DNA from: a virus
IMG/VR virus record: IMGVR_UViG_3300027763_000236
Location: 1-24,303 of that record
Reading direction: 5' to 3' (one strand)
Length of the DNA: 24,303 nt
This document shows, piece after piece, positions 1-24,303 of the stretch; the stretch's first letter is position 1, and each line of letters begins with the position of its first letter. The notes under the pieces were generated by a model, which did no database searches, was not told where the DNA came from, and worked only from the letters and a program-made list of their open reading frames with translations. A program made the translations under genes and the position numbers.

Positions 1-467
1 GATGTTACTGACTCAATAACATCTCCTGGAATTGCAATATTAGCGTACTCTGAACCCCAGCGTGTTAATAAATTCTGCCCATAAATCTCGTGCCATACAA
101 CCCACATCTTCGGGTCATTTTCAAATGCATCACGTTGTTCTAGAATCCAGTTGAATCCCATAACCTGTGAATCAAACTCTACCCAGCCTTCAATACGGTC
201 ATAATTTAACGCTACGAATTCCTCGTAATCGGCTGCGTATTCTTCCAATTCCATCTTTGACAGATTGGCTTTGTCTACTTGGACTGCACCTGAATCTACC
301 CATACTTTCATATTAGGTAGGAAATGCTCTCCAATTAGGTATGGCTTTGTTTTTGGTAACCCACGCTTACGCAGGCCCCAGTAATTTAGGATAACGTGTT
401 CAACTCCGTTGCGTTCTAATAGTGTCCGATTACTTGGAATCTCTACCCCGCCAAATATTAGCTTCAT
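1..467 (-). CDS. tRNA-guanine transglycosylase-fold protein, DpdA-like (C-terminus outside window)
   Basis: Partial gene. Translation from the ATG at 467 gives 155 residues and stays open to the window edge. Residues 55-63 read VWVDSGAVQ, close to the DSGGFQ active-site motif of tRNA-guanine transglycosylases (TGT), where the Asp handles the base. A later WVEFDS (about 95-100) and an IAIPGD strand end (about 144-149) fall where TIM-barrel TGTs have 'imaFDe' and 'iGGLavGE'. Phage relatives of this fold, the DpdA proteins, insert 7-deazaguanine bases into DNA, so DNA base exchange is the preferred inference; a tRNA enzyme is the alternative. The catalytic nucleophile Asp lies in the missing half and cannot be checked. 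The start overlaps the stop of the HAD-like gene (ATGA), suggesting coupled translation. The family call is moderate, the substrate unknown. Confidence 0.6.
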   Translation of the reverse strand, partial: MKLIFGGVEIPSNRTLLERNGVEHVILNYWGLRKRGLPKTKPYLIGEHFLPNMKVWVDSGAVQVDKANLSKMELEEYAADYEEFVALNYDRIEGWVEFDSQVMGFNWILEQRDAFENDPKMWVVWHEIYGQNLLTRWGSEYANIAIPGDVIESVT

Positions 468-949
468 TCGAAATTTAAACCTTCTGTGCGCAGCAACCTG
501 GCATCTTTTGTACGCAATTCATTTTGTTTGTTTATTGAATCTTCAATATCATTCCATGACCTAATGGATTTAGGTGCATCCGGCCTAAATTCTACACGGG
601 TATAACTTGGCACGCCAAACATTACACTGGGAATGCCCATGTTAAATCCATATGCCCACATCTTTGGGTTATTGGTTATAAATAAATCTATTGGTCCTTT
701 GGCTCTTGCAACATTAACCTGGCGTTCCGCTAAAACTTCACCTTCCAGGTGAACCGATGAGTCTAATATCCTGTCGTAATCAACAATCTTATTGACATCT
801 AACCAATATTTAATCTCATTCTCTGGCTTTGAATCCATGAATGTTACTACGTTCCAGCTGCTGAGGCTTCCAACCATAATGACCCCAGTTGCAATTGGTT
901 CATCTTTTTGACCGCGTAATACTCCGTCTATATCTACTAATATATGCAT
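464..949 (-). CDS. HAD-superfamily hydrolase-like protein
   Basis: This 161-residue protein starts MHILVDIDGVLRG, the DxDG motif I of the HAD superfamily, in which the first Asp (D6) is the phosphoryl-accepting nucleophile and the second (D8) the acid/base. A 'FITNN' segment (about 90-94) fits motif II with its Thr, and GIPSVMFGVP (about 105-114) resembles the following Rossmannoid strand. HAD enzymes of this size are mostly phosphatases acting on nucleotides, sugars or 5'/3' nucleic acid ends; no cap domain for substrate choice is evident. The start shares bases with the stop of the upstream Cys-rich microprotein (TGATG) and its stop overlaps the TGT-like gene, so these read as one translationally coupled set. 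The fold call is fairly firm and the substrate is unknown. Confidence 0.7.
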   Translation of the reverse strand: MHILVDIDGVLRGQKDEPIATGVIMVGSLSSWNVVTFMDSKPENEIKYWLDVNKIVDYDRILDSSVHLEGEVLAERQVNVARAKGPIDLFITNNPKMWAYGFNMGIPSVMFGVPSYTRVEFRPDAPKSIRSWNDIEDSINKQNELRTKDARLLRTEGLNFE

Positions 950-1059
950 CAGTCTTCCTCAAACATTGTTCCGTAACAATCACATTTGCATTGGTCTTCT
1001 ACGCAAATACCTTGGTATAACTCATGCGCACACAGGCGGCATGTATCTGTTAATGACAT
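949..1059 (-). CDS. 36-aa cysteine-rich microprotein, probable zinc knuckle
   Basis: A short frame fills the gap between the nucleotidyltransferase-like and HAD-like genes. It begins with an ATG that overlaps the upstream TAA (TAATG) and ends in a TGA overlapping the next ATG (TGATG). The 36 residues contain six cysteines: CRLC near the N-terminus, then GICVEDQCKCDC. That spacing suits one small zinc site, with extra cysteines left over. The tight double overlap and cysteine density argue that it is a real gene despite its size. No family is recognised. It may be a small nucleic-acid-binding or protein-binding adaptor for the neighbouring enzymes, which is inference only. Confidence 0.6.
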   Translation of the reverse strand: MSLTDTCRLCAHELYQGICVEDQCKCDCYGTMFEED

Positions 1060-1940
1060 TATTGGTTCCTGTGTACTGCTGCTCTGCGAATCAGTGTTCT
1101 AGCATCAGGCAATTCTACTCCATAAGGATTGTTATTTTGTAGGGTGTTTTTCATATTTTCCCTAACTTTTCTTAGGGATTGAATTGCACCGCTACGCTTA
1201 CCAGCTTGCCAACGGTAATTGTGGAAATCATTGTACCCCTCTCCGCTTCCGGAGAATGCTAATGACCTATTGCTATGAATTTCATTATATAGGGAGTTTC
1301 CTTGGGCTGCTGCAATTGTTAAATTGTTTTCTGCATTACGTCTGATTGCATCATTACGAGAATACTTTATATCCTGCATTGATGTTGTAAACTTGTTTTC
1401 GATACCGGATGCTGTGTGTAAATCCGTATCAACAATCTTATCCCATTCGTTATTAGATGGGGCGGCTTGGTTTGGGTCTGGTGTAACTATCCACTCACCG
1501 TATTTTAAATCATACGCGGCATATGGTTTGATATTACGAATGTCGGCTGTAACTAACGCATAAAAGGTTAATTCAAACCCATTCCAGTTTTGTGTGGTTA
1601 CTTGCAACTCATCATGGAACTGCTCGTTTAATTGGTCAGAAATCTCTTTGTCTGACAACCCTGCGTAGTTGTTATTTGCTTTACGAAACTGAATAAAATT
1701 AATACCGATTAAACAATCCAGGTCTTTTGGGTCTCTAGCTGCATTCCATTGATATGAAACACCTGAACCTGCTAGATATGGGTGTGTCCATAACTGCGCT
1801 TCTTGGTATTTTCTACCTAGGAAATCGTTTAATATGCTTAGAATACCAGAACGCACCCACGACTGGAGTGAACGCCCATTAAATAGGGTAGGGTCCAACT
1901 CGGTCGCAGGTGCGCTGAAATAAGATGTAGGATTGCTCAT
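1059..1940 (-). CDS. Probable nucleotidyltransferase-fold protein
   Basis: This protein has 293 residues. A GSG (about 58-60) followed by a segment ending DPKDLDCLIGI (about 70-80) matches the nucleotidyltransferase signature: a Gly-Ser turn, then an Asp-x-Asp metal pair in a hydrophobic strand. A downstream strand, YALVTADIRN (about 127-136), could supply the third acidic residue. Pol-beta-type nucleotidyltransferases move NMP groups onto RNA, proteins or small molecules. The C-terminal third is rich in Asn, Arg and Ser and looks helical (about 195-285), perhaps a binding domain. The gene lies upstream of the Cys-rich microprotein, HAD-like and TGT-like genes in one overlapping run, suggesting a shared nucleotide or nucleic-acid role. 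The fold is inferred by eye from one motif. Confidence 0.45.
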   Translation of the reverse strand: MSNPTSYFSAPATELDPTLFNGRSLQSWVRSGILSILNDFLGRKYQEAQLWTHPYLAGSGVSYQWNAARDPKDLDCLIGINFIQFRKANNNYAGLSDKEISDQLNEQFHDELQVTTQNWNGFELTFYALVTADIRNIKPYAAYDLKYGEWIVTPDPNQAAPSNNEWDKIVDTDLHTASGIENKFTTSMQDIKYSRNDAIRRNAENNLTIAAAQGNSLYNEIHSNRSLAFSGSGEGYNDFHNYRWQAGKRSGAIQSLRKVRENMKNTLQNNNPYGVELPDARTLIRRAAVHRNQ

Positions 1941-1949
1941 ATATCTAGT

Positions 1950-2255
1950 TTAAGCGGTTGCTTCAGGGCTTTCTGGCTTAATTCCACGCTCTGCAAGCTT
2001 TTCGCTAATAACATCGGATACTGTAGGTTCTACTGGTGGAGTTAGCAACTGAATAATAGTTGTTGCTAGACGCTCAACCAAACGCTGGTCATCTACTTCT
2101 TTAATTAGTAGGTGTGCCCATTGATAGACTTCAGAAACAGTTGCGTCTTGCTGTGTTTCTGGCGCATCTTCTTGTTTTGCTAGGTCAACAGAAAATGTGT
2201 CATCTGTATAGATGTTAACAACGAATTTTGATTTAATTTCTTTATTTTGTTCCAT
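1950..2255 (-). CDS. Hypothetical acidic protein, 101 aa
   Basis: No family is recognised. This 101-residue acidic protein has a predicted beta N-terminus (KSKFVVNIYTDDTFSVDL) followed by a Gln/Asp/Thr linker and a helical middle (about 42-75, containing WAHLLIKEVDDQRLVERL). The C-terminal stretch (about 73-101) is Pro/Glu-rich. The start is preceded by AGAAAGAAAT, a weak purine-rich ribosome-binding site. The first codons (MEQN) and the bases around the start are identical to those of the gene at 2984, an 18-base match. It lies between the 183-aa Cys-rich protein and the nucleotidyltransferase-like gene. Function unknown. Confidence 0.7.
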   Translation of the reverse strand: MEQNKEIKSKFVVNIYTDDTFSVDLAKQEDAPETQQDATVSEVYQWAHLLIKEVDDQRLVERLATTIIQLLTPPVEPTVSDVISEKLAERGIKPESPEATA

Positions 2256-2260
2256 TTTAT
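2243..2260 (-). repeat. 18-base direct repeat across a start codon, copy 1
   Basis: ATAAAATGGAACAAAATA on the minus strand spans the start codon of the 101-aa gene and is identical to 2989-2972 at the 57-aa gene. The repeat covers the upstream spacer and the first codons (MEQN). The flanking ribosome-binding sites differ. Confidence 0.8.
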
Positions 2261-2266
2261 TTCTTT

Positions 2267-2818
2267 CTAATATAGGCCAAGGATTTGGCGTTTACGTTCT
2301 AACACTTTACCATGGTACGGACAGAAATGGCAAGTGTATACTTGAGGACCTTCCAGATGTTCTGGTTTAGGCATTCCCAATTCTTTACGTTCTACCGCTG
2401 TATCCGGCAACAAACGCTTTTTAGGTGATTCATAATCTTCACAATTGGTTGTGATTTTATTATGTGCAATCCAGCAATTCATGGCATCTTCAGCAAATGA
2501 CATCTTTGTTTCATAAAATGCTTTATTAGGGTCTAACTCATCTAGACCTTTTGAACCACCCTGAGCTAGCTGTTCTAAGATGGCTTTCTTTTCTTCGGGG
2601 TTTGCCCATGATTTTACTGGTACTTTAAATAGTTTACCTACGTGAGGGTCACCTGATGGAAATACGTGCTTTTCTAGCGTAATCTCCAATAAATAATCAA
2701 ATTTAGATGGTCCTTCAAAATCAGGAAGTTCTTCCCAGGTTTCGCACACCATGCAGCGTAGCAAACGGATGATTGGTCCATCGATAGGTTTAGAACCAAT
2801 TACTGGTTTATTAGTCAT
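2267..2818 (-). CDS. Hypothetical protein with CxxC and CxxCxxH metal-site motifs
   Basis: This 183-residue protein carries one cysteine pair near the N-terminus (CMVC, about 22-25) and a second group near the C-terminus (CHFCPYH, about 163-169). The two could fold together into one split zinc site, or the second alone could be a CCH knuckle. Between them lies a mostly helical, charged region with one more cysteine at about 126. Length and layout match no family I can name. The gene overlaps the end of the 57-aa gene upstream (2811-2818). Its product may bind nucleic acid or act as a structural adaptor, but the sequence does not settle this. Confidence 0.7.
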   Translation of the reverse strand: MTNKPVIGSKPIDGPIIRLLRCMVCETWEELPDFEGPSKFDYLLEITLEKHVFPSGDPHVGKLFKVPVKSWANPEEKKAILEQLAQGGSKGLDELDPNKAFYETKMSFAEDAMNCWIAHNKITTNCEDYESPKKRLLPDTAVERKELGMPKPEHLEGPQVYTCHFCPYHGKVLERKRQILGLY

Positions 2819-2984
2819 TGTTCTCCTTAGGTTCCATATAATAACCTGGTCCCATTTGTGGCATGGCTATATGCCCATTATCACGAACATATACATACGC
2901 GCCTAAATGGGGCGTATCATACTTAGGGTTAACTTCCCAATTGTATGGTAATTGTTTTAATGCATTAGGAATATTTTGTTCCAT
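2811..2984 (-). CDS. Hypothetical small protein, 57 aa
   Basis: A 57-residue frame opens at the ATG at 2984, six bases after a good ribosome-binding site (AAGGAG, reading TAAGGAGCATAAAATGG). It ends eight bases inside the next gene. The product is polar, with many Tyr, Pro and Gly residues and a likely beta segment GAYVYVRDNGHIAMP. A run of Met, Pro and Gly follows towards the C-terminus. No family is recognised. It is the first gene after the most AT-rich gap in the window and may therefore be the first of a new transcript. Confidence 0.65.
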   Translation of the reverse strand: MEQNIPNALKQLPYNWEVNPKYDTPHLGAYVYVRDNGHIAMPQMGPGYYMEPKENND

Positions 2985-2989
2985 TTTAT
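2972..2989 (-). repeat. 18-base direct repeat across a start codon, copy 2
   Basis: The second copy of the 18-base match is at the start of the 57-aa gene, following its AAGGAG site. The sequence is AT-rich; a shared early translation signal, a short duplication or chance are all possible. Confidence 0.8.
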
Positions 2990-3044
2990 GCTCCTTATAT
3001 TTATACTTTTATACTACTACATATTTTTATTTATGCAACTAAAA
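2985..3044 (-). promoter_or_regulatory. AT-rich intergenic gap, weak promoter candidate
   Basis: These 60 bases separate the block of large disordered proteins from the small-gene block and are almost entirely A/T. On the minus strand a TTGCAT, then 19 bases, then TATAAA could form a weak sigma-70-like promoter for the gene starting at 2984. The spacing is longer than ideal, and AT-rich DNA gives such matches by chance. No terminator hairpin is visible. Confidence 0.25.
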
Positions 3045-4859
3045 TTAACGACCTTCTGAGGCACCTAAATTAAGGGCATCAGACCTTGATACAGGGTTAC
3101 CTTGAGCTGCTTGGCGTGTTCTAAACTCTTCTGATGGCGCGGGTATAACTGGATTACCATACAGGGTTGGTAGCTGTGTTGGCACAACTCTTTTAGGAAC
3201 TAATCCACGTTTAACCGCATTTTTGTAATCTCTTTCCCTTTGTGGTTTAACTACAAAATGGTCATTAAAAATGCTGTGAATTTGGTCTGGGTGCTTTTCT
3301 AAATCACCCATTGTGCTTAGGTGGTCTTCGCCTGAATCAGAAATTGCTTGGTGCAGGTTATCCGCTACCCATTTTTTAGACTCTTCTGGGTTTTCTTTTG
3401 CGTAATTAGACGCAGCAAGTTCTTTTTCTGGTCTGTCTTCTCCACTAAATCTTTTGAAATTATACTTTTTAAATAATTCAACGTGGTGTTTTTCAATAGC
3501 GGTATTATAACCAGTTGGGTTTTCTGCTGCTTCGTGTGCTGCAAGAATACTGCGAGGCAGTACTGGCATTTCAACATCATCCCCACCCATAATTTCTTTA
3601 TGATTTGCGTAGTATTCTTTAGCTTGGGCTACATCCTTAGCTGAAGGACGCCAATTGGTCGGCTTATCAAATGTTTGAATTACTTGCCCTGTTTCAGGAT
3701 GCTTATAAAAAGTTCCAATAGAATCAACACTTGAGCCTTTTACTACTCCAAACTTCCCATTGTTGTTAGTTCGTTTCCATGTGTCAGTAGTTTTAGTGTG
3801 TGCTTGTACAGACTCACCTGCAATATAGTGGTACTTACCCGGAACTGTCCTAAAACTATCTGCTAAAACTTCTTGATTTGGACCAAAAGTTTTAGTTTCT
3901 CTATCTATAGGAAATTGTTTGCCATTATTGCTTTGTTTTATAGGAGTTAGTTTAACTTCTCCAGTAATTTCGTTGTGTTCAACCCCATGACTGTGAGGAA
4001 GAGCATCATCAACACCAACACGGTCCAAAACATCCTGACCAATATTTTTCTCTGGTCTTGTTACAGTTACATTTGGGTTAACTTCTTTTGGAAGTTCGGG
4101 TGTAGATTTAACGGCAGGAGGAAGTAAATCTGCTTCAGTTGGTTGGAGCATTCTTGATTTCAAATATTCTTCTGCTGTTAGCACTGTTCTACGCCCACCG
4201 CTCGATGCTTCACGAGCTTGTTGCTGTTGTTTTGCTAACTGAGAACGATTGTTAATTTGTTTTGGAGTAAAATACGGTTCAGTTTTTGTTTCACCTGGTA
4301 CTGCAGAAAGGCCCCCCATAATTGGCCTTCCTGATTCCATGCGATTTACAAAAGGCTTACCTTCTTCATCTGTTCCCAAAGAAATGCTAGATGCAATTTG
4401 ACGAGGTTCAAATGATACGCTTTGGGATTGTACAACTCCTGCTGGACCGTACTTTTCTTTATCTGCTGTTCTAGCCGCTGCAGCCGCTGCTCTTCCTGGT
4501 TTTGGTACAGCTTTTTCATTATTTAATAAATTTTTATTTAAAACACCAAGTTTACGAGCTAAATCAGTTGGGTTAAATCTTATTGCAGGGCTAGCAGCTG
4601 CAGCTGGAGCAACATCTGATTCTGCTGGATTTAATGGCTCCCATTTAGATGAGTCAATGTTTTCTAATTTTGCTTTTTCTTCAGCTTCACGTTTAGCCTG
4701 AATAAGCTTACTGGCATTATCATCGCTACTATCCATGATAGGAGTAGCCATTGGCTGGTTTTTAGTACCAGTTCTTGGCCCACGAGTCTTTTTTTCTGCA
4801 GGAGCAGCGGAAAATTCTACTGCAGGGGCTGGACCTTTTGCGGGTTTATTTGAAGGCAT
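3045..4859 (-). CDS. Large hydrophilic, largely disordered protein, 604 aa
   Basis: This is the third of three very large hydrophilic proteins encoded in sequence. The first 130 residues are Ala/Pro/Lys-rich with an AAAAAA run, typical of disorder. The middle (about 140-340) is rich in Gln, Ser, Thr and Pro with no obvious fold. A more ordered stretch (about 345-550) contains Trp, Tyr and His residues (for example FGVVKGSSVDSIGTFYKHP and ILAAHEAAENPTGYNT). The C-terminus (NPVSRSDALNLGASEGR) is again polar. No signal peptide, membrane segment or catalytic motif is visible. Its ribosome-binding site is weak (AAGAAAG). It may be an internal virion, scaffold-like or injected protein, by analogy of size and composition only. 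No family is recognised. Confidence 0.75.
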   Translation of the reverse strand: MPSNKPAKGPAPAVEFSAAPAEKKTRGPRTGTKNQPMATPIMDSSDDNASKLIQAKREAEEKAKLENIDSSKWEPLNPAESDVAPAAAASPAIRFNPTDLARKLGVLNKNLLNNEKAVPKPGRAAAAAARTADKEKYGPAGVVQSQSVSFEPRQIASSISLGTDEEGKPFVNRMESGRPIMGGLSAVPGETKTEPYFTPKQINNRSQLAKQQQQAREASSGGRRTVLTAEEYLKSRMLQPTEADLLPPAVKSTPELPKEVNPNVTVTRPEKNIGQDVLDRVGVDDALPHSHGVEHNEITGEVKLTPIKQSNNGKQFPIDRETKTFGPNQEVLADSFRTVPGKYHYIAGESVQAHTKTTDTWKRTNNNGKFGVVKGSSVDSIGTFYKHPETGQVIQTFDKPTNWRPSAKDVAQAKEYYANHKEIMGGDDVEMPVLPRSILAAHEAAENPTGYNTAIEKHHVELFKKYNFKRFSGEDRPEKELAASNYAKENPEESKKWVADNLHQAISDSGEDHLSTMGDLEKHPDQIHSIFNDHFVVKPQRERDYKNAVKRGLVPKRVVPTQLPTLYGNPVIPAPSEEFRTRQAAQGNPVSRSDALNLGASEGR

Positions 4860-4879
4860 TATAATACTTTCTTTATTAA

Positions 4880-5092
4880 CTACTTACCAGGGTTTACTTG
4901 AGATGATGCTGGGGCCTCTGAAGTAAGGAATCCATAACCTGAGAATGGGTGTAGAAGTTGACGGTTATCTAGGGTCTTTTCGTGACCATCGTGGTCCATA
5001 ACCTCAGTGTTAGGGCGAACCTTGCGGTACTTGCCATCAGTTGCACCAGCATCTAAGCTATCGTTCATTGAACGACTAGTGTTTACTGCCAT
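4880..5092 (-). CDS. Hypothetical small protein, 70 aa
   Basis: The frame is open further upstream, but I place the start at the ATG at 5092 (MAVNTSRSMND). It is preceded by GAAGGAAG about six bases away, and the longer form would overlap the upstream gene much more. From 5092 the overlap is only 17 bases. The 70-residue product is polar and Gly/Asp/Asn-rich, ending with GYGFLTSEAPASSQVNPGK. No domain is recognised. Its composition resembles the other small proteins of this block (9.4-11.2 kb), so it may belong to the same structure or function. Confidence 0.65.
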   Translation of the reverse strand: MAVNTSRSMNDSLDAGATDGKYRKVRPNTEVMDHDGHEKTLDNRQLLHPFSGYGFLTSEAPASSQVNPGK

Positions 5093-5462
5093 TTTTTCTT
5101 CCTTCGTTAATATCGTTCGCATAGTTATGTACGAACTCTTTTTGCTGCTCACCCATTTGGGCTTGCAAAATCTGTGTAGTCAATGGATAGTCAACACGTT
5201 GACCCATCTCATCCCTAATATCAAATGCCTTGGCTGCTTGATTAATATGGTGGCCTACATCTGATAGTTCTAGCATAGCAGCTGTTTGGCCGCCTGGGGT
5301 GTTATGCGCTTTTTGAGCGTTAGTTAGCCCCTTTAGAGCGTTGCCTAAATGCACGTTAATCTTATCTACGTTGTCGTAGCCTAACCCATGACGGTTTGAA
5401 TCTGCATACTCTATCATATGAGATATTAGCTCATGAGCATCGTTAAATGATGGGTGTGACAT
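5076..5462 (-). CDS. Helical protein sharing a hairpin segment with the 610- and 637-aa proteins, 128 aa
   Basis: This 128-residue, His- and Ala-rich, probably all-helical protein has a central segment at about 36-80 (LGNALKGLTNAQKAH, then HHINQAAKAF). It lines up with segments of the 637-aa protein (about 172-215) and the 610-aa protein (about 195-238). The common pattern is a helix ending in A..AH, a Gly-containing turn, then a helix with A.....H(I/V)..A. The shared piece suggests a common ancestor or common binding partner. The gene overlaps its upstream neighbour by one base (stop/start) and its downstream one by 17. No database family is recognised. A small structural or assembly protein is a reasonable guess. 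Confidence 0.7.
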   Translation of the reverse strand: MSHPSFNDAHELISHMIEYADSNRHGLGYDNVDKINVHLGNALKGLTNAQKAHNTPGGQTAAMLELSDVGHHINQAAKAFDIRDEMGQRVDYPLTTQILQAQMGEQQKEFVHNYANDINEGRKNGSKH

Positions 5463-5665
5463 TAGACCATTTTTCTGTTGATACGGTCCTGGCGGCGCTT
5501 TTCACCGCAATCAGGGCAAATACCTAACTTAGTGTACATATATTCTACCGGGTTCATAATTATACCACATGCTGGGCATGGGTGAGAACCACGGTAGTTT
5601 ATTGCATTCTTTGCTACTTGGTATGCTTGAAGTTCAAGCGTAAGTGCGCCATCGCCGTCATCCAT
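5462..5665 (-). CDS. Small zinc-ribbon protein, 67 aa
   Basis: This 67-residue protein contains two CxxC knuckles, CPACG (about 30-34) and CPDCG (about 50-54), separated by 16 residues. This is the classic layout of a zinc ribbon that binds one zinc ion. A helical acidic N-terminus and a basic C-terminal tail (KRRQDRINRK) flank the ribbon; the basic tail could contact nucleic acid. Starts and stops overlap both neighbours by single bases, so translation is coupled to the 637-aa protein upstream and the 128-aa protein downstream. The partner is unknown. Confidence 0.75.
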   Translation of the reverse strand: MDDGDGALTLELQAYQVAKNAINYRGSHPCPACGIIMNPVEYMYTKLGICPDCGEKRRQDRINRKMV

Positions 5666-7578
5666 TACATACCTCTTCCAGAATTAAACGCGCTGTTTCT
5701 GCGTCCCATTGTTTGCTGTACAAATTCATCAACTCTAGCTTGAGAAGTTAACGCAGGTTCTTCATTATATTCATGGTGTTCTACTAGAGCATTTGAACGG
5801 TCAGTAGCTTCTTCAGGAGCTCCAGAAACGTTAAATGAACCAAAAGTAGATAAGTGTTTGTTTTGTTCTTCCGGAGTTAAGTCGCCAAATCTTACCTTAA
5901 TGGTTTTGTTTTCATCTGTAGGGTGAGGCATAGTGACCATACTATTTACCATAGAAGACCTAGTTTCCTCTTTTGTAAGAGGTATACCGGCACGTTTAGC
6001 TCTTGCCTGTTGATTCCTGTTAATATTTTCCGGAACATCGAGACCGGGGTGTGGTTGGCCTCTACCAATTCTTGCAACTTCAGGTAACCCAGATTCAACT
6101 TCAGCTATATTAGCTGTTCTTTCTTCATTAAGTGTTGGGTTAAACCCAGTCATCCCGGTTTGTCTTGCCCATTTAGCATAAGGCTTTGGAATTTCTCGGA
6201 ACTCTAATTTATGTTTTGTTGCATAACCTTCTGGGTCAATATGGCCTTCAGTTCCTTCAAACTCATGTGGATTTGCACCTTTGTTAGTTCTTAACCAGTG
6301 CTGTTTAACTTGGAATTGTTGATTCCATTTTTCTGGGTCAGTGTGAGCCTCTGAGCCAATAAACGTTTTAGGTACATAATCTTTAATTCCAGCGTTTTTG
6401 GCCGAACTTTCGTTAATTGCCTCATCACGTTCAAATACTGGTTGAATCTCTTCTCTTTTCCATCTAATATCAAATGGAACTGGATTACCGGTTCTAGGTG
6501 CAGATTCTACAGCTTCTTCGGAACCAGATAGCCCTGAATCATCTGCTCTAATAATATTTCTACCACCGCGTGTTGCTCGTTCTATATCTGATGCTTTAAG
6601 TCTAGCTTGAGCTCTTGCAGTTTTTTGTTCTCGTTCTTTCTTTACATCTTCTCTAGATTTAGTTCTATACCAATCCGGAATTGTAGCTGCGGTATTTGAT
6701 TCCCCTGCTCTTGTTAACTTTGTATAATTTCTAGTAACTTCAGGTACAACAGCCTCTGCTATTTCAGGGTGAAGAGCACCAGATGTAATGCCTCGTTCAA
6801 GAACATGCTTTGTATAACCATTAACAACATTTGAAATTTGCCTATTAGAGTGTCCTCCAATTGCCATTTCGTTATTATCAGCGGCGTAATCTTGACTGTT
6901 AAACACTTTGCTATATTTTTGAGTACCAAAGTTCTCTTTTGCTGTATTTAAAGCAGATATTACGTGGTCACCTGCTTGTGAGAATAAATCCATAGCAGAA
7001 ATGTGGTCACCTGCGCGGTGAGCCTGTTCTGCTAAATCAAGTTTGCTTTTAGCTTGGTTTAATGCCCAAACTGGTCCATCTATTTTTTTCTGTAGGTCAG
7101 TAGGAATTCCTGCTTGGGTTCTGCGACCTTTTTCATCTGTATAGTTATCTAGAGTAACTTTTTGAGTGTCAGGTGTTGCTGCATTTTTTGCGTCAACTTT
7201 TAATTGTAGTCCTTTTTCTTTAGTTGTAATAGCATCATTTTTAATGGCATCTACACGACCACGAATATCGGCTATTGCATTATATAAAGCATGGTGGTAA
7301 GTAAGGTTAGAACTAATTCCAGTCGATTCTACAGGTCGTGCAGTTGCATTCCAGTCGGCTGGTTGCTTTAATTTACCAGTTTCAAGTCTTCCAAGAAATT
7401 CTTCATCGGCCTGTTTTTGTAGTTCTCTTTTTTGTACGGCTTCTTGTACTGCAGATATTTTTCGGTCTTCACGAGCAGTGGCACGTGCGTCAGCTTTACT
7501 TTCGGAGTTCCTAGCTTTGAGAATAGCGTCTTTTCTAGCCTGCTGCTCAGCAGTAAGTTTTCTTCCTTGTCTTGCCAT
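5665..7578 (-). CDS. Large hydrophilic, helical/disordered protein, 637 aa
   Basis: The first 75 residues are Lys/Arg/Glu/Ala-rich and look like a coiled coil. Residues 95-215 are helical, ending in the hairpin (about 172-215, QAKSKLDLAEQAHRAGDH) shared with the 128-aa and 610-aa neighbours. Residues 300-345 are another basic helix. The remainder is polar, with several His/Pro-rich patches. Near the C-terminus (593-612) the sequence DRSNALVEHHEYNEEPAL closely matches residues 261-278 of the 610-aa protein (DRAHALVEHPVPNEISAL). No enzyme motif, signal peptide or membrane segment is visible. It is a likely paralogue, at least in part, of the upstream 610-aa protein. Function unknown; virion-internal or scaffold-like by composition only. 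Confidence 0.75.
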   Translation of the reverse strand: MARQGRKLTAEQQARKDAILKARNSESKADARATAREDRKISAVQEAVQKRELQKQADEEFLGRLETGKLKQPADWNATARPVESTGISSNLTYHHALYNAIADIRGRVDAIKNDAITTKEKGLQLKVDAKNAATPDTQKVTLDNYTDEKGRRTQAGIPTDLQKKIDGPVWALNQAKSKLDLAEQAHRAGDHISAMDLFSQAGDHVISALNTAKENFGTQKYSKVFNSQDYAADNNEMAIGGHSNRQISNVVNGYTKHVLERGITSGALHPEIAEAVVPEVTRNYTKLTRAGESNTAATIPDWYRTKSREDVKKEREQKTARAQARLKASDIERATRGGRNIIRADDSGLSGSEEAVESAPRTGNPVPFDIRWKREEIQPVFERDEAINESSAKNAGIKDYVPKTFIGSEAHTDPEKWNQQFQVKQHWLRTNKGANPHEFEGTEGHIDPEGYATKHKLEFREIPKPYAKWARQTGMTGFNPTLNEERTANIAEVESGLPEVARIGRGQPHPGLDVPENINRNQQARAKRAGIPLTKEETRSSMVNSMVTMPHPTDENKTIKVRFGDLTPEEQNKHLSTFGSFNVSGAPEEATDRSNALVEHHEYNEEPALTSQARVDEFVQQTMGRRNSAFNSGRGM

Positions 7579-9410
7579 TAGCTATTACCCTTTGCTTTCT
7601 TTTTTGGTTCAACTGTAGGCTCAGTTGCAGTTATGCCAAGTTTGTCCATATATTGTTTTTCAATTTTTGCTAGACGAGCCTTCTTTGGTGAACGACTAGT
7701 AACTGGCTTGTTTCGTTTTGCTTCTTCTTTTTTAGCTCTACCAGTAGACATAATTTCAAAAGCTTTGTCTTTATCTGCTTCAATTTGAGCCTGAGTTTCT
7801 TTTATGAGAGCTTCTCTGTCTTCTACTGCTTTTTGTCCACGAGTTGTTAATGCTTCACGCTCTACTGAACGCATAGTATCCCAATTACGAGGCTTTTCTG
7901 GGGCTGCATCTTCTGGTTTAGGGGCGTTAGGGTGTGAAGGTGCAGGCGTGACATCTTCGTAGCCTATAGTGCGTGCTCCAGCTCCCCTTAGTTGTTCAAA
8001 AGTTAGTGGCACACCTTTTTCATTTAAGTGCGGAACGTGCATACCTTGGTCGTTAATTACTTTCATACCATAGTGTTGTCCATATGGCACAATTTTTACG
8101 TCTTCTAACTTAGGCATCTTAAGTTGTTTACCTAGAGGGTCAAAAGCAGCAAGTTGTCCTTCTACTGCAGTTCCTTTTTTACCTCGCATAATCTTTGTAC
8201 CTGCAGGAAGTGCATTAGGGTGTACATATACCATAGGAATAGTTTTAGGATTTGTTACTGCACGTGTTCCTGGAGCAATTCCTTTACGTACTGGTTTTGT
8301 TTCACCTACACGAGATGTTCCTTCGTTTGCATCAACATCAAAACCTTCTACGTGAGTATACGGTCCTGCGTTCAGTGCATCCCACTCAGGTCCACCTTTT
8401 TCAGTTCCTTGGGTAGACTGTTTTAGTTTATATTTAACTAATTGAGGGTTTAGGCCCATATATTTTGCACGTTTAGCAGGGTCTGGGTGATTAAGTGCAC
8501 TATTAATTTCTGAAAGTCTTTCAAAAACAAATCTATTATTATCGATGTTTGTTCTTCCAAGTTTTAATCCCTTAGAAAGAGCAGAAATCTCATTTGGTAC
8601 TGGGTGTTCAACTAATGCGTGAGCACGGTCAATATCAGTTGATGACAATGGGACAGGTGAACGCTTACCGCCCATACTAGCCCAATATTCAGGGTTACTC
8701 ATAGATTGGTTAGCCATGTGAAGAGAATTAGTAGCCATTCTTACGTGTACAGTAGCTTCATGAGGTTTACCATTATCTAAAGCAGCATGAGCTCTTTGTA
8801 AAGCTGCTTCAGTAACTGCTAGATGCATACCAATTTGTTGGTGAGCTTCTCTTGCAGGATGAAGAGGGTCATTTTCAACAGTTGTTTTAAGGTCATTCCA
8901 ATGGTCTGTAAGAATTTTAAAGTTAGATTGGGTATCGTTTATAATTGGACGTAGCTTTTTAGTGGCTGCAAATGCGCCGGGAAAAGGCATATTTTTTCTA
9001 AGTTTATCCTCATATTCAGAACCAGCATCAGACACCCCACTTAAAGGCTTCATTAATTCTTCTTTAGACAGCTTTTGTCTTGGTTGGTCGGTAGGGGCAG
9101 CAGCAAGAGTTCTATTACCGTGAATATCTGAGTTTACACCAACAACTAACCCACCTTTATTAATGTGTGCCCACATCTGGCTCTTTTTTTCAAACTGCTC
9201 TGGAAGTCTAAGTCCAGGCTTTAGGTCAATTATTCCTGATGAAGCTGGCTTAGCTGCAGATTCTTTTTCTACAGCTTCTAGTTCTGGAGACTTTACCCAA
9301 CCACTTGAAGTATCAGAAGCAGCAGAAGATGACTGTTCTGTCGAGTTTTCTCCATTTACAGGAGTGCCTCCAGCTCCGCCGTGGCCTTTACCAAATTCTT
9401 CTAGACTCAT
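7578..9410 (-). CDS. Large hydrophilic protein, 610 aa, paralogous segments with the 637-aa protein
   Basis: The N-terminus (1-60) is Gly/Ser/Ala-rich and disordered. A helical region (about 145-240) contains the shared hairpin (about 195-238, VTEAALQRAHAALDNGK), followed at 261-278 by DRAHALVEHPVPNEISAL, also shared with the 637-aa protein. Residues about 370-480 look more beta-like and ordered (RAVTNPKTIPMVYVHPNAL, then MKVINDQGMHVPHLNEKG). The last 120 residues are a charged Lys/Glu helix with a basic tail. Start and stop overlap both neighbours by one base. No known family is recognised. Size, order and internal similarity suggest it and its neighbours act together. Confidence 0.75.
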   Translation of the reverse strand: MSLEEFGKGHGGAGGTPVNGENSTEQSSSAASDTSSGWVKSPELEAVEKESAAKPASSGIIDLKPGLRLPEQFEKKSQMWAHINKGGLVVGVNSDIHGNRTLAAAPTDQPRQKLSKEELMKPLSGVSDAGSEYEDKLRKNMPFPGAFAATKKLRPIINDTQSNFKILTDHWNDLKTTVENDPLHPAREAHQQIGMHLAVTEAALQRAHAALDNGKPHEATVHVRMATNSLHMANQSMSNPEYWASMGGKRSPVPLSSTDIDRAHALVEHPVPNEISALSKGLKLGRTNIDNNRFVFERLSEINSALNHPDPAKRAKYMGLNPQLVKYKLKQSTQGTEKGGPEWDALNAGPYTHVEGFDVDANEGTSRVGETKPVRKGIAPGTRAVTNPKTIPMVYVHPNALPAGTKIMRGKKGTAVEGQLAAFDPLGKQLKMPKLEDVKIVPYGQHYGMKVINDQGMHVPHLNEKGVPLTFEQLRGAGARTIGYEDVTPAPSHPNAPKPEDAAPEKPRNWDTMRSVEREALTTRGQKAVEDREALIKETQAQIEADKDKAFEIMSTGRAKKEEAKRNKPVTSRSPKKARLAKIEKQYMDKLGITATEPTVEPKKKAKGNS

Positions 9411-9760
9411 TAGTTATTTCCTAAATCATTTCTGCTTGAACCAGAGTAGCCGCCTACTCCGCCTGAATACCATGAAACTCTTGGCTCAGTATAGATTCTA
9501 TTGATACTTACAATATCATCAATACCTGGTTGCTGACGGTCCCCATACCCATATCTAGGTGGAAAAAGCTGAATCTGCGGCAATGGTGCTTTAACCATTT
9601 GCTGCAGTTTAGCTCCTGGAACTGTCATAACCATTAAAGCTTGCTGGGTAAGTCTTTCTTCATTACTTGCCCAAGGTCCATTATACGACCATTTAGGCTG
9701 TTGTGGGGCCTGAGTCCAAGGTTTTGTGTAATCATAACGACCATCAAATGAGTAACCCAT
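9410..9760 (-). CDS. Hypothetical Tyr/Pro/Gly-rich protein, 116 aa
   Basis: I place the start at the ATG at 9760 (MGYSFDGRYDY), which overlaps the upstream TAA as TAATG and follows AGGTGG at good spacing. A GTG nine bases earlier lies inside that ribosome-binding site and is less likely. The product is rich in aromatic residues, Pro, Gln and Gly (YTKPWTQAPQQPKWSYNGPW near the N-terminus) and ends in a Gly/Ser/Asn-rich tail. Such low-complexity composition is common in small phage virion or assembly proteins. No family is recognised. Confidence 0.7.
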   Translation of the reverse strand: MGYSFDGRYDYTKPWTQAPQQPKWSYNGPWASNEERLTQQALMVMTVPGAKLQQMVKAPLPQIQLFPPRYGYGDRQQPGIDDIVSINRIYTEPRVSWYSGGVGGYSGSSRNDLGNN

Positions 9761-10293
9761 TATGCCCACCTAGGTTTTAAGTAGGATATTCTGTTTGCTC
9801 TTTGAGTGTCAAACTCTCCCGGAGAAGTTGAGCGCATGTTTGATTTACCGTCATTAACTAGATGAGGTGCAGGAACTAACGACATTTCTGGAGTTGCTCT
9901 AGGAATCATATAGACTAGGCCACCATTAATATTAACTTGTTTAGCCTTCATTTGGCGTTTGATACCAGATTGGTCATTAAAGTCTAGGCTCCAGTAATAC
10001 GCACTAGGTTCAATACGTTCACCTTTGTGAACACCGCGCTGGTATGCTTTTTGATTTACACGGTTCTTAATTGAATCTAGTAGGCGGTCATCACGTCTAG
10101 AACGAATTGTACCTAGGTAACCATCAGGATATTCTGCGGAAGGAACACGGCCTGTACCAATACGCATAGCATCAAGGTCACCACGTGCAACAGCTCCACC
10201 GTAACCACCTTGGTTGTTATAGCCATTTAGACCATTACCACCAATAGATTGCCAGTTTTGGTTAGGACTAAAGTTGTTTACTCCGCCAGCCAT
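9760..10293 (-). CDS. Hypothetical protein with Gly/Asn-rich N-terminus, 177 aa
   Basis: Residues 1-35 are a Gly/Asn/Gln-rich disordered leader (NGLNGYNNQGGYGG). Residues about 60-90 are a basic helix (RSRRDDRLLDSIKNRVNQKA). A compact part with likely beta strands follows (YYWSLDFNDQSG, then NINGGLVYMIPRATPEM). The tail is polar and ends in LKPRWA. Start and stop overlap both neighbours as TAATG-type junctions. No family is recognised. Its mix of a disordered leader and small folded core matches its neighbours, suggesting a shared structural or assembly role. Confidence 0.7.
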   Translation of the reverse strand: MAGGVNNFSPNQNWQSIGGNGLNGYNNQGGYGGAVARGDLDAMRIGTGRVPSAEYPDGYLGTIRSRRDDRLLDSIKNRVNQKAYQRGVHKGERIEPSAYYWSLDFNDQSGIKRQMKAKQVNINGGLVYMIPRATPEMSLVPAPHLVNDGKSNMRSTSPGEFDTQRANRISYLKPRWA

Positions 10294-10565
10294 TAGTCAC
10301 TACCAATGCTTCCACCATAAACGGTACCTGTAGTTTCTTTAGAAAGCGCATTAGGTCGACCACGGTCTCGAGCAATTTCTGCGTTGTGAAAGTTAAACAC
10401 GTTTGAACCCTTAGTAAGCTTGCTTTGAGCCAACGCTGCTGGGCCAACTGCTTCAAAATGTTGCACGCTAGCCACTCCTTGACTAACAGGGGTGTGCTGT
10501 AATTTAGCAAATTGGTTTGCGCTAGGCCCCATCTTAGGTGGGTTAGGCTGTGCCATCTTTCCCAT
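10293..10565 (-). CDS. Hypothetical small polar protein, 90 aa
   Basis: The 90-residue product has a Met/Pro/Asn/Lys-rich start (MGKMAQPNPPKMGPSANQF) and a polar, Ala/Gly/Ser-rich remainder with no hydrophobic core that I can define. The ATG overlaps the upstream TAA (TAATG). A second in-frame ATG three codons later is possible. Other open frames in this interval on the same strand are not credible because this one fits the one-base overlap pattern on both sides. No family or function is recognised. Confidence 0.65.
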   Translation of the reverse strand: MGKMAQPNPPKMGPSANQFAKLQHTPVSQGVASVQHFEAVGPAALAQSKLTKGSNVFNFHNAEIARDRGRPNALSKETTGTVYGGSIGSD

Positions 10566-10798
10566 TATTGAGTCCTATACGTTGAAGAAGTCATTGTCTG
10601 AGCACTATAAGGTTTAACTTTTAACCCAGGACCTTTTGCATGAGCAAAGTTCTGAGTCATTTCAGAGTTATAACTTCCTAGCGCATTAGCAGATAGCGAT
10701 ATAGGCGAGGGGGTATAAGAGTTTGCATCCATCATACCACGTGCACCAGGGTCACCCTGAACACTATTAAACTGACCCGCTGAATTAGCGTCGTTCAT
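10565..10798 (-). CDS. Hypothetical small Ser/Asn/Gly-rich protein, 77 aa
   Basis: A 77-residue protein rich in Ser, Asn, Gly, Ala and Thr, with the repeated dipeptide-like pieces DANSAGQ and DANSYTP near the N-terminus. No hydrophobic segment, charged cluster or motif is present, and it is probably disordered. It follows the 144-aa gene after a nine-base gap and overlaps the 90-aa gene by one base. No family is recognised. It appears to belong to the same group of small low-complexity products. Confidence 0.65.
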   Translation of the reverse strand: MNDANSAGQFNSVQGDPGARGMMDANSYTPSPISLSANALGSYNSEMTQNFAHAKGPGLKVKPYSAQTMTSSTYRTQ

Positions 10799-10807
10799 TT
10801 TATCCTC

Positions 10808-11242
10808 TTATAGGTAAGAGTCGGCTTCGGCGTCCTGGAATGAACCATTGACGCTAGCAACAGAAGGAACAAGCTTGGCACTTGCCATGGTAGGTCCTGC
10901 TGAAGGGTCAAGCTGAACAAAGGTAGACTTTGGAGATACACGGTAAGTAGCACCAATCTTTTCAATGTTCTGACGGTTCTGCTTAGTACCAGCACCAGTT
11001 GGGTCCATAGCCTGAGTATTCTTCTTAGGCATTAGTGTGCCTTTAAGAACTGGGGCTGGAGTTACCTGATAGGCATCCATGCCCATTGGTACTCTGTGGC
11101 TGCCTGATGCTGCTGCATCCTGCATAGCTTCGTGGTGAGTTTGGTGTGAACGTGCCATATTATTTCCTGCCGATTCTAAATGATTTGAGGGAGCTCCGGT
11201 ACGACGTCTCATACCATGTCCCATTGATGCCCATGCTGCCAT
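10808..11242 (-). CDS. Hypothetical Met/His/Ala-rich protein, 144 aa
   Basis: The start at 11242 follows a strong ribosome-binding site (AAGGAGTCCTC then ATG), suggesting good expression. The N-terminal 60 residues are rich in Met, His, Arg, Ser and Ala (for example MAAWASMGHGMRRRTG and ARSHQTHHEAMQ) and look disordered or helical. The C-terminal half is polar with a possible beta segment (IGATYRVSPKSTFVQLDP). It is the first gene of the unknown-function block after SpoVS. No family is recognised. Strong translation signals plus simple composition would suit a virion or scaffold component, which is a guess. Confidence 0.65.
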   Translation of the reverse strand: MAAWASMGHGMRRRTGAPSNHLESAGNNMARSHQTHHEAMQDAAASGSHRVPMGMDAYQVTPAPVLKGTLMPKKNTQAMDPTGAGTKQNRQNIEKIGATYRVSPKSTFVQLDPSAGPTMASAKLVPSVASVNGSFQDAEADSYL

Positions 11243-11256
11243 GAGGACTCCTTAAG

Positions 11257-11550
11257 TTAACTTGCTGAAATTGCGAATACTATTGCAGAGATTTCGCCAT
11301 CTCTTGATTCAATAGTAGTAAATCCAGGCTTGCATGTCAGGTCTAAACCCCTTGGGGCTACGTAGCCTCTAGCGATTGCGATTGATTTTACAGCCTGGTT
11401 GACTGCACCTGCGCCTACGGCCCTTAGCTTTACAGCTTTAGTTTCGTAAATAGCGTGTGCAATTGCCGATGCAACTGATTGTGGGTTTGACCCAGCTGAA
11501 ACTCGAAGAAACGGTTCTTCGGTAGATGGGATGTCTAATTCTTCACTCAT
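11257..11550 (-). CDS. spoVS: SpoVS-family protein
   Basis: This 97-residue protein matches the stage V sporulation protein S family across nearly its full length. It has FLRVSAGSNPQSVASAIAHA at the N-terminus, the hallmark VGAGAVNQAVKSIAIARGYV in the middle (about 45-64), and APRGLDLTCKPGFTTI followed by a final beta strand. The family is a small Alba-like alpha/beta fold thought to bind nucleic acid; in Bacillus, SpoVS affects sporulation and septation. About 14 extra acidic residues precede the domain. A phage copy may bind nucleic acid or tune host development; the sequence does not show which. It sits alone after a 55-base gap downstream of the RuvC-like gene, at the boundary between replication genes and the unknown block. 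Confidence 0.93.
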   Translation of the reverse strand: MSEELDIPSTEEPFLRVSAGSNPQSVASAIAHAIYETKAVKLRAVGAGAVNQAVKSIAIARGYVAPRGLDLTCKPGFTTIESRDGEISAIVFAISAS

Positions 11551-11605
11551 TTGTAGTCCTTAAATATACGAGTTATATGCCATCCTCATATTAAGATTAC
11601 ACGGT

Positions 11606-12175
11606 TTACTGTATAAAATCCCTGTATTTGTCATCTTTTATTTGTTCTACAATTTGAGCTTCTATAGCGTTAATATTGCTTCCGCCAGCTAATCTAGCTA
11701 AGGCATAGGCATCAGCGGCGTTATCGTCATTGAATTCAACGCCCCAACGCTTGTACATTTGTAGGAGCATCTCTTGTTTCTTAGAGGTCCCCTTGCCTGT
11801 AGCATACTTTTTAAGAGTCATTGGGGGGATTTGAAGAGGAAGAATTTCTTTATTCCATAAAGTTAATTTAACTGTTGCTGCTAGCTCACCTAATACTAAG
11901 GCGGAATGGGATGCTAAAACAGTGCCTTCCATGGCGACATCTTTGACGTCCCATCGATTTAAAGCAATTTCAAATAACTGCTTATTTAACCAAGTTTGTA
12001 TGTCAGCTAAACGCTGAACACCTCGGTACTCGGATTTTGCAACCCAAGTCATATGCAGATTAGGGAACTCAACAGAAACCACCGAGAGAGCGAACCCTGT
12101 TAGTGATTGGTCAATACCTATTGTTACTTCTTGGCTGCCTATTTTGAGGCCTCCATCGAATTCCTTAATCTTCAT
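11606..12175 (-). CDS. RuvC-like Holliday junction resolvase
   Basis: This 189-residue protein has the RNase H-fold layout of RuvC-type resolvases. The first strand, VTIGIDQSLTGFAL, contains D22; AMEGT carries E83; and the C-terminal NDDNAADAYALA helix contains D150/D151 and D155. These give the acidic residues that bind two metal ions for symmetric cutting of four-way junctions. The basic patch TLKKYATGKGTSKKQ (about 120-134) is typical of the DNA-contacting loop. In phages such enzymes debranch replicated DNA before packaging. It lies just downstream of a PD-(D/E)XK nuclease gene. The family call is strong; true junction specificity is inferred. Confidence 0.88.
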   Translation of the reverse strand: MKIKEFDGGLKIGSQEVTIGIDQSLTGFALSVVSVEFPNLHMTWVAKSEYRGVQRLADIQTWLNKQLFEIALNRWDVKDVAMEGTVLASHSALVLGELAATVKLTLWNKEILPLQIPPMTLKKYATGKGTSKKQEMLLQMYKRWGVEFNDDNAADAYALARLAGGSNINAIEAQIVEQIKDDKYRDFIQ

Positions 12176-12182
12176 TGTATAC

Positions 12183-12614
12183 CTAGTCGGTCGACTTCCA
12201 CATCTTTAAAAACTTCATAAGGCCTTTCACTGAAACTAACAGCCCTAAGCTAGCCGCAGAATGGGCATTAGAAACGGGCTGTGAGCTCTTAGGAGGCTCT
12301 ACAAGTGCGATGTACTTACGTAGTGCTTCTGTCTTAATTAGGAGCACAGCGGTACCGTCAGGGGACGCCTGAGCCCACCATTTAGACTCTGTACCGTTGA
12401 TTCCTGATGGCACAGCGCTATCTACATCACCATTGCGGTATTTGTGGGTTTCTACGTAGATATTTCCAGTTTCATTGGTGCGATAGTCGGTTTTAACTTC
12501 AATAGTTACATTTGGGTCTTGACTATCCTCAAATAGAATATCTAATAGTTGTTCTCCTACTTCACCGCGTTCCATGTCGCGGTCAAAACGTGGTTCAAAT
12601 CCTGTTGCTTTCAT
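12183..12614 (-). CDS. PD-(D/E)XK-type endonuclease-like protein, 143 aa
   Basis: Residues 11-28 (DRDMERGEVGEQLLDILF) followed by VTIEVKTDYRTNETGNIYVE match the core of PD-(D/E)XK nucleases. A helix carries an acidic residue (E17/E21), an Asp precedes the strand (D33), the ExK motif is E39-V40-K41, and a following strand ends in E55. This arrangement resembles small phage endonucleases of the VRR-NUC/resolvase kind. The C-terminal third is Ser/Ala-rich with a basic end. Its ATG overlaps the stop of the 32-aa membrane microprotein (ATGA). Likely role: trimming or cutting DNA intermediates in replication or recombination. The fold is likely and the exact substrate unknown. Confidence 0.65.
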   Translation of the reverse strand: MKATGFEPRFDRDMERGEVGEQLLDILFEDSQDPNVTIEVKTDYRTNETGNIYVETHKYRNGDVDSAVPSGINGTESKWWAQASPDGTAVLLIKTEALRKYIALVEPPKSSQPVSNAHSAASLGLLVSVKGLMKFLKMWKSTD

Positions 12615-12709
12615 TCTTTCTTTCCAAACTTCTCAATTATATTTAAAGCTATTTTCATAATTACATATCCAATAATTAGTCCTACTATAACTAACACTAC
12701 ATTATTCAT
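12611..12709 (-). CDS. Single-pass membrane microprotein, 32 aa
   Basis: A 32-residue frame fills the gap between the Nmad1-like and PD-(D/E)XK genes. It starts at the ATG at 12709, inside the last eight bases of the upstream gene, and ends with a TGA that overlaps the downstream ATG. Residues 4-23 (VVLVIVGLIIGYVIMKIALN) are a continuous hydrophobic helix. The C-terminus (EKFGKKE) is basic, predicting N-terminus out and C-terminus in the cytoplasm. No family is recognised. Its position among DNA-metabolism genes could point to membrane anchoring of replication, superinfection control or lysis timing; all are guesses. A weak upstream GAGTGG is the only ribosome-binding candidate. Confidence 0.6.
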   Translation of the reverse strand: MNNVVLVIVGLIIGYVIMKIALNIIEKFGKKE

Positions 12710-13106
12710 TTGGCCACTCATCATCCAGAACTAGCATTGCAATGATTGCGTAATTAGCCATGTCTAGGAATGAATCCCTTAGACTTTCGTGTTCTGGCTT
12801 TTTCTTTGAATCAATCAAGTTGTTAATACGTGCAAACTTATCCCACATACGAACACGCAAACCATTTAAAGGTCCGCCTGGACTATGTGCAATATTTTTT
12901 GGTCCGTAGTCTTTGTGCTTGCTAAGAAGTACGTGTTTAGCATGTTGAAACTTCTGTTGTACAGCTTCTTCAAACTTTGTGTTCAAACCATTTTTACGGA
13001 TTTCTTCTTTCATAAACGTAGGTAGGTCTTCAAATTTACTCATGTTGTATTCTTCCTCCAGTTTTTCTGTATGCATTTCTGTGTATATTTCTTTCATCTG
13101 TCCCAT
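12702..13106 (-). CDS. Nmad1/DUF1599-like nucleotide-modification-associated protein
   Basis: The core from about residue 50 to 128 has the pattern of the Nmad1 (DUF1599) family. It runs LLSKHKDYGPKNI, a Gly-rich turn, LRVRMWDKFARINNL, then ESLRDSFLDMANYAIIAML. The conserved Lys-Asp-Tyr-Gly, Asp-Lys...Arg and Glu/Asp...Asp-x-Ala-x-Tyr residues suggest an all-helical nucleotide-binding fold related to MazG-type pyrophosphatases. The family was named for its links with phage base-modification genes. The ATG at 13106 has a strong AGGAGG site. A second in-frame ATG at 13043 follows GGAGGAAG and would give a 113-aa product without the Glu/Met-rich leader. It could modify or hydrolyse a (deoxy)nucleotide; the substrate is unknown. 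Confidence 0.7.
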   Translation of the reverse strand: MGQMKEIYTEMHTEKLEEEYNMSKFEDLPTFMKEEIRKNGLNTKFEEAVQQKFQHAKHVLLSKHKDYGPKNIAHSPGGPLNGLRVRMWDKFARINNLIDSKKKPEHESLRDSFLDMANYAIIAMLVLDDEWPNE

Positions 13107-13552
13107 TATAAATTCCTCCTATAATCATTAGAACGACGTGTAATTTCACGACTGACCAAGGATAGGTCACGCTCGTGGTTTGTAAGCAGCATTTCAACTA
13201 ACTTACGATAAGCGTACTTTTCTTCATAGTCATTGTCAAGTTGGACAATCTCTGGATTAATAGAAACCTCTGCTTTGATAGCGGTAATACGCTCACCCTT
13301 TGCCTGAGAACCAACACGCTTGATTAGCATAGTAGTTTCAGTAAAGTCTTTCTTCTTAAGAGCTGCACGCTCTTCTAGTTGAGCCATAGTTAACTGAGAG
13401 TTAATATAGTCAGTCCAAGCAGTTAGGCGAGTAAATAACTCTCCCAACTCCTCAGAACCAATAGCTGTAATATCATTAGGGATACGTACCTGCTCACCTT
13501 CTGGTTTATAAAAGGTAAGCCCCCAGTCTTTAAACTTCTCTAATGCACTCAT
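13106..13552 (-). CDS. Hypothetical helical protein next to the Cas4-like nuclease, 148 aa
   Basis: No family can be named with confidence. The 148-residue product is charged and mostly helical. Residues about 32-70 (GSEELGELFTRLTAWTDYI and beyond) and about 108-145 look like long amphipathic helices, with a Lys/Arg-rich stretch around 64-90 between them. The last residues (SREITRRSNDYRRNL) are strongly basic and could touch DNA. Start and stop overlap the neighbours by one base on both sides, so it is probably made in step with the nuclease upstream. A recombination accessory or nuclease partner is plausible from context only. Confidence 0.7.
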   Translation of the reverse strand: MSALEKFKDWGLTFYKPEGEQVRIPNDITAIGSEELGELFTRLTAWTDYINSQLTMAQLEERAALKKKDFTETTMLIKRVGSQAKGERITAIKAEVSINPEIVQLDNDYEEKYAYRKLVEMLLTNHERDLSLVSREITRRSNDYRRNL

Positions 13553-14406
13553 TAGTCCTCCTTGTAAGGTTCACATTGCTTGCAGGTGCCACCAGGATTG
13601 TTGTTACAATCTGGAGCAACTCCAGCATCAACAGCGTCTACAACTAATTTAGCGTTGTCAAACACGTGGCGGACAAGTTCATAGTCACGCTTAACACTAA
13701 ACTCTTTGTAATCCTGGTCAGCTTTGAGTTCATAAATAAATACAATCTCATTTACATCGTGACCCATACGCTGCATAAGTTCTAGGTAAACCTGACCCTG
13801 CATAATATGTGTAGGGAATGGACGGCGAACGTTCTTCCATGCCTCCATAAAGTTTGCACCAGCATCCATAAAAAGATTAGGTGCTTCTGAACGGATAGTT
13901 CCTGGACCAATTGATTTAATTTCGATAAGAGTATCGTCTCCAATTCCCTTAATCCAACCATCAGTGTGGCCAGCAATACGTAGTGATTCATCTACAAGAG
14001 TTACTTCACGGTACTCCATAGTGTCTTTACCACAATGTGGACAAGTCACCATTCCAATATCAAATATTGAAAAGTCACACGCTGTACAAGTAAAGCGCCC
14101 ATATAGTACGCCCATTTCTTGGAACCAACGTTGCCACTTAGCGTGGATAGTATGGCCTTCATCAAAGATAGACTGCAAACGTAGATTAGGGTTTTCAGCA
14201 ATCTTAGTGTGGCCACTTAGTAGGAAGAACCCTGCACGACGGCAGTAATCCCGTTTAATAATTTCTGATGGATGTAGCACGGTTGTACTACGGTCCCCTA
14301 GAGGCCGAGCCATAAGGTGACGTTCAATATCTCCCATTAAACGTGTTGGTTTCTTTTTTGCATCTAAGAACCTTTTAAGGTCTGATTTACTTGATGATAC
14401 CGCCAT
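13552..14406 (-). CDS. Cas4-like PD-(D/E)XK exonuclease with Fe-S-type cysteines
   Basis: This 284-residue protein belongs to the RecB/Cas4-type PD-(D/E)XK nucleases. It has GHTIH (H85/H88), GHTDG (D149), LIEIKS (E162, K164) and HIMQGQVYLEL (Q203, Y207), the expected order of catalytic and DNA-contact motifs. One cysteine before the core (C55) and three after it (C267, C275, C278) match the four ligands of the 4Fe-4S clusters in Cas4 and AddB. An extra CTAC...CPHC zinc ribbon (C107, C110, C122, C125) is inserted between motif I and the core. Such enzymes resect DNA ends to make single strands for recombination, which fits the nearby RecA-like gene. The start lies directly after the WhiB-like stop. 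Confidence 0.85.
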   Translation of the reverse strand: MAVSSSKSDLKRFLDAKKKPTRLMGDIERHLMARPLGDRSTTVLHPSEIIKRDYCRRAGFFLLSGHTKIAENPNLRLQSIFDEGHTIHAKWQRWFQEMGVLYGRFTCTACDFSIFDIGMVTCPHCGKDTMEYREVTLVDESLRIAGHTDGWIKGIGDDTLIEIKSIGPGTIRSEAPNLFMDAGANFMEAWKNVRRPFPTHIMQGQVYLELMQRMGHDVNEIVFIYELKADQDYKEFSVKRDYELVRHVFDNAKLVVDAVDAGVAPDCNNNPGGTCKQCEPYKED

Positions 14407-14748
14407 TTACTTTTCCTTCTTATTTAGTTGAAAGACATATTCTTTCAAAGTCATACTATCTTTATACTGCCTTTGCCACTTTCGCACAAGTGCATTGCGC
14501 TCACGGTGACTTAGACCGCCCCAGATTCCATGTTGCTCATCTGATTCTATTGCAGACCACAGACATTCTTTTCGTACTGGACAAGCCGGAGTCTCTCCGT
14601 CAATTCCAAAACAATACTTCTTTGCTTCATCTGCAATTGATTTATAAAGGTCTTTATCTCTTGGTGGAAAAAATATATCAGGGTCTGGTACATCTTTGCA
14701 AGCGGAATCATTAATCCACTCTAAATCTGTAACGTTAAACATTTCCAT
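14407..14748 (-). CDS. WhiB-like Fe-S transcription factor
   Basis: This 113-residue protein has the WhiB family layout. An N-terminal ACKDVPDPDIFFPP carries C17, a cysteine group (C46, C56, C62) ends in CPVRKECLWSAIE, the GIWGG turn lies at 74-78, and a basic HRERNALVRKWQRQ helix follows for DNA contact. WhiB proteins hold a 4Fe-4S cluster and act with the primary sigma factor; they are essentially actinobacterial, and phage versions can alter host transcription. Here the second and third cysteines are nine residues apart instead of the usual two, with an inserted FGIDGETPA loop. The gene lies between two nuclease genes and overlaps the upstream one by 14 bases, with a weak ribosome-binding site. 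Confidence 0.9.
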   Translation of the reverse strand: MEMFNVTDLEWINDSACKDVPDPDIFFPPRDKDLYKSIADEAKKYCFGIDGETPACPVRKECLWSAIESDEQHGIWGGLSHRERNALVRKWQRQYKDSMTLKEYVFQLNKKEK

Positions 14749-15055
14749 TAACTTTATCCCATAATTCTAAGAAGTCTGTCTCCATTAGAATGACATAATC
14801 TTTTCCGTCTAAATGAATCCCAAATACTGGGAGCCTACCATCCATAATAGCTTCATTGACTATTTTAGTCAACTCCACAGACTGAATAGTTTTAGATTTC
14901 TTTCCAGTCCATTTGTGCTCAATTAACAAGGTGTCGCTTCTTACGTCTCCTTTACGGGACCAGAAGGCCCCAGAAGCAGCAGTGGTTTGCCCTCCGACTG
15001 CCTTTGCGAGACGCTTCTCGTGCTTCTGGGACTGCTTCTGTCCTTCGCTTTTCAC
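14735..15055 (-). CDS. Resolvase-like PD-(D/E)XK nuclease, 106 aa
   Basis: This small 106-residue protein fits phage Holliday-junction-resolvase-like PD-(D/E)XK enzymes. HEKRLAKAVGG (E13) is the first helix, GDVRSDTLLIEHKWT holds D37/D41 and the E46-x-K48 pair, and a second helix (about 56-72) precedes strands PVFGIHLDGKDYVIL. The N-terminus is Lys/Gln-rich. The start is a GTG that overlaps the RecA-like TAG (TAGTG), linking its translation to the recombinase. It probably cuts branched or single-stranded DNA left by replication or recombination. With the RuvC-like gene there would be two junction-processing candidates. The nuclease fold is likely and its precise activity inferred. Confidence 0.72.
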   Translation of the reverse strand: MKSEGQKQSQKHEKRLAKAVGGQTTAASGAFWSRKGDVRSDTLLIEHKWTGKKSKTIQSVELTKIVNEAIMDGRLPVFGIHLDGKDYVILMETDFLELWDKVNGNV

Positions 15056-16098
15056 TACTCAACCGCCGACATAGGGCCAGTTGGGGTGAGAAGTACTTTA
15101 TCACGAAGCTCCTCAAAGAGGTCTACTTCTTCACGAATTGAAGTTATTAGAGCTTCTTGGCCTTGCCACTTACGCTCACCGTAATAAATCCAACCACCAC
15201 GACGGTCTACAATCTCTTTAATAATAACCATTGCAGCAACTTCTTTAGCTTTGTCATACTCTCCGGCAGTATAAATACTGTGGTCCTGGAAGTAGTAATC
15301 AATATAAGCAATCTGCTGAGGAGGTGCGGTTTTATTTTTAATAACACGAATCTTAATACGTTGACCTACACGGACTTTATTATTACCAGAACCAGTCTCA
15401 ATCCATTCATCACGTTTAACTTCTGCACGAGTAAAGTATGCATAGTCCTTACCTACACCACCGGGGGTTGTGCGTGGGTCTCCATGCATTACACCAATCT
15501 TCATACGCCACTGGTTAATAATAATACCTAGAATTGGACGTTCAGCTTCAGTTAGACTGCGCTTCATAGCAGCTCCAGCCTTACGAAAGAACTTGTTAGT
15601 AATAAGGGCTCCACGACCGACAGTCATTTCATCCATGTTCTTCTCGTCTTCTGGACCTGGGACTAGGGCAGGAAGAGAGTCAATGACGATAGCGTCAACT
15701 GACTTTGATTCAGCAAAAGCAAGAACTGCATCAAAAGCTTCTTCCATAATATTGGTTTCAATAACAATAACACGGGCTGCATCTACTCCACACATTTCTG
15801 CGTACTCTGGGACCCATTGCTCTGCAGCAACCCATACAGTGGTGTACTCTGGGTCAAGCGCCTGGTTAGCCGCGATTGTCTTAAGAGCAATAGCTGTTTT
15901 CCCGTGGCTTGGCTCACCAATGAGCTCATTCCATTGATTAGTAGGGAACCCACCACCCAAAACGTAATCAAAAGTAGTAGAGCCAGTGGTAGCACGACCG
16001 ATAAGGTCTTCACGAATATTTCCTCCTATTACAACAGAGCCCTCTCCCAATTTCTTGTTGAGAGCAACCATAATTTTTAAAGCTTCTGGATTAATCAT
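15055..16098 (-). CDS. recA-like: RecA/UvsX-like recombinase
   Basis: This 347-residue protein has the RecA core. Walker A is GEPSHGKT (61-68), the catalytic glutamate lies in VAAEQ (E93), Walker B is AIVIDSLPAL (D140), and the sensor glutamine in the IIINQWRMKIG strand is Q196. A Gly-rich TTPGGVGKDY loop follows. The short N-terminus and partly retained C-terminal region resemble phage rather than host RecA. It would form filaments on single-stranded DNA for strand exchange, repair and recombination-dependent replication. It is flanked by a membrane microprotein upstream and a resolvase-like nuclease downstream, both overlapping it. An AAGGAAG site precedes the ATG. Confidence 0.93.
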   Translation of the reverse strand: MINPEALKIMVALNKKLGEGSVVIGGNIREDLIGRATTGSTTFDYVLGGGFPTNQWNELIGEPSHGKTAIALKTIAANQALDPEYTTVWVAAEQWVPEYAEMCGVDAARVIVIETNIMEEAFDAVLAFAESKSVDAIVIDSLPALVPGPEDEKNMDEMTVGRGALITNKFFRKAGAAMKRSLTEAERPILGIIINQWRMKIGVMHGDPRTTPGGVGKDYAYFTRAEVKRDEWIETGSGNNKVRVGQRIKIRVIKNKTAPPQQIAYIDYYFQDHSIYTAGEYDKAKEVAAMVIIKEIVDRRGGWIYYGERKWQGQEALITSIREEVDLFEELRDKVLLTPTGPMSAVE

Positions 16099-16228
16099 TT
16101 TCTTTTTCTTCCTTTAATTCACGACGTAAACGTTCATTAGTGGCTATTGACCAAAATAAACCAATAGTTAAAGTAACGATAATTATTGTTAATGTAACTG
16201 CTCCAAATACATCATAAATACTATACAC
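16091..16228 (-). CDS. Single-pass membrane microprotein, 45 aa
   Basis: A 45-residue frame starts at a GTG at 16228, inside the last eight bases of the upstream gene. It follows a good GGAG site (TTGGAGCAAGCCC then GTG) and ends in a TAA lying eight bases inside the RecA-like gene. Residues 8-27 (FGAVTLTIIIVTLTIGLFWS) form one hydrophobic helix. The rest (NERLRRELKEEKEND) is a charged, probably cytoplasmic helix, so the N-terminus should be outside. The double overlap and intact frame argue for a real gene. No family is recognised. The charged tail could tether a soluble partner at the membrane; this is inference. Confidence 0.6.
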   Translation of the reverse strand: MYSIYDVFGAVTLTIIIVTLTIGLFWSIATNERLRRELKEEKEND

Positions 16229-16406
16229 GGGCTTGCTCCAATACATCATAAAGTGAAATGAATGTAGGAGTACCGCTGTGTACCCACCATCCTACTGAGC
16301 CATTGTGTGTATCTAGAATGTTTTGTTCTACTAGAATGTTTGCTACACGTTCTCTTATATCAAGAAACGCTTTATCTTTTATTAGTTGTGCTTGTGAATT
16401 ATCCAT
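16221..16406 (-). CDS. Hypothetical small protein, 61 aa
   Basis: The 61-residue product has a helical N-terminal half (about 5-30, QLIKDKAFLDIRERVANILV) and a short C-terminal part with two adjacent Trp residues (GSVGWWVHSGTPTF) ending in a helix. It is soluble, with no metal or catalytic motif. The start overlaps the upstream zinc-ribbon gene's stop by eight bases and its own end overlaps the 45-aa microprotein. It sits between DNA polymerase and RecA genes, so a small replication accessory role is possible. No family is recognised. Confidence 0.65.
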   Translation of the reverse strand: MDNSQAQLIKDKAFLDIRERVANILVEQNILDTHNGSVGWWVHSGTPTFISLYDVLEQARV

Positions 16407-16770
16407 TTATAGTTCCTATTATTTGTTGTGGGTTGAAGTTGTTTGTTGCGTTATTTCCGGTAGCTTGTTGTGCTGCTCCTTCAACAACCGCACCAGCGAG
16501 GCCACCGTAACGTGACCCTGATTGCTGAATGGGGTAGCCGCAGTCGTAACAGCGTGCCGCTGCATTTTGAACAGAAAAGTAATTGCCCGACCCGCAGTCA
16601 GGACAAGAAGCAGTTTGCGAACTGGATGGCAACGTTTTGCCTTGTGGTTGTTGAAAGGAAGGCATCGGAGCCATCGGTTGTTGTGAGGGGGGCATTACAG
16701 GGCTAGGGTCAGGACGCCCCTGTGGTGTTGGTTGTCCTAGTTTTTTAGCCCACCAGTCTGCGTTGCTCAT
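16399..16770 (-). CDS. Zinc-ribbon protein with Pro/Gln-rich linker, 123 aa
   Basis: This 123-residue protein has three parts. A short helix (DWWAKKLGQP) starts it. A disordered Pro/Gln/Ser/Met-rich linker (about 15-55) follows. Then comes a zinc ribbon with CPDCG (about 56-60) and CYDCG (about 74-78). The end is Gly/Ala/Asn-rich. The Trp-containing helix on a long flexible arm looks like a tethering peptide, and the ribbon could bind nucleic acid or a protein partner. Its ATG overlaps the stop of the 25-aa membrane microprotein. No named family is recognised; the zinc ribbon itself is clear. Confidence 0.75.
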   Translation of the reverse strand: MSNADWWAKKLGQPTPQGRPDPSPVMPPSQQPMAPMPSFQQPQGKTLPSSSQTASCPDCGSGNYFSVQNAAARCYDCGYPIQQSGSRYGGLAGAVVEGAAQQATGNNATNNFNPQQIIGTING

Positions 16771-16844
16771 TTACTTTCTCCTTTAATTAATGCTGCTATT
16801 GCTAAAGCCATAAAGACTATCCACCAAAATGTTACAAAACTCAT
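16767..16844 (-). CDS. Single-pass membrane microprotein, 25 aa
   Basis: A 25-residue frame exactly bridges two larger genes. Its ATG overlaps the upstream TGA and its TGA overlaps the downstream ATG (ATGA at both ends). Residues 3-20 (FVTFWWIVFMALAIAALI) are a hydrophobic helix with two Trp residues, followed by the basic end KGESK, predicting a cytoplasmic C-terminus. The AAGGAGAAAG at its own 3' end doubles as the ribosome-binding site of the next gene. Size makes chance occurrence possible, but the perfect junctions support it. No family is recognised. Confidence 0.5.
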   Translation of the reverse strand: MSFVTFWWIVFMALAIAALIKGESK

Positions 16845-17272
16845 TTCTTTTTTCCTTTTGGAAGCTTTAAAAATCCCATATCGACTAACTGTGATACTGA
16901 ACCTAATAAAGCAGACATTGCAACTTGTTCTAATAGCTTACGTGATTCCCACCAAGTATCGTTTGGTATTTCTGGTGCATCATCAGGTAAGTTTGATTTT
17001 TGATACTCAATTGAACTTTCTGCTAAAGCGTGGGCTTGTGCAAACAGGAGAGGAACTAAATGAGATATGCGGTCAACACGCTTATCACTTTCATCCTCTT
17101 CCATCTCCTTAACTTCATCGCTTAATGGTGAGCATCCTAAAATTATAGACAACTCATGTGCGTTTTGAATTTGTGAATCAATAAGGAATCCACGCAAACG
17201 AGATGTTACTTCTGATAATGATACCGGGTCATTTATTGGTTTATGTTTATTTTTCTTCTTCTTTTTTGACAT
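16841..17272 (-). CDS. Hypothetical Lys-rich-start helical protein, 143 aa
   Basis: I place the start at the ATG at 17272 (MSKKKKKNKHK), which overlaps the DNA polymerase TAA as TAATG and follows a GGAGAGG site. A GTG 18 bases earlier lies at that site and is less likely. The first 12 residues are a strong poly-Lys patch and the last 7 are again Lys-rich (LPKGKKK). Between them is an all-helical acidic core (about 20-130) with a conserved-looking WWESRKLLEQ. Both basic ends could bind DNA or the acidic surface of a partner. Position directly after the polymerase suggests a replication accessory; no family is recognised. Confidence 0.7.
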   Translation of the reverse strand: MSKKKKKNKHKPINDPVSLSEVTSRLRGFLIDSQIQNAHELSIILGCSPLSDEVKEMEEDESDKRVDRISHLVPLLFAQAHALAESSIEYQKSNLPDDAPEIPNDTWWESRKLLEQVAMSALLGSVSQLVDMGFLKLPKGKKK

Positions 17273-19263
17273 TACTTTGCCTCTCCCCACTTGTCAACTA
17301 TTTTCACATCAGCAATAAGTGGGACGGTAATTTGCTTAAGGTGTATGCCTTCCATAGATTGGCGGATGGCATTTGCTACTTCTTCTGCTTTATATTCAGG
17401 AGTAATGGTTACAAGTTCGTCATGAACAGTAAGAATAACGTTTACTTCTGGGTCGTCTATGAAACAAGAGTGAGCCCTAATAAGAGCAAGCTTCATAATA
17501 TCTGCAGCTGAACCTTGAATCATAGTATTAAACGCTTGACGCTCTGCACGACCTAGCATACTAAAATCCCTGGAAAGTAGTTCTGGGATATACCTGCGCC
17601 GACCAAACATAGTTTCTACAAAAGGAATCTTTCCTGCATCTTTAGCCATACGAATAACTTTAGCTTTATATTTAGAGATAGATGAAAACTCTGCTTCAAA
17701 ACGATTTAATAGGTCTTTAGCTTCTTTTAAAGAACAACCTACTGATGCAGCAATCTTATCTGGGCCAACACCATAAGAGATGGCTAGTACAAGAACCTTA
17801 CCTGCTTTACGGTCTACACCCATCGTTTCACCAATAGCAGTGTATACGTCTCCGCCATCCATGTAGTTTTTAACAAGGACTGGGTCATCTGAAAATGAAG
17901 CAATGATACGAGGCTCAATCTGAGAGTAGTCAGCTACTATTAACTTGTGTCCTGGAGGAGCAACAAATAGATTACGAACCAACTTACCGTAATCGCCCGA
18001 TGATGGAATGTTTTGTAGGTTTGGCTCACTAGACGAGAACCTACCTGTCTCTGCTCCGTGTGCTTTAAAGTTAGTATGGACCCGACCATTTATAAGAAGG
18101 CTTTTACGTTCTTCAATCTTAACTTTGCCATTAGTTGTACGTTTGACTTCACCACCTGTGTAAGGAGTTACGTATGTAGTCATAAGTTTGTTTAAGTCTT
18201 GGTATTCTAGCAAAGCATCTACAAGGTCATCCTTGCCACGATAAAACTCTAAGGCCTCTGCTGATACTGAATAGTGAGCTTGGTTAAGTTCTTCTTTGTT
18301 CTTCTGTGCCTCAAAACCCTTTGGAGTCAGAACGTGTTTAAACTTTGTATTTGGTTTGATACGAGGGTTTTCTCCACCAAACAATAGTTCTTGCTTAACT
18401 GGCACAGAGTTAATTGAGAAAGCTTTGCCTGCAATCCTGTAGCAACGAGCCTCGGCATCTTGCTTACCTTTTTCAATTTCTTCTGCAAGAATCTTGAGAG
18501 CATCCTGGTCAATATAAGCACCAGTAAGTTCCATGTCACACAAAGCAGCTAGAACATCCATTTCTAGACCCCATACCCTTTGAAGATTACCTACAATCTT
18601 TGGTTCTAGTGCTTGGTATAGTTTCCAAGTTAACTCTGCGTCAATACCAGAATAATTAGCAACATCAGAGAAACTGTGTAAAGCGACATTCTCACCAATC
18701 CCCTTTTCCATATCTACGCCTAGTTCACGAAGAACACAGGACTTTAAACCTAAATCAAATTTATTTAAATTATTAACAATAAAAGCAGCCATCAATGTAT
18801 CAAAGTATGGCCCAGTAGGAACGCGACCGTTATAATACTTTGCAACTGACTTTAAATCAAACTTTGCATTGTGAGCAATCTTTAGCTGTGGACCAAACAT
18901 TAAAGGCTCAATAGCGTCAAATACTTGACGTGGGGTTAGTTGTTCTGGAGCCTCTCCAAACTTTGCTGTCCACTTACGCTCATCTTTTGAGTAGTGGGAT
19001 TCTAAGATTGTTTTGCCTTCAATAAGGCGACGTTGTCCCTGTAAAAGTAAAGGCTTATCATGCCCTTCAAGTTCACCATTAGGGTGACCCATAGGAATCA
19101 CATCTACACGACCTTCAGTTGCAAAAGAAATCCAGCAAACATCGTTAATGACTGGGTATAGGCGATTCTCACCTATTGTTTCTACGTCAAATGCAAAAGC
19201 CTCGACTTTAGAGTAATACTCTACAAATTCTTGTAACTGTTCAATGGTGGTGATGATATTCAT
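17272..19263 (-). CDS. polA-like: Family A DNA polymerase (PolA-type) with 3'-5' exonuclease domain
   Basis: Replicative DNA polymerase of the phage. I start it at the ATG at 19263 (MNIITTIEQL, 663 aa) after an AAGGGG site, because a longer frame would run through a terminator. The exonuclease domain shows FAFDVET (D26/E28), IAHNAKFDL and YSGIDAE. The polymerase domain shows TGRFSSSEPNLQNIP, motif A VADYSQIEPRI, the O helix DRKAGKVLVLAISYG, and motif C TVHDELV. There is no N-terminal 5' nuclease. The O-helix residue equivalent to E. coli position 762 is Leu (L493), not Phe or Tyr. Motif A reads EPR where ELR is usual. It lies between the ssDNA-binding protein gene, behind a terminator, and a small basic protein. 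Confidence 0.96.
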   Translation of the reverse strand: MNIITTIEQLQEFVEYYSKVEAFAFDVETIGENRLYPVINDVCWISFATEGRVDVIPMGHPNGELEGHDKPLLLQGQRRLIEGKTILESHYSKDERKWTAKFGEAPEQLTPRQVFDAIEPLMFGPQLKIAHNAKFDLKSVAKYYNGRVPTGPYFDTLMAAFIVNNLNKFDLGLKSCVLRELGVDMEKGIGENVALHSFSDVANYSGIDAELTWKLYQALEPKIVGNLQRVWGLEMDVLAALCDMELTGAYIDQDALKILAEEIEKGKQDAEARCYRIAGKAFSINSVPVKQELLFGGENPRIKPNTKFKHVLTPKGFEAQKNKEELNQAHYSVSAEALEFYRGKDDLVDALLEYQDLNKLMTTYVTPYTGGEVKRTTNGKVKIEERKSLLINGRVHTNFKAHGAETGRFSSSEPNLQNIPSSGDYGKLVRNLFVAPPGHKLIVADYSQIEPRIIASFSDDPVLVKNYMDGGDVYTAIGETMGVDRKAGKVLVLAISYGVGPDKIAASVGCSLKEAKDLLNRFEAEFSSISKYKAKVIRMAKDAGKIPFVETMFGRRRYIPELLSRDFSMLGRAERQAFNTMIQGSAADIMKLALIRAHSCFIDDPEVNVILTVHDELVTITPEYKAEEVANAIRQSMEGIHLKQITVPLIADVKIVDKWGEAK

Positions 19264-19274
19264 AATGCCCCTTA

Positions 19275-19329
19275 TAAAAAGAGTGGGAGGCCAGGTAGAA
19301 AGGCGTCTGAAAAGACCCTGGCCCCCCAC
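19275..19329 (-). terminator. Intrinsic terminator between ssDNA-binding protein and DNA polymerase
   Basis: On the minus strand GTGGGGGGCCAGG (19329-19317) pairs with CCTGGCCTCCCAC (19295-19283) over 13 base pairs with one G-U wobble. TCTTTTTA (19282-19275) follows directly, a standard Rho-independent arrangement. The 21-base loop holds a smaller hairpin (GTCT/AGAC). The stem begins 12 bases after the upstream stop, and the T-run ends only a few bases before the polymerase ribosome-binding site, so polymerase expression must come from read-through or an undetected promoter. Confidence 0.88.
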
Positions 19330-19341
19330 ATTGGTGAGTGG

Positions 19342-20001
19342 TTAGGAAATGAGCTGGCGAGCAACCTTTAGCAAGTCTTCGCGGGGGCTCACGTAGACTG
19401 CGCTCTTGTCATATGACACGGCAGTAGCAGCAAAAGCAATAATGCTTTCGTCATCCAACTCCCACTCGTCTGCAAGGTCAGTTCCACGAACACGGTCGAG
19501 AGTGTACTGTGTTGTGTTTCCTGAACCTGTGCGAGACACAGCCCAGTAGTACTTAGTTAGTGGACCACGACGTGGGTCATCATTTGCAGCCTGTAGCTGA
19601 CGAGCGAATGACGGTGGCGCAGTCATAATTTGTACATTAGGCTCACCGTCAGAAAGAACGATGATATTGAAGGAGAACTTAGGGCGAGGCTTGTCACCAG
19701 CAATGGTACATAGTGGACATTCATCACCTAAACAAACGAATGAACGACGGCCTTCCTTGATGGCATCAATCCAGTGCATTTCGTAAACTGCAAATGGCTC
19801 GTCCTGCATAAAACGGACAAGTTGTGCCTGGTCGCTAAAACGGAAATCGGTTGGATAGTCTCCAGCCTCACGCTTTGGCTTTAGTGCAGATGCAGCAGCT
19901 CCCCATCCTGATTGGACAGTAGTGCCGTGCTTTGGTTCAATGTCAACGGTATCTTCGGCTAAGTAGCTGTCAGCGTTAACGCTTGGTGAGTAGTTATTCA
20001 T
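19342..20001 (-). CDS. gp32-like zinc single-stranded-DNA-binding protein
   Basis: This 219-residue protein resembles phage single-stranded-DNA-binding proteins. It opens with an acidic leader, then GWGAAASALKPK. A zinc cluster follows, H76-x13-C90-x4-C95-x2-C98 (HWIDAIKEGRRSFVC, then DECPLC), comparable to the His-Cys3 site of T4 gp32 (H64, C77, C87, C90). Beta-rich segments come next (KFSFNIIVLSDGEPNVQIMT, then YYWAVSRTGSGNTTQYTL), like an OB fold. The last residues are not the acidic tail usual in ssDNA-binding proteins; the acidic part is at the N-terminus. It would coat single strands and work with the polymerase, helicase and RecA encoded nearby. A leader with hairpins precedes it and a strong terminator follows. 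Confidence 0.75.
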   Translation of the reverse strand: MNNYSPSVNADSYLAEDTVDIEPKHGTTVQSGWGAAASALKPKREAGDYPTDFRFSDQAQLVRFMQDEPFAVYEMHWIDAIKEGRRSFVCLGDECPLCTIAGDKPRPKFSFNIIVLSDGEPNVQIMTAPPSFARQLQAANDDPRRGPLTKYYWAVSRTGSGNTTQYTLDRVRGTDLADEWELDDESIIAFAATAVSYDKSAVYVSPREDLLKVARQLIS

Positions 20002-20021
20002 GATTAACTTTCTTTGTCTTG

Positions 20022-20059
20022 AGTCTTTCGACTACTTTTTGTATTGAGGCATTTTGCCT
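20022..20059 (-). promoter_or_regulatory. Two small hairpins in the leader of the ssDNA-binding protein gene
   Basis: In the 67-base gap upstream of the gene, the minus strand has AGGCA-AAA-TGCCT (20059-20047) and AGTC-GAAA-GACT (20033-20022), the second closed by a GNRA-type GAAA tetraloop. Neither has a following T-run, so they are not terminators. They could stabilise the message or form an autoregulatory site like those known for T4 gp32. The stems are short (5 and 4 bp), so chance cannot be excluded. Confidence 0.4.
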
Positions 20060-20067
20060 ACTAGTTT

Positions 20068-20097
20068 ATTATAGTGCATCTTTCCAGCGTTGCACAA
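20068..20097 (-). promoter_or_regulatory. Candidate sigma-70-like promoter for the ssDNA-binding protein gene
   Basis: The minus strand shows a perfect TATAAT (20073-20068) 18 bases after TTGTGC (20097-20092), inside the last codons of the MerR-like gene. Only three of six -35 bases match consensus. The site would start a transcript about 60 bases before the ssDNA-binding protein gene. It is supported by position, the consensus -10, and the leader hairpins downstream. Confidence 0.4.
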
Positions 20098-20539
20098 GTG
20101 TTTCTGTTAAATCGTGCAAATCTTTCCATTCTACACGGGCGGTACCAAGAAGTCCACGTTTTGCAAACTCCTCAATAGTAATCTCGATTAGTTTTTTAGT
20201 ATAAACGCGATTCCCATTTACCTTTTTACCATTAAGTGACTTAGAACGCAAGCGATATGGAGCAATTGGTATGTAACCTTTTTTCTCCCACAAACGGATA
20301 GTAACTACCTGCTTGTCTAACGCTAACGCTAATGCCTTAATTGTAAAAACCTCTGTTTCAACTCCCTTTAGAGTCTTAATGATTGGGTTATTATCCCAAC
20401 CATTAGACTCACCGGAAGCTACTTTACGACGTTTGTCTGCTACTGGAGTAGAGTCACGGCGTTTGTTCTTAGAGCCAGGTGCGCGGTCAAGACCCTCAAA
20501 TGCTTTGAGGATTTCTGCATCACTACGCATTCCTGCCAT
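20069..20539 (-). CDS. MerR-like winged-helix DNA-binding protein
   Basis: The 156-residue protein has a basic, disordered N-terminus (KNKRRDST and DKRRK, about 23-40). A helix-turn-helix of MerR type follows: EVFTIKALALALDKQVVTIRLWEKKGYIP (about 62-91, split helices), then a wing-like NGNRVYTKKLIEITIEEF. The IRLWEKKGYIP segment matches the MerR recognition helix and turn (R-x-WE-x-x-G-x-I/L). MerR-type regulators bind promoter DNA; phage relatives can also act as excisionases or terminase subunits. No effector domain is present. It lies between a helical unknown and the ssDNA-binding protein gene, so it may regulate the local transcript, possibly at the promoter candidate inside its own 3' end. 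Confidence 0.75.
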   Translation of the reverse strand: MAGMRSDAEILKAFEGLDRAPGSKNKRRDSTPVADKRRKVASGESNGWDNNPIIKTLKGVETEVFTIKALALALDKQVVTIRLWEKKGYIPIAPYRLRSKSLNGKKVNGNRVYTKKLIEITIEEFAKRGLLGTARVEWKDLHDLTETLVQRWKDAL

Positions 20540-20541
20540 AA

Positions 20542-20982
20542 TTACTTCTTTTTAGTTAGTAGTGCCCATGCCACAGTGACAGGGAACATTTCATCTAGTT
20601 GCTCTTCAGTAATCTTATCTTGGTAATAAGCAGCCATTAAAGCGTCTTCATTAATAACGCGCTTCATTTCATACACGTCATCAGAAAGACCGGCAGCTTC
20701 GATAATCTCTTCTGCACGGAACTCATTTAATTTACGAGTAGAACGACGCTGCTTCTCAAGACGGACTACACCATCAATTGGATTTTCAAGGTCATACTGA
20801 AGATTTCCCTTTTCATCTGCAAGGCCTTCATCATCTAGAACTGAAAATAGTTTTTCACGAAGTTCTTTAGCACGAGCCTCAAAGATTTCCATTGAGCTTT
20901 TGATTTTTATGTATTCACGAACCTGAGAGTTAAAATCGTCAGGATTAACTACGCGACCCTCTTCGGGAATTAGATTTGCCAT
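20542..20982 (-). CDS. Hypothetical acidic coiled-coil protein, 146 aa
   Basis: The 146-residue product is acidic and mostly helical. Residues about 18-50 (NSQVREYIKIKSSMEIFEAR and beyond) resemble a coiled coil. A beta-like piece with GNLQYDLENPIDGVVRL (about 59-75) follows, and a second helical half ends in KITEEQLDEMFPVTVAWALL. Its ATG follows a strong AGGAGG site. It sits between SNF2 helicase and MerR-like genes in the same transcript. The architecture is that of many small phage replication or recombination accessory proteins, but I recognise no family. Function unknown. Confidence 0.75.
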   Translation of the reverse strand: MANLIPEEGRVVNPDDFNSQVREYIKIKSSMEIFEARAKELREKLFSVLDDEGLADEKGNLQYDLENPIDGVVRLEKQRRSTRKLNEFRAEEIIEAAGLSDDVYEMKRVINEDALMAAYYQDKITEEQLDEMFPVTVAWALLTKKK

Positions 20983-20991
20983 TATTGCCTC

Positions 20992-22542
20992 CTATAGTAA
21001 TTTGTCTGTTAAGAAGTTTATCAGACTTCCAACAGTTAAGTCAACTCCACCTTTAGAGTTGATGTTAGCTCCATCCAGGATTGCTCCTGCAACGTTGCCC
21101 TTCTGCTTGAGCATATCATACTGACGTTGCTCAATTGAACCAGTAACTAGTATATCTTGAATTGTGATTGTTGTCCAATCGCTGGACGTACGATTTATCC
21201 TACCATTACGTTGGACAGAAAGTCCAGCAGACCATGGCTGGTCGTAGTTTACTAAGAGATTAGCTTGAGGTAAATCCACGCCATAGCCACCAGCGTCAGA
21301 ACTAACCAGAACGCGGATGTCATCTCTTGTCTGAAAATTGACTTTGGCTTCTTCTTTTTGTTTAGCATTCATTTCTCCTGTATATGCTACTGCTTTAATA
21401 TTGTTCTTTTCAAGCTCTTTAACTATAGAGTCTACAGAGTCTAGATAAGAAGAGAATACTACAGCTTTGTACGTATCAGCAATATTTAAATGTTCCTTAA
21501 GATAAGTAACAGTATAATCTAACTTATTATTCCTGGTCAAGCCAGTTAATAATTCTCCTAAAGAATGTATGTACATGCTACCACCAGTTTGTTTCTCAAA
21601 GTTAGCCGCACTCTTTATTAATGAGCTAGGACTAGAACACAGCATTCTTAGGGCTGTAATTCTAGACATAATTTGTCCCCGTAGCTCGTTAGCTGGGTCA
21701 CCTGCATCAAAAGATTGGCCGTAGTGAGCAGCTAAGTTAAAGTTAGTTCCAAACATCTCTCTAGCATCCATTAGTAATGAATACAAGTCCTCTGATATAT
21801 GCCTGTATACTTTAGACGCTTGGCTGTCTAGATTAACTAAAAGCGGTTCTCGGTACACTGCATCAGGCAAATATGGCTTAACATCGTCGTCTTTTTGAGA
21901 TTTACGTACAGAGTGTTTAGTTAATAGGTCATGTAATGTCTGTAAGTTTCGGTATCGCTGAACTCCACCAAAGTGATTTCTTACAATAAAGGTTCGGTCA
22001 AATAAATCAAATCGTCCTAGAACCTTAGGGTCTACAAACTGCATGATGGAGTATATTTCCTCAGGCCTACCGTTTTCAATAGGGGTACCTGTTAAAGCAA
22101 ATCTTACCGGGATGTTTTTAGATAAATCCTTAACTTTCTTAGCTCGTTTGGCTCTGAATCCTTTAATAGCGGTTGCTTCATCGCAGACTACAGCATCAAA
22201 ATCAAAGGTCTTAAGAACGTCCCAATCATTAACCACCTGTTCGTAATTCATAATAATATAATTATGGTTACTAACCTCTGCGTATTGTTTAAACCTCTGA
22301 GATGGTGTGCCATCAATAACAATAGATGTGGAGTCACTAAACTTAGTGATTTCTTTTTGCCATTGATATTTTAAACTGGCAAGACACAGTACCAAAGTTA
22401 GTTTGGGATTAAGGGCTTCAATAGCCGCTATAGTCATAGGGGTTTTACCTAGACCCATTTCATAAGCGACAAGTATTCGCTTTTGGGAAACCATTTTTCT
22501 AACGGCTTCAGTTTGATACGGTTTCAGTGTCCCTTTGAACAT
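20992..22542 (-). CDS. SNF2-family DNA helicase/translocase
   Basis: Superfamily 2 ATPase of the SNF2 type, 516 aa from the ATG at 22542, which follows GGAG. A TTG five codons upstream is less likely. Motif Q/I: LKPYQTEAVRKM, then EMGLGKT (about 30-34). Motif II is DEAT (121-124) instead of DEAH/DEGH. Motif III is ALTGTP (149-154). The C-terminal half has motif V (GGYGVDLPQANLLVNYDQPW) and motif VI (QRNGRINR, the arginine fingers). The enzyme would translocate on double-stranded DNA and remodel forks or junctions. The gene overlaps the primase end by about 35 bases. Phage copies are common in replication modules. Confidence 0.93.
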   Translation of the reverse strand: MFKGTLKPYQTEAVRKMVSQKRILVAYEMGLGKTPMTIAAIEALNPKLTLVLCLASLKYQWQKEITKFSDSTSIVIDGTPSQRFKQYAEVSNHNYIIMNYEQVVNDWDVLKTFDFDAVVCDEATAIKGFRAKRAKKVKDLSKNIPVRFALTGTPIENGRPEEIYSIMQFVDPKVLGRFDLFDRTFIVRNHFGGVQRYRNLQTLHDLLTKHSVRKSQKDDDVKPYLPDAVYREPLLVNLDSQASKVYRHISEDLYSLLMDAREMFGTNFNLAAHYGQSFDAGDPANELRGQIMSRITALRMLCSSPSSLIKSAANFEKQTGGSMYIHSLGELLTGLTRNNKLDYTVTYLKEHLNIADTYKAVVFSSYLDSVDSIVKELEKNNIKAVAYTGEMNAKQKEEAKVNFQTRDDIRVLVSSDAGGYGVDLPQANLLVNYDQPWSAGLSVQRNGRINRTSSDWTTITIQDILVTGSIEQRQYDMLKQKGNVAGAILDGANINSKGGVDLTVGSLINFLTDKLL

Positions 22543-23503
22543 ATGCAGATTCTCCAAGTATTGACGATTTAGCGGCTGCTATTCCCCAAATAATCTCTTC
22601 ATCTGATAGTTCACCTGGGTCTTTTGCTCCACTATAAGGATAGCTGAAAAAGAACAGATTTAAACCGTATTTGCGGGCCATCTTACGTAGCTCCTCAGAT
22701 GCTTTATAGCCTGCAGGGTCATTATCAAAGGCAGCAATAATTTTATCTGAACGCCTAAGGAGCTTTACTTGCTCTTCCGAAATTGACGACCCACAAATTG
22801 CCACCGCTCCAGTAACTCCAGCACTAGCCATACGAGCAGTATCAAGGGGAGACTCCACAACAATAACAATGTCTTCATTTTGATTCTCGATTCCAAATAA
22901 TGTTTTTGATTTTTGTAGTCCACCGGGACGGTTAAAGAATGTGCGGTGCACAGTTCCTTTTTCTTGCCATCCCATAAGCCTATTATTTTCTGGTTCACGT
23001 AATGGCAGAATCCAAGTAGCTTTGTTCTTGTCCCATAGAATCCCATACTGCTCTGCAACATCGGCAGTAATATTACGTTTAGCTAACTCCTCGGCTGGAG
23101 GAGAAACAAATACAGCAAGACGCGCCTCTGACATCTCTAGAGGTTTAGGCATAGCCTCAATACGATTAGGTAATGACTGAACCATCTCAAGTAGCTTTTC
23201 AATAGGAATCTCAGAAACCTGAGATAACCACAGACGAGCAGCTACATAATCATAAGCATAATCCTTACCCCAGACATCGCTGTAAAACTCATTAACGTCA
23301 CAGACTAACTGGACTAGGTTTCCTTTGTACCCACATGAGAAACATAGGTGCATACCTGTCTCTAAATTAATCCACCAAGATGGAGAGTTGTCTACACGAC
23401 CAGTACGTGCATGGTGCATAGGGCACAACGCATTTGACTCAATGCCACGCTCGTCATGCTCGATACCAAGTGCATCAAGAACTAAAGGAATATCAACAAG
23501 CAT
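22508..23503 (-). CDS. dnaG-like: DnaG-type DNA primase
   Basis: The 331-residue protein has an N-terminal zinc-binding motif with C27, H30 or H31, C54 and C57 (ALCPMHH, then LCFSCGYKG). The TOPRIM catalytic core follows: VIVVESPLDTARM (E217) and IAAFDNDPAGYKA (D260, D262), then KDPGEL. It is shorter than bacterial DnaG (about 580 aa) and lacks a clear C-terminal helicase-binding domain. It makes RNA primers for lagging-strand synthesis and should work with the helicase encoded directly upstream. The stop of that gene and this ATG are two bases apart. Confidence 0.93.
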   Translation of the reverse strand: MLVDIPLVLDALGIEHDERGIESNALCPMHHARTGRVDNSPSWWINLETGMHLCFSCGYKGNLVQLVCDVNEFYSDVWGKDYAYDYVAARLWLSQVSEIPIEKLLEMVQSLPNRIEAMPKPLEMSEARLAVFVSPPAEELAKRNITADVAEQYGILWDKNKATWILPLREPENNRLMGWQEKGTVHRTFFNRPGGLQKSKTLFGIENQNEDIVIVVESPLDTARMASAGVTGAVAICGSSISEEQVKLLRRSDKIIAAFDNDPAGYKASEELRKMARKYGLNLFFFSYPYSGAKDPGELSDEEIIWGIAAAKSSILGESAYVQRDTETVSN

Positions 23504-23505
23504 TG

Positions 23506-24303
23506 TTATTTACCTGACCAAGGAGTACAAAACTTACAGGAACCAGCTGCACTCTCGTCATGGAAACAACCTGTGTCCCACTTCCAAGTAATAGATGTTT
23601 CCGATGGAGGACAGTTACGGGCTTGTACAACCTTCAAGATACGAATCTCGTCATCTTCTGCAATAGGTTCCAAACCAAGAATCACATCTGAATCCTGAAA
23701 GAATGAAGAAGAGTAGCCAATAGAATCCGCAGACACCTTGCCACCTTTCATCTTCCACAACAATGTTTGTGTTGTAACGATAACTGGAATGTCTAGCTTT
23801 TGAGCCACACGCTTCAACGCACGAGTAATATTAGTTAACGCCTGTGGTGTATTGGCATCGCCTGTCACCTGGTCCATCATCAAATAGACACCATCCACAA
23901 AAAGTACGTCGGGCTTGAGCTGCTCTGCTTTAGCGACAAGTGAGTCTACTGTCAAACCGTTTACAGCGTCTACTAGGTGGAAAGGATGCTCAGTCTTCAT
24001 GTCGTCATAAAGCTTCAATAGACGGTCTTCTTCAGTTGAGTTCAACTTACCACGACGTAGACGACCATTAGAAACGTGTGCACGCATCGAGTCATGACGT
24101 TGAGACTGCTCATGGTTATTCATCTCAAAAGACTGGAACATGGGCACCAGGCCCGCTTTGTGGACGTTTATGGCCATCTGTAGGGCTATCTGAGACTTAC
24201 CAGTTTTTGGTGGAGCAATAACTGTAATCAACTGCCCACCCTGCAAGCCTGCAGTTGCTTCGTCAATCTTTAAGAAACCAGTAGGGACACCAAGCATCTT
24301 GGC
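23506..24303 (-). CDS. dnaB-like: DnaB-type replicative helicase (N-terminus outside window)
   Basis: Partial gene: the frame stays open to the window end, where the codons for Ala-Lys precede MLGVPTGF, so the true start lies upstream. The visible part is the RecA-like ATPase domain. It shows GVPTGFLKIDEATAGLQGGQ, Walker A IAPPKTGKSQ, Walker B DVLFVDGVYL, and the VTTQTLL sensor region. A QARN/Ser-rich stretch follows near the end. The last 24 residues carry a cysteine group (GCFHDESAAGSCKFCTPW) that ordinary DnaB lacks and that could form a zinc knuckle. It would unwind the fork as a hexamer and load with the primase downstream. Confidence 0.9.
   Translation of the reverse strand, partial: AKMLGVPTGFLKIDEATAGLQGGQLITVIAPPKTGKSQIALQMAINVHKAGLVPMFQSFEMNNHEQSQRHDSMRAHVSNGRLRRGKLNSTEEDRLLKLYDDMKTEHPFHLVDAVNGLTVDSLVAKAEQLKPDVLFVDGVYLMMDQVTGDANTPQALTNITRALKRVAQKLDIPVIVTTQTLLWKMKGGKVSADSIGYSSSFFQDSDVILGLEPIAEDDEIRILKVVQARNCPPSETSITWKWDTGCFHDESAAGSCKFCTPWSGK

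What the first reader, a model, noticed from the sequence alone, without database searches (positions are those of the whole stretch)
1..1940. Candidate nucleic-acid modification cassette: NTase-like, Cys-rich microprotein, HAD-like, TGT/DpdA-like
Four overlapping genes combine a nucleotidyltransferase-like fold, a six-cysteine 36-aa protein, a HAD-type phosphatase and a protein with the TGT-type DSGAVQ motif. TGT-fold DpdA proteins exchange bases in phage DNA. The strict overlaps imply joint function, and I know no described system with exactly this set.
Basis: partly seen in the sequence, partly recalled or inferred. Interest (0 to 1): 0.6.

Follow-up and report, generated by a model that had tools for sequence, protein, structure and literature searches.

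The report
Phage gene trio with disabled base-swapper
A set of three neighbouring genes shared by a large family of phages of soil and freshwater actinobacteria holds a relative of the enzyme that swaps guanine for modified bases in phage DNA, but with its key catalytic residue replaced in every full-length relative examined, beside an apparently working nucleotide-transferring enzyme, so the "DNA-modifying enzyme" label now in databases is probably wrong.

Summary
The four overlapping minus-strand genes are real. The last one (TGT-like) is cut off by the window edge after 155 residues. Its closest full-length relative (489 aa, 92% identical over those 155) is a DpdA/TGT-type barrel fused to a four-cysteine module. 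The nucleophile Asp of DpdA/TGT is missing: Ser, Ala or Thr stand there in all 111 distinct sequences examined, never Asp. No queuosine/preQ0 genes (queC, queD, queE, folE) were found in 16 long genomes. The "HAD phosphatase" has no profile support, and its would-be nucleophile is Asp in only 17 of 93 sequences. The NTase-like protein keeps G58, S59, D73, D75 and E123 in 93 of 93. The Cys protein is a conserved but accessory gene. The NTase–HAD-like–TGT-like trio is core in relatives of Streptomyces phage BRock: 198 of 210 loci, 9 of 9 long contigs picked by terminase alone, and 6 actinobacterial genomes. Database records already label the TGT gene queuine tRNA-ribosyltransferase or dpdA-like. 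I reject a 7-deazaguanine modification cassette and propose a DpdA-derived pseudoenzyme acting as nucleic-acid-binding partner of an active nucleotidyltransferase; substrate unknown. One conserved acid (E/D204), absent from true DpdAs, leaves open a relocated active site.

The parts
1059..1940 (-). NTase-like protein, 293 aa; GS (58-59), DLD (73-75) and E123 form a Pol-beta-type nucleotidyltransferase motif
   Evidence: G58, S59, D73, D75, E123 invariant in 93/93 distinct relatives; AF2 model (pLDDT 85) places them on the beta strands expected of the NTase core; no Pfam/PHROG/PDB match
949..1059 (-). 36-aa Cys-rich microprotein, CX2CXHX6CX4CXCXC, probable metal binder; accessory
   Evidence: pattern kept in 33/33 distinct relatives; detected in 90 of 210 loci; without it the NTase-HAD gap is about 4 nt
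464..949 (-). HAD-like (Rossmann-like) protein, 161 aa, probably not a phosphatase
   Evidence: motif-I nucleophile position is S37 E34 D17 Q2 N2 A1 in 93 distinct relatives; no HAD profile hit
3..467 (-). N-terminal 155 aa of a TGT/DpdA-type barrel protein; the full-length relative is 489 aa with a C-terminal CX2CX5CX8C module
   Evidence: nucleophile position 192 lies beyond the window edge and is read from relatives
1950..2255 (-). 101-aa protein directly upstream, no known family; context only
2267..2818 (-). 183-aa protein upstream, homologue of BRock gp42 (35% identity); context only

Best explanation
The trio is a core gene set of BRock-like actinophages. Shown by sequence: (1) the TGT-like protein descends from DpdA-type DNA-guanine transglycosylases, is fused to a four-Cys module, and has lost the Asp nucleophile needed for the covalent exchange intermediate, while the barrel stays under strong constraint; (2) the HAD-like partner lacks a conserved HAD nucleophile; (3) only the NTase-like protein keeps a full catalytic motif. 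Inferred: the TGT-like barrel is a non-catalytic nucleic-acid-binding or base-sensing subunit, comparable to QTRT2 in eukaryotic TGT, and presents DNA or RNA to the NTase, which does the chemistry by transferring a nucleotide to a nucleic-acid or protein target; the HAD-like and Cys proteins are structural. The target is unknown. My confidence is about 0.8 that the barrel does no DpdA-type base exchange and about 0.4 for the scaffold-plus-NTase model.
For: Fold and family: PHROG 887, hhalign 98.8% against nine phage DpdAs, Foldseek BFVD matches. Nucleophile lost: S101 A1 T1 in 103 distinct sequences, S or A in BRock and GiJojo, and A/S/T in six actinobacterial genome homologues, against Asp in every true DpdA compared; the same Asp aligns with IDS in the solved DNA-guanine transglycosylase 7UI4. 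In TGT, Asp280 makes the covalent bond and Asp102 assists; QTRT2 has lost both (PMC6165067). The Asp102-equivalent drifts to Glu in 47 of 103 and to Asn in L247. No TGT Pfam hit, QueC, QueD, radical SAM or FolE in 16 long records. NTase triad invariant. Core status: 198 of 210 loci, 9 of 9 contigs chosen by TerL, 6 actinobacterial genomes with BRock-type TerL. The C-terminal module matches a stand-alone companion gene of an intact DpdA.
Against: The window's own copy ends before the nucleophile position. Constraint on the pocket (E97, D99, T193, W196, G203, E204 at 102-103 of 103) is unusually strict for a pure scaffold. The NTase assignment has no profile or PDB fold match. Protein contact between the three is inferred from gene order only.
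Confidence: 0.45

Rival explanations
1. An active 7-deazaguanine (DpdA-type) DNA modification cassette that uses preQ0 from the host.
For: True DpdA relation; phages with only DpdA exist, and Salmonella phage 7-11 carries trace dADG (PMC6884629); Streptomyces phage records label it dpdA-like.
Against: Nucleophile Asp absent in all 111 sequences; no queC/queD/queE/folE; DpdA-only phage Orion had no modification (PMC6884629); the trio is core rather than a patchy add-on.
Confidence: 0.07
2. A transglycosylase or glycosidase with a relocated active site: the strictly conserved acid E/D204, absent from true DpdAs, replaces the lost nucleophile and supports altered chemistry on DNA or RNA.
For: E204 in 103/103 distinct sequences, Asp in BRock, GiJojo and six genome homologues, but T/A/Q/S/L in five DpdAs; the neighbouring pocket is very conserved.
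Against: No structure of the pocket with substrate; position 192 drifts among Ser/Ala/Thr and the Asp102-equivalent among Asp/Glu/Asn, as in decayed active sites; the model C-terminus is poor.
Confidence: 0.15
3. The TGT-like protein works in DNA packaging or end recognition, as an unusual small-terminase-like factor.
For: Its C-terminal Cys module is related to that of proteins annotated small terminase, encoded directly before TerL in Gordonia, Rhodococcus and Tsukamurella phages (hhalign score 42.8 against at most 18.8 in 30 shuffles); no other such module was found in BRock or in G001, a 94-kb relative; core gene.
Against: Far from TerL in BRock (16 kb against 88.5 kb); a conserved gene next to TerL (gp155) could be TerS; the N-terminal halves of those terminases are not TGT-like; the module is absent in three Streptomyces genome homologues; the same module accompanies intact DpdA.
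Confidence: 0.18
4. A tRNA-directed QTRT2-like subunit that recruits or blocks the host TGT.
For: QTRT2 precedent (PMC6165067); BRock has 29 tRNAs (PMC7453282).
Against: G001 encodes one tRNA only; the barrel is closer to DpdA than to tRNA TGT (no Pfam TGT hit).
Confidence: 0.1

Closest known systems
Streptomyces phage BRock gp39-gp38-gp36 (also GiJojo 178, 179, 181)
   Same: Same gene order NTase, HAD-like, TGT-like; 32%, 27% and 33% identity; same missing nucleophile; colinear surroundings
   Different: An extra low-complexity gene (gp37) between HAD-like and TGT-like; no Cys microprotein; annotated queuine tRNA-ribosyltransferase, hydrolase or hypothetical
Phage DpdA, DNA-guanine transglycosylase (phage 9g, Sonali, Bacteroides phage BS162P1)
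   Same: Barrel, DSG motif, conserved acid of the EFD motif
   Different: Nucleophile Asp replaced by Ser/Ala/Thr; an extra acid at 204; fused Cys module; no preQ0 genes
BS162P1_00088 and its homologue in L074, DpdA companion protein
   Same: C-terminal CX2CX5CX8C module and helices (probability 99%)
   Different: A separate gene next to an intact DpdA, QueC-like and QueE-like genes
Eukaryotic QTRT2 (non-catalytic TGT subunit)
   Same: TGT-fold protein with catalytic residues lost (PMC6165067)
   Different: No catalytic partner TGT found in these phages; unrelated lineage
Gordonia/Rhodococcus/Tsukamurella phage proteins annotated small terminase (phrog_6902, phrog_16015)
   Same: Related Cys module
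   Different: Different N-terminal half and next to TerL

Membership tests
DpdA / TGT | TGT-type barrel related to DpdA | tested here: met
DpdA / TGT | Asp nucleophile (Asp280 of Z. mobilis TGT) | tested here: not met
   Ser/Ala/Thr in 111/111 full-length relatives; beyond the edge in the window copy itself
DpdA / TGT | Second Asp (Asp102, DSG motif) | tested here: met
   D58 in the window; Glu in 47/103 relatives and Asn in L247
DpdA / TGT | TGT zinc site | tested here: inconclusive
   A four-Cys module exists but spaced CX2CX5CX8C and shared with other proteins; lost in L243, L245, L246
Phage 7-deazaguanine modification system | preQ0 genes queC/queD/queE/folE in the phage | tested here: not met
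   (the host could supply preQ0)
Phage 7-deazaguanine modification system | Modified bases in virion DNA | not testable with these tools
   needs LC-MS
HAD phosphatase | Motif-I Asp nucleophile (DxD) | tested here: not met
   Present in the window copy (DIDGV) but Asp in 17/93 relatives only
HAD phosphatase | Match to HAD profiles | tested here: not met
Pol-beta-type nucleotidyltransferase | hGS, DxD and third acid | tested here: met
   invariant in 93/93; strand placement in the model
Pol-beta-type nucleotidyltransferase | Profile or structural match | tested here: inconclusive
   none in Pfam, PHROGs, PDB sequence or Foldseek
Small terminase | Gene directly before TerL | tested here: not met
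Small terminase | Shared C-terminal module | tested here: met
   probability 89%, above 30 shuffles
BRock-like actinophages | Homologous TerL, portal and capsid and colinear gene blocks | tested here: met
   Relative G001 shares TerL 50%, portal 55% and capsid 58% identity with BRock; the window's replication block is colinear with BRock

The most novel reading that the evidence does not exclude
A core viral complex in which a DNA base-exchange enzyme fused to its companion module was rebuilt, with a new conserved acid (E/D204) in place of the lost Asp, and coupled to a nucleotidyltransferase, giving an undescribed nucleic-acid modification or end-marking chemistry common to a very abundant group of freshwater and soil actinophages.
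Probability: 0.15. Interest if true: 0.75.

Novelty: new variant of a known kind. Interest (0 to 1): 0.42.

Why it matters
It corrects a database label (queuine tRNA-ribosyltransferase, dpdA-like) now carried by these phages and by phrog_887. It defines a family of DpdA-derived probable pseudoenzymes that is core rather than optional in a large actinophage group. It links DpdA to a Cys module also seen in putative small terminases, so the companion gene of true DpdAs in Bacteroides phages becomes a testable part of DNA modification. BRock, a cultured lytic Streptomyces phage, makes every step testable.

Tried and rejected
Megablast of the window against phage records: none. PDB sequence searches with all three family profiles: none useful. 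Foldseek of the TGT model against PDB: generic TIM barrels only. Foldseek of the NTase model: helical chance matches. Idea that the N-terminal halves of Gordonia-type terminases are decayed TGT barrels: rejected, hhalign below 5%. Idea that another TGT or DpdA in the genome supplies catalysis: no TGT Pfam match in 16 records; a divergent DpdA missed by that model is not fully excluded. HAD phosphatase: rejected by conservation. A DpdA-only yardstick (phage Orion) could not be fetched. One DNA pattern search was uninformative. phmmer of a single phage DpdA against PDB found nothing, but the DpdA alignment reached 7UI4 weakly (E 0.0055).

Full report
What is there. The window is a 24,303-base virus record with nothing beyond its ends. 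On the minus strand four ORFs follow each other: 1059-1940 (293 aa), 949-1059 (36 aa), 464-949 (161 aa) and 3-467 (155 aa, cut by the edge), overlapping by 1, 1 and 4 bases. The window phage is a distant relative of Streptomyces phage BRock: helicase, primase, polymerase, RecA-like, Cas4-like, RuvC-like and SpoVS-like proteins match in the same order. No near-identical phage is in the collection.

The TGT-like protein. The fragment matches PHROG 887 'queuine tRNA-ribosyltransferase' at 2.5e-7. A relative 92% identical over these 155 residues (L002) gives the full length: 489 aa, E 1.8e-58. PHROG 887 appears to include BRock's own protein (E 2.3e-147), so I tested the family independently. hhalign of the N-terminal half against nine phage DpdAs gives probability 98.8%, E 7e-17. 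The AlphaFold model is confident for residues 1-265 only; Foldseek against viral models finds phage queuine tRNA-ribosyltransferases at 3e-9 to 1e-5, while PDB gives only generic barrels.

Catalysis. In bacterial TGT, Asp280 forms the covalent bond to the ribose and Asp102 assists; the eukaryotic QTRT2 subunit has lost both and is inactive (PMC6165067). All true phage DpdAs compared have Asp in the motif equivalent to xDSxxW, and it aligns with IDS of the solved DNA-guanine transglycosylase 7UI4, weakly but in register. In the present family this column is Ser 101, Ala 1, Thr 1 of 103 distinct sequences, Ser in BRock, Ala in GiJojo, and Ala, Ser or Thr in six homologues from Nonomuraea, Actinomadura and Streptomyces genomes: 111 of 111 without Asp. 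The Asp102 equivalent is Asp in the window but Glu in 47 of 103 and Asn in one genome homologue. D99 (EFD motif) and most of the pocket are invariant. E204 is invariant in 103, Asp in the more distant homologues, and non-acidic in the five DpdAs aligned; I note it as a possible relocated active residue, without proof. The window copy itself stops at residue 155, so its own nucleophile position is inferred from relatives.

C-terminal module. Residues 355-373 hold CX2CX5CX8C, four Cys in 103 of 103. The module matches BS162P1_00088, a separate gene of a Bacteroides phage lying beside an intact DpdA, a QueC-like and a QueE-like gene. The same arrangement is found in an IMG/VR contig (L074). It is also related to the C-terminal part of proteins annotated small terminase in Gordonia, Rhodococcus and Tsukamurella phages (hhalign score 42.8 against at most 18.8 in 30 shuffles); the N-terminal halves of those are not TGT-like. 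So the protein here looks like a fusion of a DpdA with its companion, later disabled. Three Streptomyces genome homologues lost the Cys.

The other genes. The NTase-like protein keeps GS, DLD and E123 in 93 of 93 sequences, and its model (pLDDT 85) puts them on the strands expected for the Pol-beta NTase core; no library or structure match supports it further. The HAD-like protein has DIDGV in the window, but the nucleophile is Ser 37, Glu 34, Asp 17 and others across 93 sequences, and no HAD profile matches; I do not call it a phosphatase. The Cys microprotein has its seven metal-ligand-type residues in 33 of 33 distinct sequences but was detected in only 90 of 210 loci and is absent in BRock.

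Distribution. NTase, HAD-like and TGT-like are found together in 198 of 210 loci. That count is biased by the way loci were found, so I selected contigs by terminase large subunit instead: all 9 contigs longer than 85 kb among the top 80 carry all three. Six actinobacterial genomes carry both the trio and a BRock-type TerL. The set is thus core, not an optional modification island. Sixteen long records lack TGT (Pfam), QueC, PTPS/QueD, radical SAM and FolE, while the control genomes ring. These records may be incomplete, but BRock is complete.

Interpretation. DpdA-type exchange is improbable (no nucleophile, no precursor genes, core status). Earlier work found DpdA-only phage Orion unmodified and 7-11 with traces only (PMC6884629). 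The most likely mechanism is a non-catalytic TGT-fold subunit that binds nucleic acid, working with an active nucleotidyltransferase and a HAD-like structural partner. The loss of catalytic residues and the conservation are shown; the complex, substrate and reaction are inferred. Rivals are packaging, a relocated active site and a tRNA role.

Novelty. The genes and the TGT label exist in GenBank records. I found no paper in the searched library describing this trio or a nucleophile-less DpdA family; that library is partial. I therefore rate it as a new variant of a known kind.

Noticed in passing
L055:8512-9267 and L074:3470-4165: A stand-alone four-Cys protein follows intact DpdA directly, between QueC-like and QueE-like genes, in a Bacteroides phage and an IMG/VR contig: an undescribed candidate DpdA partner.
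   Followed up: partly
L056, L057, L066-L073: The same kind of Cys module is the C-terminal part of, or a separate gene beside, proteins annotated small terminase directly before TerL in Gordonia, Rhodococcus and Tsukamurella phages.
   Followed up: partly
window 11257-11550 and 11606-12175: SpoVS-like protein next to a RuvC-like resolvase, conserved in BRock (53% and 38% identity); a SpoVS-like protein also lies near DpdA in L074.
   Followed up: no
window 3045-9410: Three long, low-complexity, probably disordered proteins (604, 637 and 610 aa) with no BRock match in the blastp comparison.
   Followed up: no
window 14407-14748: WhiB-like regulator, fitting an actinobacterial host.
   Followed up: no
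L242-L247: Nonomuraea, Streptomyces and Actinomadura genomes carry BRock-like gene blocks including the trio and TerL; two of the six TerL genes have an internal stop.
   Followed up: partly
L065:527-2400: Microbacterium phage Megan has two adjacent DpdA genes, both with the Asp motif.
   Followed up: no
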